From Flexibacter flexilis DSM 6793 (GTDB lineage Bacteria; Bacteroidota; Bacteroidia; Cytophagales; Flexibacteraceae), in NCBI RefSeq assembly GCF_900112255.1, contig NZ_FOLE01000005.1, forward strand, positions 124,001 to 188,000: DNA of 64,000 bases, in the 5' to 3' direction. Below, one piece after another: positions 1 through 64,000 of the stretch. Within the stretch, counting starts at the first letter, position 1; every line of letters starts with the position of its first letter. The notes beneath the pieces are model-generated. The model saw only the letters and a list, made by a program, of their open reading frames with translations. It ran no database searches and was not told the origin of the DNA. Made by a program: the position numbers and the translations under genes.

Positions 1-146
1 AGTGAATTTGGAGTTTCATGGCTTTTAAAATTTAAAAGGTTAAACAAAAGGAAAATGCAACATCCAAAAAAGCCTTTTGCTTTTGATTATCAACGTTTTG
101 ATAGCCTATTATCCGCAAAATAAAGTGGCAAGTCTGGATAATTTGG

Positions 147-1061
147 TTAATTATTTCCTGCTTTGGGGTGCGCTTGCTTAAAGGCTTGTTTCATTTTCTC
201 CAGTGAGTTATGCGTATAAACTTGCGTAGCGGCCAAACTCGTATGCCCTAACAAATCTTTGATGGCGTTGATGTCCGCGCCTTTGTTGAGCAAATGGGTG
301 GCGAAAGTGTGCCGCAACACGTGCGGACTTTGCTTGGCAAGGTCTAACTGCCCCAAATAAAACTTCACGCGCCTATAAATAAACATTGGGTAGCATTTCT
401 CACCGTTGTCGGTTAGCACAAAGCTATCGTCGGGCGAAACTGGGAACGTTGCTTTTTTAATGGCTCTGTACTGCTCTACAAGATGTACGAGTGTTTCGTG
501 AATCGGCACAAGACGTTCCTTGTTGCGTTTTCCTAACACCTTGATAGTCTGATTATAGATATCTACATCTTCTTCGGACAGCCCAATTACTTCCGATAAA
601 CGTATGCCTGTGCCGTATAACAGCTCCAGTAAGAGTCTGTCCCGAGCACCTCCAAAATCTTCTGAAAATTTAAGTGATGGATTTTCTATTTCCAAGTTTC
701 CGTCCAACAAATTTGCAATTTTATTTTCGGGCACAAAGACAGGATTGCGTTTTGGCAATCGCGGGCCTTTGATTTTCTGCATCGGATTTTGGGTAATTAC
801 CTCATTTTGTATAAGATATTTATAAAACGACCGCAAACACGCCATTTTGCGCGTGAGCGAACTGGGATTAAGGCCTCCATCAGAAAGATGCGCCAGCCAA
901 TGCCGTATCTCATAAAAAGAGGCTTGAGCAATAGGCGTAGGATTATTGTCTGTGCGGTTCAAGAACTGCTCAAACTGCGTCAAATCGTTTTTGTAGGAAA
1001 CAAGCGTATGATTACTGTACCGTTTTTGGTATTGCAAATAATCTAAAAAAGAATCAACCAT
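147..1061 (-). CDS. xerC: Tyrosine recombinase XerC/XerD family
   Basis: Site-specific tyrosine recombinase of the Xer type, expected to resolve chromosome dimers at dif in the cytoplasm. The N-terminal SAM-like core-binding domain covers about residues 1-90 and the catalytic domain 105-300. The catalytic set is visible: Arg in GTGIRLSEV (about 154), HVLRH (His 247, Arg 250), LLGH (His 273) and the nucleophile Tyr in VYTH (about 282). I start it at ATG 1061; a TTG five codons upstream (1076) is possible. It lies 73 bp downstream of rpsU on the same strand; rpsU followed by a Xer recombinase is a common Bacteroidota arrangement. Family is certain; XerC versus XerD cannot be settled here. Confidence 0.9.
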   Translation of the reverse strand: MVDSFLDYLQYQKRYSNHTLVSYKNDLTQFEQFLNRTDNNPTPIAQASFYEIRHWLAHLSDGGLNPSSLTRKMACLRSFYKYLIQNEVITQNPMQKIKGPRLPKRNPVFVPENKIANLLDGNLEIENPSLKFSEDFGGARDRLLLELLYGTGIRLSEVIGLSEEDVDIYNQTIKVLGKRNKERLVPIHETLVHLVEQYRAIKKATFPVSPDDSFVLTDNGEKCYPMFIYRRVKFYLGQLDLAKQSPHVLRHTFATHLLNKGADINAIKDLLGHTSLAATQVYTHNSLEKMKQAFKQAHPKAGNN

Positions 1062-1134
1062 ATCAGAATAAGCCAACTAATAGTGTTTACTTATGCCAAT
1101 ATGGTTGATTTGTATTGAAAAAGCTATGAAAATC

Positions 1135-1329
1135 TTAGTAATTTTCGGTAGCGTAAAGTTTTTGACGGTAAGCCGCTTTCAATTTGATAGTTCTTTGCGT
1201 GATAGACTTCTTCTCGAAGAAGTTACGTGCGCGAAGTTCTTTAAGAACGCCTGTACGCTCAAATTTTTTCTTGAAGCGTTTGAGAGCTTTGTCGATAGAC
1301 TCGTTTTCTTTTACTTGAATGATAATCAT
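1135..1329 (-). CDS. rpsU: 30S ribosomal protein S21
   Basis: Small basic ribosomal protein of the 30S subunit, 64 aa, starting MIIIQVKENESIDKALKRFK, the typical Bacteroidota S21 N-terminus, with a basic C-terminal half. The open frame continues upstream to 1485, but the conserved N-terminus and a promoter at 1384-1414 fix the start at ATG 1329. It is probably co-transcribed with the downstream xerC. Confidence 0.95.
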   Translation of the reverse strand: MIIIQVKENESIDKALKRFKKKFERTGVLKELRARNFFEKKSITQRTIKLKAAYRQKLYATENY

Positions 1330-1377
1330 GTTTAAAACGTATTGTTGAAATAATTTGAAAATCTCTGTTGTTAGATA

Positions 1378-1414
1378 AGGGCGCAAAACTAATATTTTCC
1401 TATTACAAAACAAA
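1378..1414 (-). promoter_or_regulatory. Promoter of rpsU-xerC
   Basis: On the minus strand, TTTG (1414-1411) is followed after exactly 19 bases by TAGTTTTG (1391-1384). This matches the Bacteroidota primary sigma consensus TTTG-N19-TAnnTTTG. Transcription would start near 1378, giving a leader of about 48 nt before rpsU. Confidence 0.75.
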
Positions 1415-1506
1415 TATTGTTGCAAAAAAATAACAACAAAAATCCCCGAATCTTGCGGAAACGAGGATTTTTGTTTGGACTTCAAGGGGGTATTTTGTTA
1501 CTTCAA

Positions 1507-1929
1507 TTAAGCAATTTCGATGCTGCGAACCGCTTTTACTTTCGCTTCGTCGCGCTTAGGAATCAAAATATTGAGCACGCCATCCGTGTATTTTGCTTCG
1601 ATTTTGTCTTGCTCTACCGTGTTTGGCAACGTGAACGAGCGTTGGAAAGTGCTATAATGAAACTCTTTGCGCGTATATTTTTCGCTGGTTTCTTCTTTGC
1701 TTTCCTCTTGTTTATAACCAATGGTCAATACATTGTTATTTACATTCAGCGTGAATAATTCTTTACGCAAACCTGGGGCGGCTACTTCCACGCGAAACGC
1801 TTCTGGTGTTTCGGCCACGTTTACGGCTGGCACGCTGGCGTGTTGGTCGCGGCCAATGAAATCGAAGCCATCAAATAAATGAGCAAATGGAGCTGGAACT
1901 TGTGTTGGTTTGAATTTTACGATAGACAT
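1507..1929 (-). CDS. Hsp20/alpha-crystallin small heat-shock protein
   Basis: ATP-independent holdase chaperone of the small heat-shock family, 140 aa, cytoplasmic. The alpha-crystallin domain spans about residues 35-130, with the VEVAAPGLRKE strand and the near-C-terminal GVLNILIPKRDEA motif (the family's G-x-L-x-I/V-x-x-P). It ends with a short tail containing SIEIA. Its leader has an exact AGGAGG 9 nt before ATG, unlike almost every other gene here, which suggests strong or separately controlled translation. Two operator-like direct repeats lie upstream (2062-2123). Confidence 0.93.
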   Translation of the reverse strand: MSIVKFKPTQVPAPFAHLFDGFDFIGRDQHASVPAVNVAETPEAFRVEVAAPGLRKELFTLNVNNNVLTIGYKQEESKEETSEKYTRKEFHYSTFQRSFTLPNTVEQDKIEAKYTDGVLNILIPKRDEAKVKAVRSIEIA

Positions 1930-1938
1930 AATTTGTGT

Positions 1939-1944
1939 CCTCCT
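1939..1944 (-). promoter_or_regulatory. Perfect Shine-Dalgarno of the Hsp20 gene
   Basis: The minus strand reads AGGAGG, then 9 nt, then ATG of the small heat-shock gene. Shine-Dalgarno motifs are rarely used in Bacteroidota, so this full match stands out. Confidence 0.7.
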
Positions 1945-2061
1945 ATGTTTTTATGTTGTGTTGTAAATAAAATCTTTAATTACTATAAGCTACTCGTTTA
2001 TTTTCGCTTACATAAAGTCTATTTACAACACTCGTACCAATTCGTTTTTACTGCCCAAACA

Positions 2062-2123
2062 CAGACAAATTGTCCTGTTTTTTGGTTTTGTAAAGAAATC
2101 TATACAGACAAAATGTCTTGTTT
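2062..2123. promoter_or_regulatory. Two imperfect direct repeats, possible operator pair
   Basis: ACAGACAAATTGTCCTG near 2062 and ACAGACAAAATGTCTTG near 2104, each followed by a T-run, lie about 42 bp apart. Each contains the near-palindromic core GACAA-n-TGTC. The second copy overlaps the last codons of the plsC-like gene; both lie upstream of the Hsp20 gene. A repressor operator is inferred only from the symmetry and position. Confidence 0.35.
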
Positions 2124-2858
2124 TTTATCCAAATGACTTTTCATCAGGTCAAAAACCTGTTGTTTGAGCGCAGCCGTATCTTTTTTATCCAAATGAGCCG
2201 TGTTAATCGGCGGCAAAAAAGTCATTTTAATAGTGCCTCTGCGCACACGCAGGCCTTCGAGTGGATGCAGCAATTTACCCGAATTTTCGACTACAATCGG
2301 CGCAATCGGTGTTTGTGTTTCGATGGCCAACCGAAATGCGCCATCTTGAAACGGTTGCAGATTGGTTATTTCGGGGGTTTTGTTCATCGTACCTTCTGGA
2401 AAAATAAGAATTGACGTACCGCCATCTAATCGGCGTTTCATCTCCACGAGGCTGGCCAAACGGCTGCGGCCATTGCTGCGGTCTATCATAATGACCACGT
2501 AGCGGTACATCAGCCCGAACACGGGCACGCGGCTCATTTCGATTTTGCCAAGCGGCCTAAAGTCGTTGGGGATTGCCCACACAAGCGCAGGCGAGTCCAA
2601 GAAAGAGTTATGATTGGCTGCAAAAATGTACGATTGATTTGGGGAAATATTTTCTAACCCATTGATCTCGTAGCGAATAGCCGCAATACTCGCCCAACCA
2701 ATTGCCCAGAAATTAAGAAATTTGTAGGCAAGTTTTCCGCCCCATTTTTCTCCAAAAACAAATGACAAAACAATAAGCGGCGTAAGCACCAACATAAAAA
2801 TTCCGAATGTACCAACCGCCCAAACACGATAAAGCTGCAACAAAAAACCTCGATTCAA
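2100..2858 (-). CDS. Lysophospholipid acyltransferase, PlsC family
   Basis: Predicted 1-acyl-sn-glycerol-3-phosphate acyltransferase, 252 aa, acting at the inner membrane in phospholipid synthesis. A hydrophobic segment at residues 14-36 anchors it. The catalytic HX4D motif is NHNSFLD (His 83, Asp 88) and the substrate-binding FPEGT motif is at 153-157. The start is TTG at 2858; no in-frame ATG exists near the N-terminus. The gene runs towards the Hsp20 gene with a 170-bp gap. The exact acyl acceptor cannot be told from sequence. Confidence 0.9.
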   Translation of the reverse strand: MNRGFLLQLYRVWAVGTFGIFMLVLTPLIVLSFVFGEKWGGKLAYKFLNFWAIGWASIAAIRYEINGLENISPNQSYIFAANHNSFLDSPALVWAIPNDFRPLGKIEMSRVPVFGLMYRYVVIMIDRSNGRSRLASLVEMKRRLDGGTSILIFPEGTMNKTPEITNLQPFQDGAFRLAIETQTPIAPIVVENSGKLLHPLEGLRVRRGTIKMTFLPPINTAHLDKKDTAALKQQVFDLMKSHLDKKQDILSV

Positions 2859-2949
2859 TGCAAATAGTATTTTTATAGTTATCTGATAATGAATGTATTT
2901 TATTTATTTAAAATAAAAATTATACAAATATAAAAAATATCCACACAAC

Positions 2950-2980
2950 AAAAAAGCCCCAGTATAAACTGAGGCTTTTG
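2950..2980 (-). terminator. Rho-independent terminator of the 254-aa T9SS cargo gene
   Basis: On the minus strand AAAAGCCTCAG, an 8-nt loop region and CTGGGGCTTTTTT form a hairpin with a U-run, about 30 bp after the stop at 3009. Confidence 0.75.
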
Positions 2981-3008
2981 TTTAATATTTCAGTAAGTAA
3001 CGCTACAA

Positions 3009-3773
3009 TTATTCAGCAATTACTACTTTTTTAGTATCAACCAATTTGCCAGCTTGTACGGTGTAGAAGTACATGCCTGATTGCAAACCAGCAGCATTGA
3101 AACGAACAGATTGTTCGCCAGCCGATTGGAATTCGTTTACAAGCGTAGCTACTTCTTGGCCAAGCATATTAGTAACTTTTACAGTTACTTGGTCAGCTTT
3201 AGGAAGGCTATAAAGAATTTCAGTAGAAGTCCCTTTTTGTACAGGGTTTGTAACTCTTGAAAGCAAAGTAGCTTTAGTCAAGTTGCCTTTTGTGCCAGCA
3301 ACAGCCGCCGTAATAGGGAACTCAACTTTGAAGTCTTTGCAGCCGCCATCAGCATTTGCATCTTTACCTTCATTATCCCATTGGCCGTTTACACCACTGT
3401 TCAATACAAAGTCAAGAGCAGTAATAGCGAATGGATCTGCATTGAAATGAGTAGATGGCACAAATGTTTTTTGCCATACGTTAGTAGTACCGCTCACCAA
3501 AGTAAAACCTGTTGTAGCTTCTGTACCCAAATCGCCTGAGATGAGGTTAGACCAAGCAGCACCGTTCAAAGTAATACCGCCGTGCATACGAACTGTACCA
3601 CCACCAGAAAGTGAATTACCTGCACCTAATGGACAAGTTTGGGTAGTATTTACAGTGATAGTAACAGCATCACCTGCTGTAGCACCAACAGGAGTAACGG
3701 TTATACCTGCAATTTGCGCCTGAGCACCGAAAGCAAGAGTTAGGGCAGCTAACGATAGTAGTTTTCTTTTCAT
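3009..3773 (-). CDS. Secreted protein with T9SS C-terminal sorting domain (254 aa)
   Basis: Predicted extracellular or surface protein. It has a Sec signal peptide (MKRKLLSLAALTLAFGAQAQ, cleavage after AQA) and a C-terminal type A T9SS sorting domain from about residue 170, with the usual motifs ILYSLPKADQVTVKV, NMLGQEV, GMYFYTV and the final K-V-V-I-A-E. The middle, residues 20-165, is a beta-rich stretch I do not recognise, rich in G, T and N with two Cys. No enzyme motif is visible. It is a single-gene unit with its own terminator; the T9SS would export it across the outer membrane. Confidence 0.85.
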   Translation of the reverse strand: MKRKLLSLAALTLAFGAQAQIAGITVTPVGATAGDAVTITVNTTQTCPLGAGNSLSGGGTVRMHGGITLNGAAWSNLISGDLGTEATTGFTLVSGTTNVWQKTFVPSTHFNADPFAITALDFVLNSGVNGQWDNEGKDANADGGCKDFKVEFPITAAVAGTKGNLTKATLLSRVTNPVQKGTSTEILYSLPKADQVTVKVTNMLGQEVATLVNEFQSAGEQSVRFNAAGLQSGMYFYTVQAGKLVDTKKVVIAE

Positions 3774-4052
3774 AATAGAATAAATGTTAACAGTTTGGAA
3801 ATATGTTGTTGAGTGAAAATAGGTTTTCCTTTCAGATGTAAAATTAGAATAAAATATTAGTCAGATCAAGAAAAAAAAGAAAGAATTTGATAAAATTCCT
3901 ATTATCAGTATAAAATATTGGATTTACCAAAATAAGCAAATAAAATATTTTTCAAAAATATATATTGAATGAAGCTTTATTTAACAAATAATTGACGTTA
4001 ATTTTAACACATTTCCAATAGAAAACGATTGCATAACAATACGCAAGAGTAT
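3774..4052. other. AT-rich intergenic region, no gene seen
   Basis: The 340-bp gap upstream of the T9SS cargo gene is very AT-rich, with many A- and T-tracts and no credible reading frame. Its high-coordinate end holds a terminator (4053-4086). It presumably also carries the cargo gene promoter, but no clear TAnnTTTG was found. Confidence 0.5.
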
Positions 4053-4086
4053 AAAAAAAACGCGCCATTTTTAAATAGCACGTTTC
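4053..4086 (-). terminator. Terminator of the nucleoside phosphorylase gene
   Basis: The minus strand reads AAACGTGC, an AT-rich loop, GCGCGTTTTTTTT: an 8-bp stem followed by a U-run, just past the stop at 4114. Confidence 0.6.
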
Positions 4087-4113
4087 TCTTAAAAACCTAT
4101 TATGACTCTAAAA

Positions 4114-4980
4114 TTAAAGTCTGTCCAATGTTTTTACAATCAAGCTATCTATTACTTTTTCAGCTTGGGTAGAAAACAAATTTTGCACTCTTTGCGCTAC
4201 AATGGCATTAAGCGACAGCATATTATGGCCAAGCATACGCCCCATCGCATAATAAGCCGCTGTTTCCATCTCAAAATTAGTCATCTTAAAGCCTTCATAA
4301 TCAAAACCTTGATATTTAGATACCAAATTAGGAATAGCCGTTTTCAGACGAAGTTCGCGACCTTGTGGCGCATAAAAGCCTGGACACGTAAGCGTATTAC
4401 CTTTGTACATATCAAAGGCTATTTTTTCCAGAAGTTCGCTAGAAGCAGCCGCCACATACGGTCTGAATGGCAAGCCTAAATCTTGTTGTAGTTTTGAGCC
4501 AATATTAGTTTCTTGTTCGTTGGCTTCAAACGCATAAAAACACATGAGTGTATCCAAGCCAATTCCTGTAGCAGAGGCCAATTCCGAATCTAAAGCCACA
4601 TTTTCCTGCAAACCGCCCGAAGTTCCGATACGGACAATATTCAACGTTTTGTGCTCTGATTTCGGAATACGCGTTTCCAAATCAATGTTGGCAAGTGCAT
4701 CGAGTTCGGTCATAAAAATCTCGATATTGTCCGTGCCCATACCCGTAGAAATAACCGTGATGCGTTTGCCTTTATAAAAACCCGTATGCGTAATAAACTC
4801 ACGTTTATGTACTTCACGCTCTATGCTATCAAAATGACAGCTCACTTTAGCCACTCTTTCTGGGTCTCCGACTGCAATAATATTATCAGCAATATCTTCT
4901 GGGCGCAAATTCAGATGATAAATCGTCCCATTTTTATTTACAATTAGCTCTGATGGTGCTATGGCGTTCATGGTAGTCAT
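4114..4980 (-). CDS. Nucleoside phosphorylase, uridine-phosphorylase-like
   Basis: Phosphorolysis of a nucleoside (probably uridine) to base and ribose-1-phosphate, cytoplasmic salvage. At 288 aa it fits the PNP_UDP_1 family. Visible motifs are AVGDPERVAKVS near residue 36 (phosphate binding), STGMGTDNIEIFMTEL near 80, RIGTSGG near 117 and FKMTNFEMETAAYY near 240, where Met-Glu-Thr is the ribose-binding motif. The start at ATG 4980 (MTTMNAIAPS) has an alternative three codons in. Monocistronic with its own terminator. Substrate choice between uridine and purine nucleosides is inferred from overall similarity only. Confidence 0.88.
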   Translation of the reverse strand: MTTMNAIAPSELIVNKNGTIYHLNLRPEDIADNIIAVGDPERVAKVSCHFDSIEREVHKREFITHTGFYKGKRITVISTGMGTDNIEIFMTELDALANIDLETRIPKSEHKTLNIVRIGTSGGLQENVALDSELASATGIGLDTLMCFYAFEANEQETNIGSKLQQDLGLPFRPYVAAASSELLEKIAFDMYKGNTLTCPGFYAPQGRELRLKTAIPNLVSKYQGFDYEGFKMTNFEMETAAYYAMGRMLGHNMLSLNAIVAQRVQNLFSTQAEKVIDSLIVKTLDRL

Positions 4981-5057
4981 AATATTTTTTTAAACTGTCT
5001 CTCAAAAAAAGAAAGCAGGCAATATACATTTTTTATTATTATAAAATAGCTTTAAAT

Positions 5058-5088
5058 AAAAAAGGCCGCTTTGAAGGCGGCCTTTTTT
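5058..5088. terminator. Strong terminator hairpin (DUF6089 gene side)
   Basis: AAAAAAGGCCGC-TTTGAAG-GCGGCCTTTTTT: a GC-rich stem with A- and T-runs on both sides. It lies just beyond the stop of the minus-strand DUF6089 gene at 5104. Confidence 0.85.
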
Positions 5089-5103
5089 ATTATATCAAAT
5101 AGA

Positions 5104-6087
5104 CTATCTATATCTTGGAACTTTACGACGATATTTTTTAAGCATACGTTGCTTTTTTATACCCATATATTTTTTGTGGGGCATTGAATATTCTACTTTA
5201 GCACCAATAATATAATAGCCATCTTTTGTAGAATTATCGCCACGTATCGTACCTGGATTCAATGCCGGCAATCCAATCTCTGGACGGCGATCTGAAAGAG
5301 CAGCGGCAATATGACGTTTATCGTTCGGAATATTAGCGGTTTCAAAATATGATTTATCGATATTTTTACCACTCACATCATCCAAATAGTCTGTATTGGT
5401 AAAACGATAAGCTACTTCTACGGCAACGTCTATGCTTGGCGAAACTTTAGCTCTTGCTCCAATACCAGTGAGAAGAATTGGTGTAAAAACACTGTATTTC
5501 TTACCCTCCGTTTGTAACTCACGTAAATAATACCAACGAGCTTCGTTATTGCCTGTTTTATCCATATAATAGGTTTCTGGAAAATAGGCAGAAACACCCA
5601 CACCAAAAATACCATAGATATTAAAAGGGCGGCGTTTGTCATAAGATTCATAAAACGACGTATTTGGCAGAACATCTATTTGGAAAGCTGCCGTAACCTC
5701 ATAATTATCAGATCTGAAAGATAAATTCCTATTTGTGCGATCCGTTTTAACCAATTCGCCATTTTTATAACGGCGGTCACGACCTCCAATGCGATACCAT
5801 TGCACTTCGCCACGCGCACTAATATTAGAATTGAAACGATAGCGTGCACCCAAACTTAGCTGAGGACGGGACTCTTGAAAGCAATCTCCTGTTTCGCATA
5901 ATTCGCCAAAATAAGAAGCAATCCCCAATCCCGCGGAAAAAGTAATCCCCTTGCTCTTGTCATGAGATGCCCCATAAAATTTTTTTGATTTGGTGTGGCC
6001 TCTCTTTATAAGCATTTTTGTTTGCGCAACGGTTGTTGTTACACCAACGAAAAACGCCCCAACCAAAAATAATACATATTTATTCAT
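5104..6087 (-). CDS. DUF6089-like outer membrane beta-barrel protein
   Basis: Predicted secreted or outer-membrane protein, 327 aa, with an N-terminal signal sequence (MNKYVLFLVGAFFVGVTTTVAQ). After it come amphipathic beta-strand patterns typical of DUF6089-type barrels: SAGLGIASYFGEL, LSLGARYRFNSNISARGEV and IYGIFGVGVSAYFPET. The C-terminus is unusually basic (MLKKYRRKVPRYR), which could be a periplasmic or surface tail. Members are restricted to Bacteroidota and their role is unknown. It is divergent from clpX across a 334-bp gap. Confidence 0.72.
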   Translation of the reverse strand: MNKYVLFLVGAFFVGVTTTVAQTKMLIKRGHTKSKKFYGASHDKSKGITFSAGLGIASYFGELCETGDCFQESRPQLSLGARYRFNSNISARGEVQWYRIGGRDRRYKNGELVKTDRTNRNLSFRSDNYEVTAAFQIDVLPNTSFYESYDKRRPFNIYGIFGVGVSAYFPETYYMDKTGNNEARWYYLRELQTEGKKYSVFTPILLTGIGARAKVSPSIDVAVEVAYRFTNTDYLDDVSGKNIDKSYFETANIPNDKRHIAAALSDRRPEIGLPALNPGTIRGDNSTKDGYYIIGAKVEYSMPHKKYMGIKKQRMLKKYRRKVPRYR

Positions 6088-6421
6088 ATTTCCTGCTTTT
6101 ATTATTCCTTGTTAGTCGCTTTTGTTACAAAATGTATGAGATACAATGCTTATCTGTTTTTACAGACAAAGCTATAAACTAAGGTTTTAAGTAATGATAA
6201 AAAGAGCATATCTGAGTACGCCTTTTTAACCATTCCACAAAGAAAGCACTATTTTCTTTAAGAAAAAAAATTTTAGCATTAAAAAATGAAACAAATATTA
6301 CTTTTCGTACGCATAAAGTGTCTTTCTCGCAAAAAAGAATTAACTTCGCGCAAGTTACTACGTTTAAACAACGATTATTCGATAGTCAATTTAGAGTTCC
6401 TCAATTATAATTTCATAACCA
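6088..6421. other. Divergent intergenic region before clpX
   Basis: A 334-bp AT-rich region between the DUF6089 gene and clpX. It must carry promoters in both directions. Only weak -7-like sequences (TTACTTTTCG near 6298, TAACTTCG near 6340) are seen on the plus strand; no reading frame or repeat was found. Confidence 0.4.
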
Positions 6422-7705
6422 TTGAAATCAGCCATAAATTGTTCGTTTTGCGGACGAAGTAAAAAAGAAGTTGCACTTATGGTATCAAGCACTGATACAC
6501 ACATTTGTAACTATTGTATCACTCAGGCATACAATATTTTAGAAGATGAATTGGGGGCGCAACCCAAAAAAGAAAAAAATTCAACATCCGCGAAGGCAAA
6601 CACCAGCATGCAGTCTTCTTCGGAAAAACTCAAACTTGTAAAACCAACAGAAATGAAAGCGCATTTAGACCAATTTGTTATTGGCCAAGATGAAGCGAAA
6701 AAAGTACTTTCTGTGGCAGTTTATAATCACTACAAACGCCTGCAACAAAGACAATTACACCCAGATAATGAAATTATGATTGAAAAATCTAATATTATTA
6801 TGGTGGGTGAAACAGGTACAGGGAAAACCTATTTGGCTAAAACATTAGCACAAAAACTACAAGTTCCGTTTTGTATTGCAGATGCTACCGTTATCACAGA
6901 GGCTGGCTATGTGGGCGAAGATGTAGAAACAATCCTTACACGTTTGCTGCAAGCTGCTGACTATGACGTACAAGCCGCCGAACGTGGCATTGTTTATATT
7001 GATGAAATAGATAAAATTGCTCGCAAAAGCGACAATCCGTCTATTACCCGCGACGTAAGTGGCGAAGGCGTACAACAGGCTTTGCTCAAACTCTTGGAAG
7101 GTTCTATAGTGAACGTGCCACCACAAGGTGGGCGCAAACACCCCGAACAAAAAATGGTGTCCGTAAACACAGAAAATATCCTGTTTATTTGCGGAGGAGC
7201 CTTTGACGGTATCGCCAGACTTATTGGCGCACGACTCAACAAACGCCCTATTGGTTTTGTGGGACAAGCCGACCAGACAGAAGACATCAATCAGGAAAAT
7301 ATGTTGCAGTACGTGACAGCGCAAGACCTTAAATCCTTTGGCCTTATACCTGAACTTATTGGCCGTTTGCCTGTGGTGAGTTACTTGAATCCGTTGGATA
7401 AAGTTGCTTTGCGTAACATTCTGACCCAGCCCAAAAATGCCATTATTAAACAATACCAAAAACTGTTTGAAATGGAAGGTATTGCGTTGACATTCAGTGA
7501 TGATGCATTGGATTTAATCGTAGAACGTGCTTTGGTTTTCAATTTAGGCGCGCGCGGTTTGCGTTCTATTTGTGAGAGTATTATCACTGATGCTATGTAC
7601 GAGCTACCTTCACAAGAAGGCGTAACCTCTTTTGAAATTACACGCGAGTACGCAGAACAAAAAATTAGTAAATCAAAATTTGGTAAAATTCATTTGGTAG
7701 CATAA
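6422..7705 (+). CDS. clpX: ATP-dependent Clp protease ATPase subunit ClpX
   Basis: AAA+ unfoldase that feeds substrates to ClpP, 427 aa, cytoplasmic. The N-terminal zinc-binding domain is intact: CSFC (Cys 7, 10) and CNYC (Cys 29, 32). Walker A is GETGTGKT near residue 130 and Walker B is VYIDEIDK near 190; the pore loop is GYVGEDVE, the RKH-type loop region GGRKHPEQK follows, and sensor II is LGARGLR near 378. The start is TTG at 6422: an in-frame stop (TAA) lies two codons upstream and the zinc finger begins at once. clpP is not adjacent. Confidence 0.97.
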
Positions 7706-7732
7706 TTCAAATGTTTTTTGCTTTGGGCAAAT

Positions 7733-7767
7733 AAAAAGGCTACGTCATAGATTGAACGTAGCCTTTT
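7733..7767. terminator. Bidirectional terminator between clpX and the 618-aa gene
   Basis: AAAAGGCTACGT-n10-ACGTAGCCTTTT, a perfect 12-bp stem flanked by A/T runs, sits between two convergent genes. Confidence 0.85.
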
Positions 7768-7798
7768 GCTTTTATTATAAATAATGGAACTTAATTCA

Positions 7799-9655
7799 TT
7801 AACGTGGTCGGCTTCTTCCGCCTCCTCCGCCACTGTTTCCTCCACCACCGAAAGAACCTCTACTTCCTCCCCCACTATTTCCGCCGCCAAATGAAGGCGA
7901 AGAAAAACTTTCAGAGCGTTGAGGTCTTGAATCTTGTTGGCGTGGCTGTGAGAAGTTATCGTTTCTTGGTTGAGAAAAATTGTCATTTCTCTGTGGCTGC
8001 GAATACTCCTGACGAGGCTGCGTATAAGTATTGTTATTTCTTGATTGAGAATACTCTTGGCGCGGCTGCGAGAAATTATCGTTTCTTGGTTGAGAATAAA
8101 CATTATCGTTACGCTGCGGTTGCGAATAATCTTGACGCGGTTGCGAAATATTATCGTTGCGTTGTGGCTGTACTACATTGTCATTGCGGCGCGGTTGCGA
8201 ATAATCCGACGGATTGGTATTTGATTTATATTGGTCGGGAATAGTGCGCGGTTGGCTATACGTCGGATTAACTGTAGAGTTATTATCTCTTGGCTGCACT
8301 GTAGTCTCATCAAAACGACGTGGTTGCGCATAGCCGTTGTTTGTGTTGTCTCTTGTCGGGTTAGTGTTGTTATCTGGTCTTGCGTTATTGTTACCAGTTT
8401 CTACACCACGCGGACGGCCTTGCGAAGTACCCGCATTATTTCCATTCGTCGGATTAGTTGAAATCTCACCGTTACGGCCTCCGCTTGGGTTGTTAGGATT
8501 ACCTGCTACTTGGCTATCACGCGGACGAACTCCCGTCGGGCGGCCACCAGTTGAATTAGGTTCGCCAGTTCTTCCGCCACCGTTTACCACATCGCTGCTA
8601 CGCGGACGAACACCGCCATTATTATAAGCGGGATTTGTAGCCAAACGACCACCACCTAAGTCGCTGCCGTTGCGCGGACGTGGATTGTACGAAACTTGTC
8701 TGCCTCTACGACCACCGCCATAATAGCCGCCATCGTAATAATACGGGCTGTAATATCCATTATAGTAACCGTTATAATATCCCCACGCATAATTATTGTA
8801 GCCATAATAATAATATGGACTGTTCCAACCCCAAGGGTCGTAATACATTCCGCCCCATGCACCATAATAGTAAGGCGAGTTCCAGCCATAATAATAAGCA
8901 GGACGATTCCAGCCGCCGTACCAGTTATTATACCAACTGTTCCAGCAACCGTGATTCCAACGCCAACCCACATTCATGCCCCAAGTGGCACCCATTCCCC
9001 AACCAAAACCAACCGTTACAACTGGGCGCACAGGCGCAATGTAAGTTGCACCATAAAACGGATTTACATCATATACCCAACTGCTTGGCTGATAAGACGA
9101 ATACGAGTCATAATAATAGCCTGAATTAGAGTAATTGTTAGAATAGCTGCTGCCACTGTTATAACTCGACGAACCTGAATAGTAAGTATCCGACGAATTA
9201 TTATTGTAGCTGCTGTAATTGCTGTTGCTATTAGTGCCTGTAGATGGCGAATAATAAATACTCGAATTGTCGGTATTGGTATAACTGCCACTATTCGTTT
9301 GGCTTTGGTAGCTGTTGGGCGTAGTGGACGAACGATAATACTCGGCAGCTTGGTCGGCATTACTGTTTGTCGAATAGCTGTCGGGGTTATTATTCAAATT
9401 TTGGCCTTGCTGCTGCGTTTTGTCGTCGCTGGCGGCACGGTATTGCGTCACGGGAGCGGCAGTGTTGGTGTTCGTGCGCTCTACTTTATATTGCTGTTCT
9501 TGGCTGATTTGCTTTTGGCGGTCAGCAGAATTAAAATAAACGTCGTCGTAGTCGGCGGCAGAGGAACTTTGGGCGGCTTGCTGTGTGGCGCAAGACATCG
9601 GAAGCAGTGCGCCCGAAGCCCAAAGAAGTGCGGAGATGACAGAAGGTACTTTCAT
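7799..9655 (-). CDS. Large low-complexity secreted protein, probable lipoprotein
   Basis: A 618-aa protein I do not recognise. The N-terminus (MKVPSVISALLWASGALLPM then SCATQQ) is a signal sequence, with Cys 22 as a possible lipidation site in a relaxed lipobox. Residues 30-190 are Ser/Asn/Tyr/Gln-rich; about 190-320 is dominated by Tyr, Gly, Trp and Asn (repeated YYG and YYNGYY units); about 320-440 is Gly/Asn/Arg/Pro-rich; 440-585 is a tandem array of degenerate units such as SQPRNDN and YSQPQRNDN; the tail is Gly-rich and ends GGRSRPR. Such composition suggests an extended, adhesive or aggregating surface protein; that is inference. Antisense frames are long only because of the codon bias. 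Confidence 0.7.
   Translation of the reverse strand: MKVPSVISALLWASGALLPMSCATQQAAQSSSAADYDDVYFNSADRQKQISQEQQYKVERTNTNTAAPVTQYRAASDDKTQQQGQNLNNNPDSYSTNSNADQAAEYYRSSTTPNSYQSQTNSGSYTNTDNSSIYYSPSTGTNSNSNYSSYNNNSSDTYYSGSSSYNSGSSYSNNYSNSGYYYDSYSSYQPSSWVYDVNPFYGATYIAPVRPVVTVGFGWGMGATWGMNVGWRWNHGCWNSWYNNWYGGWNRPAYYYGWNSPYYYGAWGGMYYDPWGWNSPYYYYGYNNYAWGYYNGYYNGYYSPYYYDGGYYGGGRRGRQVSYNPRPRNGSDLGGGRLATNPAYNNGGVRPRSSDVVNGGGRTGEPNSTGGRPTGVRPRDSQVAGNPNNPSGGRNGEISTNPTNGNNAGTSQGRPRGVETGNNNARPDNNTNPTRDNTNNGYAQPRRFDETTVQPRDNNSTVNPTYSQPRTIPDQYKSNTNPSDYSQPRRNDNVVQPQRNDNISQPRQDYSQPQRNDNVYSQPRNDNFSQPRQEYSQSRNNNTYTQPRQEYSQPQRNDNFSQPRNDNFSQPRQQDSRPQRSESFSSPSFGGGNSGGGSRGSFGGGGNSGGGGGRSRPR
7925..8215 (-). repeat. Degenerate tandem repeat encoding SQPRxDN-type units
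   Basis: Within the 618-aa gene the sequence repeats with a period of about 24-60 bp, encoding variants of YSQPQRNDN, FSQPRNDN and YSQPRQE. The units are similar but not identical, so copy number may vary by recombination or slippage. Confidence 0.7.
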
Positions 9656-9980
9656 ATCGTAATTATTTTAAATCAAATAACGCTAAATACTGTTTTATTG
9701 CAAAATATTGTAAATCAAATATTTATCTGATATTATGATTTCAACCTTCATTTTACTGGAGAAAGACTTATTGCAATAAATTTACGCATAATCTCATAAT
9801 CCAAACGCGAATCAGGCTAAAAAAATTATATTTGCTGCTCAGTTAGAACAGCTACCCGATATGCTGCAAATCTCGTACCAAAAAATACGACCGATACATT
9901 TAGTATTATTTTCAGTATAATAACACTGTAGCAGGTACAATTGATTTCCTTTTAATAAAAATAAATTTGATAACAACACC
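9656..9980. other. Intergenic region upstream of proS
   Basis: A 325-bp region between divergent genes. TATATTTG at 9827-9834 matches the Bacteroidota -7 element on the plus strand, but no TTTG is found 19-21 bp upstream, and the distance to proS is about 140 bp. No gene or repeat is visible. Confidence 0.35.
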
Positions 9981-11459
9981 ATGAGCAAAAGTTTGCCTAA
10001 GAGAAGCGAAGATTATTCGCTGTGGTACAATGAGTTAGTGAAGCGTGCCGACCTTGCCGAAAACTCGGCGGTGCGTGGCTGTATGGTCATCAAACCGTAC
10101 GGTTATGCGATTTGGGAAAAAATGCAACAGACTTTGGACAAAATGTTCAAAGATACTGGCCACACCAACGCGTACTTCCCGCTTTTCGTACCCAAAAGCC
10201 TTTTTGAAGCAGAAGAAACCAACGCAGAAGGGTTTGCCAAAGAATGTGCCGTAGTTACGCACTATCGCCTACGCGCCAACCCCGACAAAAAAGGTTCACT
10301 TATGGCAGACCCCGACTCTAAGTTGGAAGAAGAACTTATCGTGCGCCCTACCAGTGAGGCGATTATCTGGAGCACTTACAAAAACTGGGTGCAGTCTTAC
10401 CGCGATTTGCCTTTGCTTATCAACCAATGGGCAAACGTAGTGCGTTGGGAAATGCGCACGCGTTTGTTTTTGCGTACTGCCGAATTTTTGTGGCAAGAAG
10501 GACACACCGCGCACGCCAGCAAGGAAGAAGCCATCGCCGAAACCAAACAAATGTTGGAAGTGTACGCCACGTTTGCCGAAGAGTTTTTGGCTTTGCCAGT
10601 GGTGAAAGGCGTAAAAACGCCTAACGAACGTTTTGCGGGAGCTGATGACACGTATTGTATTGAGGCTTTGATGCAAGACGGAAAAGCCTTACAAGCAGGT
10701 ACTTCACACTTTTTGGGTCAGAATTTTGCCAAGGCTTTTGATGTAAAGTTTGCCACGAAAGAAGGCGGTTTGGAACACGTTTGGGGTACGTCGTGGGGCG
10801 TGAGTACGCGCCTAATGGGTGCGCTGATTATGGCTCACTCCGACGACGAAGGTTTGGTTTTACCACCAAAATTAGCTCCTATCCAAGTGGTAATCGTGCC
10901 GATTTACAAAGGCCAAGAACAATTGGATATTGTGTCCGAAAAAGCCAACGATTTGCGTAAAAAGCTATTAGCCAAAGGTATTTCCGTAAAATACGACAAC
11001 GCCGACACCCAATCTCCAGGTTGGAAATTTGCGCAATACGAACTCAAAGGCGTGCCTGTGCGCATCGCCATCGGTCAGCGCGACATCCAAAACGGAACGG
11101 CGGAAGTGGCTCGCCGCGACACGAAAGAGAAAAAGGTATATTCACTCGAAAATCTCGAAAACGTAGTAGCAGATTTGCTCGACGAAATTCAGGCCAACAT
11201 TTACCAACGTGCCTTTGCGTTCCGCGAATCACACATTACGGAAGTAAATTCTTACGAAGAGTTTAAAGACGTATTGGAAAACAAAACAGGTTTTGTGTCG
11301 GCGCACTGGGACGGCACGCCAGAAACCGAAGAGCGAATCAAAGAAGAAACCAAAGCAACGATTCGTTGTATTCCGCTTACGCAAGTGCTCGAAGACGGCC
11401 AATGCGTCCTAACAGGCAAGCCTTCTAAAGGCCGTGTTTTGTTTGCAAAAGCCTACTAA
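9981..11459 (+). CDS. proS: Prolyl-tRNA synthetase (eukaryote/archaeal-type)
   Basis: Charges tRNA-Pro with proline; 492 aa, cytoplasmic class II synthetase. The form is the short type without the bacterial editing insertion. Motif 1 includes [17 protein letters not shown] near residue 35, motif 2 is [25 protein letters not shown] near 155, and motif 3 is [16 protein letters not shown] near 270. The anticodon-binding domain begins at about 295 ([10 protein letters not shown]), and the C-terminus ends [10 protein letters not shown] as in this subfamily. It is followed by a clear terminator. Confidence 0.96.
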
Positions 11460-11473
11460 TCATAGTTTCATAT

Positions 11474-11508
11474 GCGGCTTTGGTGTTAATTGCCAAAGCC
11501 GTTTTTAA
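11474..11508 (+). terminator. proS terminator
   Basis: CGGCTTTGG-TGTTAATTG-CCAAAGCCGTTTTTAATT: a 9-bp stem and U-run starting 15 bp after the proS stop. Confidence 0.8.
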
Positions 11509-11541
11509 TTGATAATATTCATTCTCCTTACTCAAAAAACG

Positions 11542-12030
11542 ATGAAAACTCTACTCATTATGCGTCACGCACGCGCCGAAGAAGCTTCTTTTGGCCAAAC
11601 TGATTTCGAACGCGAACTTACATTTCAAGGCTTGCAGCAAGCCACGCGCATGGGTGCAACATTGGCCGCCAAAAATCTGTCCGTAGAGGCCATTTTGTGC
11701 AGTGCAGCAGCCCGCACCGCCCAAACTGCCCAGCTTGTGGCCGAACAACTGCATTTTGAAACCCAAAACATCATGTCGGAAGTAGCTTTGCACAATGCTT
11801 CTATGCGCGTATTATTGCAGTATATCAATGCTTTAGACGAAAAATATAATACGATTTTGCTCGTTGGTCATAATCCTGCCATTAGCTACTTGCCCGAATC
11901 GCTTACGCACGACGAAGTAGGCACATTGCCGACCGCTGGCGTTGTGGCGATACAAATTCAGGTGGAACAATGGGCGATGATTGGAGCTAATACCGCAAAA
12001 TTACTTTGGACGGAATTTCCAACCGAATAA
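11542..12030 (+). CDS. SixA-like phosphohistidine phosphatase
   Basis: Histidine-phosphatase (phosphoglycerate-mutase-like) family, 162 aa, cytoplasmic. The phosphate-accepting RHA motif is LLIMRHARAE (His 8), with a second Arg in CSAAARTAQTAQL near 55 and the second catalytic His in VGHNPAISYL near 107. SixA of E. coli removes phosphate from histidine phosphotransfer proteins or Npr. The start is ATG 11542 (MKTLLIMRHA); the frame also extends 11 codons upstream without conserved sequence. The real substrate is unknown. Confidence 0.85.
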   Translation: MKTLLIMRHARAEEASFGQTDFERELTFQGLQQATRMGATLAAKNLSVEAILCSAAARTAQTAQLVAEQLHFETQNIMSEVALHNASMRVLLQYINALDEKYNTILLVGHNPAISYLPESLTHDEVGTLPTAGVVAIQIQVEQWAMIGANTAKLLWTEFPTE

Positions 12031-12189
12031 AATGGTGATATTTAGCACTTTTCAGAAAAAAATGCTTTGTTTTCGACTATTTTAACGGAAATTTTATAAA
12101 TTGCCTGCCTTTTGTCTGAGCCAAGTGCAAAAAACATTTCGGCTTAGAATAGTATAATTTAATATTTTACAAAAACAATAAGAAGGCTC

Positions 12190-13497
12190 GTGATTAATAA
12201 AAAAAAGGTGGTTGTTTTTGGGCCAGGTCCTATGTTTAAGGGCGGTATGGCCAATTATACTTCTTCGTTGGCTCGCGCTTTTGACCGCACAGGCAACACC
12301 GAAACGCATATCGTTTCATGGACGCAGCAATATCCCGCTATTATTCCGCGCGATTTCATCGACCGCGCTTCCAAAACCGACGTATTGGCGGGTACAAACA
12401 TTAAAGTTCATTACATTACTAACTATAACAATCCGCTTTCGTGGGGTGCTACTGTCAATGCCATCAAGGAAATAAATCCTGATATGGTGGTGTTTCAGTG
12501 GTCGGTGGCGGTGCAAGGCTTGCCGTTGGGCTACATTGCCCGCCGCATCAAGTCCGAAACGAATATTGAAGTGATTTTTGATTTGCATTTTGTGATTCAA
12601 AAAGAACAAAGCAGTTTGGATATGATGTTGAGCAAATACGGTTTGGCGGTAGCCGACACTTACGTTGTACACGCTTACAAAACGGCTCAAGAACTCGAAA
12701 CACTTTACCCTAAAAAAACTTTTTTGGTAAACGAAACAGGCGTGCGCAGCAAGCAAAAAGCCCAAGCGACGGTTATTAAGTTGTATCACCCCGTGTACGA
12801 TATGTTCAAAATTGACGCTAATTTTGACGTAGAAGCACAAAAACAAGCCCTAAAACTCAAGAAACACGTGTTTTTGTTCTTTGGATTTATTCGCAAATAC
12901 AAAGGCCTGCATCATTGCATTGAGGCGTTTGCGAAAGTGGCCAAGCAGCGCGATGATGTGTCGTTGTTGATTGTGGGCGAATCGTTTTGGCAGACGCTGG
13001 ACACGAGCAAAGTTTCTACCAAAGTAAAAACCGCGTTGTTTGGAATGGCAAAATCTGTTTTCTTGAAAAAGACTGATAATGAGCAAGATTACAACCCGTT
13101 GGCTTTGATAGAAAAGTACGGTTTGCAGGATTGCACGACGGTAATCAACGATTTTGTTCCGAACGAAGACGTACACAAATATTTTCAGGTAAGCGACTCG
13201 ATTTTGTTGTTTTATGAATACGCCACGCCGTCGGGGGTGGAATCGATGGCCTATAACTTCAAAATTCCTGTGTTGGCTACCAAAGTAGGGCATTTCCCCG
13301 AAACGATTAAACATGGTTTTAATGGCTATTTGGCCGAAGCGGAAAATGCGGAAGATATGGCCAAACAAATGTTATTGTCTATCCAAGAGCCTATTAATCG
13401 CGAAAATGTGGACGCAATGGCTAAGAAATTTAGCTGGGACAATTACGCCGCCGCTATTTTGCACCGCCAACCGCAGTCCGATGTTGTTGTAGTCTAA
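12190..13497 (+). CDS. Glycosyltransferase, GT4/GT-B family
   Basis: Retaining GT-B glycosyltransferase of 435 aa, cytoplasmic, probably acting in polysaccharide or glycolipid synthesis. The N-terminal glycine-rich loop is VVVFGPGPMFKGGMANYTSS at residues 6-25. The C-terminal donor-binding domain begins near 220 (VFLFFGFIRKYKGLHHCIEA), with the E-x7-E-like region SDSILLFYEYATPSGVESMA near 335. It starts with GTG at 12190, preceded by AGAAGG. The next gene, coaD, follows in the same direction with little space, so they may be co-transcribed. Donor and acceptor are unknown. Confidence 0.85.
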   Translation: MINKKKVVVFGPGPMFKGGMANYTSSLARAFDRTGNTETHIVSWTQQYPAIIPRDFIDRASKTDVLAGTNIKVHYITNYNNPLSWGATVNAIKEINPDMVVFQWSVAVQGLPLGYIARRIKSETNIEVIFDLHFVIQKEQSSLDMMLSKYGLAVADTYVVHAYKTAQELETLYPKKTFLVNETGVRSKQKAQATVIKLYHPVYDMFKIDANFDVEAQKQALKLKKHVFLFFGFIRKYKGLHHCIEAFAKVAKQRDDVSLLIVGESFWQTLDTSKVSTKVKTALFGMAKSVFLKKTDNEQDYNPLALIEKYGLQDCTTVINDFVPNEDVHKYFQVSDSILLFYEYATPSGVESMAYNFKIPVLATKVGHFPETIKHGFNGYLAEAENAEDMAKQMLLSIQEPINRENVDAMAKKFSWDNYAAAILHRQPQSDVVVV

Positions 13498-13533
13498 TTG
13501 ATTGAAAAACAAAAGTTTAAACGGCTTTTTAGC

Positions 13534-13989
13534 ATGAAAAAAATTGCCATTTTCCCTGGCTCTTTCGACCCGTTCACCAAAGGACACGAAGATATTGTGT
13601 TGCGTTCGTTGGCTTTATTTGATGAAGTAATTGTGGCCATTGGCATCAACAGCAGCAAAGTGCGTTATCTGCCCGTAGAAATAATGGTGGAGCGTATCGA
13701 ATATACTTTCAGGGATTATCCGCAAGTGCGCGTGGCGACTTTTTCGGGGCTAACGGCCATTTTTGCTAAACAAAACGATGCGAGTTTTTTGGTGCGTGGT
13801 TTGCGTAACACTACTGATTTTGAGTATGAAAATACCATCGCGCAAGCCAACCGCTATGTTTTTGACCAATTAGAAACCGTGTTTTTGATTACTTCGCCCG
13901 CGTTGGCGGCCATTAGCTCGACCATCGTACGCGATTTGCACCGACACGGCCAAAATGTAGATGCTTTTTTGCCTTATCATTTGGAATAA
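13534..13989 (+). CDS. coaD: Phosphopantetheine adenylyltransferase
   Basis: Transfers AMP from ATP to 4'-phosphopantetheine, the penultimate step of coenzyme A synthesis. It is 151 aa, the normal length. The nucleotidyltransferase signature is FPGSFDPFTKGHEDIV at residues 6-21 (TKGH), with LVRGLRNTTDFEYE near 88 and the ISSTIVRDL motif near 128. I start it at ATG 13534, where the conserved MKKIAIFPGSF begins, rather than at the in-frame TTG next to the preceding stop. Confidence 0.95.
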   Translation: MKKIAIFPGSFDPFTKGHEDIVLRSLALFDEVIVAIGINSSKVRYLPVEIMVERIEYTFRDYPQVRVATFSGLTAIFAKQNDASFLVRGLRNTTDFEYENTIAQANRYVFDQLETVFLITSPALAAISSTIVRDLHRHGQNVDAFLPYHLE

Positions 13990-14084
13990 AAATGCTGAAG
14001 GCACACATATAGTTTGTAAATACCGAATCGTATCTGTTATTTTTACGGCTCAAAATATTAATTCAATAATCCGAAATTTTCCCA

Positions 14085-15182
14085 ATGGGTCTTCAATGTG
14101 GTATTGTCGGACTGCCTAACGTGGGCAAGTCCACCCTTTTTAATGCACTATCTAACGCAAAAGCGGAAGCCGCTAATTATCCTTTCTGTACTATCGAGCC
14201 AAATGTTGGCGTAATCACGGTGCCAGATGAGCGTTTGCAAATTCTTGAAGGTTTGGTTACGCCGCAACGCGTATTGCCTGCCGTGATTGAGTTTGTGGAC
14301 ATTGCGGGTTTGGTAAAAGGCGCAAGCAAAGGCGAGGGACTCGGCAACAAATTTTTGTCTAATATTCGCGAAGTAGATGCCATTATTCACGTGGTGCGTT
14401 GCTTTAAAGATGATAACATTGTTCACGTAGCGGGCGGTGTTGACCCAGTTTTTGACAAAGAAGTAATTGATAATGAGCTACAACTCAAAGACCTTGAGTC
14501 GGTAGATAAAAAAATATCGAAAATTGAGCGTGCGGCCAAGTCTGGCGATGCCAAATCCAAAAAAGATTTGGCGGTGCTTTTGCAATACAAGGCGCATCTG
14601 GAAGCGGGACAAAGTGCGCGTAGCATCGACGTAGCCGAAGAAGACAAAGCAGCCGTAGAAGATTTGCAATTGCTCACGGCCAAGCCCGTAATTTATGTGG
14701 CCAACGTGGAAGAAACCGCCGTGCTTACAGGCAACGAATACAGCCAAAAGCTCCAAGAAGCCGTAAAATCTGAAAATGCATTGGTTATTTTGGTGTCGGC
14801 GGCTATTGAAGCGCAAATCGCGGAACTTACTGACTTAGACGAACGTGCGATGTTTTTGGAAGAATATGGCCTTACGGAATCGGGTCTTAATCGCTTGATT
14901 CGTGCGTCTTATTCGCTTTTGAACCTGATTACTTACTTCACGGCTGGCGTGCAAGAAGTTCGCGCATGGACTATCCGCAAAGGTTGGAAAGCACCGCAAG
15001 CAGCTGGCGTAATTCACACGGATTTTGAACGTGGTTTTATCAAAGCAGAAGTAATTAAAATTGCAGATTATCAGCAGTTTAAAACGGAAGCGGCTTGCCG
15101 CGATGCTGGTAAAATCGGCATAGAAGGCAAAGAATACATCGTACAAGATGGTGACGTGATGCACTTCCGTTTCAACGTATAA
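14085..15182 (+). CDS. ychF: Redox-regulated ATPase YchF (Obg family)
   Basis: Ribosome-associated OLA1/YchF-type P-loop NTPase, 365 aa, cytoplasmic. The G1 loop is GLPNVGKST (8-16), G3 is [17 protein letters not shown] near 70, and the G4 position reads NVEE rather than NKxD, as expected for this ATP-preferring subfamily. The C-terminal TGS-like domain (about 280-365) contains [11 protein letters not shown] and ends [10 protein letters not shown]. The start at ATG 14085 ([12 protein letters not shown]) is standard. A terminator follows at 15209. Confidence 0.96.
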
Positions 15183-15208
15183 TCTTTGTTTTTGTATTGA
15201 AATGAATA

Positions 15209-15245
15209 AAAAAATCCCTTGCCGCATTGAGTGGTAAGGGATTTT
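15209..15245. terminator. Terminator between ychF and hisA
   Basis: AAAATCCCTTGCC-n9-GGTAAGGGATTTT with A- and T-rich flanks, placed between two convergent genes, so it can serve both. Confidence 0.75.
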
Positions 15246-15263
15246 CTTTTTGGGAGAAATATT

Positions 15264-15983
15264 TTATAAAAATCGTTTCAGTTCTTCCAACGTAAAGCGT
15301 TTTTCGTACAAGGCTTTGCCCGTGATTACGCCATAAATTCCCAAGTTGGCAAGCTCCTGCAAATCGGCAAGGCTGCTTACTCCTCCACTGGCAATTATTT
15401 GTAAATCAGGGAATTGTAGTTTCATTTTTTTGTAAAGCTCCACTGCCGCACCTTGCAAAAGTCCGTCGCGCGCCACATCCGTACTAATCACGTACCGAAT
15501 GCCTTTGGCTGCCCATTGACCCACAAAATCAAAAATGGAAACTTCCGTGCTTTCTTCCCAGCCTGATATGGCTATTTTTTCGTTTTTGGCATCTGCGCCC
15601 AAAATGAGCTTTTCTGCACCATAAACACTAATCCATTTTTCGAATAATGTTGCGTTTTTGATGGCAATACTGCCGCCTGTAACTTGCGCTGCACCGTGGT
15701 CGAAGGCTTTGGCTATGTCCGTATCGGATTGTATGCCGCCACCAAAATCTATGTGTAAATTGGTGTTTTTGGCAATGCTTTCCAGTACCGAAATATTGAT
15801 TATTTTTTTCTGTTTTGCGCCATCCAAATCCACTAAATGCAGACGCTTTAATCCTGCATTTTCAAATGATTTGGCAACGGCCAAAGGGTCTGTATTGTAT
15901 TCTGTTTTTTGAGAAAAATCGCCTTGTGTTAGGCGTACACATTTGCCATCAATAATGTCGATGGCTGGAATAATCTGAAACAT
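15264..15983 (-). CDS. hisA: ProFAR isomerase HisA
   Basis: (Beta-alpha)8-barrel isomerase that converts ProFAR to PRFAR in histidine biosynthesis; 239 aa, cytoplasmic. The general-base Asp lies in IPAIDIIDGKCVRL (Asp 8). The phosphate loops are IDFGGGIQSD near 76 and IASGGVSSLADL near 194, and the second catalytic Asp is in VISTDVARDGLLQG near 131. It stands alone here, so the rest of the his pathway must be encoded elsewhere. Confidence 0.95.
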   Translation of the reverse strand: MFQIIPAIDIIDGKCVRLTQGDFSQKTEYNTDPLAVAKSFENAGLKRLHLVDLDGAKQKKIINISVLESIAKNTNLHIDFGGGIQSDTDIAKAFDHGAAQVTGGSIAIKNATLFEKWISVYGAEKLILGADAKNEKIAISGWEESTEVSIFDFVGQWAAKGIRYVISTDVARDGLLQGAAVELYKKMKLQFPDLQIIASGGVSSLADLQELANLGIYGVITGKALYEKRFTLEELKRFL

Positions 15984-16031
15984 AAAAACGCAATAAAAAA
16001 AGTTAATTTTTTAGGAAATTCAATAAAAAAA

Positions 16032-17099
16032 TTAATGCGCGTGATGTTTCTTTTTAGGGAAGGCCAAAGAAGCAATTACACTAACTCCCAAAATGCCAAT
16101 AATGATATAAAGTGAATATTCTGTTTTGAAACCGAGCGGCTCAAGCCAATGATGCGCAATCATTTTTCCGCCAATAAAAATAAGTAGCACCGCCAAACCT
16201 GTTTTTAGGTAGTGGAACAAGTGCATGATGTTGGTCAGGAAGAAAAACATAGAACGCAACCCCATGATAGCAAATATGTTAGAGAAAAAAACTACATACG
16301 GATCTTGAGTAATAGAGAACACCGCAGGTACAGAGTCCACCGCAAAAATAAGGTCCGTAAATTCAATGATAAGCAACACCATAAATAGTGGCGTAAGCAT
16401 TACGTGGCCATTCTTTTTAATGAAAAAATATTCGCCAACATAACGCGGAAATACGGAGAAATATCTAGAGGCCAAGCGCACAATAAAATGCTTTTCTGGT
16501 TCTATTTTCTCATCATCATCGCCGCTTTGTTCTAAGAACATTTTTGCACCTGTAAAAATCAAAAAACCACCAAAAAGATATAATATCCAAGCAAATTTTT
16601 GGATCAGAGCTGCGCCCAAAAATATAAAACCAAAACGCATAATAATGGCACCTAAAATTCCCCAAAAAAGCACTTTTTTGAAGTATTTTTCACGCACACC
16701 GAAAGAGGTAAAAATCATAATAATGACAAAAATATTATCAACCGAAAGCGCATATTCGGTCAGATAACCAGTCATAAATTCGATGGAAAGATTATGGCGA
16801 TAGTTTTGTACACTTTCTGCAAAATCGTGATCGTTGATGTGTACTTGCTGCTCATCGCCAAAACGATAAACAATCTCACGCAAGCGGCTAAAGTCCTCTA
16901 TACCATGTATTAAGTCGCCATGCGTGTAAAGAATCGTATAAAAAACAAGCGCGGCTGCCACCCACACCATACTCCAAATACCCGCTTCCTTGAATGTAAT
17001 AATGTGGTTTTTTTTGCTGAATACGCCTAAATCTAAGGCAAGCATTCCGCCCACAAATATTAAAAATATAGAGAAAAATACTATTTCGTTGTAACTCAT
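16032..17099 (-). CDS. TerC/Alx-family integral membrane protein
   Basis: Inner-membrane protein of the TerC family, 355 aa. It has about nine hydrophobic segments, with the conserved acidic membrane residues in LALDLGVFSKKNH near 21, TEYALSVDNIFVIIM near 110 and EFTDLIFAVDSVPAVFSIT near 240. Family members are linked to manganese export (Alx, YkoY) or tellurite resistance; that is family knowledge. The C-terminus is His-rich (KKKHHAH). TACTTTTG at 17205-17198 could be its -7 element. Confidence 0.9.
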   Translation of the reverse strand: MSYNEIVFFSIFLIFVGGMLALDLGVFSKKNHIITFKEAGIWSMVWVAAALVFYTILYTHGDLIHGIEDFSRLREIVYRFGDEQQVHINDHDFAESVQNYRHNLSIEFMTGYLTEYALSVDNIFVIIMIFTSFGVREKYFKKVLFWGILGAIIMRFGFIFLGAALIQKFAWILYLFGGFLIFTGAKMFLEQSGDDDEKIEPEKHFIVRLASRYFSVFPRYVGEYFFIKKNGHVMLTPLFMVLLIIEFTDLIFAVDSVPAVFSITQDPYVVFFSNIFAIMGLRSMFFFLTNIMHLFHYLKTGLAVLLIFIGGKMIAHHWLEPLGFKTEYSLYIIIGILGVSVIASLAFPKKKHHAH

Positions 17100-17197
17100 T
17101 GATTATAAAGAAGCTATCGAGTATTATGTTCTGACGAAAAGCCTTACTAAAGGCCAATAAAATACTTCAAAAATGAATATATCTAAAAATTCGCGTG

Positions 17198-17205
17198 CAA
17201 AAGTA
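17198..17205 (-). promoter_or_regulatory. Possible -7 element of the terC-like gene
   Basis: The minus strand reads TACTTTTG (TAnnTTTG), about 100 bp before the start. No TTTG is seen at the right distance upstream, so support is partial. Confidence 0.35.
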
Positions 17206-17328
17206 TGAAATTACCAATTACAATGTACGTTAATTCATCCTATTTATCAAAAAACATTTAAAAAATAAAGTTTTAAAGATTATTTTTAACAAAACACTTT
17301 CATTTTATTTGCTTTTATGCTAGCATTC

Positions 17329-18159
17329 TTATAGACTTTGTATTAAATTATGCTTGTAATATTCGGATACCTTTTGTAGTAAATTTACATGGTTTGCCTC
17401 CAATATATTTATTTTTTTGTATTCAATAGATTTTAATTTGTTTTTTATTTTCTTGTGAGGAATTACGTTGTCTGCAATACCCACAAAAAGTACAGTCATT
17501 ATCTTGCGTTGGTTACAATTTGCGGCAATAAGTTCGACGTTCGGTGTTAATTTTCGAAACGCACACCAACTATAATACACTTGCCTACGTTTTTCGGGAT
17601 TGTGCATTTGACTTAAGGCAAATTGCAGCAGTTTTTTATTCACGAGCCTTGCTTTTCCCAACCAATGCACCATATTCAAAAAGAAATCAGGATTTGAAAT
17701 CAGCGACTTAAATATATAACGCATTAGTTGGCTGCCTGTTGCCAGCCGATACCAAAAATTAATATGCAGCCCGTCGGGAGCCGCCAATATAAGTTGATTC
17801 AGGCGTGTGGGAAATAATTCTGCCAGACACAAAGCTATTTTTGCGCCCAAACTAAAGCCCATTACACCAAATTGTTGAATCTGTTTTTCTTGTAAAAATG
17901 CCTCAAAAATATTTTTAACGTCTTGTTTTTCAATGGGTTCGTCGCTATTTGGCCAAATGCTTTCTCCATGAAAAAACAAATCAAAGCTATAAATACAATA
18001 CTCATTTCCTAAGGCTTGCGCCACAGAAAGCCACGCATTTTTATTCTGCCCAAAACCATGAAAAGCCAAAAGTACGCGCTGTCCGTCGCCGTATTGCACA
18101 TAAGAAAGCCGCGTGTTTTTCCAGGCAAAAGGCTCATGCCTTACGATGTGCAAACTCAT
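17329..18159 (-). CDS. Alpha/beta-fold hydrolase
   Basis: Cytoplasmic alpha/beta hydrolase, 276 aa, substrate unknown. The oxyanion region is LLAFHGFGQNKNAW near residue 32, the nucleophile elbow is GFSLGAK (Ser near 104), a candidate acid is in FVGIADNVIPHKK near 228, and the base is the His in LEANHVNLLQK near 256. Its start codon overlaps the last 4 bases of dapF (18156-18159), so the two are translationally coupled. It could also be an esterase or an MhpC-type C-C hydrolase. Confidence 0.8.
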   Translation of the reverse strand: MSLHIVRHEPFAWKNTRLSYVQYGDGQRVLLAFHGFGQNKNAWLSVAQALGNEYCIYSFDLFFHGESIWPNSDEPIEKQDVKNIFEAFLQEKQIQQFGVMGFSLGAKIALCLAELFPTRLNQLILAAPDGLHINFWYRLATGSQLMRYIFKSLISNPDFFLNMVHWLGKARLVNKKLLQFALSQMHNPEKRRQVYYSWCAFRKLTPNVELIAANCNQRKIMTVLFVGIADNVIPHKKIKNKLKSIEYKKINILEANHVNLLQKVSEYYKHNLIQSL

Positions 18160-18944
18160 GCTTGGGCTGAGTATTCAAATGTTCCTTCAAAAACTTTTTG
18201 GGCTGGCCCAATCAAGAAAATATTCTTAAAATGCTCGCTGTCAATGGCTTCAAAAGCAACTTGTAGGTTTCCGCCTAATGTTTTGATGCGAATAGGAGAA
18301 GGCAAATCCACCGAAGCGGTCAGGGCTGCCGCCGTTACGCCTGTGCCGCACGAATAAGTTTCGTCTTCTACACCACGCTCGTAAGTGCGCACAAACAGCG
18401 TATTGTCGGCCTGTTTTTCTACAAAATTAACGTTTGTGCCTACCGCCGCGAATCGGTCGTTATAGCGAATGGCGCGACCTTCTGCAAACACATCTTTGTT
18501 GGTAAGTCCCTGACTGAAAGTAACATAATGCGGCGAACCTGTGTTCATATACGCAAATTCGGGGTTGCGTTCTACGCTGCTTACGTCTTGCATTTTGAGG
18601 CGAATTTCGTTTTCGGGGGTAATGGTGGCCTCGTGCAAACCATCGGTTGCCATAAAAGTAGTGTGCGTGTCGAATAGCCCCAGCGTGTGCGCAAACGCAA
18701 CAGCACAACGGCCACCGTTGCCGCACATCGAACCTTCGTAGCCGTCGGCATTGAAGTAAATCATCTCAAAATCAAAGTCTTGACGCTTCTGAATCAGGAT
18801 AAGGCCGTCCGCACCCACTCCAAAGCGTCGATGACAAAGCAAGGCAACAAGCTGGTTATTTTGGCGGTCAAAAACTCCCGAACGATTGTCTATCATTACA
18901 AAATCGTTGCCTGTTCCCTGATATTTATGAAATATAATTGTCAT
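18156..18944 (-). CDS. dapF: Diaminopimelate epimerase
   Basis: Interconverts LL- and meso-diaminopimelate for lysine and peptidoglycan synthesis; 262 aa, cytoplasmic, cofactor-independent. Both catalytic cysteines are visible, in GSMCGNGGRCA (Cys near 73) and YSCGTGVTAAAL (Cys near 211), with the N-terminal FHKYQGTGNDFVMID motif. It is the first gene of a pair with the alpha/beta hydrolase. A possible structured RNA and terminator lie upstream at 19105-19300. Confidence 0.96.
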   Translation of the reverse strand: MTIIFHKYQGTGNDFVMIDNRSGVFDRQNNQLVALLCHRRFGVGADGLILIQKRQDFDFEMIYFNADGYEGSMCGNGGRCAVAFAHTLGLFDTHTTFMATDGLHEATITPENEIRLKMQDVSSVERNPEFAYMNTGSPHYVTFSQGLTNKDVFAEGRAIRYNDRFAAVGTNVNFVEKQADNTLFVRTYERGVEDETYSCGTGVTAAALTASVDLPSPIRIKTLGGNLQVAFEAIDSEHFKNIFLIGPAQKVFEGTFEYSAQA

Positions 18945-19104
18945 TTTATTGCTTAAATTTTAAATCTCTCTTTATGCTGATTTTTTAGTACTCAATCAAA
19001 ACCATTTCTTAAAACCAAAATCTGTGAAAGGATTGATATATTTTTCTTGCGTTGTATGAGGGCAAAGCGACAAAAATACAAGTGCAAGTTACTAATTGAT
19101 ATTT

Positions 19105-19300
19105 TCAATAAAAAACCCCACTCGAAGCAAGCAGGGTTTTAGCAGAATAAAAAATATATTTGTGAATAAATATTTCTATTTCAAAAGCGAACTACATTAA
19201 AATCGGCGGGAGCATCAACGACACCCCGCCTTGTGTAGAGAGAAGCCTTAACTATATTTCTTTATATCGAAAAGACGGGCGAAGGTAAACATATTTCTTG
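19105..19300 (-). ncRNA. Candidate small structured RNA upstream of dapF
   Basis: On the minus strand a nested stem is formed by CTACA (19238-19234) with TGTAG (19196-19192), and inside it GGCGGG (19230-19225) with CCCGCC (19210-19205), closing a 14-nt loop. About 60 bp downstream a terminator hairpin with a U-run ends the unit at 19112. No reading frame fills the region. It could be a free small RNA or the leader of dapF with early termination. I cannot match it to a known family. Confidence 0.3.
19112..19140 (-). terminator. Terminator-like hairpin upstream of dapF
   Basis: The minus strand reads AAAACCCTGCTTGCTTCGAG then TGGGGTTTTTTATT. It lies upstream of dapF rather than behind any recognised gene, which is why a short transcript is suspected. 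Confidence 0.6.
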
Positions 19301-19396
19301 GGGTTTTCACATAAAAGTTCTTTTCGCAAAAACTATGTTTTATTTTTTAGAAACAGAATTGTAGTGTATTTGCGGCGAGCTATTATTTTTGCAACC

Positions 19397-20209
19397 ATGA
19401 AAAACGATGATTTAAAAGAAATGACCTTCATAGACCACTTGGAGGAGCTGCGCTGGCACGTGATCCGCTCGGTAATTGCCATTGTGGTGTTGGCGGTGGT
19501 TGCCTTTGTGGAAAAACGAATTTTATTCCATGAAATAATATTAGGCCCTTCCCGCCCCGACTTCTGGACATATAAAATGATGTGCCAACTCGCACAAATT
19601 GTAGATCAACCGTTTTTGTGTGTGGAGCAGCTTAATTTTACGATTCAGAGCCGCAACATGACAGGCCAGTTTACGACGCACCTTTCCATTTCGATTTTGG
19701 CGGGTTTTGTCATTGCCTTTCCGTATGTGTTTTGGGAATTATGGCGTTTTATTGCGCCAGGTTTGTATCACGAGGAACGCAAAATTACGCGCTGGGCGGT
19801 GCTGTCGGTGAGTACTTTATTCCTGACGGGTATTTTGTTTGGCTATTATATCGTAGCTCCGCTTTCCATCAACTTTTTGGCCAACTACCAAATAGACGAA
19901 AGCATCATCAACGAATTTGACTTACTCTCTTACATAGAGGTACTTACAATGATGGTTTTGGCCTGTGGCCTGATGTTCCAATTGCCGATGGTGGTGTACG
20001 CACTTTCCAAAGCGGGCATTGTTACGCCGCATTTGATGCGCCATTTCCGTCGTCATGCGGCTGTCGTGATTCTGTTGATTGCGGCTATTCTTACGCCAAG
20101 CCCCGACGTAATGAGTCAGTTAATCGTGGCTATCCCGATTTATTTGCTTTACGAGCTTAGTATTTTTGTGTCGGCCTACGTGGAACGCCAAAAACTCAGA
20201 AGCAACTAA
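19397..20209 (+). CDS. tatC: Sec-independent protein translocase TatC
   Basis: Core subunit of the twin-arginine translocase, which binds the RR signal of folded substrates; 270 aa, inner membrane, six hydrophobic segments. The N-terminal signature is MTFIDHLEELRWHVIRS (conserved Glu-Glu), followed by the FWELWRFIAPGLY motif near residue 118 and a TM5-TM6 region with TPSPDVMSQLIVAIPIYLLY. I start it at ATG 19397; the frame extends 33 codons upstream without family similarity. No tatA/B is adjacent. A Tat-signal alcohol dehydrogenase is encoded at 60254-61438. Confidence 0.95.
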   Translation: MKNDDLKEMTFIDHLEELRWHVIRSVIAIVVLAVVAFVEKRILFHEIILGPSRPDFWTYKMMCQLAQIVDQPFLCVEQLNFTIQSRNMTGQFTTHLSISILAGFVIAFPYVFWELWRFIAPGLYHEERKITRWAVLSVSTLFLTGILFGYYIVAPLSINFLANYQIDESIINEFDLLSYIEVLTMMVLACGLMFQLPMVVYALSKAGIVTPHLMRHFRRHAAVVILLIAAILTPSPDVMSQLIVAIPIYLLYELSIFVSAYVERQKLRSN

Positions 20210-20237
20210 TTTTTGTTTGAATAAAAAATTTTGAAGA

Positions 20238-20285
20238 AATGCAGCCGCACAAGATTCTTATTTTTGCGGCTGCATCTTTGTTTTG
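20238..20285 (+). terminator. tatC terminator
   Basis: AATGCAGCCGC, a 17-nt loop, GCGGCTGCATCTTTGTTTT: an 11-bp stem and U-rich tail starting 29 bp after the tatC stop. Confidence 0.75.
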
Positions 20286-20386
20286 GTTGGCAAACATTGC
20301 GCTGGTTTTCCTAATTTTGGCGCGAGATTTGCAGCCGCAAACACAACGCTGTGATTCACAGCATTTCCAACAGACCAATATTTTAA

Positions 20387-22003
20387 ATGCGAAACAAACT
20401 AATTGTACTTTTGCTTTGGCTCGGCAGCTTGCCCACAGCATTATATGCCCAACAAACAGGGATTAAAAGCGAATCTTTAGAAGGCTTTAAGATTAGAGGC
20501 GAAGATGTACGCCAATTTAGGGGCAATGTGCAAGTCAATCAACCTGGTAAAATGTTGTATTGCGATTTGCTCAATAGTTTTGTTCAATCCAAAAAATTTG
20601 AAGCCTTCGGCAATGTGCGTATCGTGCAAGACGACGGCTCGACGGCCACCAGCGACACGCTTCATTTCTTTGAAAGCAACCAATTGGCCAAGCTGCGCGG
20701 CAATGTTACACTCAACGACAAAGGCAAAATCCTGACTACCCGTTCGCTGGATTATCACATGAACGAAGGTTCGGCCTACTACTATTCGGGCGGCAAAATC
20801 GTGGACGGCAAAAACACGCTGACCAGTACCATTGGCGAATATAATCGTAATTCTAAAACGATGATTTTCAAAAAGAAAGTTCGTTTGGTAAGCGAAAATT
20901 ATACGCTCGAAACCGATACGTTGCGTTACAATACCGAAACCAAAGTGGCGTATTTTTCGGGGCCAACCACCATCACGACCGCCGAAGGCGTACTCAAATC
21001 CAACAAAGGCGAATACGACACCAACACCGAAACTGCTTCGTTTGAAGGCCGTTCCAACGTAAACACGCCCGAATACAAACTTACCAGTGATTATTCGACT
21101 TACAACAAAGCACAAGACAGAGGTTTTGCGAAAGGAAAAGTCGTGATGTTTTCTAAAAAAGACAGCATTACCATTTTTGGCGACGAGGCGATTTACTCCA
21201 AAAATAGCGGCTATTCCAAAGTATATGGCCATGTGCTGATGAAAACACCAGCCGAAAAAGATACCATGTTTCTGACAGCCGACACGCTACTTTCGGTGGG
21301 CAGCCCCGACCCCAAAACTGGTCGCGCAAAACCAAGTAAATTATTGGCTTACAACCATGTACGAATTTTCAAATCTGACATTCAGGCCATTTGCGATTCG
21401 TTGGTATATAATTTTGCCGACTCAACTATTTATTTTTATCAAGACCCCGTCCTTTGGAACGCGGGCAGCCAACTAACTGCCGATTCGGTTTGGCTTTTGC
21501 AAAAAAACAACACGCCCGACAAAATGTATATGCGCGGCAACGCCTTCATTATCAGCCGCGACAGCCTCAAAAACTTTAACCAAGTAAAAGGCAAAAATAT
21601 GTTGGCGTTTTTTAATAAAAACCAAATTCAGCGCATCAACGTAAACGGCAACGGCCAAAGTATTTACTTTGCACTCGAAGGCGACACGGCACTGACGGGC
21701 ATGAACCGCGTGAATTGCAGCAACATGATTGTTCGGTTTAAAGAAAAAAACAAACTCAATAATATCACTTTCCTCACCAAACCCGACGCAGCTTTCATTC
21801 CGCCGCACGAGTTGCAAGAACCCGAAAAACGCTTCAAGGGATTCAAGTGGCGCGTAGAAGAACGCCCAACCAAAAAGAGCGTAACGGGAGTGTATTACAC
21901 GCCAGAACCCGAACCAAAAAAGCAAAGCAAAAAAACTGCGGCAAGCAGCAATTCGGGCAAAAGCAATTCCAAATCAACGAAGACCAAAACAAAGAAAAAA
22001 TAG
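20387..22003 (+). CDS. OstA/LptA-like periplasmic protein
   Basis: Predicted exported protein of 538 aa with OstA/LptA-type beta-jellyroll repeats, probably in lipopolysaccharide transport between the membranes. It has a signal peptide (MRNKLIVLLLWLGSLPTALYAQ). Repeated GNVR- and GKVV-type strands follow, such as FRGNVQVNQPGKML near 45, AFGNVRIVQDDGSTATSDTL near 75 and TADTLLSVG near 300. The C-terminal 50 residues are Lys/Ser/Thr-rich. It ends TAG at 22001-22003, sharing one base with the GTG of the aminotransferase gene. Role is inferred from the family. Confidence 0.82.
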   Translation: MRNKLIVLLLWLGSLPTALYAQQTGIKSESLEGFKIRGEDVRQFRGNVQVNQPGKMLYCDLLNSFVQSKKFEAFGNVRIVQDDGSTATSDTLHFFESNQLAKLRGNVTLNDKGKILTTRSLDYHMNEGSAYYYSGGKIVDGKNTLTSTIGEYNRNSKTMIFKKKVRLVSENYTLETDTLRYNTETKVAYFSGPTTITTAEGVLKSNKGEYDTNTETASFEGRSNVNTPEYKLTSDYSTYNKAQDRGFAKGKVVMFSKKDSITIFGDEAIYSKNSGYSKVYGHVLMKTPAEKDTMFLTADTLLSVGSPDPKTGRAKPSKLLAYNHVRIFKSDIQAICDSLVYNFADSTIYFYQDPVLWNAGSQLTADSVWLLQKNNTPDKMYMRGNAFIISRDSLKNFNQVKGKNMLAFFNKNQIQRINVNGNGQSIYFALEGDTALTGMNRVNCSNMIVRFKEKNKLNNITFLTKPDAAFIPPHELQEPEKRFKGFKWRVEERPTKKSVTGVYYTPEPEPKKQSKKTAASSNSGKSNSKSTKTKTKKK

Positions 22004-23193
22004 TGTTATCTAACCGCCAGCTTTTTTTACAAAATTTAGCACAAACTACTGATTTTCCGTTACTTATCGAGATAGAACGCGCCGAAGGCGTTTATATGTA
22101 CGCACCCGACGGAAAACGCTATACCGACCTAATTTCGGGCATCGGGGTAAGCAACGTAGGCCACCGACACCCGCGCGTAATCGAGGCGATTCATGCCCAA
22201 ACAGACCGCTATTTGCACTTGATGGTGTACGGCGAATATGTACAGTCGCCGCAAACGCAATTGGCCGCTGCCTTGGTGCAGACTTTGCCGCCCAATCTGG
22301 ACAATGTGTATTTGGTCAATTCGGGAAGCGAAGCCGTAGAAGGCGCGATTAAATTGGCCAAACGCTACACTGGCCGCAGGCGTTTTTTGAGTGCCGTCAA
22401 TGCCTATCACGGTTCGTCGCATGGCGCACTTTCGGCAGGTGGCAACGAGATTTTCAAACAAAATTACCGCCCTCTGCTACCCGAAATGTATAATATTCGA
22501 TTTGGAGAAATGGCAGATTTAGAACAGATTAGCACCGAAACAGCCGCCGTAATACTGGAAACCGTGCAAGGCGAAGCAGGCGTACGCGTGGCAAGTGCCG
22601 AATACATGCAGGCTTTGCGCGAGCGTTGCACACGAACGGGTACGCTCTTGATTTTGGACGAAATACAAGCAGGTTTCGGACGTACGGGCAAGTTTTGGGG
22701 ATTTGAACATTACGGCATTGCGCCCGACATTTTGGTTTGCGCCAAAGGCATGGGCGGCGGTATGCCGATTGGGGCGTTTATTTCTTCTCAAAAAATAATG
22801 GGGAGTTTTAAAAACAACCCACTTTTAGGACATATCACGACTTTTGGCGGCCACCCCGTGAGTGCGGCGGCTTCGTTGGCTACGCTGCAAGTACTTCAAA
22901 ATGAGAACTTAGTGGCAGACGTAGAACGCAAAGCCAATTTATTCAAAGAATATTTACAACACTCCGCCATACACCAAATCCGCAACAAAGGACTAATGAT
23001 GGCCGTAGAAATGCAGTCGTTCGAGGTGCTCAAAGCTGTGATAGACCGCGCCATTGAGTTGGGTGTCATTACGGACTGGTTTTTGTTTTGTGATAATTCG
23101 ATGCGCATTGCGCCGCCACTTACCATCACCGACGAGCAAATTCGCGAGTCTTGCGAAGTGATTTTGCAAGCAATCCGCGAAATTTGCGAGTAA
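22003..23193 (+). CDS. Class III (PLP) aminotransferase
   Basis: PLP-dependent aminotransferase of the acetylornithine/GABA type, 396 aa, cytoplasmic. Visible are NSGSEAVEGAIKLAKRYTGR (PLP phosphate loop) near residue 107, ILDEIQAGFGRTGKFWGFEHYG near 217 (Asp to the pyridine nitrogen) and the Schiff-base Lys in LVCAKGMGGGMPIGAF near 247. The start is GTG at 22003, overlapping the preceding stop as TAGTG, so translation is coupled to the OstA-like gene. An ATG far upstream (21847) lies within the previous gene and encodes nothing conserved. Substrate unknown. Confidence 0.9.
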   Translation: MLSNRQLFLQNLAQTTDFPLLIEIERAEGVYMYAPDGKRYTDLISGIGVSNVGHRHPRVIEAIHAQTDRYLHLMVYGEYVQSPQTQLAAALVQTLPPNLDNVYLVNSGSEAVEGAIKLAKRYTGRRRFLSAVNAYHGSSHGALSAGGNEIFKQNYRPLLPEMYNIRFGEMADLEQISTETAAVILETVQGEAGVRVASAEYMQALRERCTRTGTLLILDEIQAGFGRTGKFWGFEHYGIAPDILVCAKGMGGGMPIGAFISSQKIMGSFKNNPLLGHITTFGGHPVSAAASLATLQVLQNENLVADVERKANLFKEYLQHSAIHQIRNKGLMMAVEMQSFEVLKAVIDRAIELGVITDWFLFCDNSMRIAPPLTITDEQIRESCEVILQAIREICE

Positions 23194-23216
23194 CCAAAGT
23201 AGTTCATTTTTAATAA

Positions 23217-23273
23217 AAATAAACCTCGCCGCCTGATTGCTTATAACCCAGAATCAGGCGGCGAGGTTTATTT
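23217..23273. terminator. Long perfect bidirectional terminator
   Basis: AAAATAAACCTCGCCGCC continues into a stem of about 23 bp (loop near GCTTATAACCCAG) closing with GGCGGCGAGGTTTATTTTA. It separates the convergent aminotransferase and T9SS cargo genes. Confidence 0.9.
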
Positions 23274-23277
23274 TAGT

Positions 23278-25470
23278 TTATTGCTGCACCATCAATTTTT
23301 GGGTAGTGCTTCCCTTATCCGTCTGAATGCGAACCAAATACATACCTGCGGGCATATCCTTGAGCGAAATAGAGAGGCGATTATCGCCTTGATGTGCATG
23401 ATGTAAATACTCTTTTCCAAGCATATCCAAAATACGAATGTCTGCCTCTTGCGTGGCTACTGGAAGTTCTAAGGAAAAAGCCTGTTTGGCGGGATTGGGG
23501 TACAGATTCACTGCAATAGAGGAATATTTCGGACTGCGAATACCTGTCGGAAGCATTGGCTCATAAGCGGCATAATACACATTATCATTCGCTTTTATAA
23601 ATAGTAAACTATCATTGGACATGGCCTTTTGCAACTGTAGAACAAGAGGAAAATCTGCCACAAAAACAGCCGCATTTATGTCTCCTTCGTAGCGATAGAT
23701 TTTGCCATAGCCCTGCCAATAGTCACTACGTGCAATAAAATACATTTGTTCTCCTATGTTAAATGCACCACCTTGGTGCAAATAAGCAGGGAAAGTTTTC
23801 TTTGTCCAAGTAAGGCCATTATCAACTGAATGGAAATAGGTGCTGTCGTAATTTAAAGCAACAAACACCTCATTCCCATGATGCGCTGGGCCTGCTTGAC
23901 TAAATTCTGCTACATTGTTCGTGAAATTACATTTAATCCATGTCTCGGCATTGTCTGTACTGCGATATAAATCCCAGCCTCTGTACTGGTACAAGATATT
24001 ATTGACCAAAAACAAGTAATTACCACCATAGTCAGTAGTAGGTTTGCCTGTATTTTTCAGCGTCCAACTATAGCCACCATCTTCACTGCGATAAACCAAG
24101 CCACCCAAACCCAATGAAATAAAAACATAAGGGTCTTTTTGTACAATGCCATAACTTGTCTGATTAGGAGGCAAACTCAGATTGTCTGTATCCCAAGCCA
24201 AACCATTGGCGTAGCCATGTTTCAGCAATTTATCATAAGCCAAAATATTGTCATTGTCTTGCAAATGATAACTACTGTAGTAGTTCCAATCGGCTTCTAA
24301 AATAAAAGAAGAACTTTGTAGATTATCTTCCGAAAGTGCATACAGACTTTTGGAGTTATCTGTTCTGCTAAATAATACCTTATTCTCCTGAACATCTAAT
24401 AATGTAATTCGGTCATCTGCACTATTAATGCCATTGTTACGCGCTTCCCAAAACAATGTTTGTGGGTCATAACGAAACAAGCCTCTGGAAGTGCTTGCCC
24501 AAATCGTATCCTGCTGAAATACCAGGCCTGAGATATTGCCTAATGTGTAAGGTTGCCATGCCCCCACTTTTTCCCAAGCCAAGCCATTGAGTTTATAGAC
24601 CCCATCTTGGCCTGTAAGGTAAAGAGTATTTTGGTGTGCATAAAGTTTAGATTCACCATTAAGTGATTTTTTATGCAGCCCTGCCCCTATCACTTGGGTG
24701 GTGGTATCTGGCAAGACGCGTCGCAAGATGGTGAGAGAATCCGCTAATTGATTAATGGTATAAAGCTCATTATTTAGTATTTCAAAATTAGATACGCTTC
24801 CCATACAAACCCTTAACCAGTTATGTCCATTATCTATGGATTTAACTAAACGATAACCATAAAAACCTGAATTTTCTGGTTTTGCGTAACTTAAATATAA
24901 AGCATTGCCTGTGCTTTTTCCACTATAAGGCGATTTTATTTTAATATTATCAGGGGCATTGAAAGTGATTGGTTTAAACTGCCATGTAATAGTATCTGCT
25001 TTTAGTATAAAAAGACTATCCTGATGTAGTGTCCCCATTTCACCAATTGCTAAAACTGAATCTTGATGTAACAAAAAGACATCTGCCCAATTCCTTATAT
25101 TATTAATATTAGGAGTCATTGGGATGAGTGTATCTGTCCAAGATTCTGTCGTATAATCTTTTAGTTTTATTTGGTTGCCTCCGACCCAAACCAATCGCCC
25201 TCCTACTTGTTTCAGATAGCGCGCAGGATAAAAATATCCATATAGGGGATCATAACTACTCCAAGTATTTGCCTGATTAGCGGAAATATAATTAGAATCA
25301 TTAGCGTAAGCATACATATTGCCTTTGTATATAGCCCCAAGTGCTACATATCCTCCAATAGAAGGTGTTTTTATTTTTTGCCAATCGCCCATTTGTAATG
25401 GTTGCGCTTGCACAACTGATAAGTGACAGAACAAAAGGCATAGAATAGCGGTTTTTAAAAGGTTTTTCAT
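23278..25470 (-). CDS. T9SS-sorted beta-propeller protein (730 aa)
   Basis: Predicted extracellular protein. The signal peptide is about residues 1-22 (LLFCHLSVVQAQ). The body (about 25-640) has repeats of the sialidase/BNR (Asp-box-like) kind: YRSEDGGYSWTLKNTG, YRSTDNAETWIKC, HSVDNGLTWTK and KSIDNGHNWLRV. These point to a multibladed propeller like YCF48/VPS10-type proteins. The C-terminal 75 residues are a T9SS type A sorting domain (NLYPNPAKQAFSLEL, DMLGKEY, PAGMYLVRI, TTQKLMVQQ). No catalytic residues for a sialidase were found; a binding or structural role is likely. Confidence 0.85.
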   Translation of the reverse strand: MKNLLKTAILCLLFCHLSVVQAQPLQMGDWQKIKTPSIGGYVALGAIYKGNMYAYANDSNYISANQANTWSSYDPLYGYFYPARYLKQVGGRLVWVGGNQIKLKDYTTESWTDTLIPMTPNINNIRNWADVFLLHQDSVLAIGEMGTLHQDSLFILKADTITWQFKPITFNAPDNIKIKSPYSGKSTGNALYLSYAKPENSGFYGYRLVKSIDNGHNWLRVCMGSVSNFEILNNELYTINQLADSLTILRRVLPDTTTQVIGAGLHKKSLNGESKLYAHQNTLYLTGQDGVYKLNGLAWEKVGAWQPYTLGNISGLVFQQDTIWASTSRGLFRYDPQTLFWEARNNGINSADDRITLLDVQENKVLFSRTDNSKSLYALSEDNLQSSSFILEADWNYYSSYHLQDNDNILAYDKLLKHGYANGLAWDTDNLSLPPNQTSYGIVQKDPYVFISLGLGGLVYRSEDGGYSWTLKNTGKPTTDYGGNYLFLVNNILYQYRGWDLYRSTDNAETWIKCNFTNNVAEFSQAGPAHHGNEVFVALNYDSTYFHSVDNGLTWTKKTFPAYLHQGGAFNIGEQMYFIARSDYWQGYGKIYRYEGDINAAVFVADFPLVLQLQKAMSNDSLLFIKANDNVYYAAYEPMLPTGIRSPKYSSIAVNLYPNPAKQAFSLELPVATQEADIRILDMLGKEYLHHAHQGDNRLSISLKDMPAGMYLVRIQTDKGSTTQKLMVQQ

Positions 25471-25639
25471 GTGGGAATTAGATAGGGGTTAAATAAAAAT
25501 TGTTTGGCAAATTGCGTTTATTTTACAATCACCTCAAAACTATTTTATGTTTTTTAACGCTTTTTAGCAGTTTTTAACATTTCCTAAAGTAAAACTTTTT
25601 GCAATGTATTTCTTTTCTCAGCCACTTCTTTCAAACAAA

Positions 25640-25675
25640 AAACCCTGATAAATGCTTGACACTTATCAGGGTTAA
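25640..25675 (-). terminator. Terminator of the fatty-acid operon
   Basis: The minus strand reads TTAACCCTGATAAG-TGTCAAGC-ATTTATCAGGGTT followed by a T-run, 8 bp after the stop of the last gene at 25683. Confidence 0.8.
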
Positions 25676-25682
25676 ATATCTT

Positions 25683-26600
25683 TTACTTTTCTGCGCGGGC
25701 TACTGTTTGGGCATTATTGGAATGTACGGGTTCGCGCAATGTCATCGGCCTGAGCAAACCTTCTTGCGCTACGGTAGCCACCAACTCTCCCGCCCTGCTG
25801 AATATATGACCCGAAGCGAAGCCACGCGCCCCAGCCGCAGCAGGCGAAACCATATCGAACAAAAGCCAATCCGTCAGGTCTGTAACGGGCTTATGAAACC
25901 AAATGGCATGGTCTAAACTCGCCATTTGCGTATTGATATAATTGTACTTGTTGCCATGCGCAAGCAAGGCCGTTCCCAGAATATTATAATCCGAAGCGTA
26001 AGCAATGAGCTGTTGAATATGCGGCAGACTGATATTTTCGGGTACATCTTTAAATCGAAACCAAACTTGGCTTTTGTTCTGCAACTGTGCCGAATCCGAA
26101 TAATCGGGCTGAAAACACGAACGCATCTCAAGTGGTCGTTCCGCATTCACAAACAAACTCATTCGCGCCTGTTCATGAGCATCTTCCATAAACGATAAAT
26201 CTATCCAACCTGAAAGCGTTTCGGGAGCAGGCACTTGCGGCATAGTTACCTGATGCGCCACACCGACTTCTTCGCCCTGAAACGATGCTGCCATCACAAA
26301 AATAGGCACGTCATTTTGTTTGGCTGTTACAAAACGAGTCGTGAAACTGCCACCATCTCTGACTGCTGCCACTTCATAACTTACAGGAAGTTTGAGGTTG
26401 CCAGGCAATACAAAATAGCAATGCAACGAATGACAAACGCGTTCCTTCGTGACGGTTCGAGTGGCGGCGTTCAGTGCTTGCGCCACCACTTGCCCTCCAA
26501 AAATATTGGGGCTACCCATGAAGCGACTTTTTCCCACAAAAACCCTTTCGGATTGTTGCTCCAGTTCTATAATTTCCAGTAATTCCGTTGTGGTTTGCAT
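25683..26600 (-). CDS. Acyl-CoA thioesterase II, TesB family
   Basis: Hydrolyses acyl-CoA to free fatty acid and CoA; 305 aa, cytoplasmic double hot-dog protein. The N-terminal half has VFVGKSRFMGSPNIFGGQVVAQALNAA near residue 20. The C-terminal half has the active-site Asp region LASLDHAIWFHKP near 228 and DWLLFDMVSPAAAGARGFASGHIF near 250. It is the last gene of a four-gene operon, 18 bp after the acyl-CoA ligase gene. A product-relief role for excess acyl-CoA is inferred. Confidence 0.9.
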   Translation of the reverse strand: MQTTTELLEIIELEQQSERVFVGKSRFMGSPNIFGGQVVAQALNAATRTVTKERVCHSLHCYFVLPGNLKLPVSYEVAAVRDGGSFTTRFVTAKQNDVPIFVMAASFQGEEVGVAHQVTMPQVPAPETLSGWIDLSFMEDAHEQARMSLFVNAERPLEMRSCFQPDYSDSAQLQNKSQVWFRFKDVPENISLPHIQQLIAYASDYNILGTALLAHGNKYNYINTQMASLDHAIWFHKPVTDLTDWLLFDMVSPAAAGARGFASGHIFSRAGELVATVAQEGLLRPMTLREPVHSNNAQTVARAEK

Positions 26601-26618
26601 AGCTGATTAGAGTGCTTT

Positions 26619-28136
26619 TTAAACTAACTGTTTTTTCAAAATAAACTTCTGGATTTTGCCAGATGGCGTGCGCGGCAGCACTTCCGCGAAATGATAAATC
26701 TTGGGGATTTTATACCCCGCAATCACAGGTTTCAGAAAGTCTTTGATCATGTCATCTGTAACCGATTCAGGATTTTTCACCACCAAAACCGCCGTTACAG
26801 TTTCGCCCCATTCGGGATGTTCCGTCCCAATCACGGCCACATCTATTACCTCGTGGTGCGCGAGCAAAGCATCTTCAACTTCTTTGGAATAAACATTTTC
26901 TCCACCCGAAATAATAATGTCTTTCTTCCTGTCTATCACGTACATATAGCCTTCTTCGTCTATTCGGACGATGTCGCCTGTGATGTACCAACCATCTGCC
27001 GTAAAGGCTTCTTGCGTGGCTTCAGGCTTTTTGTAATAACCACTCATGCAACTATCGGCTTTCATCAGAATTTCGCCCACGCCGCCGTTACCGACCTCGT
27101 GGCCATTTTCGTCCACCACCTTAATACTTACGGTTGGCAACGGATATTTCCCGATAGAACCCGCCTTCCGCAACTGTTCTTCTGGATACAAAACAATGCC
27201 CGTAGGGCCTGTTTCCGTCATGCCGAACACCTGAAAAAAGTCGCCGTGCTTATAATGCGCACTAATTTTTCTGCTCAAATCTTCGCCGATTGGCCCTGCG
27301 CCATACGCCCAAACCCTTACGCTACTCAAATCAAAATCAAAGAAATTTTGAAGCATATTCATAGGCATCGAATACGAGATAGGCGCACCAAAATACAAGG
27401 TAATCTTCTCGTTTTGAATCGTTTGCAAGAAATGTAACGGATGATATTCTCGCAACAATACCACCGTGCCGCCTACGTACAGCGTACCGCCAAACCAGTT
27501 GTTCAGGGGCGAAGCGTGCCAAATCGGCATGGCCATTAGTAGGCGTTCATCTTTTTTCATCGAAACGCCAACTGCCGCAATTTGCGCCGCCACATAAATA
27601 CTACGGTGCGGCATCACACAACCTTTCGGGAAACCCGTCGTACCAGAAGTATATAAAATTTCGCCGACCGATTCCAACGACAACACCGCTGTATACGCCA
27701 AATTCAATGGCGAGACCGTGTCCAGATGCGATTCGATTTCAATTGTGCCCGACACTTGTCCTTGCGTGCTGGCTTTGGGAATAGACAACGAGAGTTCTTC
27801 TACCACGCTGTTAAGCTGCGCATCAAAAAGCAAAAATTTCGCGTCCGAATCAGTGAGAATATATTCCAGCTCACGCGCTTTAAGTTTGTGATTGACAGGC
27901 ACAACCACCGCGCCAAGCCGCCAAGCTCCCAACAAAAACCAAACAAATGAAGGCGAGTTATAGCAAAACAAAGCTACTTTATCGTCTTGTCCAATGCCGT
28001 TTTGTTGAAGAAAAGCCGCCACACGAAGCGTTTTGGCTTGTACTTGCTGGTAGGTTTGGCCTGCGCCGTTGTAACGGATAAAGTCTTTTTGAGCAAATTT
28101 TCGAACATTCGAATCGAATACCGATAGTAGATTCAT
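26619..28136 (-). CDS. Acyl-CoA synthetase (AMP-forming)
   Basis: Activates a fatty or aromatic carboxylic acid to its CoA thioester via acyl-AMP; 505 aa, ANL superfamily. The A3 P-loop is ILYTSGTTGFPKG near 160, A5 is FQVFGMTETGPTG near 296, A7-A8 is GWYITGDIVRIDEEGYMYVIDRKKDIIISGGENV near 385, and the catalytic Lys of A10 lies in LPRTPSGKIQKFIL near 495. It sits in an operon between the acyl-CoA dehydrogenase and thioesterase genes. Chain-length preference cannot be read from sequence. Confidence 0.9.
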   Translation of the reverse strand: MNLLSVFDSNVRKFAQKDFIRYNGAGQTYQQVQAKTLRVAAFLQQNGIGQDDKVALFCYNSPSFVWFLLGAWRLGAVVVPVNHKLKARELEYILTDSDAKFLLFDAQLNSVVEELSLSIPKASTQGQVSGTIEIESHLDTVSPLNLAYTAVLSLESVGEILYTSGTTGFPKGCVMPHRSIYVAAQIAAVGVSMKKDERLLMAMPIWHASPLNNWFGGTLYVGGTVVLLREYHPLHFLQTIQNEKITLYFGAPISYSMPMNMLQNFFDFDLSSVRVWAYGAGPIGEDLSRKISAHYKHGDFFQVFGMTETGPTGIVLYPEEQLRKAGSIGKYPLPTVSIKVVDENGHEVGNGGVGEILMKADSCMSGYYKKPEATQEAFTADGWYITGDIVRIDEEGYMYVIDRKKDIIISGGENVYSKEVEDALLAHHEVIDVAVIGTEHPEWGETVTAVLVVKNPESVTDDMIKDFLKPVIAGYKIPKIYHFAEVLPRTPSGKIQKFILKKQLV

Positions 28137-28183
28137 GGTTTTGTATAGGTTAATTTGATTGCTGTACTAACAGGTTGTTTGTT

Positions 28184-29866
28184 TTAGAAAACAGACGGAA
28201 AACTTCTTTCCAATATGCTTTCGTGGTGTATGTTATCCGAAATAAATGCGCCATAATTGGCGGCTAATGGCTGGCCAAGTCTGATGTCTATGAATGCGGC
28301 ACTCATCAATTCGGGTGCACGTTGTTTCATCAGGCAAGCCTGTACGATAAGTGCCAGTTTTTCGGTTAATAATCGGGCTCTCGCTTCCAAAAGCGCAGGT
28401 TCTGCCGCAAACAATTGCCCCAAAGCCGCTATTGCTTTTAAGATTTGTGCCTCGCCGCCAGCCATTTGGCTCAATTCTCCCAACAAAACTTTTACTAATG
28501 CTGGCTCTTTGTGAACGGCTCTGAGTACATCCAAACACATGACATTACCCGAACCTTCCCAAATCGAATTGACGGGAGCTTCGCGGAAAAGCCTTGCCAT
28601 TATGCCATCGTCCACGTAACCATTTCCACCGAAAACTTCCATTGCTTCCGCCGTCAGGCTTTCGGCACGCTTGCACGTCCAGTATTTGGCCGCAGGCGTT
28701 ACCAATCTTTTCCACGCTTTGGCCGAAAGGTCGTTTTCGTCGGCTTCGAACGCTTCGGAAAGTCTCAAACCTAAATGTTGGGCGGCTTCGCTTTCCAGCG
28801 CAAAATCCACCAAAACATTGCGCATGAGCGGTTGTTGATACAATTTTTCACCAAAAGCAGTTCTTTGTCTGGTATAAGCAATGGCTTGTACGGTAGCTTG
28901 GCGAATAATCCCCGCGCTGCCCAACACACAAGCCAAACGCGTATAATTGGCCATTTCGATAATGGTCGGGATACCTCTTCCCTCTTCGCCCATCAAAATG
29001 CCCCACGCGTCCTGAAATTCTACTTCACTACTCGAATTACTTTTGTTGCCGACTTTGTCTTTCAGGCGTTGCACTTGTACGGCGTTTTTTGTGCCATCAA
29101 ATTTCCATCTTGGTACAAAAAAGCAACCCAGCGCATCGGTATCGCTTGTACGTGCCACCACCAAATGCGCATCGCACATGGGAGCCGAAAAAAACCATTT
29201 GTGCCCTTTGAGCAAATAGGCTTGGCCTCGCCCCGACTTGCCGACAGGCGTGGCAATCGTCTGGTTGGCTCTTACGTCGGAGCCGCCTTGTTTTTCGGTC
29301 ATGCCCATGCCAATCCAAACCGATTTTTTGTCGGCAATCGGCAAATCTCTTTCGTCGTATTCGTGGCTGAGCAATTTATCTTTGAGTAATTGCCAGAGTT
29401 CTGATTCTCTGGCAATCAATGGAATAGCTCCTTGCGTCATGGTAGTCGGGCACATAGAACCGTCTTCCACCTGCGACATGAGCATAAAACTTGCGCCAAA
29501 AAATGCCCAACGGTGCGGCTGTTCACTTTCAAACGGTGCGGAAATCATTCCCGAATTTTTGGCATATTTCATAAACCAATGCCAAGCAGGATGAAATTCC
29601 ACCACGTCGCGGCGGTTGCCTCTGTTATCAAACGTATGCAAAACAGGCGTGTGTTTGTTGGCTAATGTGGCCTGATGATATGCCCACGCCGTGCCAATAT
29701 CATGGCCTGTTTGCTGCAAGATATCCGTTGCCCATTGGGCGTTTTTTTGTTCAAAATATTCTTTAAGCACAAGGTCTGTGCTAAACAAATTATAGTCGGC
29801 CAACTCGGTGTATTGGTTACTGACCGAGTGGGTTGCCCAAGAAGTTTCCATAGCTAATTTACTCAA
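28184..29866 (-). CDS. Acyl-CoA dehydrogenase, AidB-like
   Basis: Flavoprotein of 560 aa, longer than ordinary acyl-CoA dehydrogenases and similar in layout to AidB/isovaleryl-CoA-dehydrogenase-like proteins. Visible are WIGMGMTEKQGGSDVRANQT near 185 (FAD/substrate loop), KWFFSAPMCDAHLVVART near 225, the FAD-binding TRQRTAFGEKLYQQPLMR region near 330, and the base Glu in NSIWEGSGNVMCLDVLRAV near 442. E. coli AidB binds DNA in the alkylation response; whether this one does is unknown. Operon context favours lipid catabolism. Alternative start at Met 6. Confidence 0.88.
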   Translation of the reverse strand: MSKLAMETSWATHSVSNQYTELADYNLFSTDLVLKEYFEQKNAQWATDILQQTGHDIGTAWAYHQATLANKHTPVLHTFDNRGNRRDVVEFHPAWHWFMKYAKNSGMISAPFESEQPHRWAFFGASFMLMSQVEDGSMCPTTMTQGAIPLIARESELWQLLKDKLLSHEYDERDLPIADKKSVWIGMGMTEKQGGSDVRANQTIATPVGKSGRGQAYLLKGHKWFFSAPMCDAHLVVARTSDTDALGCFFVPRWKFDGTKNAVQVQRLKDKVGNKSNSSSEVEFQDAWGILMGEEGRGIPTIIEMANYTRLACVLGSAGIIRQATVQAIAYTRQRTAFGEKLYQQPLMRNVLVDFALESEAAQHLGLRLSEAFEADENDLSAKAWKRLVTPAAKYWTCKRAESLTAEAMEVFGGNGYVDDGIMARLFREAPVNSIWEGSGNVMCLDVLRAVHKEPALVKVLLGELSQMAGGEAQILKAIAALGQLFAAEPALLEARARLLTEKLALIVQACLMKQRAPELMSAAFIDIRLGQPLAANYGAFISDNIHHESILERSFPSVF

Positions 29867-29881
29867 ACAAGGGATTTTTGA

Positions 29882-30844
29882 CTAAAAACTAAGTTGTGCG
29901 CTAATGGCGGCGTTTTTGTCCAAAGCAGATTTGTACTCCGATTTAAGTTTTTCTACTAACGCGTGCACACTCACCACCTCCGTGATGCCCGCGCAACCAT
30001 GTCCCGCCGACCAAATATCTTTCCACGCTTTGGCCTCATCGCCAGAGAGTTTCGAGAAATCCTCTTCTTTTTTCTCTTCAATGTTAATGCCCGCTTTCAC
30101 GATGCTTTGTTTGAGGAAGTTGGCATTCACACCCGACACGCCGTCTGTGTAAATAATGTCGTCGATGCCCGAACTCACAACCATCGCTTTGTATTCGTCT
30201 TGTGCCAAACATTCTTGCGTAGCAATAAAACGCGTCCCCATGTAAGCGAAATCCGCGCCAATGGTTTGAGCCGCCAAAACGTCCGCGCCCGTGTCGAGGC
30301 TGCCCGCCAACAACACCGCACCTTTATAAAAATTTTTAATTTCGGAAATAAGCGCGAACGGATTGGCCGTACCCGCGTGGCCACCCGCACCCGCCGACAC
30401 GCAAATAAGTCCATCGACACCTGCTTCGGCAGCTTTTTCGGCGTGGCGTTTCTTCACGATGTCGTGAAAAACCAAACCGCCATAGCTATGCACCGCGTCC
30501 ACCAATTCTTTTACAGCACCCAACGAAGTGATAACCAACGGTACTTTGTATTTCATACACAATTGCAAATCAGGCATTACGCGCGGATTGGTTTTGTTTA
30601 CGATAATGTTCACGCCAAACGGCGCAGCTTTGCGGCCTGTCTCTTGCTCAAACTTGGCCAATTCCGTCGTTACTTCCTGCAACATTGCTTCAAACGCTTC
30701 GCTGGTGCGGCCATTGAGGGCTGGAAACGTGCCCACAATGCCATTTTTACAACATTCGATTACCAACTTTGTCCCCGAAATAATGAACATCGGCGATACG
30801 ATTACGGGCAACGTAAGTTTTGATTTTAAGTCTTGTACTGTCAT
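29882..30844 (-). CDS. NAD(P)H-dependent flavin oxidoreductase / nitronate monooxygenase family
   Basis: FMN-dependent TIM-barrel enzyme of 320 aa (2-nitropropane dioxygenase/FabK-like family), cytoplasmic. Seen are PVIVSPMFIISGTKLV near 14, the FMN-phosphate and catalytic His region VSAGAGGHAGTANPFALI near 146, LLAGSLDTGADVLAAQTIGADFAYMGTRF near 176, and a C-terminal Lys/Glu-rich stretch with WSAGHGCAGITEVV near 275. It is the first gene of the lipid operon and is divergent from an AraC regulator. Its substrate could be a nitronate or an enoyl thioester. Confidence 0.85.
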   Translation of the reverse strand: MTVQDLKSKLTLPVIVSPMFIISGTKLVIECCKNGIVGTFPALNGRTSEAFEAMLQEVTTELAKFEQETGRKAAPFGVNIIVNKTNPRVMPDLQLCMKYKVPLVITSLGAVKELVDAVHSYGGLVFHDIVKKRHAEKAAEAGVDGLICVSAGAGGHAGTANPFALISEIKNFYKGAVLLAGSLDTGADVLAAQTIGADFAYMGTRFIATQECLAQDEYKAMVVSSGIDDIIYTDGVSGVNANFLKQSIVKAGINIEEKKEEDFSKLSGDEAKAWKDIWSAGHGCAGITEVVSVHALVEKLKSEYKSALDKNAAISAQLSF

Positions 30845-31096
30845 GTCTTTTTTTACTTGTTAAATGTTTGGTATATAATTTTGTTTGCTAAAAAATATCC
30901 TACTCGGATAGGCCAGTAATATTAACCAAAAGATATTTATGCTTGGCACATCTCAAAAAAATTAAATTAGTAGTTCTTTTTACCGACCTTACGATTTAAC
31001 AAATGTATGGAACAAGAAAGCCGTATATTTGACATTATTTTTCTATTTTTTGACTATTTTCACCTCCTTTATACCCCAAATATTTGTTACTCGCGT

Positions 31097-31945
31097 ATGG
31101 CAGAGCGCAACACCAAAACCAAAATACGAGATTATTACGTGGCCGAAGTGCACAGCCACAACCTGTTACGCCGCTCGGCGGTGCGCATGAGTGGCTACCA
31201 ATTGGCATTTTGTTTGTCGGGGCACATTACCATGAAAGTTTCTGACCAAGAAATCCGATACGAACAAGGTAGTTTTGCCATTTTTAGCCCGTTCAACACG
31301 CTGGAAGTCTCCGATGCATCCGAAGATTTTCGGTGTACGTTGGTCATGTTCCAGAAAAGTTTCCTGACCGAGACGCTCAACAACATTTATTTTTTGGAAA
31401 GATTTCAGCTTTTGCGCAACAAAGGCATTGGCTATGTGCAACTTACCGCCGAAGAGCACGAACTTATTTGGGGACTGATTCATCGCATCAAACGCATTAT
31501 TGGCGAAGACGCGCACGCGTTTCAGAAGGAAATTATCCGAAGCGAGATTATTATTTTTTTGTATGAAATAGAAAATATCTTGCTCAGCCGCGACAATGGC
31601 CAAACAGCCAACGCCAAACACATCGGGAAAGAAAAACGCTTGGCTGACTTTCAACAATTACTGGTAAAACATTTTTACAAAGAACGCAAAGTAACGTTTT
31701 ATGCCAACGCCCTGAACACGTCCATCGCGCAACTGAGCAAACTACTCACCGACACGACAGGCCGCACGGCCAAAGAACACATCGACGAGCTACGACTCAT
31801 GCAAGCCAAGCACTTACTCAAAGCGGGCAAGTACAATGTTTCGGAAGTGGCCAGCTTGTTGTATTACGATAACATTGAAGAGTTTAGCCGTTTTTTTAAG
31901 AAGAAAACAGGCACAAGCCCACTGCGGTATGCCAAAGAAAAGTAA
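31097..31945 (+). CDS. AraC-family transcriptional regulator
   Basis: DNA-binding regulator, 282 aa from ATG 31097. The N-terminal part has cupin-like strands (YQLAFCLSGHITMKVSDQ). The C-terminal part (about 185-282) holds two helix-turn-helix motifs: TFYANALNTSIAQLSKLLTD and VSEVASLLYYDNIEEFSRFF, with the usual GTSPLRYAKEK end. The frame could start 30 codons earlier at 31007, but that extension is hydrophobic and shows no conservation I can see. It is divergent from the lipid operon, so control of that operon is a fair inference. Confidence 0.9.
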   Translation: MAERNTKTKIRDYYVAEVHSHNLLRRSAVRMSGYQLAFCLSGHITMKVSDQEIRYEQGSFAIFSPFNTLEVSDASEDFRCTLVMFQKSFLTETLNNIYFLERFQLLRNKGIGYVQLTAEEHELIWGLIHRIKRIIGEDAHAFQKEIIRSEIIIFLYEIENILLSRDNGQTANAKHIGKEKRLADFQQLLVKHFYKERKVTFYANALNTSIAQLSKLLTDTTGRTAKEHIDELRLMQAKHLLKAGKYNVSEVASLLYYDNIEEFSRFFKKKTGTSPLRYAKEK

Positions 31946-32077
31946 AGTTTTTTGCAAAATTTCTTACAGATAAAACCACTAAAAACCAAGCAATTATTGT
32001 ACCTACATAAGATTTAGTTTTTTATTTAAAAGAGAAAACAGCATTTTTGTTAAACATAATTGGTTGTTTTGATTACT

Positions 32078-35000
32078 ATGCTATACCCTGCCGAAATAGA
32101 AGTTGCCTTATACAGACAGCTCTTAAATACGAGCCACGATGCCATTTTGTTGCTCAACGAAGATTATTTGTTTATCGAATGCAACGAACGTACACTTACC
32201 ATGTTTGGCGTGCGTCGAGAAGAAATTGTAGGGGCTTCGCCTACTTCCATTTCGCCCGCCAAACAAGCAGACGGCAGTTCTTCAATAGAAAAAGCAATTT
32301 ATTACATTGAGCAAGCCTTTGGCGGAAAGCCACAATTTTTTGAGTGGCAGCACCAGCACAAAAACGGCAATATTATTGAGACTGAAGTAATGTTACAGCC
32401 GCTTACTTTTGGAGACAAAAGCTACATTCAGTCGGTGGTTCGGGACATTACGGCGCGTAAGCAAGCCGAAAAAGTAATCGACGAAAATGAGCGAAAATTT
32501 GAGATACTGGCCAATAACGCGCCCACGTTGCTCAAGCTGGCCAATGCCAACAACTATTATTACTACTTCAGCAAACAATGGCTGGACTTCACCAAAAGCA
32601 CACCCGAAGGCGAGCAAAATAACGGTTGGCTCACCCACATTCACCCCGACGATTTGGGGTTGATGTTGGCCACGATGGACATGGCCTTTAAGCGAAGAAA
32701 AAAATACGAAATGCAATACCGCATGCGCCGCCACGACGGAGAGTTCCGCCTGATGCTCGACAGCGGAGTGCCTTACACAGACAAAACGGGGGATTTTAAG
32801 GGCTATATTTCTTCTATCCTCGACATTACCGAACGCCAGCAAGCCGAAGAGCACCTCAGTCGGCAATTGGCGGCACAAGCCACCGAAAACCAACTACTCC
32901 ATTCCATGCAAAACGCCCATCTTTTATCGGTTTCCCTGGACAAAGAAGGAACGATTTTACACAGTAACAATGCCTTTGAAAAAGTGATGGAGCAGCCTCT
33001 CTGCACCCTGATTGGCAAAAAATGGCAAAATTTTTGGTACAAAAACACCTACAATACAACGCCTGAACTTTCACCCGAAACGGATTTAATCAATAACACC
33101 GAGTACGAAATAGTCAATCAGTACGGGCAAGTAAAACTACTCAAGTTTAATTCTATTTTCTTGGGAAGTTCCAACACCTACATACTTATCGGGGAAGATA
33201 TTACCACCCAACGCCGCACCCAAAACGCACAAAATCTCTACTATCTGATGGCTAATTTGATAGTAGAAAGCACGAATCTATCAACGCTTTACGAAAATAT
33301 TCACAACGAACTAAAAAAAGTAATTGATGCGGACAACTTCTATATAGCCTTGGAGGAAGCCGACGGAAAAGACATTCGGTTTGTGTATTATGTGGACGAA
33401 AATTTTGGCGGAAAAGTGGATCGTGGCGCACGCCCCAAAAGTAATGGCCTGACCGAATACGCCATGGATCAGGGCAAGCCGCTTTTTTTGCACGAAGAAA
33501 TTTTAGCGCAGTTAATAGAACAAAAAATTATCACGGTACATGGACGTATGCCCAAAGTATGGCTCGGCGTTCCGCTCAAAATCAATGATTCGGTCATTGG
33601 CCTAATTGCCATACAGTCGTTTGTAAGTGCCAGTACCTACACGCCGCAAGACTTGGAACTACTGCATTTTATTTCGGGGCAAATGGCTTTGGCCATTCAG
33701 CGTAAAGCGCAAGAAGAAAAAATACAAGAACAAAGCGCACGGCTCAACGCCATTTTTGAAAGTAGTTCGCACTTGATGTGGTCGGTGGACAGGCAAAATC
33801 AACTCACTTCTTTCAATAAAAACTACCAGACGACCAGCCAACATACGCGCCTTTTGCCAAGTCATCCGATTGATAAACTTTGCAATTGGCCAGCCGACCA
33901 ACTACAAAAACGCTATGAGTCCGCTTTTGAGGGAAAGGCACAACATTTTGAAATACATGCACTTAATCCCGATAGTACAACGCGTTGGCTCGAAATTTTC
34001 CTAAACCCGATACACTGGCACAAAGATTATATTGCGGAAGTTTCGGGCATTGCGCACGATATTACCGAAAAGAAAAACAACGAAATCGCACTACAAGAAA
34101 AAGAGGAAAAATTCCGCAATATTTTTGAGTCGTTCCAAGACATTTATTTCCGTACCGATGCCAATGGCAATTTCTTGATTATCAGCCCTTCGGTGAAAGA
34201 AATTTGCGGCTACACACCCGAAGAAATCATCGGAAAAAACATCAATGCCTTTTATATCTACAACGTTCGGCGCAAACAAGCCATCAGAAGTTTGTATCGC
34301 AAAGGACGTATCAAAAACTTTGAAGTGCCCATTGTGGCTGAAAATGGCGACGTGCAAAATTTCATTACCAATATTCGGATTATTTATGACAATAATAACC
34401 GCGTGATTGGTACGGAAGGCGTTGCCCGCGACATTACGGAATTGAAAAAAGCGTCAGAAGCGTCAGAAAAAGCCAAAGAACTCGCGGAACGCTCACTGAA
34501 AGTAAAAGAAAAGTTCTTGGCCAACATGAGCCACGAAATCCGAACACCCATGAACGGAATTATCGGCGTGATTGATTTGCTTTCGGATACGGATTTGCAG
34601 CCACAACAACAAGAATACGTCCAGACCATCAAAAAATCGTCGGAAACACTGCTCAACATTTTGAACGATATTTTGGATATTTCTAAAATTGAAGCGGGCA
34701 AAATGGAGCTCCGTAAAACAACTGTAAGTCTTTCGCACACAGCCGAAAAACTCATTTCGCTGTACAGACCACAAGCCAACACAAAAGGTTTGGTATTGGG
34801 CTATACGATAGCACCCGAAGTGCCGCAATTTATTCGCGCCGACGAAACGCGGCTTTTGCAAATCCTTTCAAACCTCACCTCCAACGCCATCAAGTTTACG
34901 GATGAGGGCAGCATTAAAGTCAATTTTTCTTTAACAGAAAAGAAAAACAATGTTTATACGATTCGCTGCGAGGTAAAAGATACGGGCATAGGCATTTCGG

Positions 35001-36013
35001 AAGAAAATCAAAAAATCTTGTTCGGATATTTCGAGCAAATAGACATTTCTTCTACCAAATCCTATGGCGGTACGGGCTTGGGACTAGCCATTTCCAAGCA
35101 ACTCACACAACTAATGAAAGGCGATATAGGCATAGCATCCGTTGAAGGCGAAGGTTCTACATTTTGGTTTACATTTCAGGTGAAAGAGGCCAAGCCCGAA
35201 ACTTTTTTAGAACCTCGAAAAAGCAAAAAATTAGACATTGTTTTTGATGCCGAATCGGCTCCTTACCTGCTAGTAGTGGACGACAATCATATTAACCAGA
35301 AAGTAGCGTCCGAAATTTTGAAAAAAATCGGCTGCCGTGTAGAAGTAGCCAGCAACGGTTTGGAGGCCATCGAAATGGTCAAAAACAATGCTTATTCGTT
35401 GGTACTCATGGATATACAAATGCCAGAAATGGACGGTGTAACCGCTACGCAACACATCAAGGATTTGCATTTACCACACACGCCAACCATTATTGCCATG
35501 ACGGCTTATTCCATGCAAGACGACCGCGAAAAGTTTTTGCAAGCAGGCATGGACGACTACATCCCAAAGCCAATCAATGCCGAAAAACTTACAAGCGTAA
35601 TAAAACATTGGCTACCTCAAGCCAACACTCGTACTGCTGAGGCAAAAGCCTCTGCAACTACTGTCAATGAAATTTTGAATTTGGAAGTAGTGGGACAATT
35701 GCGTAAACATTTGGGCGAGGAGTTTTTGGTAGAAACATTCAAAGAATTTGAAATAGAGGCCGCCGAACTCATCGAAATCTCCAAAAAAGAAGCCCAAGAA
35801 GGCAATGACAAAGGTGTACTGTCGGCTCTACATACTCTCAAAGGCAATTCGGGAACGATGGGAGTCGAACAGGTCGCACGCAAAGCCAAAGACATCGAAA
35901 CAGATTTAAAAAATGGGAAAAAAGCTAAATTATTAGAAAATTTGACAGAACTTTCTATGGCTTTTGAAGATTTTTTGGCTAACTATGCAAACATATTGCA
36001 AGCGAAAAGCTAA
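32078..36013 (+). CDS. Hybrid sensor histidine kinase with PAS, GAF, REC and Hpt domains
   Basis: A soluble signalling protein of 1311 aa without membrane segments. Approximate order: PAS 10-130, PAS/PAC 140-255, PAS 275-385, GAF 390-540, PAS 550-675, PAS 685-800, HisKA with [14 protein letters not shown] (phospho-His about 819), HATPase_c 930-1040 (N-box [15 protein letters not shown]-boxes DTGIGISEE and [10 protein letters not shown]), REC 1065-1185 (acceptor Asp about 1112 in [11 protein letters not shown]), and Hpt 1205-1300 (His about 1252 in [10 protein letters not shown]). The start is ATG 32078; a TTG six codons upstream is possible. The phosphorelay His-Asp-His could continue to the stand-alone receiver at 36101. 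The sensed signal is unknown. Confidence 0.93.
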
Positions 36014-36100
36014 CTTTGTGGCGCAGTTGCTGGCAGACAGCTACTGCCCGACTCATCAAGTAACTATTTTAAAATAATTAAGCAGTAAATCTATCTACCA

Positions 36101-36475
36101 ATGACAAAGACGGTGCTTATAGCCGAAGACAGTTCGGTTATTCAGAATTTGGCAAAAAAAATCTTACAATTCCAAAATTTCGAGATTTTGTCGGCCAAAA
36201 ACGGACAAGCAGTATTAGAGCTCCTCAACGATAACACGATTGATGTTATCCTGATGGATATAAATATGCCGATAATGGACGGAATGGAGTGCGCGCGCGA
36301 AATCCGCCACCTTTCTAATCCAGAAAAAGCCAATGTGCCTATTATTGCCATTTCGGGCAATGCTAAAGGCTACACCATGCACGATTTTAAAGAAGTGGGA
36401 TTCAATGAATATTTGCCAAAGCCACTTAACTTTGATTCAGTAGTTGAATTGGTAAAAAAATATACAAATCGCTAA
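36101..36475 (+). CDS. Single-domain response regulator (CheY-like receiver)
   Basis: Stand-alone REC domain, 124 aa, cytoplasmic. The acidic pair is in LIAEDSSVIQ (Glu 9, Asp 10), the phospho-acceptor Asp is about residue 53 in VILMDINMPIMDG, the Ser/Thr switch position is in PIIAISGNA near 84, and the Lys is in YLPKPLN near 108. With no output domain, it probably takes phosphate from the adjacent hybrid kinase's Hpt domain, 87 bp upstream on the same strand. A terminator follows. Confidence 0.92.
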   Translation: MTKTVLIAEDSSVIQNLAKKILQFQNFEILSAKNGQAVLELLNDNTIDVILMDINMPIMDGMECAREIRHLSNPEKANVPIIAISGNAKGYTMHDFKEVGFNEYLPKPLNFDSVVELVKKYTNR

Positions 36476-36507
36476 GACTCATTTGCTTTTAGCAGATTAA
36501 AACCCAA

Positions 36508-36552
36508 ACCGCTTGTTGGACAACTCACTGACCGACAGGCGGTTGTTTTTTT
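36508..36552 (+). terminator. Terminator after the receiver gene
   Basis: AACCGCTTGTTGG and its near-complement CCGACAGGCGGTT, with a loop of about 12 nt, are followed by GTTTTTTT. Confidence 0.7.
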
Positions 36553-36574
36553 ATGAAATAGATTTAGTGAATTT

Positions 36575-37282
36575 ATGCAATTATTTTATTTGGCCGACTG
36601 CCAAAACGTTACGCATTTCGACGAAGACGAGTCCAAACACATCGTGCGCGTGCTGCGCAAAGAAGTAGGCGATACGCTGCACCTAACCGACGGCAAAGGC
36701 TATTTGTACACGGCCATCATCACCGACGCACACCCCAAAAAATGCCAGTTTCGCATACAAGAACGCAGCTACACGCCGCCGCGACCTTTTGCCATTCATT
36801 TGGCCATTGCGCCGACCAAAAACATTGACCGCATCGAATGGATGTTGGAAAAAGCCGTAGAAATGGGCATTGAGGAAATTACTTTCCTAAACACTGCACA
36901 CTCAGAGCGCAAACAAATCAATTTGGAGCGTTTGGAAAAAGTGGCCATCAGTGCCGCCAAACAATCCCTGAAAATGTATGTGCCTGTGCTTCACGAGATG
37001 ATTTCTTACAAACAATTTCTGAAACAATGCACCGCCGACCAAAAATGGATTGCGCATTTAGAGGAAGGCGAACGCTTGCCGCTGCACAAAGCCATTCGCC
37101 CACAGCAAAAATACTGTATCCTGATTGGTCCTGAAGGAGATTTTGCGCCCGAAGAAATAGACATGGCCAAAGAAGCGGGTTTTGGGGCAGTTACGCTGGG
37201 CGAAAGCCGCCTTCGCACCGAAACGGCTGGCCTTGCCGCTTGCTTTACCCTCAATTTGATGAATGAAATGGGAGAAAAATAA
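36575..37282 (+). CDS. rsmE: 16S rRNA (uracil1498-N3)-methyltransferase
   Basis: SPOUT-class methyltransferase of 235 aa that uses SAM to methylate U1498 of 16S rRNA. A PUA-like N-terminal domain (about 1-70, FDEDESKHIVRVLRKEVGD) is followed by the knotted SPOUT domain with IEWMLEKAVEMGIEEI near 88, the SAM loop CILIGPEGDFAPEEID near 187 and LGESRLRTETAGLAACF near 208. Start ATG 36575. The accessory island begins directly after it. Confidence 0.95.
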   Translation: MQLFYLADCQNVTHFDEDESKHIVRVLRKEVGDTLHLTDGKGYLYTAIITDAHPKKCQFRIQERSYTPPRPFAIHLAIAPTKNIDRIEWMLEKAVEMGIEEITFLNTAHSERKQINLERLEKVAISAAKQSLKMYVPVLHEMISYKQFLKQCTADQKWIAHLEEGERLPLHKAIRPQQKYCILIGPEGDFAPEEIDMAKEAGFGAVTLGESRLRTETAGLAACFTLNLMNEMGEK

Positions 37283-37535
37283 AAGAAGCCATGCAACTAT
37301 TTTAATTATATTTTTTTATTTTTCTATCTATAATTTTTAGGTTCTTACTAAACCAGCCTGATTTCTGCCAGATGAGTTTTTTTCTTGTATCATATAAATA
37401 AAGTATTGGAAATTCATCGTAATTTTTCAAACCTTTTATGTTTATATAATTAACAAAAGTATATTTTTATATAAATTACTCAGATTTTCTATTTTACTTT
37501 GTTTACCAAAATCTACTATATATAATAACAAAAAA
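37283..37535. other. AT-rich left edge of the accessory island
   Basis: About 250 bp of very AT-rich sequence with no credible frame and no recognisable repeat. Base composition changes sharply here from that of rsmE. Confidence 0.4.
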
Positions 37536-37536
37536 C

Positions 37537-37548
37537 GTTAGTGGCAAT
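37537..37548 (+). repeat. Inverted end repeat, left copy (GTTAGTGGCAAT)
   Basis: This 12-mer is exactly complementary to ATTGCCACTAAC at 38040-38051; the pair brackets the secreted-protein gene between them. The left copy also lies in a local hairpin, ACGTTAG-TGGCAAT-CTAACGT. Confidence 0.6.
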
Positions 37549-37642
37549 CTAACGTCTTAATTCTCTAACTTGATGTTGTCATCGCATCTAATCACACAAA
37601 TCCATCGGTTATTTGATTTGCAATGACCTCGTTTAGGCTAGC

Positions 37643-37998
37643 CTATCGAATATTGTAGCATTTTTTTGATGGCTGCGGAGATCTGAGGGAAATACCAAAA
37701 TACGCCCAAAAAGCATCACTAGATTTCGTATCTAATAATTCTCTTTCTACTCCATCATATATAGCTCCAACAAATACCCCATTTTCAAAAGTAAGACTAT
37801 TTAAAAACTCATTATAAACTTTCTCGCTTAATCCAAACTTTTTATCTAAGTTGAGAGCCTCCATATCTTTTCTTGAAGTAATTTCACCAACTCTCATGGA
37901 AGATGTGCTGATTTTATCCTTAACAACCTCTTCAGCTTTAGAACTCAAAAAGAAAAAACCGAGAAAAAAAACAATAAAAAACCTTGTAAATTTTTCAT
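37643..37998 (-). CDS. Small secreted protein, frame broken after the start codon
   Basis: Unknown protein of about 117 aa. The downstream frame reads KFTRFFIVFFLGFFFLSSKA, a good signal peptide, then a mature part of about 95 residues ending YFGISLRSPQPSKKCYNIR. The natural start ATG at 37998 is followed by five A's (37991-37995), putting it one base out of frame; six A's would give MKKFTRFF. As written, that ATG frame ends in TGA after 17 codons, and only a GTG at 38056 within the flanking repeat opens the correct frame. It is bracketed by the 12-bp inverted repeat. Function unknown; possibly a phase-variable or decayed gene. Confidence 0.5.
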
Positions 37999-38039
37999 AA
38001 TTATAATATTTAAATTTTAAATAAAAATTGTTTATATAA

Positions 38040-38051
38040 ATTGCCACTAAC
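38040..38051 (-). repeat. Inverted end repeat, right copy (ATTGCCACTAAC)
   Basis: Exact reverse complement of 37537-37548. On the coding strand it reads GTTAGTGGCAAT and stands upstream of the secreted-protein gene. Confidence 0.6.
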
Positions 38052-38536
38052 TTCACATGATAGCATTAGCTATAAAGCAGGAATAAACTACAAATACTTT
38101 ATATACCATCCCCCACTAAAATCCGAAACACAGCGAATAATTGCAAATATTTTTATATTTAATTTTTAAATAACCACACCAAAGTGCAAAATCTCCCCTA
38201 CCCAAAATTTCGGCACTTTTAGGTTATTTTCGGTTTAAATAAATCTGTACACATACAAGACGTTTCTCGAAGACAAAAAGGGTGACAAGCCTCCAGCAAA
38301 AAGTTTTCCACACCTAATAATTTACTGATAATCGACACAATCAATTTAAAATTTCTGGCAACGTGCAGACAAGATGCCACACCTACGGCGTTCAAAGCCT
38401 ATCGCCTTCTCTTTTTCTACCAAGATTCCAACCCTAACGGGTTTAATGGCATTTATCGCCACCAACACCACAAAGCCTTTAGGCTTTGTAGCATAATTAC
38501 ACACACAAACGCGCCCCGCCACATCCGCATTTTGCA

Positions 38537-38573
38537 TAAAAAAAAACAGGCCTCGGAGCGTTCCGAAGCCTGT
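38537..38573 (-). terminator. Terminator of small membrane protein gene, copy A
   Basis: On the minus strand ACAGGCTTCGG-AACGC-TCCGAGGCCTGT is followed by nine T's, 35 bp after the stop at 38608. Confidence 0.8.
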
Positions 38574-38607
38574 GAGAAAAAACGATAAAGAATACGAGAT
38601 TTATACC

Positions 38608-38796
38608 CTATTGCCTTTTTTTCAGCATTTTGAGTATGCTATAGTATGCGATAACCGACGTAAGCATAAAAACCAACGAAAAAGGGATAAACTTTACGTA
38701 ATCATCATAAATGCCTATTCTCTTACTGATATAATTGCACGCAAATGAAGAAAATACAACAACTAACAGTAGTTTTATTCTTTCTGCTATACTCAT
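38608..38796 (-). CDS. 62-aa small membrane protein, copy A
   Basis: Unrecognised protein with two hydrophobic segments (LLLVVVFSSFACNYIS and FIPFSLVFMLTSVIAYYSIL) separated by a short polar loop (KRIGIYDDYVK), and a basic end (KMLKKRQ). Copy B at 40323-40511 has the same sequence except near the N-terminus (MSIAERI here, MNINERI there). A 59-aa relative is at 40570-40749. It follows the frame-broken lipoprotein gene on the same strand. A membrane helper or immunity role is only a guess. Confidence 0.55.
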   Translation of the reverse strand: MSIAERIKLLLVVVFSSFACNYISKRIGIYDDYVKFIPFSLVFMLTSVIAYYSILKMLKKRQ

Positions 38797-38859
38797 AAAA
38801 CTATAATTAAGGGTTAAGTATTTTATTTTATAAATTTAAGTACTAGCATCAATTAAACA

Positions 38860-39700
38860 TTAGACAAAAACAGCTTTGAACCATCTAGTGCTTGGAACAG
38901 AACCTCCAATTGCTCCTCCCAAAGCACCCATTCCAGCATGTCCCCAATTTATTGGATGACCATCTATCCAATCATTTCCTATTGAAACCCCAGCACCTAC
39001 CAACGCACCCATAGCATCCATTCCAACCCAAATAGGCAATGATGGCGGATTTTGAGTATTTTGATGATACTGATACCAATATTCTAAAGAATTTGCTGCA
39101 ACTGCAATTGTGAGTCTAGAAACATAACCTTGATGTACCGAATAATCTAACTTCAAATTATCAATAGAACTACTTGCCTTTTGAATTGATGACTTCACCG
39201 CCTTGTAAGCATCACTTCTATTGGTTAGTTTCTTACTATCCTCAATGGCTATAAACAATTCCTCTACAATAGCAAACTCCTGCTGGCTCAGAACGTTCGG
39301 GATAGAAACCAGTCGTTTAGCATTATCAACATAAGCATCTTTAAGGTTTAAAGATGAATAATTTTCTGGAGTATAAAGTTCATCCCTTTTATAGTAAGAT
39401 GCCTTAATCTCATCATCACTTAATTGCAATAAATGAGTCTCAGAATTATATTGTAATAATTGCGTTAAGCATGCCTCATCAATTGCTTTTAAATCAAGAG
39501 AATCTCCCTTACCTAAAACAACATTATGGTCTATATATTCTATGATTTCATTGTGAGATTTACCTATTAACTCAGGAGTTAGTATAACAGCACCAATCTC
39601 CGCACTACCATCTCCAGAAGAAGCCTTGGGCAAATCAGACTTATTACAAGCAAAAACGAATGCGACAAGCGCAAAAACATAATAAATACTTTTTTTTCAT
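38860..39700 (-). CDS. Lipoprotein with Gly-rich C-terminus, frame broken after the start codon
   Basis: Unknown protein. The long frame (257 aa from a TTG at 39633) continues upstream through SIYYVFALVAFVFACNKSDL, a clear lipoprotein signal with lipobox Cys. The matching ATG at 39700 is followed by eight A's (39690-39697); seven would give MKKSIYYVFALV in frame. As written, the ATG frame stops after 18 codons. The mature part is acidic and helical to about residue 205, then turns Gly/Ala-rich with a glycine-zipper look (MGALVGAGVSIGND, HAGMGALGGAIGGS) and ends RWFKAVFV. It sits between the two copies of the 605-bp repeat. Confidence 0.55.
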
Positions 39701-40251
39701 TGTACAAAATTTAGATTTAATTTTCATGCCTACTATCTTATTTTAGTATCTGTTCGGCTTATTTTCCCACAAGTAACCATAATCAAACAGGTTATGGTGC
39801 TTAATATTATTAACAACGTTGTGAGTGCAAACATAACACACACGTTAATTGTATCAAAATATTTTCGTATTTTTTTTAAAAATAATCACACTAAAACACA
39901 TAATGTCCCCTACCCAAAATTTTGGCACTTTTAGGTTATTTTCGGTTTAAATAAATCTGTACGCATACAAGACGTTTCTCGAAGATAAAAAGGGTGACAA
40001 GCCTCCAACAAAAAGTTTTCCACACCTAATAATTTACTGATAATCAAAACAATTCTTTTAAAATTTCTGGCAACGTGCAGGCAAGATGCCACACCTACGG
40101 CGTTCAAAGCCTATCGCCTTCAATTTACTACCAAGATTCCAACCCTAACGGGTTAATGGCATTTATTGCCGCCAACACAAAGCCTTTAGGCTTCGTATCT
40201 TTGTAGCATAATTACACACACAAACGCGCCCCGCCACATCCGCATTTTGCA

Positions 40252-40288
40252 TAAAAAAAAACAGGCCTCGGAGCGTTCCGAAGCCTGT
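40252..40288 (-). terminator. Terminator of small membrane protein gene, copy B
   Basis: Same hairpin and T9 run as copy A, 34 bp after the stop at 40323. Confidence 0.8.
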
Positions 40289-40322
40289 GAGAAAAAACGA
40301 TAAAGAATACGAGATTTATACC

Positions 40323-40511
40323 CTATTGCCTTTTTTTCAGCATTTTGAGTATGCTATAGTATGCGATAACCGACGTAAGCATAAAAACCAACGAAAAAGG
40401 GATAAACTTTACGTAATCATCATAAATGCCTATTCTCTTACTGATATAATTGCACGCAAATGAAGAAAATACAACAACTAACAGTAGTTTTATTCTTTCA
40501 TTTATATTCAT
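40323..40511 (-). CDS. 62-aa small membrane protein, copy B
   Basis: Near-identical to copy A (38608-38796), with MNINERI in place of MSIAERI. Two predicted membrane helices, basic C-terminus. The duplication breaks off within its first codons, so the upstream sequences of the two copies are unrelated and they may be expressed differently. It lies 58 bp downstream of its 59-aa relative on the same strand. Confidence 0.55.
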   Translation of the reverse strand: MNINERIKLLLVVVFSSFACNYISKRIGIYDDYVKFIPFSLVFMLTSVIAYYSILKMLKKRQ

Positions 40512-40569
40512 AATATTTGATTTAATGGTTATAGTGTCTGTACAAGGGGGGAAACCTTACTCATAATAT

Positions 40570-40749
40570 TTACCTGCTTTTCAATTTTTTGTTTAGCCTA
40601 TAATATATTATAAAAGACGTAAACATAAAAACGATTGAAAACGGAATGCTCTTTAGGTAATCATGAGAAATTCCCATTAATATACTTGCATAACTACCTA
40701 AAAACGAAGTAACAAGTACAAATATACCTAGTTTTGTGTTTTCATTCAT
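40570..40749 (-). CDS. 59-aa small membrane protein, diverged relative
   Basis: Read directly from the minus strand: begins MNENTKLGIFVLVTSF and ends YYRLNKKLKSR. The second half aligns with the 62-aa proteins (YLKSIPFSIVFMFTSFIIYY against YVKFIPFSLVFMLTSVIAYY), so the three genes form a small family in tandem. Two hydrophobic segments; it lacks the Cys of the 62-aa proteins. Function unknown. Confidence 0.5.
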   Translation of the reverse strand: MNENTKLGIFVLVTSFLGSYASILMGISHDYLKSIPFSIVFMFTSFIIYYRLNKKLKSR

Positions 40750-40795
40750 AATAAATCTGGTTAAGGGTTAAATACATTAAGCTCACTATATTTAC

Positions 40796-41023
40796 CTAAA
40801 CCGATGCTTGTTTTCTTTTCAAACTATTCATTCCCAAACGCACAAAATACACGATTGGCAAAAATGGCAAAAAGAACGAAAAGAAAATCCAGAGAAAAGA
40901 TTGCACTTTAGAGTTTGAATTTTTGAGCTCTACGGCAATTAAGGCCATGAGCGAAAATAAAAATAATCCCAGACCTGCCGAAATTACGGAATTACCGAGC
41001 GGCGAACTAATCATGAAATCCAT
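40796..41023 (-). CDS. Small membrane protein, PLDc_N-like
   Basis: 75-aa protein with two hydrophobic segments (about 12-32 and 43-64). The second has the pattern FLWIFFSFFLPFLPIVYFVRL, resembling the PLDc_N (phospholipase D / cardiolipin synthase N-terminal) transmembrane module found as stand-alone small proteins. The tail is basic (GMNSLKRKQASV). It appears to head the minus-strand series of small genes in the accessory island. The PLDc_N assignment is tentative. Confidence 0.55.
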   Translation of the reverse strand: MDFMISSPLGNSVISAGLGLFLFSLMALIAVELKNSNSKVQSFLWIFFSFFLPFLPIVYFVRLGMNSLKRKQASV

Positions 41024-41185
41024 AAAGTATGTTTAAGATTTAAAATGAGCACTTTAGCAAGCTATTTGCCCGCCGTTTTCTGTTGCAAAGTCCCCAAAAC
41101 AAACAAAACTTGCAAGTATTTTTACATTTTATTTTAGGAAATCTGTACAATTAAAGTTCCATTCTAAAAATTTGCGGTATTTCTC

Positions 41186-41193
41186 TATATTTG
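41186..41193 (+). promoter_or_regulatory. Possible -7 element of the GCDH-like gene
   Basis: TATATTTG matches TAnnTTTG, giving a leader of about 55 nt. A TTTG lies upstream at 41171, but too close to be the -33 element. Confidence 0.4.
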
Positions 41194-41254
41194 CCGCCAA
41201 ACAATCTATCAATACATCGGGTTCGTACCCATCAAAAAACATTATTTCAAAACA

Positions 41255-42466
41255 ATGTATTCTACAGAAGAACAAATTCAACGCCGCACGGCTACGGACA
41301 CATTCGAGTCGCCAGATTTTTATAACATTGACGACTTGCTCACCGAAGAACACAAACTTATTCGTGGCACGGTGCGCGAGTTCGTGAAAAAAGAAATTTC
41401 GCCAATCATCGAAGATTGTTGTCAAAAAGCATATTTCCCTTACGATTTGGTACGCAAATTCGGTGACGTGGGCGCGTTTGGCCCAACTATCCCGACCGAA
41501 TACGGCGGCGGCGGTCTTGATTACATTTCTTACGGCCTTATCATGCAAGAAATTGAACGCGGCGATTCTGGTATGCGCTCGACGGTTTCCGTGCAAAGTT
41601 CGTTGGTGATGTATCCTATTTATGCTTTCGGCAACGAGGCGCAACGCAAAAAATATTTACCAAAATTGGCATCTGGCGAATGGCTGGGCAGTTTTGGCCT
41701 TACCGAACCCGACCACGGCTCAAATCCTGCGGGCATGGTAACCAACTTCAAAGACATGGGCGACCATTATTTGCTGAACGGGGCTAAAATGTGGATTTCT
41801 AACGCACCGCGTGCAGATGTGGCCGTAGTTTGGGCGAAAAACGAAGAAGGTCGTATTCATGGGCTTATCGTGGAACGCGGCATGGAAGGTTTCACCACGC
41901 CAGAAACACATAACAAATGGTCTTTGCGTGCAAGCTGCACAGGCGAGTTGGTATTTGATAACGTAAAAGTGCCAAAAGAAAACCTTTTGCCAAACAAATC
42001 GGGCTTGGGTGCGCCGCTTATGTGCTTGGATTCGGCACGTTATGGCATCGCGTGGGGAGCTATTGGCGCAGCAATGGACTGCTACGAGTCGGCTCGCAAA
42101 TACGCGGCAGAACGTATCCAATTTGGCAAACCTATCGCTTCTTTCCAATTGGTACAGAAGAAGTTAGCTGAATTTTTAACCGAAATCACCAAAGCACAAT
42201 TGTTGGCTTTGCGTCTGGGACAACTCAAAAACGAAGGCCGTGCCACAACTGCGCAAATCTCAACAGCCAAACGCAATAACGTGGACATGGCTTTGCACAT
42301 CGCACGCGAAGCACGCCAAATTCATGGCGGCATGGGCATTACGGGCGAATACCCAATCATGCGCCACATGGCCAACCTCGAATCGGTGATTACTTACGAA
42401 GGAACACACGATATTCACTTGCTCATTTTGGGTAATGAAATTACAGGTATTCCAGCATTCAAATAA
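41255..42466 (+). CDS. Acyl-CoA dehydrogenase, glutaryl-CoA dehydrogenase-like
   Basis: FAD-dependent acyl-CoA dehydrogenase of 403 aa. Overall length and motifs fit glutaryl-CoA dehydrogenase, which oxidises and decarboxylates glutaryl-CoA to crotonyl-CoA in lysine/tryptophan catabolism. Seen are GSFGLTEPDHGSNPAGM near 147, KMWISNAPRADVAVVWAK near 178, RIQFGKPIASFQLVQKKLAEF near 287, QIHGGMGITGEYPIMRHM near 353, and the catalytic Glu in VITYEGTHDIHLLILGNEI near 380. It is monocistronic and followed by a strong terminator. Confidence 0.9.
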   Translation: MYSTEEQIQRRTATDTFESPDFYNIDDLLTEEHKLIRGTVREFVKKEISPIIEDCCQKAYFPYDLVRKFGDVGAFGPTIPTEYGGGGLDYISYGLIMQEIERGDSGMRSTVSVQSSLVMYPIYAFGNEAQRKKYLPKLASGEWLGSFGLTEPDHGSNPAGMVTNFKDMGDHYLLNGAKMWISNAPRADVAVVWAKNEEGRIHGLIVERGMEGFTTPETHNKWSLRASCTGELVFDNVKVPKENLLPNKSGLGAPLMCLDSARYGIAWGAIGAAMDCYESARKYAAERIQFGKPIASFQLVQKKLAEFLTEITKAQLLALRLGQLKNEGRATTAQISTAKRNNVDMALHIAREARQIHGGMGITGEYPIMRHMANLESVITYEGTHDIHLLILGNEITGIPAFK

Positions 42467-42489
42467 GAATTTACCATTACGAATACCAA

Positions 42490-42529
42490 CAAAAACGCCT
42501 CTCAAGCAGTGATTTGAGAGGCGTTTTTG
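42490..42529 (+). terminator. Terminator of the GCDH-like gene
   Basis: AAAAACGCCTCTCAA, an 8-nt loop, TTGAGAGGCGTTTTTGT. Confidence 0.85.
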
Positions 42530-42592
42530 TGTTCATTAAAATTTAAAATTTTGATTACGCCAACTTCTTAGAAAATAATTGATGTATAAACT

Positions 42593-42661
42593 TCTACAAA
42601 GATTCTAATCCTAACGGATTTATTTAAAAATCAGGAACAAAAGCCATTAGGTGTGGCATCT
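42593..42661. repeat. Decayed REP-like element
   Basis: TACAAAGATTCTAATCCTAACGGATT, followed by AAAGCCATTAGG and GTGTGGCATC, resembles the order of motifs inside the 605-bp repeats (ACCAAGATTCCAACCCTAACGGGTT, AAAGCCTTTAGG). It is an older, more diverged copy. Confidence 0.5.
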
Positions 42662-42673
42662 TCCCCAAAAACA

Positions 42674-42713
42674 AAAGAAGTCCGCTAAAATCAATGCTTT
42701 AGCGGACTTCTTT
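42674..42713 (-). terminator. Terminator of the amino-acid permease gene
   Basis: AAAGAAGTCCGCTAAA, an 8-nt loop, TTTAGCGGACTTCTTT: a perfect 16-bp stem, 23 bp from the stop at 42736. Confidence 0.85.
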
Positions 42714-42735
42714 GTGTATATTTTTCTACCAAGAA

Positions 42736-44196
42736 CTATTCGGCAGGTTGGTTGCTTACTTTGCTGTGCTTGCGGCCATACGCAAAGTAAATCACGATAC
42801 CCAACACCATCCAAATAATCAAACGTAACCAAGTATCACCAGGCAGCGTAGCCATTACGCCCAACGAAGACAAAATACCCAAGATTGGAAGCACTGGGAA
42901 TAGTGGTGTTTTGAACGGACGGTTAATGTCTGGGCGTTTGTAGCGAAGTACCAAAATACCGCCGCATACAATCACGAAGGCAAGCAACGTACCGATAGAT
43001 ACCAACTCACCCAAAATATTGATGGGGAAAAGACCAGCCACCAAAGCCGCTACGCTACCCGAAATAATGGTTGTAACATAAGGCGTTTGGTATTTTGGAT
43101 GCACTTTGCTGAAAGAGGCAGGCAACAAACCATCGCGAGACATAGCAAAGAAAATACGAGGCTGACCCATCAACATTACCAAAACTACAGAGCTAAGACC
43201 TGCAATCGCACCAATTTTGATTGGTGTACGAAGCCAATTCATGCCCTCGCCTGCTGTGTTTACGGCTACGGCCACAGGGGCAGCATCATTCAATTTCGGA
43301 TAAGAAACAATACCCGTCATTACCAAACCAACCAACACATAAATAACCGTACACACGGCCAACGAACCTAAAATAGCCCAAGGCATATCTTTTTGAGGGT
43401 TTTTGGCTTCTTGCGCAGCAGTCGAAACGGCATCGAAGCCCACATACGCAAAGAAAATAACGCCAGCGGCACGGAACACACCGCTCCAACCGAAATGGCC
43501 AAATTCGCCTTGATTTTCAGGAATAAACGGATGCCAGTTTTCGGGCACTACGTAACTGATACCAAAAGCAATGAAAAGCAAAATCACGACAACTTTCACG
43601 AATACAATAACATTGTTAAAGTTTGCCGATTCTTTGATACCCGTTACCAAAAGTGCAGTCATTACCAAAATAATGAACACGGCAGGGAAATTAACAATCG
43701 CACCCGTAGAAGACCATTGTCCAGTAGCGGTGTCGTAAGCAAAAGGGGCACTCGAAATGGCTTGCGGAACAGTAACGCCCCAGTCTTTGAGGAAACTGAC
43801 CACATAGCCCGACCAACCAACGGCCACCGTAGAAGCTCCGAACAAATATTCCAAAATCAAATCCCAGCCAATAATCCAAGCGATAAACTCGCCCAAAGTC
43901 GCATACGCATACGTGTAAGCACTTCCCGCAATCGGAATCATAGAGGCAAATTCGGCATAACAAAGCCCCGCAAAAGCGCAGGCAATCGCCGCGACCATAA
44001 ATGAAAGAACTACCGCAGGCCCCGAATAGTTGGCGGCTGCTTGTCCTGTAAGAACGAAAATACCCGCCCCAATAATAGCACCGATACCCAACGAAACGAG
44101 ATTCCAACGGCCAAGCGTGCGCTTGAGCGAGTTATGCTCGTCCGAAGATTCGGATAATAGCTTTGTTAATGATTTGGTTGCGAAAAGGTTTGCCAT
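42736..44196 (-). CDS. APC-family amino acid permease
   Basis: Inner-membrane amino-acid transporter of 486 aa with about 12 hydrophobic segments. The N-terminal GIGAIIGAGIFVLTGQAA motif near residue 35 is the substrate-binding unwound TM1 of the APC superfamily, and FFAYVGFDAVSTAAQEAKNPQKDMP near 250 marks TM6 and the following loop. It resembles the cationic amino-acid transporter (CAT/YfnA) subgroup. A hydrophilic N-terminal tail of about 28 residues precedes TM1. Specific substrates are unknown. Confidence 0.9.
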   Translation of the reverse strand: MANLFATKSLTKLLSESSDEHNSLKRTLGRWNLVSLGIGAIIGAGIFVLTGQAAANYSGPAVVLSFMVAAIACAFAGLCYAEFASMIPIAGSAYTYAYATLGEFIAWIIGWDLILEYLFGASTVAVGWSGYVVSFLKDWGVTVPQAISSAPFAYDTATGQWSSTGAIVNFPAVFIILVMTALLVTGIKESANFNNVIVFVKVVVILLFIAFGISYVVPENWHPFIPENQGEFGHFGWSGVFRAAGVIFFAYVGFDAVSTAAQEAKNPQKDMPWAILGSLAVCTVIYVLVGLVMTGIVSYPKLNDAAPVAVAVNTAGEGMNWLRTPIKIGAIAGLSSVVLVMLMGQPRIFFAMSRDGLLPASFSKVHPKYQTPYVTTIISGSVAALVAGLFPINILGELVSIGTLLAFVIVCGGILVLRYKRPDINRPFKTPLFPVLPILGILSSLGVMATLPGDTWLRLIIWMVLGIVIYFAYGRKHSKVSNQPAE

Positions 44197-44340
44197 AAAA
44201 GTACGTTTAGTCTTTAATGTGTGTAATAAATTATTTTGAAAATCTACTTTAATTGGTTTTTACTGAAAAGTAAAGTCCAAGTTGTGCGTATTTTATGAGA
44301 AAGTCAATTTTATAGAAATTTCTTTTCTACTAAAAATACC

Positions 44341-44382
44341 AAAAGGCTACGTTGCTAACACCTATCGCAACATAGCCTTTTT
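44341..44382 (-). terminator. Terminator of the 269-aa hydrolase gene
   Basis: AAAAGGCTACGTTG and CGCAACATAGCCTTTTT form an imperfect 14-bp stem around a loop of about 11 nt, with T/A flanks, 25 bp from the stop at 44407. Confidence 0.75.
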
Positions 44383-44406
44383 CATACATTAGTAATAAAA
44401 ATGAGA

Positions 44407-45216
44407 TTACGCGTGCACCTCTACATCTTCCAAAAAGTGCTTGACCATGCGCAATGTCTCTTTTTCGCGCTCAAACATTCCCATGTGTCCTGTATTGTTC
44501 AAAATATGCACCGTGGCATTTTCGGGGATAATAAATTGTGCGCTGGTATGCACAAAATTGATAGCCGAGTCGTTGCGGCCAACAATGAACAAAATCGGGA
44601 AATTAGCTTTTTCCAGAACCTTTGTGCGGTCTTTGCGGTCGCGCATAGCCTTAATTGCTTCTACTACTGTCGATTTTGGCGTAGCCTTGCCCATATCTGT
44701 TACAAACTTGATTTCGTCTTTGAGTTCTTTGCGGCGGCCTTCAAAAAACAAAGGCGTTACGAACTCTTCCACAAATTCGGCTACTCCGTAGCGGTCTATA
44801 TAATCCAGCGTTTTGGTGCGGCCTTGGCGTTTTTCGAGGCTGTCGGCGTGCGCTGTGGAATGAAATAAACCCAATCCTTTGAGGCGTTGAGAAAACTTCT
44901 CTGCAAAAGCCAATGCCACATAACCGCCCATCGAATGGCCAATCATTACGCATTGTTCTACGTTCAGATGCTTGAGCAAATGATATACATCTTCGGCCAT
45001 ATCGCCGATAGTAAGCGCGTGCGTAAGTGGCGGATTTTTCCCAAAACCTGCCAGATCTACCGTAATGACACGATAGTTTTTGGACAAAACAGGGACAAAG
45101 TTTTTCCAAATCTCTTTTGTTTCGCAAAACCCATGTAAAAGCACGACAGGTAAACCTTTGCCAGTTTCTTTATAACTGAGCAATAAAGGTTCGCCTTCTT
45201 GTTGAGGAATATCCAT
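44407..45216 (-). CDS. Alpha/beta-fold hydrolase (269 aa)
   Basis: Cytoplasmic alpha/beta hydrolase without signal peptide. The oxyanion motif is VVLLHGFCETKEIW near residue 20, the nucleophile is in MIGHSMGGYVAL (Ser about 96), a candidate acid is in ILFIVGRNDSAINF near 215, and the base His lies in LNNTGHMGMFEREKE near 245. The cap domain is at about 125-190. It matches the broad BioH/esterase/haloperoxidase-like group, so substrate cannot be named. Confidence 0.85.
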   Translation of the reverse strand: MDIPQQEGEPLLLSYKETGKGLPVVLLHGFCETKEIWKNFVPVLSKNYRVITVDLAGFGKNPPLTHALTIGDMAEDVYHLLKHLNVEQCVMIGHSMGGYVALAFAEKFSQRLKGLGLFHSTAHADSLEKRQGRTKTLDYIDRYGVAEFVEEFVTPLFFEGRRKELKDEIKFVTDMGKATPKSTVVEAIKAMRDRKDRTKVLEKANFPILFIVGRNDSAINFVHTSAQFIIPENATVHILNNTGHMGMFEREKETLRMVKHFLEDVEVHA

Positions 45217-45417
45217 ACACCTAAAAAATTATTTGTTTCCGTTAAATTGGTTTATATCGTATAATACGATTCAAAGCAAAGTTTTTTTTGATAAAAAAAC
45301 AAGATAGCGCATAATCAACTTGTATTTTGGCTCAAATGCAAACGTTGTAGTAATTCGTTTACTTGATTAATACCAATAACAAACCTCGATTATTACATTG
45401 TTTCCATTAAGAAAAAT

Positions 45418-45864
45418 TTAATACTTCACTTCCGACAGGTGGTCGGCTAGGTGCATGGCAAAATATTGATCGTATTCTTGTTTGGACAATGTTCCAAAAA
45501 ACAAATGTGGTTGCAGGGGTTTTTCAAAAGCCTTAAACTGCTGAATCGTTTCGCGTAAAAGTGCGATACCTTCGGCGGTTGTACCTTCTGTCTGCAAAGC
45601 GGGCGAACCTGGCACAGGCGCGGCCAAATCGTGGCTCATATAGCCCTGACGTAAGAATTTAAAAATAGCGAGTTTGCCAATCGTCCATTGCAGCCACTTG
45701 GGTTTCTGGGCGGGGTAGCCCGTCATGGAATATGCTATGGTTTGGGCGCAGTGCTGAAAAATACGATACGCCGACCAATTGACGGTCTGAACATTGTGTT
45801 TTGCTGCGATTTTATCCAACTCAGCTAGTGCCTCGTCCAGATTTTTAAGAATTAGTTTAGACAT
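45418..45864 (-). CDS. DUF1569 family protein (DinB-like fold)
   Basis: 148 aa from ATG 45864 (MSKLILKNLDEALAELDKIA). It has the length and the conserved His-rich pattern of DUF1569: FQHCAQTIAYSMTGYP near 37, PVPGSPALQTEG near 84, PHLFFGTLSKQEYDQYFAMHLADHLSEV near 120. Its histidines could bind metal as in DinB-superfamily proteins. Biochemical role unknown. The frame also opens 12 codons earlier without conserved sequence. Confidence 0.75.
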   Translation of the reverse strand: MSKLILKNLDEALAELDKIAAKHNVQTVNWSAYRIFQHCAQTIAYSMTGYPAQKPKWLQWTIGKLAIFKFLRQGYMSHDLAAPVPGSPALQTEGTTAEGIALLRETIQQFKAFEKPLQPHLFFGTLSKQEYDQYFAMHLADHLSEVKY

Positions 45865-46099
45865 TAGAATAAGATTTGATAGTGCTGCCGCAAGATGCAA
45901 ATATTTTGGGTTTGTGGTACGTATTTTTTGTAGATGGCAACACCGATAATGTACTGTTTTATGAATTTGGAGTTTGCGATTGTAGATTAGTTATATGATT
46001 TTCGCATCTTAAATCACTAGTCATTTTTACCTAAAAGCCCAAACAACTGACTATCAAAGGTGATTATTGGGGAATATTAGCATTGTTTTCTTTTCTTAA

Positions 46100-47365
46100 A
46101 TGAATATATTCAAAAAAAATACGATTCTGCGCATCGCCTTTGTGCATTTGGTGTCCAAACATCGCCAAACAATTGTAGCCATGCTGGGTGTAATGTTCGG
46201 CATTACCGTTTTTATCTTTCAGGCTGGTATTATTACGGGTTTACAAAACTATATGATTGACAAAATCATTAATAATTCGCCTCACCTGCACATTTTCAAC
46301 GACCCCGAAAAATATCCACCCAGCATTGTCGAGAAAATGTCGCCAGACCCTAATCACTGGACAGTGCTACGCAATCAAAAGCAAAAAGATGTGGACAAAC
46401 GCATTCATAATAGCAATGGTATTATTGAAATTATAGAACGTAATCCCGAAATACAAGGTGCTGCTCCTTTTGTGGGTACACAAGCCATCTTTAAGGCTGG
46501 TTTTAAAGAGCTTCCCGCCACTATTGCGGGCGTAGACATCGACAAAGAAAATCGGTTGTTTAATGTGCACCGCGACCAAATTGCGGGTGATGTCATGCGC
46601 CTAAAAACCATCAATAACGGCATTATTTTGGGCAAAGGCGTAGCCGAAAAGCTGGGCGCGAAAGTTGATGACATTATCACGGTCAGCACCACGTTTGCGG
46701 TAGTGGACATGAAAGTAGTCGGCATCACACAGACGGGTATTACGGCCATCGACGATGTGCGTGCCATGATGAATTTGCGCAGTGCCCAAAAACTCATGAA
46801 TGCGGACTCTTATTATGTAACAGATATTAATATCAAACTCAAAAATCCTGACCACGCGGATATTCTTTCGACAGAATATGAAAAAATGTTTGGTTATCGT
46901 GCTCAAACGTGGAAAGATGCCAATGCAGGTATTTTTGGCGTATTTAAAATTCAAAACCTTGCGACCTACATGGTAATTGTTTCCATTCTGATTGTGGCGG
47001 GTTTCGGGATTTTCAATATCCTGATGATGATGATTTACGAAAAAATGACCGACATCGCCATTCTCAAATCAATTGGCTTCAAAAACCGCGATATTCGTAA
47101 TTTGTTTATGATAGAAGCCCTCGTCATTGGGTTTGCTGGTGGCGTGTTGGGCTTAATATTTGGCTATGTAGTTTGTCGTATTGCGGCAATGGTAGAGGTA
47201 AAAATCAAAGGGCTTGTAACCCTCGACCACCTTAATATTAACTTTGATCCGATGTTTTATGTAGCAGGTTTTGCCTTTGCCATCATTTCGACAGCTTTGG
47301 CGGGTTATATTCCTGCTCGCAAGGCCTCACGCATTGACCCCGTGGATATTATTAGAGGAAAATAG
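46100..47365 (+). CDS. ABC transporter permease (FtsX/MacB/LolC-like)
   Basis: Integral membrane permease, 421 aa. It has one N-terminal helix (about 18-40), a periplasmic domain (about 45-285, MacB_PCD-like) and three C-terminal helices within the FtsX domain. The FtsX domain carries the characteristic IFNILMMMIYEKMTDIAILKSIGFKNRDIRNLF near 308 and ends GYIPARKASRIDPVDIIRGK. Such permeases work with an ATPase (LolD/MacB type) in lipoprotein release or export; no ATPase gene is adjacent in this window. Ends next to a strong bidirectional terminator. Confidence 0.88.
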   Translation: MNIFKKNTILRIAFVHLVSKHRQTIVAMLGVMFGITVFIFQAGIITGLQNYMIDKIINNSPHLHIFNDPEKYPPSIVEKMSPDPNHWTVLRNQKQKDVDKRIHNSNGIIEIIERNPEIQGAAPFVGTQAIFKAGFKELPATIAGVDIDKENRLFNVHRDQIAGDVMRLKTINNGIILGKGVAEKLGAKVDDIITVSTTFAVVDMKVVGITQTGITAIDDVRAMMNLRSAQKLMNADSYYVTDINIKLKNPDHADILSTEYEKMFGYRAQTWKDANAGIFGVFKIQNLATYMVIVSILIVAGFGIFNILMMMIYEKMTDIAILKSIGFKNRDIRNLFMIEALVIGFAGGVLGLIFGYVVCRIAAMVEVKIKGLVTLDHLNINFDPMFYVAGFAFAIISTALAGYIPARKASRIDPVDIIRGK

Positions 47366-47383
47366 TTTGAACTAGATACGTAT

Positions 47384-47429
47384 AAAAGCAGAATGCCCAC
47401 GATATTGTCGTGGGCATTCTGCTTTTATT
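47384..47429. terminator. Bidirectional terminator, ABC permease / 1016-aa cargo
   Basis: AAAAGCAGAATGCCCACGA-TATT-GTCGTGGGCATTCTGCTTTT, a stem of about 19 bp between convergent genes. Confidence 0.9.
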
Positions 47430-47436
47430 TTAATGA

Positions 47437-50400
47437 TTACTCCAACACGATTTTCTTCATACTTACACCTTTGCTGTCCGATACTTTCACGAAGTAAAGG
47501 CCTGAAGCATAGTCCGACAAACGAACTGTATTCGCGCCAGCCTCTTGTTTTTGGGTATAATAAACCTTGCCTGTTACGTCTGTTACCGTTACTTCCGAAC
47601 GCTCAGACAAACTCACATGAAACTCCCCTTTCGCTGGGTTTGGCCACAACAACCATGAACCGTTAACCACATTTTGTTTGCTGCCTGTTATCACGTTGCC
47701 ACCCAAACTCGGATTGCTATACACGATATTGTCAAACGTTGTTACCGTCTCGTTCGTTATCACTGGCGCGTTATAGTCGAAATAAATAGCGGCCTTGTTG
47801 CGCACTTTTGTTCCTAAAGCATTGCTCGACAAGGGTTTGATATAGAATTGTACAAAACCATTGCTTCCCAACTGATTTGCGCCGCTGTCTGGCAACATGA
47901 TGTTGGCAAACGTCCAACGCAAATACGTTTTACCGTTCAACGTCTGTAAATCAATTTTGCCTTTATGCGACATCACGCCCAAACGCAAGCTTTCTATATC
48001 CAATTTCTCCGACAAAGTATCTACAACCGTTACCACATACGCCGTGTCGTTGCCTGTATTTTGGAAACGAATTAGGTATTCTAATTCCGTGTTCGGTGCT
48101 ACAATGTTTTCAGATGTCAAACCACGCGGAAATACTTGTTTGTCGTTGGGGTCATAGCTATTGCGCACTTGGTCGCAACTCGTCGCTGTATTCACCGTAT
48201 TATTCGCCGAAAACGCATCTACAAAACCTGTCGTAACGGTGCCGCCCGCCTGTACGCAACCTTCTACTACTACGCTTACTTGCTGCTCGGTTGGGTGGTT
48301 GGCTACTTGCTCGGCTTCCAAGCGAATCGTATGGCCATTGGCTAACACTTGAAAATTAAGAGAATCGGAAGCCGCCAATTTCACTTTTTTCTGCGCTATC
48401 AGCAACGAATCGTAATACACTTTATAATTCACCGAATCGCTCATATTGTTGGCTGTTGGGTTATAAATTCCCAAACGAACCATGCCATTGCCTACGCAAG
48501 AACCTTTCACACTTACCGCCGCGCCGTTCCAGTTGCTCGGCAACGGACAATCCGACACTGGATAAATACTCGCTTGCGCACACAACGTATAACCCATCGG
48601 TGCATTACACAAAACCGAATCTTGAACCGTAAAATAGGTATTAGTACCTGCGGCAACACTGCCCAACTCAAAACGATAGGTATGCGTAGCGGCATCTACC
48701 AAGCTCCATGACAAGGCACTTTGCTTCGGAACTAAATACGCTGGGAATTTTACCAAAACATAAGCATTCGGTGCGGCAACTGTTCCCACATTACGATACC
48801 AAACAATTGTTTGAGTTTTAGAGCAAGGTCTTAAACGACCTTCGTTAATACCAACCATTAGCTTATGACAATCGGCTATCTGAAAACCAAAGTTTTTATC
48901 TGAAACCACCAACGGTGTATTGCTTTCCGCCACACTAACGGCCTGCGCTCCTGTCGGACATACCTGAACCGCCATGTTTTCTAAATACGCAGGGATTACG
49001 GGTTGTACATGATACGTCGTAGCCGCTTGTTTGACTACACCCATTCGATAAAGACCATTTTCGTCAGTGAGTGCGTAATTGCCTTCTGCGGACTTTACTA
49101 CCCAATTAGCTAATTTTTGGCCACTTGTATCCGCACAACTTGACGCAGAAGCAACTCTACTCAACGTGCCATTTATCTCATGGCCAATGCTTAATTTTGT
49201 AAAATATATCCTGCCAACTTGGGTCTGCAAACCATCCGCATAACCGCCACCATATATAATAGCATTTAGATCGTTAGGTGCATTAACAATTATATTTGCA
49301 AAATTCCCGCTCTTTTTCCAAAGTAAGTTACCTAAGCTATCTGTTTTGGCTATATATTGGCCATACTCTAACACATAGTAATTACCTTCCGAATCACGAA
49401 TCCCTCTTTTAAAAGGATTGACAGCTGTGGCTGTGGCTGAAGTATTTAATTCTGCAATAAACTCAGAACCTACATAAGCTGCACCCGTAACACTCATACC
49501 CCAAATATCCGCTGTACTGGAATATACCTGAAAACTTACTCTAATTCCGTTACCACTTTTTCCTATCCCCGTTATATTATCGTTCCCTGTGCCTCCTGCT
49601 CTTTTCTTCAGCAAAAGTGTTCCATCAGGCGCATATTTCAACAAAACCATATCCCTTAGTCCTGCACTCACCAAACTTTCCCCCGCTACATTCAATGTAT
49701 CATCAAATGAGCCTGCCAACCAAATATTACCTGCTGCATCTAATGCTAAACCAGAACGAACCTCATTCTCATTATGAAAATCAATATGTTTTACCCAATC
49801 CACCTCACCTACTGCATTACATTTAATCAACAAGCGATTGTCTTCATACATATAACCTGAAGAATCAAGCGGAGTTGTACCATAAACTTGATTTTGATAA
49901 ATAATTGTATCGGCAAACGACTCAAGAATATAGGTATTACCTTGATTATCAATCACCATATTTTCGATAGAAATATTCTCCATAAAATACCCTTCAGCTA
50001 ATTTCTTAGCCCAAAAGACTTGGCCATTATTAGCATTCAGTTTAGCGATAAAGGTTGAATTAGCACCTCCTTCTAATGTAGTATTACCCAATGATATATA
50101 CTCCCAAAAACGCCCCCCGATATAAATATTACCTTGGTCATCTACTTTAAAGTGGGAAATATCAGTAATACTCGAACCTGAATAAAACATCTGTTCCCAT
50201 AGTTTATTGCCATTCACATCATATTTAGCAATATAAGCTCCCACATCATCATGAGATGGAAAGACTGGATCTGTAAAATCAATACTATCAGATAAACTAC
50301 CTACAATATACATATTACCGACATTATCTTTATAGGTAATTTTACCGTAATAAATAATGGTGTTATTTCCTGTTTGGCAGGTATCACAACTAATTTTCCG

Positions 50401-50487
50401 CGCCCATTCAAAATATGGCACTTGCCCTGAGGCCGAAAACGCAGCCATCAGTATAGCCACGAAAGTAAAGAGTTTTAGCTTTTGCAT
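47437..50487 (-). CDS. Large T9SS-secreted repeat protein (1016 aa)
   Basis: Predicted surface or extracellular protein. Signal peptide about 1-21 (MQKLKLFTFVAILMAAFSASG). Residues 25-430 contain SBBP/NHL-like repeats such as DQGNIYIGGRFWE, NQGNTYILESFAD and AAGNIWLAGSFDDTLN. A middle region (about 440-790) has carboxypeptidase-regulatory-like and immunoglobulin-like strands. A DUF11/DUF7619-type module (about 795-925) starts SYDPNDKQVFP and ends NEAPVITNETVTTFD-like (here FDYNAPVITNETV). The T9SS type A sorting domain is the last 75 residues (LLWPNPAKGEFHVSL, GLYFVKV, MKKIVLE). No catalytic motif; cell-surface architecture is the safest call. Confidence 0.88.
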   Translation of the reverse strand: MQKLKLFTFVAILMAAFSASGQVPYFEWARKISCDTCQTGNNTIIYYGKITYKDNVGNMYIVGSLSDSIDFTDPVFPSHDDVGAYIAKYDVNGNKLWEQMFYSGSSITDISHFKVDDQGNIYIGGRFWEYISLGNTTLEGGANSTFIAKLNANNGQVFWAKKLAEGYFMENISIENMVIDNQGNTYILESFADTIIYQNQVYGTTPLDSSGYMYEDNRLLIKCNAVGEVDWVKHIDFHNENEVRSGLALDAAGNIWLAGSFDDTLNVAGESLVSAGLRDMVLLKYAPDGTLLLKKRAGGTGNDNITGIGKSGNGIRVSFQVYSSTADIWGMSVTGAAYVGSEFIAELNTSATATAVNPFKRGIRDSEGNYYVLEYGQYIAKTDSLGNLLWKKSGNFANIIVNAPNDLNAIIYGGGYADGLQTQVGRIYFTKLSIGHEINGTLSRVASASSCADTSGQKLANWVVKSAEGNYALTDENGLYRMGVVKQAATTYHVQPVIPAYLENMAVQVCPTGAQAVSVAESNTPLVVSDKNFGFQIADCHKLMVGINEGRLRPCSKTQTIVWYRNVGTVAAPNAYVLVKFPAYLVPKQSALSWSLVDAATHTYRFELGSVAAGTNTYFTVQDSVLCNAPMGYTLCAQASIYPVSDCPLPSNWNGAAVSVKGSCVGNGMVRLGIYNPTANNMSDSVNYKVYYDSLLIAQKKVKLAASDSLNFQVLANGHTIRLEAEQVANHPTEQQVSVVVEGCVQAGGTVTTGFVDAFSANNTVNTATSCDQVRNSYDPNDKQVFPRGLTSENIVAPNTELEYLIRFQNTGNDTAYVVTVVDTLSEKLDIESLRLGVMSHKGKIDLQTLNGKTYLRWTFANIMLPDSGANQLGSNGFVQFYIKPLSSNALGTKVRNKAAIYFDYNAPVITNETVTTFDNIVYSNPSLGGNVITGSKQNVVNGSWLLWPNPAKGEFHVSLSERSEVTVTDVTGKVYYTQKQEAGANTVRLSDYASGLYFVKVSDSKGVSMKKIVLE

Positions 50488-50580
50488 AAAAAAGTAAATT
50501 TTAAATCAATAAATGAATATTTATTGCAAACATAATATCATTATGTAATACTTCAAAGTTTTTTTTAAATTTTATTGAAC

Positions 50581-50626
50581 AAAAAAATCTCCGTACCTGA
50601 AAACAATGCAGATACGGAGATTTTGT
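50581..50626 (-). terminator. Terminator of the E2 gene
   Basis: AAATCTCCGTA, a loop of about 17 nt, TACGGAGATTTT with A/T flanks, 26 bp from the stop at 50652. Confidence 0.75.
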
Positions 50627-50651
50627 AGTGTTTATAGCCTAAATATAACTC

Positions 50652-51971
50652 TTAGAATAATTTTCTGTTCAGGTCGAAGGCTTCCAAATAGTCGGCCACG
50701 CGGCGCACGAACATTCCGCCCAACGAACCATCTACTACGCGGTGATCGTAAGAATGCGACAAGAACATCAGGTGACGAATGCCAATCGTATCGCCCAACG
50801 GCGTTTCGATTACGGCTGGTTTTTTCTGAATCGCACCCAAAGCCAAAATCGCGATTTGCGGCTGCATGATAATCGGCGTACCCATTACATTGCCAAAAGA
50901 ACCCACGTTAGAAACCGTGAACGTTCCACCCGACAAATCGTCTGGAGTCAGTTTGTTTTCGCGTGCACGGCGTGCCAAATCATTTACTCGTTTGGTCAGG
51001 CCAACAATATTGAGTTGGTCGGCGTTGCGAATCACGGGCACAATCAGGTTTCCGCTTGGCAAAGCCACCGCCATTCCGATATTGATGTCTTTTTTCACAA
51101 TAATTTTATCGCCTTCCACCGATGCGTTTATCATCGGGTAATCTTTGATGGCACGCGCCACCGCCTCAATAAATATTGGCGTGAACGTAATGGCATCACC
51201 TTCTTTGCTTTTGAACTCGTTTTTCACGCGGTTACGCCAGTAAACCACATTGGTTACGTCCGCTTCCACAAATGAGGTTACGTGTGGGGAAATACGTTTT
51301 GAATCCACCATTCGTTGCGAAATCATTTTGCGCATTCTGTCCATTTCGATAATGTCGGCAGCACCGCTATACGAAACGGCAGGCTGACTAACTGGCTGTA
51401 CTTCTGTTGGTTGCACAACAGGTGCGGCAGCGGCCACAGGTGCGGCAACCACTGGCGCAGCGGCTACGGCAGGAGTTGCGGTGCGGTCAGCAACATAAGC
51501 CAATATATCTTTTTTGGTTACGCGATTGTCTTTTCCTGTGCCTGCGATGGCTTCTAATTCCTGCATCGAAATTTTTTCTTCGCGAGCAATGCTCATCACC
51601 AGAGGCGAGTAAAAACGGTTAGCATCTTCGGCCACAGGGTTATGATTGGCTACCGCAACAGGTGCAGCGGCAGCAGGAGTTGCCACAGTGGCGGCTGGCG
51701 TTGGTGCTGGCGCAGAGGCTGTTCCGTTGGCTTCGGTATCTATCACAGCGATAGGGCTACCCACAGGCACTACGTCTCCTTCTTTTACCAAAATCTCTTT
51801 CAAAAAACCAGCGTGCGTAGCAGGAACTTCCGTGTCCACTTTGTCGGTGGCCACTTCCAAAACTGCCTCGTCTTGTTCGATTTTATCGCCTACTTTTTTG
51901 AGCCAAGAAAGCACTGTGCCTTCCATGATACTTTCGCCCATTTTGGGCATAACCATTTGAATAAGAGCCAT
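50652..51971 (-). CDS. 2-oxo acid dehydrogenase E2 (dihydrolipoamide acyltransferase)
   Basis: Acyltransferase core of a pyruvate or branched-chain 2-oxoacid dehydrogenase complex, 439 aa. Lipoyl domain 1-76 with the modified Lys 44 in EVATDKVDTEVPA; Ala/Pro-rich linker 80-110; E1/E3-binding domain about 118-160 (FYSPLVMSIAREEKIS); second Ala/Pro linker; catalytic domain about 210-439 with HRVVDGSLGG near 412. E1 and E3 genes are not in the window. Substrate class (pyruvate versus branched-chain) is unresolved. A -7-like TAACTTTG lies about 90 bp upstream. Confidence 0.93.
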   Translation of the reverse strand: MALIQMVMPKMGESIMEGTVLSWLKKVGDKIEQDEAVLEVATDKVDTEVPATHAGFLKEILVKEGDVVPVGSPIAVIDTEANGTASAPAPTPAATVATPAAAAPVAVANHNPVAEDANRFYSPLVMSIAREEKISMQELEAIAGTGKDNRVTKKDILAYVADRTATPAVAAAPVVAAPVAAAAPVVQPTEVQPVSQPAVSYSGAADIIEMDRMRKMISQRMVDSKRISPHVTSFVEADVTNVVYWRNRVKNEFKSKEGDAITFTPIFIEAVARAIKDYPMINASVEGDKIIVKKDINIGMAVALPSGNLIVPVIRNADQLNIVGLTKRVNDLARRARENKLTPDDLSGGTFTVSNVGSFGNVMGTPIIMQPQIAILALGAIQKKPAVIETPLGDTIGIRHLMFLSHSYDHRVVDGSLGGMFVRRVADYLEAFDLNRKLF

Positions 51972-52565
51972 TTGAAAATATTATTTTTGTTTTCCTGATT
52001 AAATTTTTTTGGGTGTATTGGTCGGTGTTCGTCCGAGTAGATTTCCCACTTCGGCACTCGCAAAGTTAGTTAAAGTTTGTAAAAATGAAACCCCACGCAA
52101 ACAGTAGCCATCAGGCCGTATTTTTAGATTTGTTGAGGTGCGCCAAAATCGCCGTTTTTGTGTTGGGAAGCACGCGTCCCCAAACATATTTTATTTCAAA
52201 AATAAGAAATTTTGCCAAATAAAATTATTTAAGCAATTGTTTGATGTTTTTCTAAAAAATTTCGCAAAAAGGAGAATTTAATAATTACAAAACCAAGAAT
52301 ATCAGCAATTTACGTTATTAAATTTTGCATCAAAATATTTACTTATAAGCAAATATTTCACATCAGCATTCCGAATATAATTTGCAAGCCCTTCGCCCAA
52401 TAATGGTGCGATTGTGTTAAGTTTGTATGAAATCTTAATTAAATCATTCCTGCCCTATTGATATTCAAAGTATTGATCCCTTCTTTTACATTCCAAATCT
52501 TGTAAGCCTTTCTCAAAGGCCTCCATTTTAAATTGATTCAGAGAATTTTTTAGCATAAAAAAACG
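51972..52565. other. Long intergenic region between E2 and Na/Pi genes
   Basis: About 590 bp between divergent genes. TAACTTTG on the minus strand (52068-52061) is a good -7 element for the E2 gene. A 62-codon minus-strand frame (51999-52187) is open but lies across this promoter. The rest (52190-52565) is AT-rich and shows no gene or repeat. Confidence 0.4.
52061..52068 (-). promoter_or_regulatory. Possible -7 element of the E2 gene
   Basis: TAACTTTG on the minus strand, matching TAnnTTTG, about 90 nt upstream of the ATG. A paired TTTG is not found at the standard spacing. Confidence 0.4.
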
Positions 52566-53708
52566 TTGGCTCTTTCTGTAAACAATAATGCTTTGAGTAA
52601 ATCCTATGCACTGCAACACCAGCTTAGTTGGCAAGAAGTGGTGGTCAGAATCTTTTTATTAATATTTTGCCTTTTTGGTTTTTTATTTTCGTTACAGCTG
52701 ATAGAATCCCTATTTCGCGGGCACAGCGAAATGTTTACCAACCAATTTGGACAAGCATTTTCCAATCCGCTATTAGGTTTGTGCTTAGGGCTTTTGGCTA
52801 CCGCTACCGTACAGAGTAGCAGCACCACTACGGCTTTAATCGTGGCTACTGTGGCATCAGGCACGTTGCAACTCTCGCAAGCCGTGCCCATGGTGATGGG
52901 TGCAAACGTCGGGACAACCATTACGGCGATGCTCGTGGCTTTTACGCACGTCTATAACAAACGCCAGTTCCGCAAAGCCTTTGCCGCTGCGCTGGGGCAT
53001 CATTTTTTTAATATCCTGACACTGATTTTGTTGTTTCCGATGGAATACGCCTTCGGGTTACTTTCGGGGACGGCCACACATTTGGCAGAACTTTTCTCAA
53101 CGGGCAGCACTGACGGGCAATCATTCTTATCTTTTGCCATCAAACCTTTACTGGCTTGGTTCGAACAACAGACGGGCGGCTCTGTGCTAATTCCGTTATT
53201 TACGGCGGTGGCTTTGTTGCCAGCTTCGGTGTTTGGTTTTTCGGCGGTGCTGAAAGGTTTGGTGATTGGTAGCGCACAACAACTAATTGAAGATAAGGTA
53301 TTTGGAGAACCCCTTATCGCCTTGTTTTGGGGCATCGGCCTGACGGCTTTGGTGCGTTCGAGTGCGGCTACTACCTCGCTTACGGTTCCGTTGGTGGCAG
53401 GCGAACGTATTTCCCTCAAAAAGTCTTTGCCTTTCATTATGGGCGCTAACGTCGGGACGACTATCACGGCTTTGCTTGCCTCTGTGTCGCGCAGCGAAAC
53501 AGCCATTAGTATTGCCATTACGCACCTTTTGTTTAATCTTATCGGTGTGTTGGTACTGTTCCCGTTTCCAAATTTGCGCCAAAAATTTGTGTGGTTGGTG
53601 AAGCGTTCGGCCAGCAAACTGACCACCAATCGCAGCAACGCATTTTTGTATTTGCTACTCATTTTCTTTGTGTTGCCTGTGGCGTTGCTGTATTTCGGGC
53701 TAAAATAA
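52566..53708 (+). CDS. Na/Pi-cotransporter family protein
   Basis: Inner-membrane sodium-dependent phosphate transporter of the PNaS family, 380 aa, about eight hydrophobic segments. The two inverted family motifs are present: TVQSSSTTTALIVATVASG near 84 and VRSSAATTSLTVPLVAGE near 262, each followed by MGANVGTTITA (about 110 and 292). It lacks the C-terminal PhoU-like domain of the longer YjbB proteins. Start TTG at 52566 is the best in-frame choice; a second TTG lies nine codons later. A terminator follows. Confidence 0.88.
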   Translation: MALSVNNNALSKSYALQHQLSWQEVVVRIFLLIFCLFGFLFSLQLIESLFRGHSEMFTNQFGQAFSNPLLGLCLGLLATATVQSSSTTTALIVATVASGTLQLSQAVPMVMGANVGTTITAMLVAFTHVYNKRQFRKAFAAALGHHFFNILTLILLFPMEYAFGLLSGTATHLAELFSTGSTDGQSFLSFAIKPLLAWFEQQTGGSVLIPLFTAVALLPASVFGFSAVLKGLVIGSAQQLIEDKVFGEPLIALFWGIGLTALVRSSAATTSLTVPLVAGERISLKKSLPFIMGANVGTTITALLASVSRSETAISIAITHLLFNLIGVLVLFPFPNLRQKFVWLVKRSASKLTTNRSNAFLYLLLIFFVLPVALLYFGLK

Positions 53709-53734
53709 CATCATATTTCTTCTTGGAAAGACAG

Positions 53735-53777
53735 CAAAAACATGCAAATAAATCTATGTCTTATTTGCATGTTTTTG
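53735..53777 (+). terminator. Terminator of the Na/Pi gene
   Basis: AAAAACATGCAAATAA, a 9-nt loop, TTATTTGCATGTTTTTGG: a 16-bp stem with a U-run. Confidence 0.8.
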
Positions 53778-53938
53778 GTATATTTTGGATTTTGCAGAGG
53801 AATAGCGAGCAAGATGCTTGCAGAAACATTGCCGTTTATCTTAATTTTAGGAGTAATAAACGCAATAAGTTTCGTTTATATAGAGTTACCACACACGTAA
53901 AGAAAGGCTCTTAAAACATTGGGGAGAAACAGAACAAT

Positions 53939-54502
53939 ATGAAAGAAATTTTAGAATATACAAATAAGATTACGCCACTTGACACCACCGCAAGCGAAGA
54001 CCTTATAAGTGCATTTGAACTCATGTCTTTTGCAAAAGGAGACTTCATTTTAAAAGCAGACCAAGCATGTAAATATTACTATTTCATAAAATCAGGACTT
54101 ACAAAATCTCATTTTTTTAAAGACGATAAGGAATTTATTATGACCTTTTTTAAAGAAAATATGTTGTTTACCGAATTTAGCAGTTATCTCACCGAGCAAC
54201 CGTCTAAATATATGATTTTGGCTTTAGAGGATACGGAAATTTATTCTATCAGTAAAAAACAAATAGTTGCGCTTTGTAAAAAGCATCATAGTATTGAAAC
54301 CTTGTTTAGTAAATTACATTCGTTTACCGCTATAAATATGATGAAACGCATTAGCGAAATGCTTGAAGAGAATGCAACAGAACGTTACAAAAACTTCATT
54401 TGTGAAAACAATAGTTTACTTCAACGAATAAGCCTTGGCGACCTTGCTAACTATTTAGGCATAACGCAAGTTTCATTGAGTAGAATTAGAGCTATAAAGT
54501 AA
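53939..54502 (+). CDS. Crp/Fnr-family transcriptional regulator
   Basis: 187-aa regulator with an N-terminal cyclic-nucleotide-binding-like jelly roll (about 15-125; FAKGDFILKADQACKYYYFIKSGLTK) and a C-terminal helix-turn-helix (ISLGDLANYLGITQVSLSRIRAIK near 164). No Cys cluster for an Fe-S centre is seen, so it is not a classical FNR. It precedes the AhpD-like gene by 74 bp on the same strand and probably controls it. Codon and base use are more AT-rich than in the Na/Pi gene upstream, fitting an acquired segment. Confidence 0.88.
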   Translation: MKEILEYTNKITPLDTTASEDLISAFELMSFAKGDFILKADQACKYYYFIKSGLTKSHFFKDDKEFIMTFFKENMLFTEFSSYLTEQPSKYMILALEDTEIYSISKKQIVALCKKHHSIETLFSKLHSFTAINMMKRISEMLEENATERYKNFICENNSLLQRISLGDLANYLGITQVSLSRIRAIK

Positions 54503-54576
54503 TTATTTATCATTTGTAAAAAGAAATTTTTTATTCCCAAAATACCTTTGTGCCATAACGAAAATATAAAACGAAT

Positions 54577-55032
54577 ATGGTATCAAGAATGAAAAATCCA
54601 GCCTTAGTATTAGGCGTAAATTCAGCCATTCAAACAATGATGGGCTCAATATACCAAAGCGGTATATCTTTTGAACTACTTGAATATGTTGGACTACGAG
54701 TAGGACAAATAAATAATTGTGAACTGTGTATTGGTGAAGCAATTGTAAAAGCTAAAGACAATCCAGTAACAAGAGACCGAATTGAACATGTATTATCTTG
54801 GAGAGATTCTAAACTATTTAATGAATCTGAACAGGCTGCACTCGAACTAACCGAAGCAATTACCAGATTAGAGAATAAGTATGAATCTGTTTCAGACGAA
54901 CTTTGGCTTAAAGTTGAAACGCATTTCGGTGAAAAAGAAAAAGCAGCTTTGGTGCTTTTCATTTCAGTAATGAATATGTTTACTCGGCTAAATGTAGCGA
55001 CAAGACAATTAATGCCTGAGTGGGAGCAGTAA
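54577..55032 (+). CDS. Carboxymuconolactone decarboxylase / AhpD-like protein
   Basis: 151-aa all-helical protein of the CMD/AhpD family, cytoplasmic. The redox pair is NNCELCIGEA (Cys 48 and 51), as in AhpD-like alkyl-hydroperoxidase partners. The C-terminal half carries a LVLFISVMNMFTRLNVATRQL helix. With a Crp/Fnr-type regulator directly upstream, a small stress-responsive pair is likely. The general base Glu/His arrangement of AhpD is not fully clear, so peroxidase activity is only inferred. Confidence 0.82.
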   Translation: MVSRMKNPALVLGVNSAIQTMMGSIYQSGISFELLEYVGLRVGQINNCELCIGEAIVKAKDNPVTRDRIEHVLSWRDSKLFNESEQAALELTEAITRLENKYESVSDELWLKVETHFGEKEKAALVLFISVMNMFTRLNVATRQLMPEWEQ

Positions 55033-55056
55033 CAGAAACGACAGTAGGTAACTGCC

Positions 55057-55100
55057 AAAAAGCGTCAAGCGAGGTTTTATGCTTCGTTTGACGCTTTTTG
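55057..55100 (+). terminator. Terminator after the AhpD-like gene
   Basis: AAAAAGCGTCAAGCG, an 11-nt loop, CGTTTGACGCTTTTTG: a 14-15-bp stem with a U-run. Confidence 0.8.
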
Positions 55101-55163
55101 CATATATTTGCTTCGTATCAAGTTTAGTGCTAAAAATTCAGCCCGAACACAAAGCTGCAAAAC

Positions 55164-55177
55164 GTTGGCGGCAATTT
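55164..55177 (+). repeat. Inverted end repeat of the peptidase element, left copy
   Basis: GTTGGCGGCAATTT is the exact reverse complement of AAATTGCCGCCAAC at 56615-56628. It lies 37 bp before the peptidase ATG. Confidence 0.65.
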
Positions 55178-55213
55178 CATCTAAAACCTCCATTAAAATT
55201 ATATTTATACAAA

Positions 55214-56614
55214 ATGAAACGAATATTATCCATTATATTGAGCTTAGGCATTTCAATCCTTTCGTATTCCCAAGAAATTGCTCCAACTATAAAAGGGAAA
55301 GTGAAAATTTCTATAAATGAAGGGACTTTTGATTGTGATTTAACTATTAGTAATATTCCTAAAATTAAAGACTATTTAATTCGATTAAATTCAGGAATGA
55401 ATTTACTGCATATTAAAAGTAAAAAGCCGAACGAATTTATTTTAGTATTCAATAAATCAGACAAAGATTCAACTTCAACGGGAGAAAGTTCTGCCTATTA
55501 TTTCGCAGACAATACTGGAAAAGGAAAGTTTTTACCACATGAATTACAATTTAGATATGTTGGCAAATTTCCAATTGCAAATGACACTATTGAAAATTAT
55601 TCAAGACAAGATTGGAAAGGAAATATTGCATTTAATGGATTTTCTGTAAGAACAGATGGCTCACAAAGTGCATGGTATCCATATATTTACGATGCAGAAA
55701 AAGACATTTCGTATGAAAAAATGTATTATGATATTGACTTTGAATGCGTTGATTGCGCTACCATTTATATCAATGGAAATAAACCTGTAAAAAGCCCAAA
55801 AACTATATTAAAGAGTGAACAACCTTATGAACTAACATTATTTTGTGGTAAATATGATTATGTAGATAACGGTGATTTAATTCTGTTAAACCCTAAATTT
55901 TCAAAACAAGACATTCAAGATTTTTCAAACACAATATCTCAGTTTAAGCAGTTTTACGAAAATAAAATAAAAGTAAAATTCACAGAACCGCCAATTTTTG
56001 TAAATACAACACCAACTTCCAAAAATAATGGTTGGTTATTTGTTTCATATCCAACAATTATGGGAATTGGTTGGGGAAATGATGGTTTAGGAGCACTTTT
56101 TGAAAAAGAAAATCAAAAATGGTATAAACAATTTATCGCGCACGAACTTGGACACTACTATTTTGGTACTTACAAAGTTTCAAATTCAGAACTTGGCGAT
56201 ATGATTTCGGAAGGATTTGCCGAATATTTATCCCTAAAACTGACTGAAGAAATTTTAGGTAAAGAATTATATAACAAAAAATTAGAAGAAAAATTTAAAA
56301 ATTTACAAGACTTCAAAACCTTACCCATTTCCAAAATAAAATCAATAAAAGTCATTGAAGATAGACAGACTTTTGTTTATGATTATGCTCCAATAGTTTT
56401 TATTGCAATTGAAAAAGAAATTGGAAATAAAAAAATGTGGGCTTGGATTAATAAAATCCTTAATACAAATACTAATTTTACAAACTATGATTTTTTAGTT
56501 TCGACATTGAGAAACACTTTAAATAATGAAAAGAAAATTCAGCAAATTATAGCCGAATATTTCGACAATGACAATTCTACTGAAAATGCTATAAAAAAAT
56601 CAAAAAACAAATAA
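55214..56614 (+). CDS. Secreted M1-like (gluzincin) metallopeptidase
   Basis: 466-aa zinc peptidase. Signal peptide MKRILSIILSLGISILSYSQ. The zinc site is complete: HELGH (His 310, Glu 311, His 314), then exactly 18 residues, then Glu 333 in ISEGFAEY, the HExxH-x18-E spacing of the M1 clan. The exopeptidase motif GAMEN is not seen; GIGWGNDG (about 290) occupies that place, so aminopeptidase specificity is doubtful. No T9SS sorting domain, so probably periplasmic. I start it at ATG 55214; the frame runs 45 codons further upstream across the repeat. Very AT-rich, framed by a 14-bp inverted repeat: probable horizontal import. Confidence 0.82.
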   Translation: MKRILSIILSLGISILSYSQEIAPTIKGKVKISINEGTFDCDLTISNIPKIKDYLIRLNSGMNLLHIKSKKPNEFILVFNKSDKDSTSTGESSAYYFADNTGKGKFLPHELQFRYVGKFPIANDTIENYSRQDWKGNIAFNGFSVRTDGSQSAWYPYIYDAEKDISYEKMYYDIDFECVDCATIYINGNKPVKSPKTILKSEQPYELTLFCGKYDYVDNGDLILLNPKFSKQDIQDFSNTISQFKQFYENKIKVKFTEPPIFVNTTPTSKNNGWLFVSYPTIMGIGWGNDGLGALFEKENQKWYKQFIAHELGHYYFGTYKVSNSELGDMISEGFAEYLSLKLTEEILGKELYNKKLEEKFKNLQDFKTLPISKIKSIKVIEDRQTFVYDYAPIVFIAIEKEIGNKKMWAWINKILNTNTNFTNYDFLVSTLRNTLNNEKKIQQIIAEYFDNDNSTENAIKKSKNK

Positions 56615-56628
56615 AAATTGCCGCCAAC
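56615..56628 (-). repeat. Inverted end repeat of the peptidase element, right copy
   Basis: AAATTGCCGCCAAC begins directly after the peptidase stop codon. The following 80 bp contain short complementary tracts (GGCAGGCTGATGTGCGG, CACAGAACTTTGTGC) that could fold. Confidence 0.65.
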
Positions 56629-56764
56629 AAGGTATTCATGAAAGGCAGGCTGATGTGCGGCACAGAACTTTGTGCTCTAAAGCCCATAGCGACCCAAAAC
56701 AACGCTTAACAACCAACCTTTTACACAAAAACATAAAATACACGAAGCCCACCAAATACTTTTT

Positions 56765-56797
56765 TTTGTTAAAAACCGTTTTCATTCACTACTTTAG
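56765..56797 (+). promoter_or_regulatory. Promoter of porT
   Basis: TTTG (56765-56768), 21 bases, TACTTTAG (56790-56797, one mismatch to TAnnTTTG). Transcription would start near 56804, just before the in-frame ATG at 56806, which favours the downstream GTG at 56866 as translation start. Confidence 0.45.
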
Positions 56798-56865
56798 CGT
56801 TTTGGTTGCGAAACCAAGCACAAGAACAGGTTTATAGGATTTTACTTATCACTACTAATAATATC

Positions 56866-57645
56866 GTGCGTAAATTTTGGAGAAATTCGTGTATTTTGTT
56901 AGCCGCTTGCTTGCTAACAGTGGCCGCACAAGCTCAAAACAAATCGGAGGAGAAGCAAAAAAGAAAACACAAAAGCTATGGCGCAGGCCGTAAAGGCAAC
57001 AATTTGCCCAATTATGACTTAAAGCCGCTGCATTACGGCTTTTTTGTGGCTATCAATAACACTTCGCTTAATGTAAAACACTCGCCTTATTTCATTGACC
57101 AACTCAACAACACCAAATTGCCAGACGATTCGGTGATGTTGGGCATCGAACCCCGCAAATTCATGGGTTTTACGACGGGCTTTATTCTGAACGTGCGTTT
57201 GCACGACCAATTTGACTTCCGTTTGCTGCCGACGGTTTCATTTTACCAACGCCAAATCGATTTTAGATTCAGAGACGGCCACGAAGCGGCACACCTGAAC
57301 CAGTCCACGTATAGTTACATGGAATTTCCGTTGTTGGTCAAATACAAATCCGTGCGTCGCGGCAACACGCGTATGTACATCATCGGCGGCATCAAACCAG
57401 CCTTTGAGATTGGCGTAAAACGCGAAGAGCTTGACCCAACGGCCTTTATGCGTACTACTTCTTCGGATTTTTCGCTGGAATATGGCTTCGGATTTGATTT
57501 GTACTATCCGATGTTTAAATTTTCGCCCGAAATTCGTTTCTCGCATGGCATGCAAGACATCAAGGAGCAAGACAGCAATATGTATTCACGCAGCGTGAAC
57601 AAACTCACGACGCATGCGGTAACCTTCTACCTCAATTTTGAATAA
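56866..57645 (+). CDS. porT: T9SS outer membrane protein PorT
   Basis: Outer-membrane beta-barrel component linked to the type IX secretion system, 259 aa from GTG 56866. The N-terminus is a signal peptide (FWRNSCILLAACLLTVAAQA). Strand motifs typical of PorT follow: LRLLP-type FDFRLLPTVSFYQR near 130, YSYMEFPLLVKYKSVRRGN near 160, MYIIGGIKPAFEIGVKRE near 182, and YGFGFDLYYPMFKFSPEIRFSHGM near 215, ending VTFYLNFE. It supports secretion of the three sorting-domain proteins in this window. The 5' end is uncertain (ATG 56806 alternative). Confidence 0.87.
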   Translation: MRKFWRNSCILLAACLLTVAAQAQNKSEEKQKRKHKSYGAGRKGNNLPNYDLKPLHYGFFVAINNTSLNVKHSPYFIDQLNNTKLPDDSVMLGIEPRKFMGFTTGFILNVRLHDQFDFRLLPTVSFYQRQIDFRFRDGHEAAHLNQSTYSYMEFPLLVKYKSVRRGNTRMYIIGGIKPAFEIGVKREELDPTAFMRTTSSDFSLEYGFGFDLYYPMFKFSPEIRFSHGMQDIKEQDSNMYSRSVNKLTTHAVTFYLNFE

Positions 57646-57659
57646 AAATATTTAGTGCC

Positions 57660-57713
57660 AAAACAAAAATCCTTCTTACGGCCAGCAGCTATAAGAAGGA
57701 TTTTTGTTTTAGG
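57660..57713. terminator. Bidirectional terminator, porT / ndk
   Basis: AAAACAAAAATCCTTCTT, a loop of about 15 nt, AAGAAGGATTTTTGTTTT: an 18-bp stem between convergent genes. Confidence 0.85.
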
Positions 57714-57734
57714 AAAAACCTAAAAGTCAGCGGA

Positions 57735-58157
57735 TTAGCTTACGCGCTCCAAGCCTGAGAAAAAGAAGCTACCTTCGATTTCGGCATTTTCGTCTGAGTC
57801 AGAACCGTGTACGGCGTTGGCTTCGATAGATTTCGCGAAACGTTTACGGATAGTTCCTTCTTCAGCGTTTGCAGGGTTGGTAGCACCGATAAGTTTGCGG
57901 AAATCTGACACTGCGTTGTCTTTTTCAAGAATCATCGCCACGATTGGGCCAGACGACATATAAGCACACAAATCTTTGTAGAAAGGACGCTCATTGTGTA
58001 CTTTGTAGAATTTGCCAGCCGCCTCAGCAGAAAGACGAGTTAATTTCATAGCTACGATTTTGAAGCCAGCCGCTTCAATCATTTGAGTAATCGCGCCTGT
58101 GTTACCGTCGCCGAAAGCGTCGGGCTTTACCATGGTGAATGTTCTGTTGGTTGCCAT
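57735..58157 (-). CDS. ndk: Nucleoside diphosphate kinase
   Basis: Transfers the gamma-phosphate from NTPs to NDPs through a phosphohistidine; 140 aa, cytoplasmic. The signature is [20 protein letters not shown] with the catalytic His near residue 118. The N-terminal [27 protein letters not shown] and the Kpn-loop region [19 protein letters not shown] are typical. The minus strand carries TAACTTTG (58222-58215), a -7-like element, 58 bp upstream. Confidence 0.96.
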
Positions 58158-58214
58158 CTTATTGAATCAAAAAAATATTTAATTAGAAATATCTTAGTGG
58201 ATATTACCACAGTG

Positions 58215-58222
58215 CAAAGTTA
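58215..58222 (-). promoter_or_regulatory. Possible -7 element of ndk
   Basis: TAACTTTG on the minus strand matches TAnnTTTG; the paired TTTG is not evident. Confidence 0.4.
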
Positions 58223-58505
58223 TGGAAATTCGGCTGTTTGACACTATGTCTCCCAATAAAATTGCGTTTTTTTGAAAAAAATTGCATAAAAACATTGCTT
58301 AGTATAAAGCACAATGATGCTCCCCCAAAAGCTATTAGCCAACAAACACAATATTAAAACCACCTAATGTACAAGGCTTAAATTTTTGATTGCTTTTTTT
58401 CAAAGAACGCAACGCAAATGCAAAACGCTTTTTATAACTTTGTAGTTACGTTTAATTTTTAGCACTAATACATTTTAGGCCATCAATCTTAATTCGACCA
58501 AAAAA
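58223..58505. other. Rest of the ndk-lacI divergent region
   Basis: Part of the 348-bp gap between the divergent genes. TAACTTTG at 58435-58442 on the plus strand is a candidate -7 element for the LacI gene, with a leader of about 55 nt. No reading frame or repeat seen. Confidence 0.4.
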
Positions 58506-59528
58506 ATGAAAGATCCCATCACTATTAAAGATATAGCTCGCGAACTAAACATTTCACCTTCTACCGTTTCGCGTGCACTGAAGAATAATCCGCAAATAAG
58601 TAAAGCAACCATTGAACAAGTGCAGGCCTTAGCCGAACGCCTCGACTACCGCCCGAACACCATAGCCCAGAGCCTGCGCCAAAGCCGCACGTTTACCATT
58701 GGTGTCATTGTACCAGAAATTGCACATCACTTTTTTGCTGATGCCATTAGCGGGATAGAAGACATTGCCTACAAAGCGGGCTATAACGTAATTGTATGCC
58801 AGTCCAACGAAAGCTACGAACGCGAAGTAGTCAATACCAAAACACTTCTTTCCAGCAAAGTAGATGGCATTTTGGTTTCAGTATCAAAGCAAACTTCTCA
58901 AACAGAACACTTTAACGTACTAAAACGTCGCGAAGTACCTTTGGTCTTTTTTGACCGCGTTTGCGAAGAAATTGAGGCCAGCAAAGTAATTTTTGACGAT
59001 TACGAAGCAGCTTTTGCCACTGTCGAGCATCTTATCGAAATGGGCTATAAACGCATTGCCCACATCGGAGGCCCAGCCCCACTCCTTTTGAGTCAGTTGC
59101 GCCATTCGGGTTATGTGGCCGCGCTCAAAAAACATGGTTTGCCTGTGGTAGAAGAATGGACCATACAACAAGGTTTTAACATCGAAGATGGTAAAGAAGC
59201 GGCTCTGCAATTATTGGCCGACCCAGCCAACCGCCCAGACGCTATTTTTGGTGTCAATGACTTGGTTGCCATTGGTGCCATGCTCGAAATCAAGAAAGCG
59301 GGCTTGCATATTCCAAACGAAATAGGCGTGGCGGGCTTCTGCGACGAACCTATCGCAGAAGTAATCGAGCCTGCACTTACCTCTTTCGTACAGCCAAGTT
59401 TTGAAATTGGTCGCACGGCTGCACGCTTGCTCATCAATCAAATAGAGTCGCCCGACAATTTCGAACCTAAAACAGAACTAATCAGCGACCATTTGAAAGT
59501 ACGTGCCTCTACGCTTCGTAATCGCTAA
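58506..59528 (+). CDS. LacI-family transcriptional regulator
   Basis: 340-aa repressor-type regulator. The N-terminal helix-turn-helix and hinge (TIKDIARELNISPSTVSRALKNNPQIS, then LDYRPNTIAQSLR) are classical. The periplasmic-binding-like sugar domain follows from about residue 62 (TIGVIVPEIAHHFFADAISGIE) and ends at about 338. Such proteins usually sense a sugar or its phosphate and control nearby or remote carbohydrate genes; no sugar operon is adjacent, so the target is unknown. Confidence 0.94.
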   Translation: MKDPITIKDIARELNISPSTVSRALKNNPQISKATIEQVQALAERLDYRPNTIAQSLRQSRTFTIGVIVPEIAHHFFADAISGIEDIAYKAGYNVIVCQSNESYEREVVNTKTLLSSKVDGILVSVSKQTSQTEHFNVLKRREVPLVFFDRVCEEIEASKVIFDDYEAAFATVEHLIEMGYKRIAHIGGPAPLLLSQLRHSGYVAALKKHGLPVVEEWTIQQGFNIEDGKEAALQLLADPANRPDAIFGVNDLVAIGAMLEIKKAGLHIPNEIGVAGFCDEPIAEVIEPALTSFVQPSFEIGRTAARLLINQIESPDNFEPKTELISDHLKVRASTLRNR

Positions 59529-59544
59529 TCTTCTACTGATATAA

Positions 59545-59597
59545 AAGCGAAAACCCCACCTTTACTAACAATCAGAAGGTGGGGTTTTCACTTTTTT
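59545..59597 (+). terminator. Terminator after the LacI gene
   Basis: AAAAGCGAAAACCCCACCTT, a 13-nt loop, AAGGTGGGGTTTTCACTTTTT: a stem of about 19 bp. Confidence 0.85.
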
Positions 59598-59716
59598 GAA
59601 CTAAAGTCTTATCCCTCCAAACATCAGGTCTAATTTTATATGGTTTAGCATAAACAAATGCGCCTTCTGTATACCTTTGCCTCCAAATTCAATTAGTTTA
59701 CTATTCTAAAAATATA

Positions 59717-60160
59717 ATGGAAAGAATCCTTTGGATAATATTGGCTTTCGTGGCAGGTGCTTTTTTGCCAATACAGGCCAGCATGAACGGCAAAATGGCC
59801 AAAGCTGGCGGCAGTCCCGTTCACGCGTCTATGATTTCGTTTGCGGTGGGCGTTTGTACGCTTATTTTGTACATTTTGTTTACCTCCCAAAATGTTTCGT
59901 GGAAAGGATTAAAAGAAGCACCTTCTTACGCTTGGGCGGGCGGTTTGCTGGGCGCGTTTTATGTAACGGTCATCGTTTTGGTTTTTCCGCGCATCGGTCC
60001 GGGGCTTACGTTTGGTTTGGTGGTGGCGGGGCAACTGTTGCTTTCCTTGCTCATGGAACATTTTCAAATCATGGGTACGCCATTCCAGCCCATCAGTCTT
60101 GGGCGCATACTCGGGATGTTGCTTATCATTGGCGGCGTAATTGTGATGAAACGATTCTAA
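59717..60160 (+). CDS. DMT-family transporter, DUF606/YdcZ-like
   Basis: 147-aa inner-membrane protein with five hydrophobic segments. It matches DUF606 (DMT superfamily): AFVAGAFLPIQASMNGKMAK near 12-31, SYAWAGGLLGAFYVTVIVLVFPRIGPGLTFGLVVAGQLLLSLLMEHF near 67-113 and a C-terminal ILGMLLIIGGVIVMKRF. Single DUF606 domains probably dimerise. Substrate unknown. It is separated from the LacI gene by a terminator, so not its operon partner. Confidence 0.85.
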   Translation: MERILWIILAFVAGAFLPIQASMNGKMAKAGGSPVHASMISFAVGVCTLILYILFTSQNVSWKGLKEAPSYAWAGGLLGAFYVTVIVLVFPRIGPGLTFGLVVAGQLLLSLLMEHFQIMGTPFQPISLGRILGMLLIIGGVIVMKRF

Positions 60161-60179
60161 ATCAATATTTTAACACCAC

Positions 60180-60216
60180 AAAAAAAGCCACTTACAAACG
60201 TAGGTGGCTTTTTTTA
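60180..60216. terminator. Bidirectional terminator, DMT transporter / ADH
   Basis: AAAAAAAGCCACTTAC-AAAC-GTAGGTGGCTTTTTTT between two convergent genes. Confidence 0.88.
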
Positions 60217-60253
60217 TTCGCTATATTTTTTAATTACCTAAACAGGAATAACA

Positions 60254-61438
60254 CTAAAATGAAGATGCATCTATCACATATCTGTAACGCGCTTGTTTGT
60301 TCAATACTTTTGTCCAAGCGTCGTTTATTTCGTTGGCTTTAATCACCTGAATTTGAGGCAATACGTTGTTGTCAGCGCAATAGTGTATCACTTCTTGCGT
60401 CTCTGGAATGCCGCCAATCAGGGAGGCGTTGAAGTTTACGCGCGACATCGCCAAACCAATGTTACTAAGATTAAGCTGGAAGCCTACGGGCATTCCCACT
60501 TGCGTAAAATGCCCGTAAGGTTTCACGGTAGAAGCATACGCGGCTACATCAAATTGCGCGGGAATCGTGGAAATCATATAATCCAACTTGGCTTTGTACG
60601 GAGTTAATTTGGCAAGATTATCTACCACAACGACTTCTTTCGCGCCCCACGCCAAAATATCTTTCACTTTGTCGGCTGAGGTCGTGAACGCATAAACTTC
60701 CGCCCCTTTGGAAACAGCAAGTTTTACGGCCAAATGCCCCAAACCGCCCACGCCCGCAACGCCCACTTTGTCGCCTACCTTAAAGTTGGCTTGCATGAGC
60801 GGCGAGTACGTCGTGATGCCTGCACAAAGCAACGGCGCGGCTTCTTGGAAACTGATATGCGCAGGAATATGTACGGCAAAATGGTCTCTTACCACAATGT
60901 TATTGGAATATCCGCCTTGCGTAATGCCTGTTGGGGCGGTTTTGTCGGGGTTGCCATAGGTAAAAAGTGTTTGGCCTTTTTCGCAATAATGCTCTTCGCC
61001 GTGCTTGCAACTGTCGCATTGCATACAGCTATCCACCATGCAGCCCACGCCCGCACGGTCGCCTACCTTGAATTTCGTAACGTTTTTTCCGACTGCCGAC
61101 ACCACGCCCACAATCTCGTGGCCTGGCACTTGCGGGTATTGTTGCGGCCCCCAATCGCCTTTCATTTGGTGAATGTCCGAATGGCAAATGCTGGCGTATT
61201 TGATGTCTATCAAAATGTCGTTGTCGCCTACGGGACGGCGTTCGAATTCCCAAGCACTCAGTTTGCCCGAATTGTCTTTGGCGGCGTAGCCTCTTGATTT
61301 GATGTTTTTGCTCATAGTCAATTCGTTATTTTGTGAAAAAAGTTGTAGAGGACTGGCCAGCATCGCACCTGCGCCAACCAGTGCCGTTTGTTGAATAAAT
61401 TTGCGCCGAGACGACGCGTTGTTTTTTTCTTCTGCCAT
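60254..61438 (-). CDS. Tat-exported zinc-dependent alcohol dehydrogenase
   Basis: Medium-chain NAD(P)-dependent dehydrogenase, 394 aa, CAD/YahK-like (aldehyde reductase group). It carries an N-terminal twin-arginine signal: SSRRKFIQQTALVGAGAML. Catalytic zinc ligands are in ASICHSDIHQ (Cys about 82) and PGHEIVG near 106; the structural zinc cysteines are in DSCMQCDSCKHGEEHYC near 138-152; the Rossmann loop is GVAGVGGLGHLAVK near 228. It is the last gene of a four-gene minus-strand operon. A Tat signal on this normally cytoplasmic enzyme class is uncommon; a tatC gene is present in the window. Confidence 0.9.
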   Translation of the reverse strand: MAEEKNNASSRRKFIQQTALVGAGAMLASPLQLFSQNNELTMSKNIKSRGYAAKDNSGKLSAWEFERRPVGDNDILIDIKYASICHSDIHQMKGDWGPQQYPQVPGHEIVGVVSAVGKNVTKFKVGDRAGVGCMVDSCMQCDSCKHGEEHYCEKGQTLFTYGNPDKTAPTGITQGGYSNNIVVRDHFAVHIPAHISFQEAAPLLCAGITTYSPLMQANFKVGDKVGVAGVGGLGHLAVKLAVSKGAEVYAFTTSADKVKDILAWGAKEVVVVDNLAKLTPYKAKLDYMISTIPAQFDVAAYASTVKPYGHFTQVGMPVGFQLNLSNIGLAMSRVNFNASLIGGIPETQEVIHYCADNNVLPQIQVIKANEINDAWTKVLNKQARYRYVIDASSF

Positions 61439-61462
61439 AATAGTTGTATGAAAAGGGATTAG

Positions 61463-61855
61463 TTAAGATGCTATCGGAATGATGCGAATGGTAGCTTCAT
61501 TGGCGCGGCCACTGATCATGGGCGGCAAATACGGGCTACCACTATATTTTTGTTTGTATGCCTCATTTATCCTGTCGTTGAGAGACGAATCCGCGACAGG
61601 CTCAAACGCTACATTTTTAACCATTTGGGCTGCATGAATACGGCCTGCTTTCTGCGCAATGGCGGCCTGATACCAACGACTATTTTTGCCATGATAGGCC
61701 CGTACATACAACTGACCTTCGACGGCTACGGCCCAAATCCAAGTAGGTGTGCCATAAGAAACACCATCGGTTCGGAAAGGTGATATTTTCAAATCATCGG
61801 CTTGGATGATGGCTGCCAATTCTTCTGCTGAAAATAATAAATTGCTGGTTATCAT
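61463..61855 (-). CDS. DUF2255 family protein
   Basis: 130-aa cytoplasmic protein. It has the DUF2255 pattern LKISPFRTDGVSYGTPTWIWAV near 22 and YVRAYHGKNSRWYQAAIAQKAGRIHA near 52, features reminiscent of flavin- or nitroreductase-like split barrels. It sits 24 bp before the alcohol dehydrogenase gene and 22 bp after the cyclophilin-like gene. DUF2255 proteins often accompany oxidoreductases under AraC control; function unproven. Confidence 0.78.
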   Translation of the reverse strand: MITSNLLFSAEELAAIIQADDLKISPFRTDGVSYGTPTWIWAVAVEGQLYVRAYHGKNSRWYQAAIAQKAGRIHAAQMVKNVAFEPVADSSLNDRINEAYKQKYSGSPYLPPMISGRANEATIRIIPIAS

Positions 61856-61877
61856 TTTTTTATATAAAAGTAATTAC

Positions 61878-62366
61878 TTATTTGTCTAATTCAAATGTTA
61901 CGGTTATCGTGTCTTTGCCTTCAAAAATAGAGAGGCCTGACACGATTTTTCCCAACGAAATCAAGCCGTTGGAATAGCCAAAATCTTTATAAAACAAGGC
62001 TATATTTCCCCATGGCTCATAATACGTGAGGTCTCCAGCGGAAGGATCAAAACCAGAAGCCGCACTTTCAGAGGTAAGCGGCGAGGCCAAGACCACGATT
62101 TTTTCGGTTTTGTTGTAGTCTTCCATGTGTAAGGTAAGCGGAAGCCTTGCGGCAAAATCCCTGCTGGTGGGATTGTCGTACAAAACGGCAGTAGCTACCG
62201 CATTCCCGACCGTGATTTTAATTTTCATTTCATTGTTATTGGTCAAATGATTGCTGGGAAAGGCCGCAGAGTTATTTTCTTTGCAGGCCACAAGGCCGAA
62301 CAAAAACATTAATGCGTACCAAAGTCTTGCTTTGTAACGGAATAAATCATTTCGAAAGACGCTCAT
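61878..62366 (-). CDS. Cyclophilin-like lipoprotein
   Basis: 162-aa protein. A lipoprotein signal (YALMFLFGLVACKEN, lipobox Cys about 28) is followed by a cyclophilin-like beta-barrel domain (about 48-162: KIKITVGNAVATAVLYDNPTSRDFAARLPLTLHMEDY, EPWGNIALFYKDFGYSNGLISLGKIVSGL). It lacks the catalytic residues of true prolyl isomerases as far as can be seen; these domains are common beside flavodoxins and aldo-keto reductases. Its first 20 bp overlap the end of the acetyltransferase gene (62347-62366). Confidence 0.78.
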   Translation of the reverse strand: MSVFRNDLFRYKARLWYALMFLFGLVACKENNSAAFPSNHLTNNNEMKIKITVGNAVATAVLYDNPTSRDFAARLPLTLHMEDYNKTEKIVVLASPLTSESAASGFDPSAGDLTYYEPWGNIALFYKDFGYSNGLISLGKIVSGLSIFEGKDTITVTFELDK

Positions 62367-62934
62367 CTGATATGGTTTTTATGATTTTAGCGGGTATTCC
62401 CGCCACGACTACATTGTCTGGCACATCCTTAGATACCACAGCACCAGCTGCCACCACGGCATTTTCGCCCACCGTAACACCGCCCAATACAGTTGCACCT
62501 GCGCCAATCCATGCCCCTTTTTTGATGATAATTGGCGTAGAAATCGTGGCTTTACGGTCGGCGGGGTTTAATGGATGATTCGTGGTGATTAAATTCACTT
62601 TTGGCCCAATTAAAACATTGTCTTCCAGCGTAATGCCGCCTCTGTCCATAAACGTACAAGCGTGATTTACAAACACATTTTTTCCAATACGAATATTCTC
62701 TCCAAAATCAGTGTAAAATGGTGGAATTAGAAAAAACGCCTCATCTACTTTTTGGCCAATAAGCTCTTCAAACACTTGGTTGATTTGAGTTGCGTCATCA
62801 GTAACCAGTGTGTTTAATTTGGCTATTGTGCGCATCGCTTTTTTAATTACCTGCAACAATTCAGGATATTGAGCGTCGTCGAGCCGAATCATTTCCCCTA
62901 ATTTATCCCTTTCAAAAATGCTTTTATTACTCAT
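62347..62934 (-). CDS. Hexapeptide-repeat sugar O-acetyltransferase
   Basis: 195-aa left-handed beta-helix acetyltransferase of the maltose/galactoside O-acetyltransferase group; acetyl-CoA dependent, cytoplasmic. The N-terminal Mac domain is about 5-60. Hexapeptide repeats run from about 72 (FYTDFGENIRIGKNVFVNHACTFMD) with the catalytic His of TTNHPLNPADRK near 118 and GAWIGAGATVLGGVTVGENAVVAAGAVV near 140. First gene of the operon that ends with the Tat alcohol dehydrogenase. Acceptor sugar unknown. Confidence 0.88.
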   Translation of the reverse strand: MSNKSIFERDKLGEMIRLDDAQYPELLQVIKKAMRTIAKLNTLVTDDATQINQVFEELIGQKVDEAFFLIPPFYTDFGENIRIGKNVFVNHACTFMDRGGITLEDNVLIGPKVNLITTNHPLNPADRKATISTPIIIKKGAWIGAGATVLGGVTVGENAVVAAGAVVSKDVPDNVVVAGIPAKIIKTISDERLSK

Positions 62935-63064
62935 TGATATTCAAGCAAGTACTGGTTATGCTATTTCCTTTTTGAAAAGAAATAATGCGTTGATTTTCTA
63001 TATCACAAAGTTCTTTATTAACTGTTAGAGTACTTTTATACAGAATACAGTATTATTTACCAGT

Positions 63065-63095
63065 TTTACGGATTGTAATTATTAAGAAAATCCGT
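63065..63095. promoter_or_regulatory. Inverted repeat in the divergent promoter region
   Basis: ACGGATT-n14-AATCCGT (about 63068-63095) lies directly upstream of TACCTTTG (63101-63108), a -7-like element for the plus-strand AraC gene; a further TACGGA occurs just before the ATG. It could be the operator of this regulator. Confidence 0.4.
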
Positions 63096-63100
63096 ATTGC

Positions 63101-63108
63101 TACCTTTG
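63101..63108 (+). promoter_or_regulatory. Possible -7 element of the terminal AraC gene
   Basis: TACCTTTG matches TAnnTTTG, 19 bp before the ATG at 63128. The TTG at 63073 is further upstream than the standard spacing. Confidence 0.4.
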
Positions 63109-63127
63109 TGCTGTAACTAATACGGAC

Positions 63128-64000
63128 ATGGAACAGCAAGTAATAAGAATTGATAGCGTAAAAGATTATAACAGCCGTTTGGGTGTGGACACGCTGCATC
63201 CGCTGGTAAGTATCGTGGATTTTGACAAGCTCCCCGAAATACAGAGTTATCGGTTGTACATGGGCGTATATGCCATTTTTCTGAAAAATGTCAAGTGCGG
63301 CAATATGATATACGGCAACAGTTATTACGACTACGAAGACGGCACGTTGGTATTCATTTCGCCAGGGCAATTGTACGGCGTGGATAGCAACGGACTGAAA
63401 GCCAAACCGTCGGGTATGGCCTTGATTTTTCACCCAGATTTGTTGGCGGGCACGGCTTTAAACAAGGGCATCAAATCGTATTCGTTTTTTTCGTATGAGG
63501 TAAAAGAAGCCCTCCACATGTCCAAAAAGGAAAGAAAAATGGTGGAAGATTGCTTTAAGAAAATCGCCTTTGAAATGAGTCAGAACATTGACAAGCACAG
63601 CAAAACGCTGATTGTTTCAAATATTGAATTGCTTTTAAATTACAGTATGCGTTTTTATGACCGCCAATTCATCACGCGCAGCAACGTCAACAAAGATATT
63701 TTGGTACGTTTTGAAAATCTCCTGAACGATTATTTTCAGTCGGGCAAATCAGGTGATTTGGGTTTGCCTACGGTGACGTGGTGCGCCGAACAACTTTGCC
63801 TGTCGTCCAATTATTTTGGTGACCTTATCAAGAAAGAAACAGGCACGACGGCCTTAGAATATATTCAAAACAAGCTCATCGACGAGGCCAAAGTAAAGAT
63901 ATTCGACTCGTCCAAAAGCCTCAACGATGTGGCCACCGAGTTGGGGTTCAAATATCAGCAACATTTCACGCGGCTATTCAAGCAAAAAACAGGTTCTACG
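63128..64000 (+). CDS. AraC-family transcriptional regulator (cut by window end)
   Basis: Open to the last base: 291 codons from ATG 63128 (MEQQVIRIDSVKDYNSRLG), with no stop in the window. The N-terminal part has cupin-like strands (GTLVFISPGQLYGVDSNG near 77). The C-terminal DNA-binding part starts at about 205: TVTWCAEQLCLSSNYFGDLIKKETG and SLNDVATELGFKYQQHFTRLFKQKTGST; only a few residues should be missing. It is divergent from the acetyltransferase/cyclophilin-like/DUF2255/ADH operon, which it probably controls. Confidence 0.9.
   Translation, partial: MEQQVIRIDSVKDYNSRLGVDTLHPLVSIVDFDKLPEIQSYRLYMGVYAIFLKNVKCGNMIYGNSYYDYEDGTLVFISPGQLYGVDSNGLKAKPSGMALIFHPDLLAGTALNKGIKSYSFFSYEVKEALHMSKKERKMVEDCFKKIAFEMSQNIDKHSKTLIVSNIELLLNYSMRFYDRQFITRSNVNKDILVRFENLLNDYFQSGKSGDLGLPTVTWCAEQLCLSSNYFGDLIKKETGTTALEYIQNKLIDEAKVKIFDSSKSLNDVATELGFKYQQHFTRLFKQKTGST

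Follow-up and report, generated by a model that had tools for sequence, protein, structure and literature searches.

A peptidase gene of Flexibacter flexilis as a probable stranded cassette of an integron-like system in Bacteroidota

A unit carrying the gene for a secreted peptidase in Flexibacter flexilis belongs, with high probability, as a stranded cassette to an integron-like system that is widespread in Bacteroidota and whose platform consists of a recombinase, an attI-like site and a cassette array. An earlier note on this DNA, made from its letters alone, had suggested a single-gene cassette with inverted ends that might belong to a distinct cassette system, and data from across the order and the phylum bear this out. 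A complete platform comprises (a) a tyrosine recombinase that lacks the I2 insert of IntI and usually carries, at its N-terminus, one to three weakly HARP-like domains, (b) immediately 3' of the recombinase gene, an attI-like site and (c) an array of cassettes, each with one open reading frame (ORF; sometimes two) and an attC-like hairpin site. As we picture its working, in a single-stranded site the bottom strand would fold into a hairpin, and the recombinase would join the folded site to attI, or to another such site, at AAC|GTT. Joining at that point would have the consequence that every cassette begins at GTT and bears at its two ends arms that pair in the circle.

The peptidase unit occupies positions 55164–56628 of the window, the whole stretch of 64,000 nucleotides that we analysed; all its features named here lie on the + strand. 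It begins with the start arm GTTGGCGGCAATTT (55164–55177), placed by sequence match, by the cassette starts of 91 cassettes elsewhere and by homology break points. It closes with the end arm AAATTGCCGCCAAC (56615–56628), the exact reverse complement of the start arm, which follows directly on the stop codon TAA (56612–56614), just as the earlier note had described. By our own simple 4^-14 count, about 0.02 exact 14-bp inverted pairs are expected per 3 kb; since it flanks an ORF on both sides and belongs to a pattern that recurs, the pair is well beyond chance. The recombination point is predicted to lie just 5' of the GTT (AAAAC|GTT). The cargo gene (55214–56614) encodes a 466-residue secreted gluzincin (M1-like) with a signal-peptide-like start and an HELGHYYFG motif. 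It matches Pfam Peptidase_M1 at E=2.6e-5 and 24.4 bits, just below the cut-off of 27.7.

The gene had also been described as more AT-rich than its neighbours. This holds on the right, where GC content is 41–51% vs 28–30% in the peptidase stretch, but not on the left, where the genes between 53939 and 55032 are equally AT-rich. These encode a Crp/Fnr-family regulator (53939–54502; cNMP_binding E=4e-13) and a carboxymuconolactone-decarboxylase-like (CMD) protein (54577–55032; Pfam CMD E=2.6e-9), and they too are probably cassette cargo, as the first and second genes of an upstream cassette. The CMD gene ends 12 bp before the R''-like end arm GTAGGTAAC of that cassette (55044–55052), which aligns to the AAC end of our covariance model. 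The start of the upstream cassette is insecure, a GTTACC at 53885, 54 bp 5' of the Crp ATG, being only a candidate.

Between the CMD and peptidase genes lies an attC-like hairpin site (55047–55187), which scores 54 bits (E=2e-10) with R1, a covariance model whose source sequences came from other genomes. Its 3' half (55109–55163) is well conserved and its 5' half degenerate. On the right, the 5' half of a second site remains (56623–56677; 11.8 bits with nhmmer, 11.5 bits and E=0.066 with the covariance model). Across that flank (56616–56759) the model reaches no more than its 11.5 bits, the left half alone being recognisable and the 3' half not. The likeness to attC that had been read in both flanks therefore stands, but the flanks do not make up a single site: the left one ends the site of the upstream cassette, and the right one is what remains of the peptidase cassette's own.

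The left site belongs to a large family of repeats. When positions 55100–55190 were compared with 148 genomes of the order, about 65 bases (55109–55175) matched repeats in many other families at 74–89% identity by BLAST (nhmmer E=4e-18). The repeats occur in several copies per contig, 1–1.4 kb apart, and the genes between successive copies vary from place to place. Their plan is constant: ...NNYAAC-A is followed by one arm of a stem, by roughly 75 nt in which GTGCTTCG/TTTTGTG motifs are repeated, by the complementary arm, by AAAAC and by GTTR... Like attC sites, they are imperfect hairpins with AAC and GTT ends. Among 44 sites, 15 of the 17 pairs of the stem are compensated, having changed on both sides, and the covariation score of the stem is 0.623 vs 0.179 for shuffled sites and 0.05–0.08 with slid partners. 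When each cassette's own two ends were joined as in a circle and folded with DNA parameters, stability favoured the bottom strand in 23 of 28 sites (mean 3.3 kcal/mol, Wilcoxon p=5e-5). By analogy with integrons, recombination of attI with attC-like sites and of such sites with one another would proceed through a folded bottom strand, and cassettes would pass through a circular intermediate. The apical part of the sites (for example L072:8124–8264) does not resemble a simple loop; it looks like some four imperfect direct repeats, each roughly 18 nt long and similar to AAGTTYAGTGCTTCGTATGA, which are possibly protein binding sites.

The arms are private to each cassette. Among the 31 cassettes compared first, a cassette's own start and end are complementary over a run of 8.5 nt on average, vs 4.0 when ends are exchanged. 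For all 91 cassettes the own-arm match score is 524, and 2000 shuffles gave a mean of 266 and a maximum of 306. The arms reach about 15 bp, and position 11 is complementary in just one of the 91 cassettes, being usually A against C (T.G on the bottom strand). The GTTGGCGGCAATTT pair represents the arms of one particular cassette of this system. The earlier note proposed to look for the 14-mer itself elsewhere, and in that form its expectation failed: the genome has one other perfect copy, which falls inside a protein-coding gene (L003, a reading frame resembling malic enzyme) and occurs there by chance. This was the wrong test, because the inverted pair is cassette-specific; it is complementarity that recurs while the letters change. 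A fixed, transposon-like terminal repeat can be rejected likewise, as each cassette has arms of different sequence and what is conserved is only that the two arms pair.

The cassettes form co-oriented arrays, mostly with a single ORF per cassette. The median cassette (n=91) measures 1165 bp with 34% GC and is 83% coding, its ORF starting 50 nt after the GTT. The longest ORF runs in the direction of the array in 86 of the 91, and none of the 42 loci with at least two sites has sites on both strands. Among 83 cassette proteins the cargo includes accessory and defence-type genes (GmrSD, type II restriction enzymes, methyltransferases, Drt3b, SduA, PD-T4-4-like, GNAT and MFS).

Crp/Fnr regulators recur as cargo (L314:17353–18387, L314:24891–25981, L063:9349–9846, L228:12583–13065 and 53939–55032 of the window), and related genes are found within or next to attC-like arrays at several other loci, including an array on a Chryseobacterium plasmid. 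The regulator is partnered by a small enzyme gene (RidA, SRPBCC) on the plasmid and by the CMD gene in the window. Two arrays contain or adjoin a group II intron sequence or maturase gene (L291:15387–15585, L314:22759–24075), which recalls the known association of group II introns with integrons.

The arms also allow the insertion site to be predicted. From the end arm of the first cassette alone, its start was found after the recombinase gene with all seven core positions in 15 loci and six of seven in nine. The sequence AGTTGCGTATATAAACAA|GTT precedes the first cassette in 19 of these 24 loci, five positions lacking the motif having been left out by eye, and it carries 12.9 bits vs at most 4.3 in random windows. 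A putative attI, recognised from sequence, thus sits beside the recombinase gene at the start of the first cassette. One genus carries the recombinase in 87 of 200 genomes. In its 30 best-matching loci the attI-like end is conserved, and the start of the next cassette differs in nearly all.

Single cassettes have moved between platforms of different families, to judge from alignments. Cassettes of identical type occur at 76–98% DNA identity in different families and classes, and their homology breaks at AAC|GTT: it starts within a few bases of the GTT, and the clearest ends stop at AAC or GTTAGC. A 3.6-kb cassette (87% identity) is common to genomes G083 and G170, the latter from another class, and a 1.06-kb cassette (97–98% identity) to G043/G057 and G334. 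One cassette follows an attC-like site in G083 and the attI in G163. Presence and absence can be seen for other cassettes, though not for the window locus. The comparison of related strains that had been suggested there is uninformative because flanking gene order is not conserved within 1.5 kb: over that distance around the neighbouring OMP gene, nine relatives have no other gene of the window.

The recombinases upstream of the arrays, mostly co-directional with them, are tyrosine recombinases that retain the catalytic residues R-K-H-R-H-Y. Searches with the integron integrase model TIGR02249 find them well above the Xer background, with matches split at model positions 179/240 and under the curated cut-off. 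Between two flanking motifs there are 12 residues in 36 of 36 recombinases from two array-linked groups, whereas three IntI have 43 and ten Xer proteins 20. All 36 lack the insert that is specific to IntI and contains the I2 helix, and the solved IntI structure (2a3v) likewise has about 43 more residues at that place. In a tree that included only three IntI, and whose deeper order is unsettled, these three form a clade (100/100) without any Bacteroidota cassette recombinase. Similarly, ten Bacteroidota Xer proteins form a separate clade (100/99), to which the cassette recombinases do not belong. NF040815 is the best NCBIfam match for five of seven recombinases; all seven score 193–228 bits against a cut-off of 220, and the plasmid copy is annotated as of this type (site-specific tyrosine recombinase/integron integrase). 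A phage origin was tried and set aside; the eight best-ranked phage matches were all Cellulophaga phage integrases, with 34.5% identity over 70% of the query.

Most cassette recombinases have an N-terminal domain with a predicted beta-beta-alpha-beta-beta-alpha order, usually as one to three weakly HARP-like domains. Pfam HARP is matched weakly (best E=1e-3) by four of 25 members and DUF5710 by nine. The top PDB match by Foldseek is the HARP domain of SMARCAL1 (4o66), a weak, non-significant one (probability 0.51, E=0.15), and a PDB sequence search with the N-terminal profile gave no significant match. This domain may recognise the hairpin. It is not essential to the whole system, because a second, divergent group of recombinases without it also adjoins such arrays. 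In the second group (L284, L286 and L287, in G149, G334 and G374) the recombinase gene points away from the array, which is the arrangement of classical integrons. Both groups draw on a common cassette pool, because the first cassette beside L286 is 97–98% identical to cassettes near first-group recombinases (L087, L089).

Sites and recombinases occur together across the phylum. Attaining E<=1e-4, attC-like sites are present in 143 of 297 sampled Bacteroidota genomes and 84 of 141 genera, often as single copies. In 34 genomes or records from outside the phylum there was one short match, and 1.94 Mb of shuffled sequence gave no nhmmer match at E<1e-3. Sites were found in 84 of 98 genomes with the recombinase vs 59 of 199 without it (Fisher p=8e-21, a value that ignores shared ancestry); 14 genomes have a recombinase and no site. 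Named strains with a recombinase and downstream sites belong to Flavobacterium, Algoriphagus, Cyclobacterium, Winogradskyella, Algibacter, Zunongwangia and Rufibacter, and the Chryseobacterium plasmid NZ_CP041688.1 carries a complete platform. The type strains Flavobacterium aciduliphilum DSM 25663 (L208) and Algoriphagus ornithinivorans DSM 15282 (L211) likewise possess all parts of the platform. Draft genomes probably under-report arrays, because contigs (G061:C75, G044:C40, G083:C1 and others) often end shortly after the recombinase or inside an array.

Could these be ordinary integron cassettes, whose sites are used by a true IntI moving on mobile elements, with the I2-less recombinases nearby merely incidental? 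The logic of AAC...GTT, array and attI is the same, the 59 genomes with sites and no I2-less recombinase would fit, and integrons, including a complete one in Salinibacter ruber, have been reported from Bacteroidetes (PMC9024848; PMC8618304). We nevertheless think this explanation very unlikely. No protein in the 148 genomes of the order matches TIGR02249 above its cut-off; the I2-less recombinase stands directly 5' of the predicted first-cassette start in 24 loci and is linked to the sites across genomes; and the integron core GTTRRRY is often broken, for although all 91 cassettes start with GTTR, at least 37 have T or C as the fifth base and at least 36 have C as the sixth. By analogy with IntI, the I2-less recombinase would catalyse cassette recombination.

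An even smaller chance attaches to the idea that the window peptidase arrived by homologous or phage-borne transfer and that its 14-bp pair is a chance palindrome. In its favour, part of the right-hand site is missing, a recombinase of this kind is absent from the host, and a perfect 14 bp departs from the usual pattern: the pair is complementary through position 11, where cassettes elsewhere almost always mismatch. However, the start arm directly follows a significant attC-like site and the end arm directly follows the stop, and the ATG lies 50 nt after the GTT, exactly as in the median cassette. Moreover, a homologue with 61% identity in another family (G085) also has an attC-like site immediately 5' of it and is bounded by a matching arm pair of another sequence, GTTTTAGGCAATTT and AAACTGCCTATAAC. 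Scarcely credible, and disfavoured here, is the third explanation, that the repeats are hairpins without mobility (terminators, REP- or MITE-like elements) whose position between AT-rich genes is fortuitous: the sites do fold into hairpins and follow stop codons, and single-copy sites are common, but arm matching, a single array orientation, GTT breaks between families, an attI-like motif and a linked recombinase are unexpected for terminators or REP, and sites from six sources match no Rfam family at the gathering threshold.

The unit at 55164–56628 is then best described as a stranded cassette, in integron terms one resembling a CALIN. About 11 attC-like sites are present in its genome, where a search found no recombinase of the cassette-linked group, the best match being only at Xer level; such recombinases occur in relatives instead. 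This copy is probably immobile now, because the genome has no recombinase of the group and the cassette's own site is half lost.

How does the system compare with those already known? It shares with the IntI/attI/attC integron a tyrosine recombinase gene, an adjacent insertion site, co-oriented arrays of single-ORF cassettes, AAC...GTT hairpin sites, mutually complementary cassette ends, a more stable bottom strand and, as in CALINs, stranded arrays without an integrase. Unlike IntI, its recombinase has no I2-helix insert, scores below the TIGR02249 cut-off, stands outside the IntI clade and usually has an extra N-terminal domain. The arrays differ from those of integrons in being mostly co-directional with the recombinase gene, with attI after its stop; the arms of about 15 bp have a fixed mismatch at position 11, GTTRRRY is often broken, and the apical part of about 75 nt has repeated motifs. 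The nearest NCBIfam relatives are of the XerA/XerC/XerD and NF040815 kind, yet the cassette recombinases are set apart from Xer by their shorter inter-motif stretch, separate position in the tree and linkage to arrays. An integron-like subgroup of simple tyrosine recombinases, to which the Bacteroidota proteins may belong, has been described (Smyshlyaev et al. 2021, PMC8138268); the passages on it assign it no sites or cassette function. The Bacteroidota system works like an integron, yet its recombinases have neither the IntI domain nor a place in the IntI clade. We therefore regard it as analogous to integrons while lying outside their accepted, IntI-based definition.

Cassette capture is held to require the I2 helix, a feature regarded as unique to IntI (PMC7790495), and in published searches this helix is what defines an integron integrase (PMC9668308). 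By their design, current integrase searches miss I2-less platforms. We found no description of such platforms in Bacteroidota in a literature search that left out preprints and most subscription journals, so an earlier one is possible. On balance we lean towards the view that this is a second, phylum-wide system of integron type, in which I2-less recombinases would capture cassettes from folded attC-like sites, I2 having been replaced (by the HARP-like domain in most, by another element in the divergent group) or never needed. If that is true, either folded-site recombination has two origins or the history of integrons includes a stage without I2. Cassettes, attI and attC working together in the absence of I2 would overturn the rule that I2 is necessary, and domain swaps and deletions would make the origin of integrons testable. 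Bacteroidota would also prove to hold, in about half of the sampled genomes, an extensive pool of mobile genes with many accessory and defence functions.
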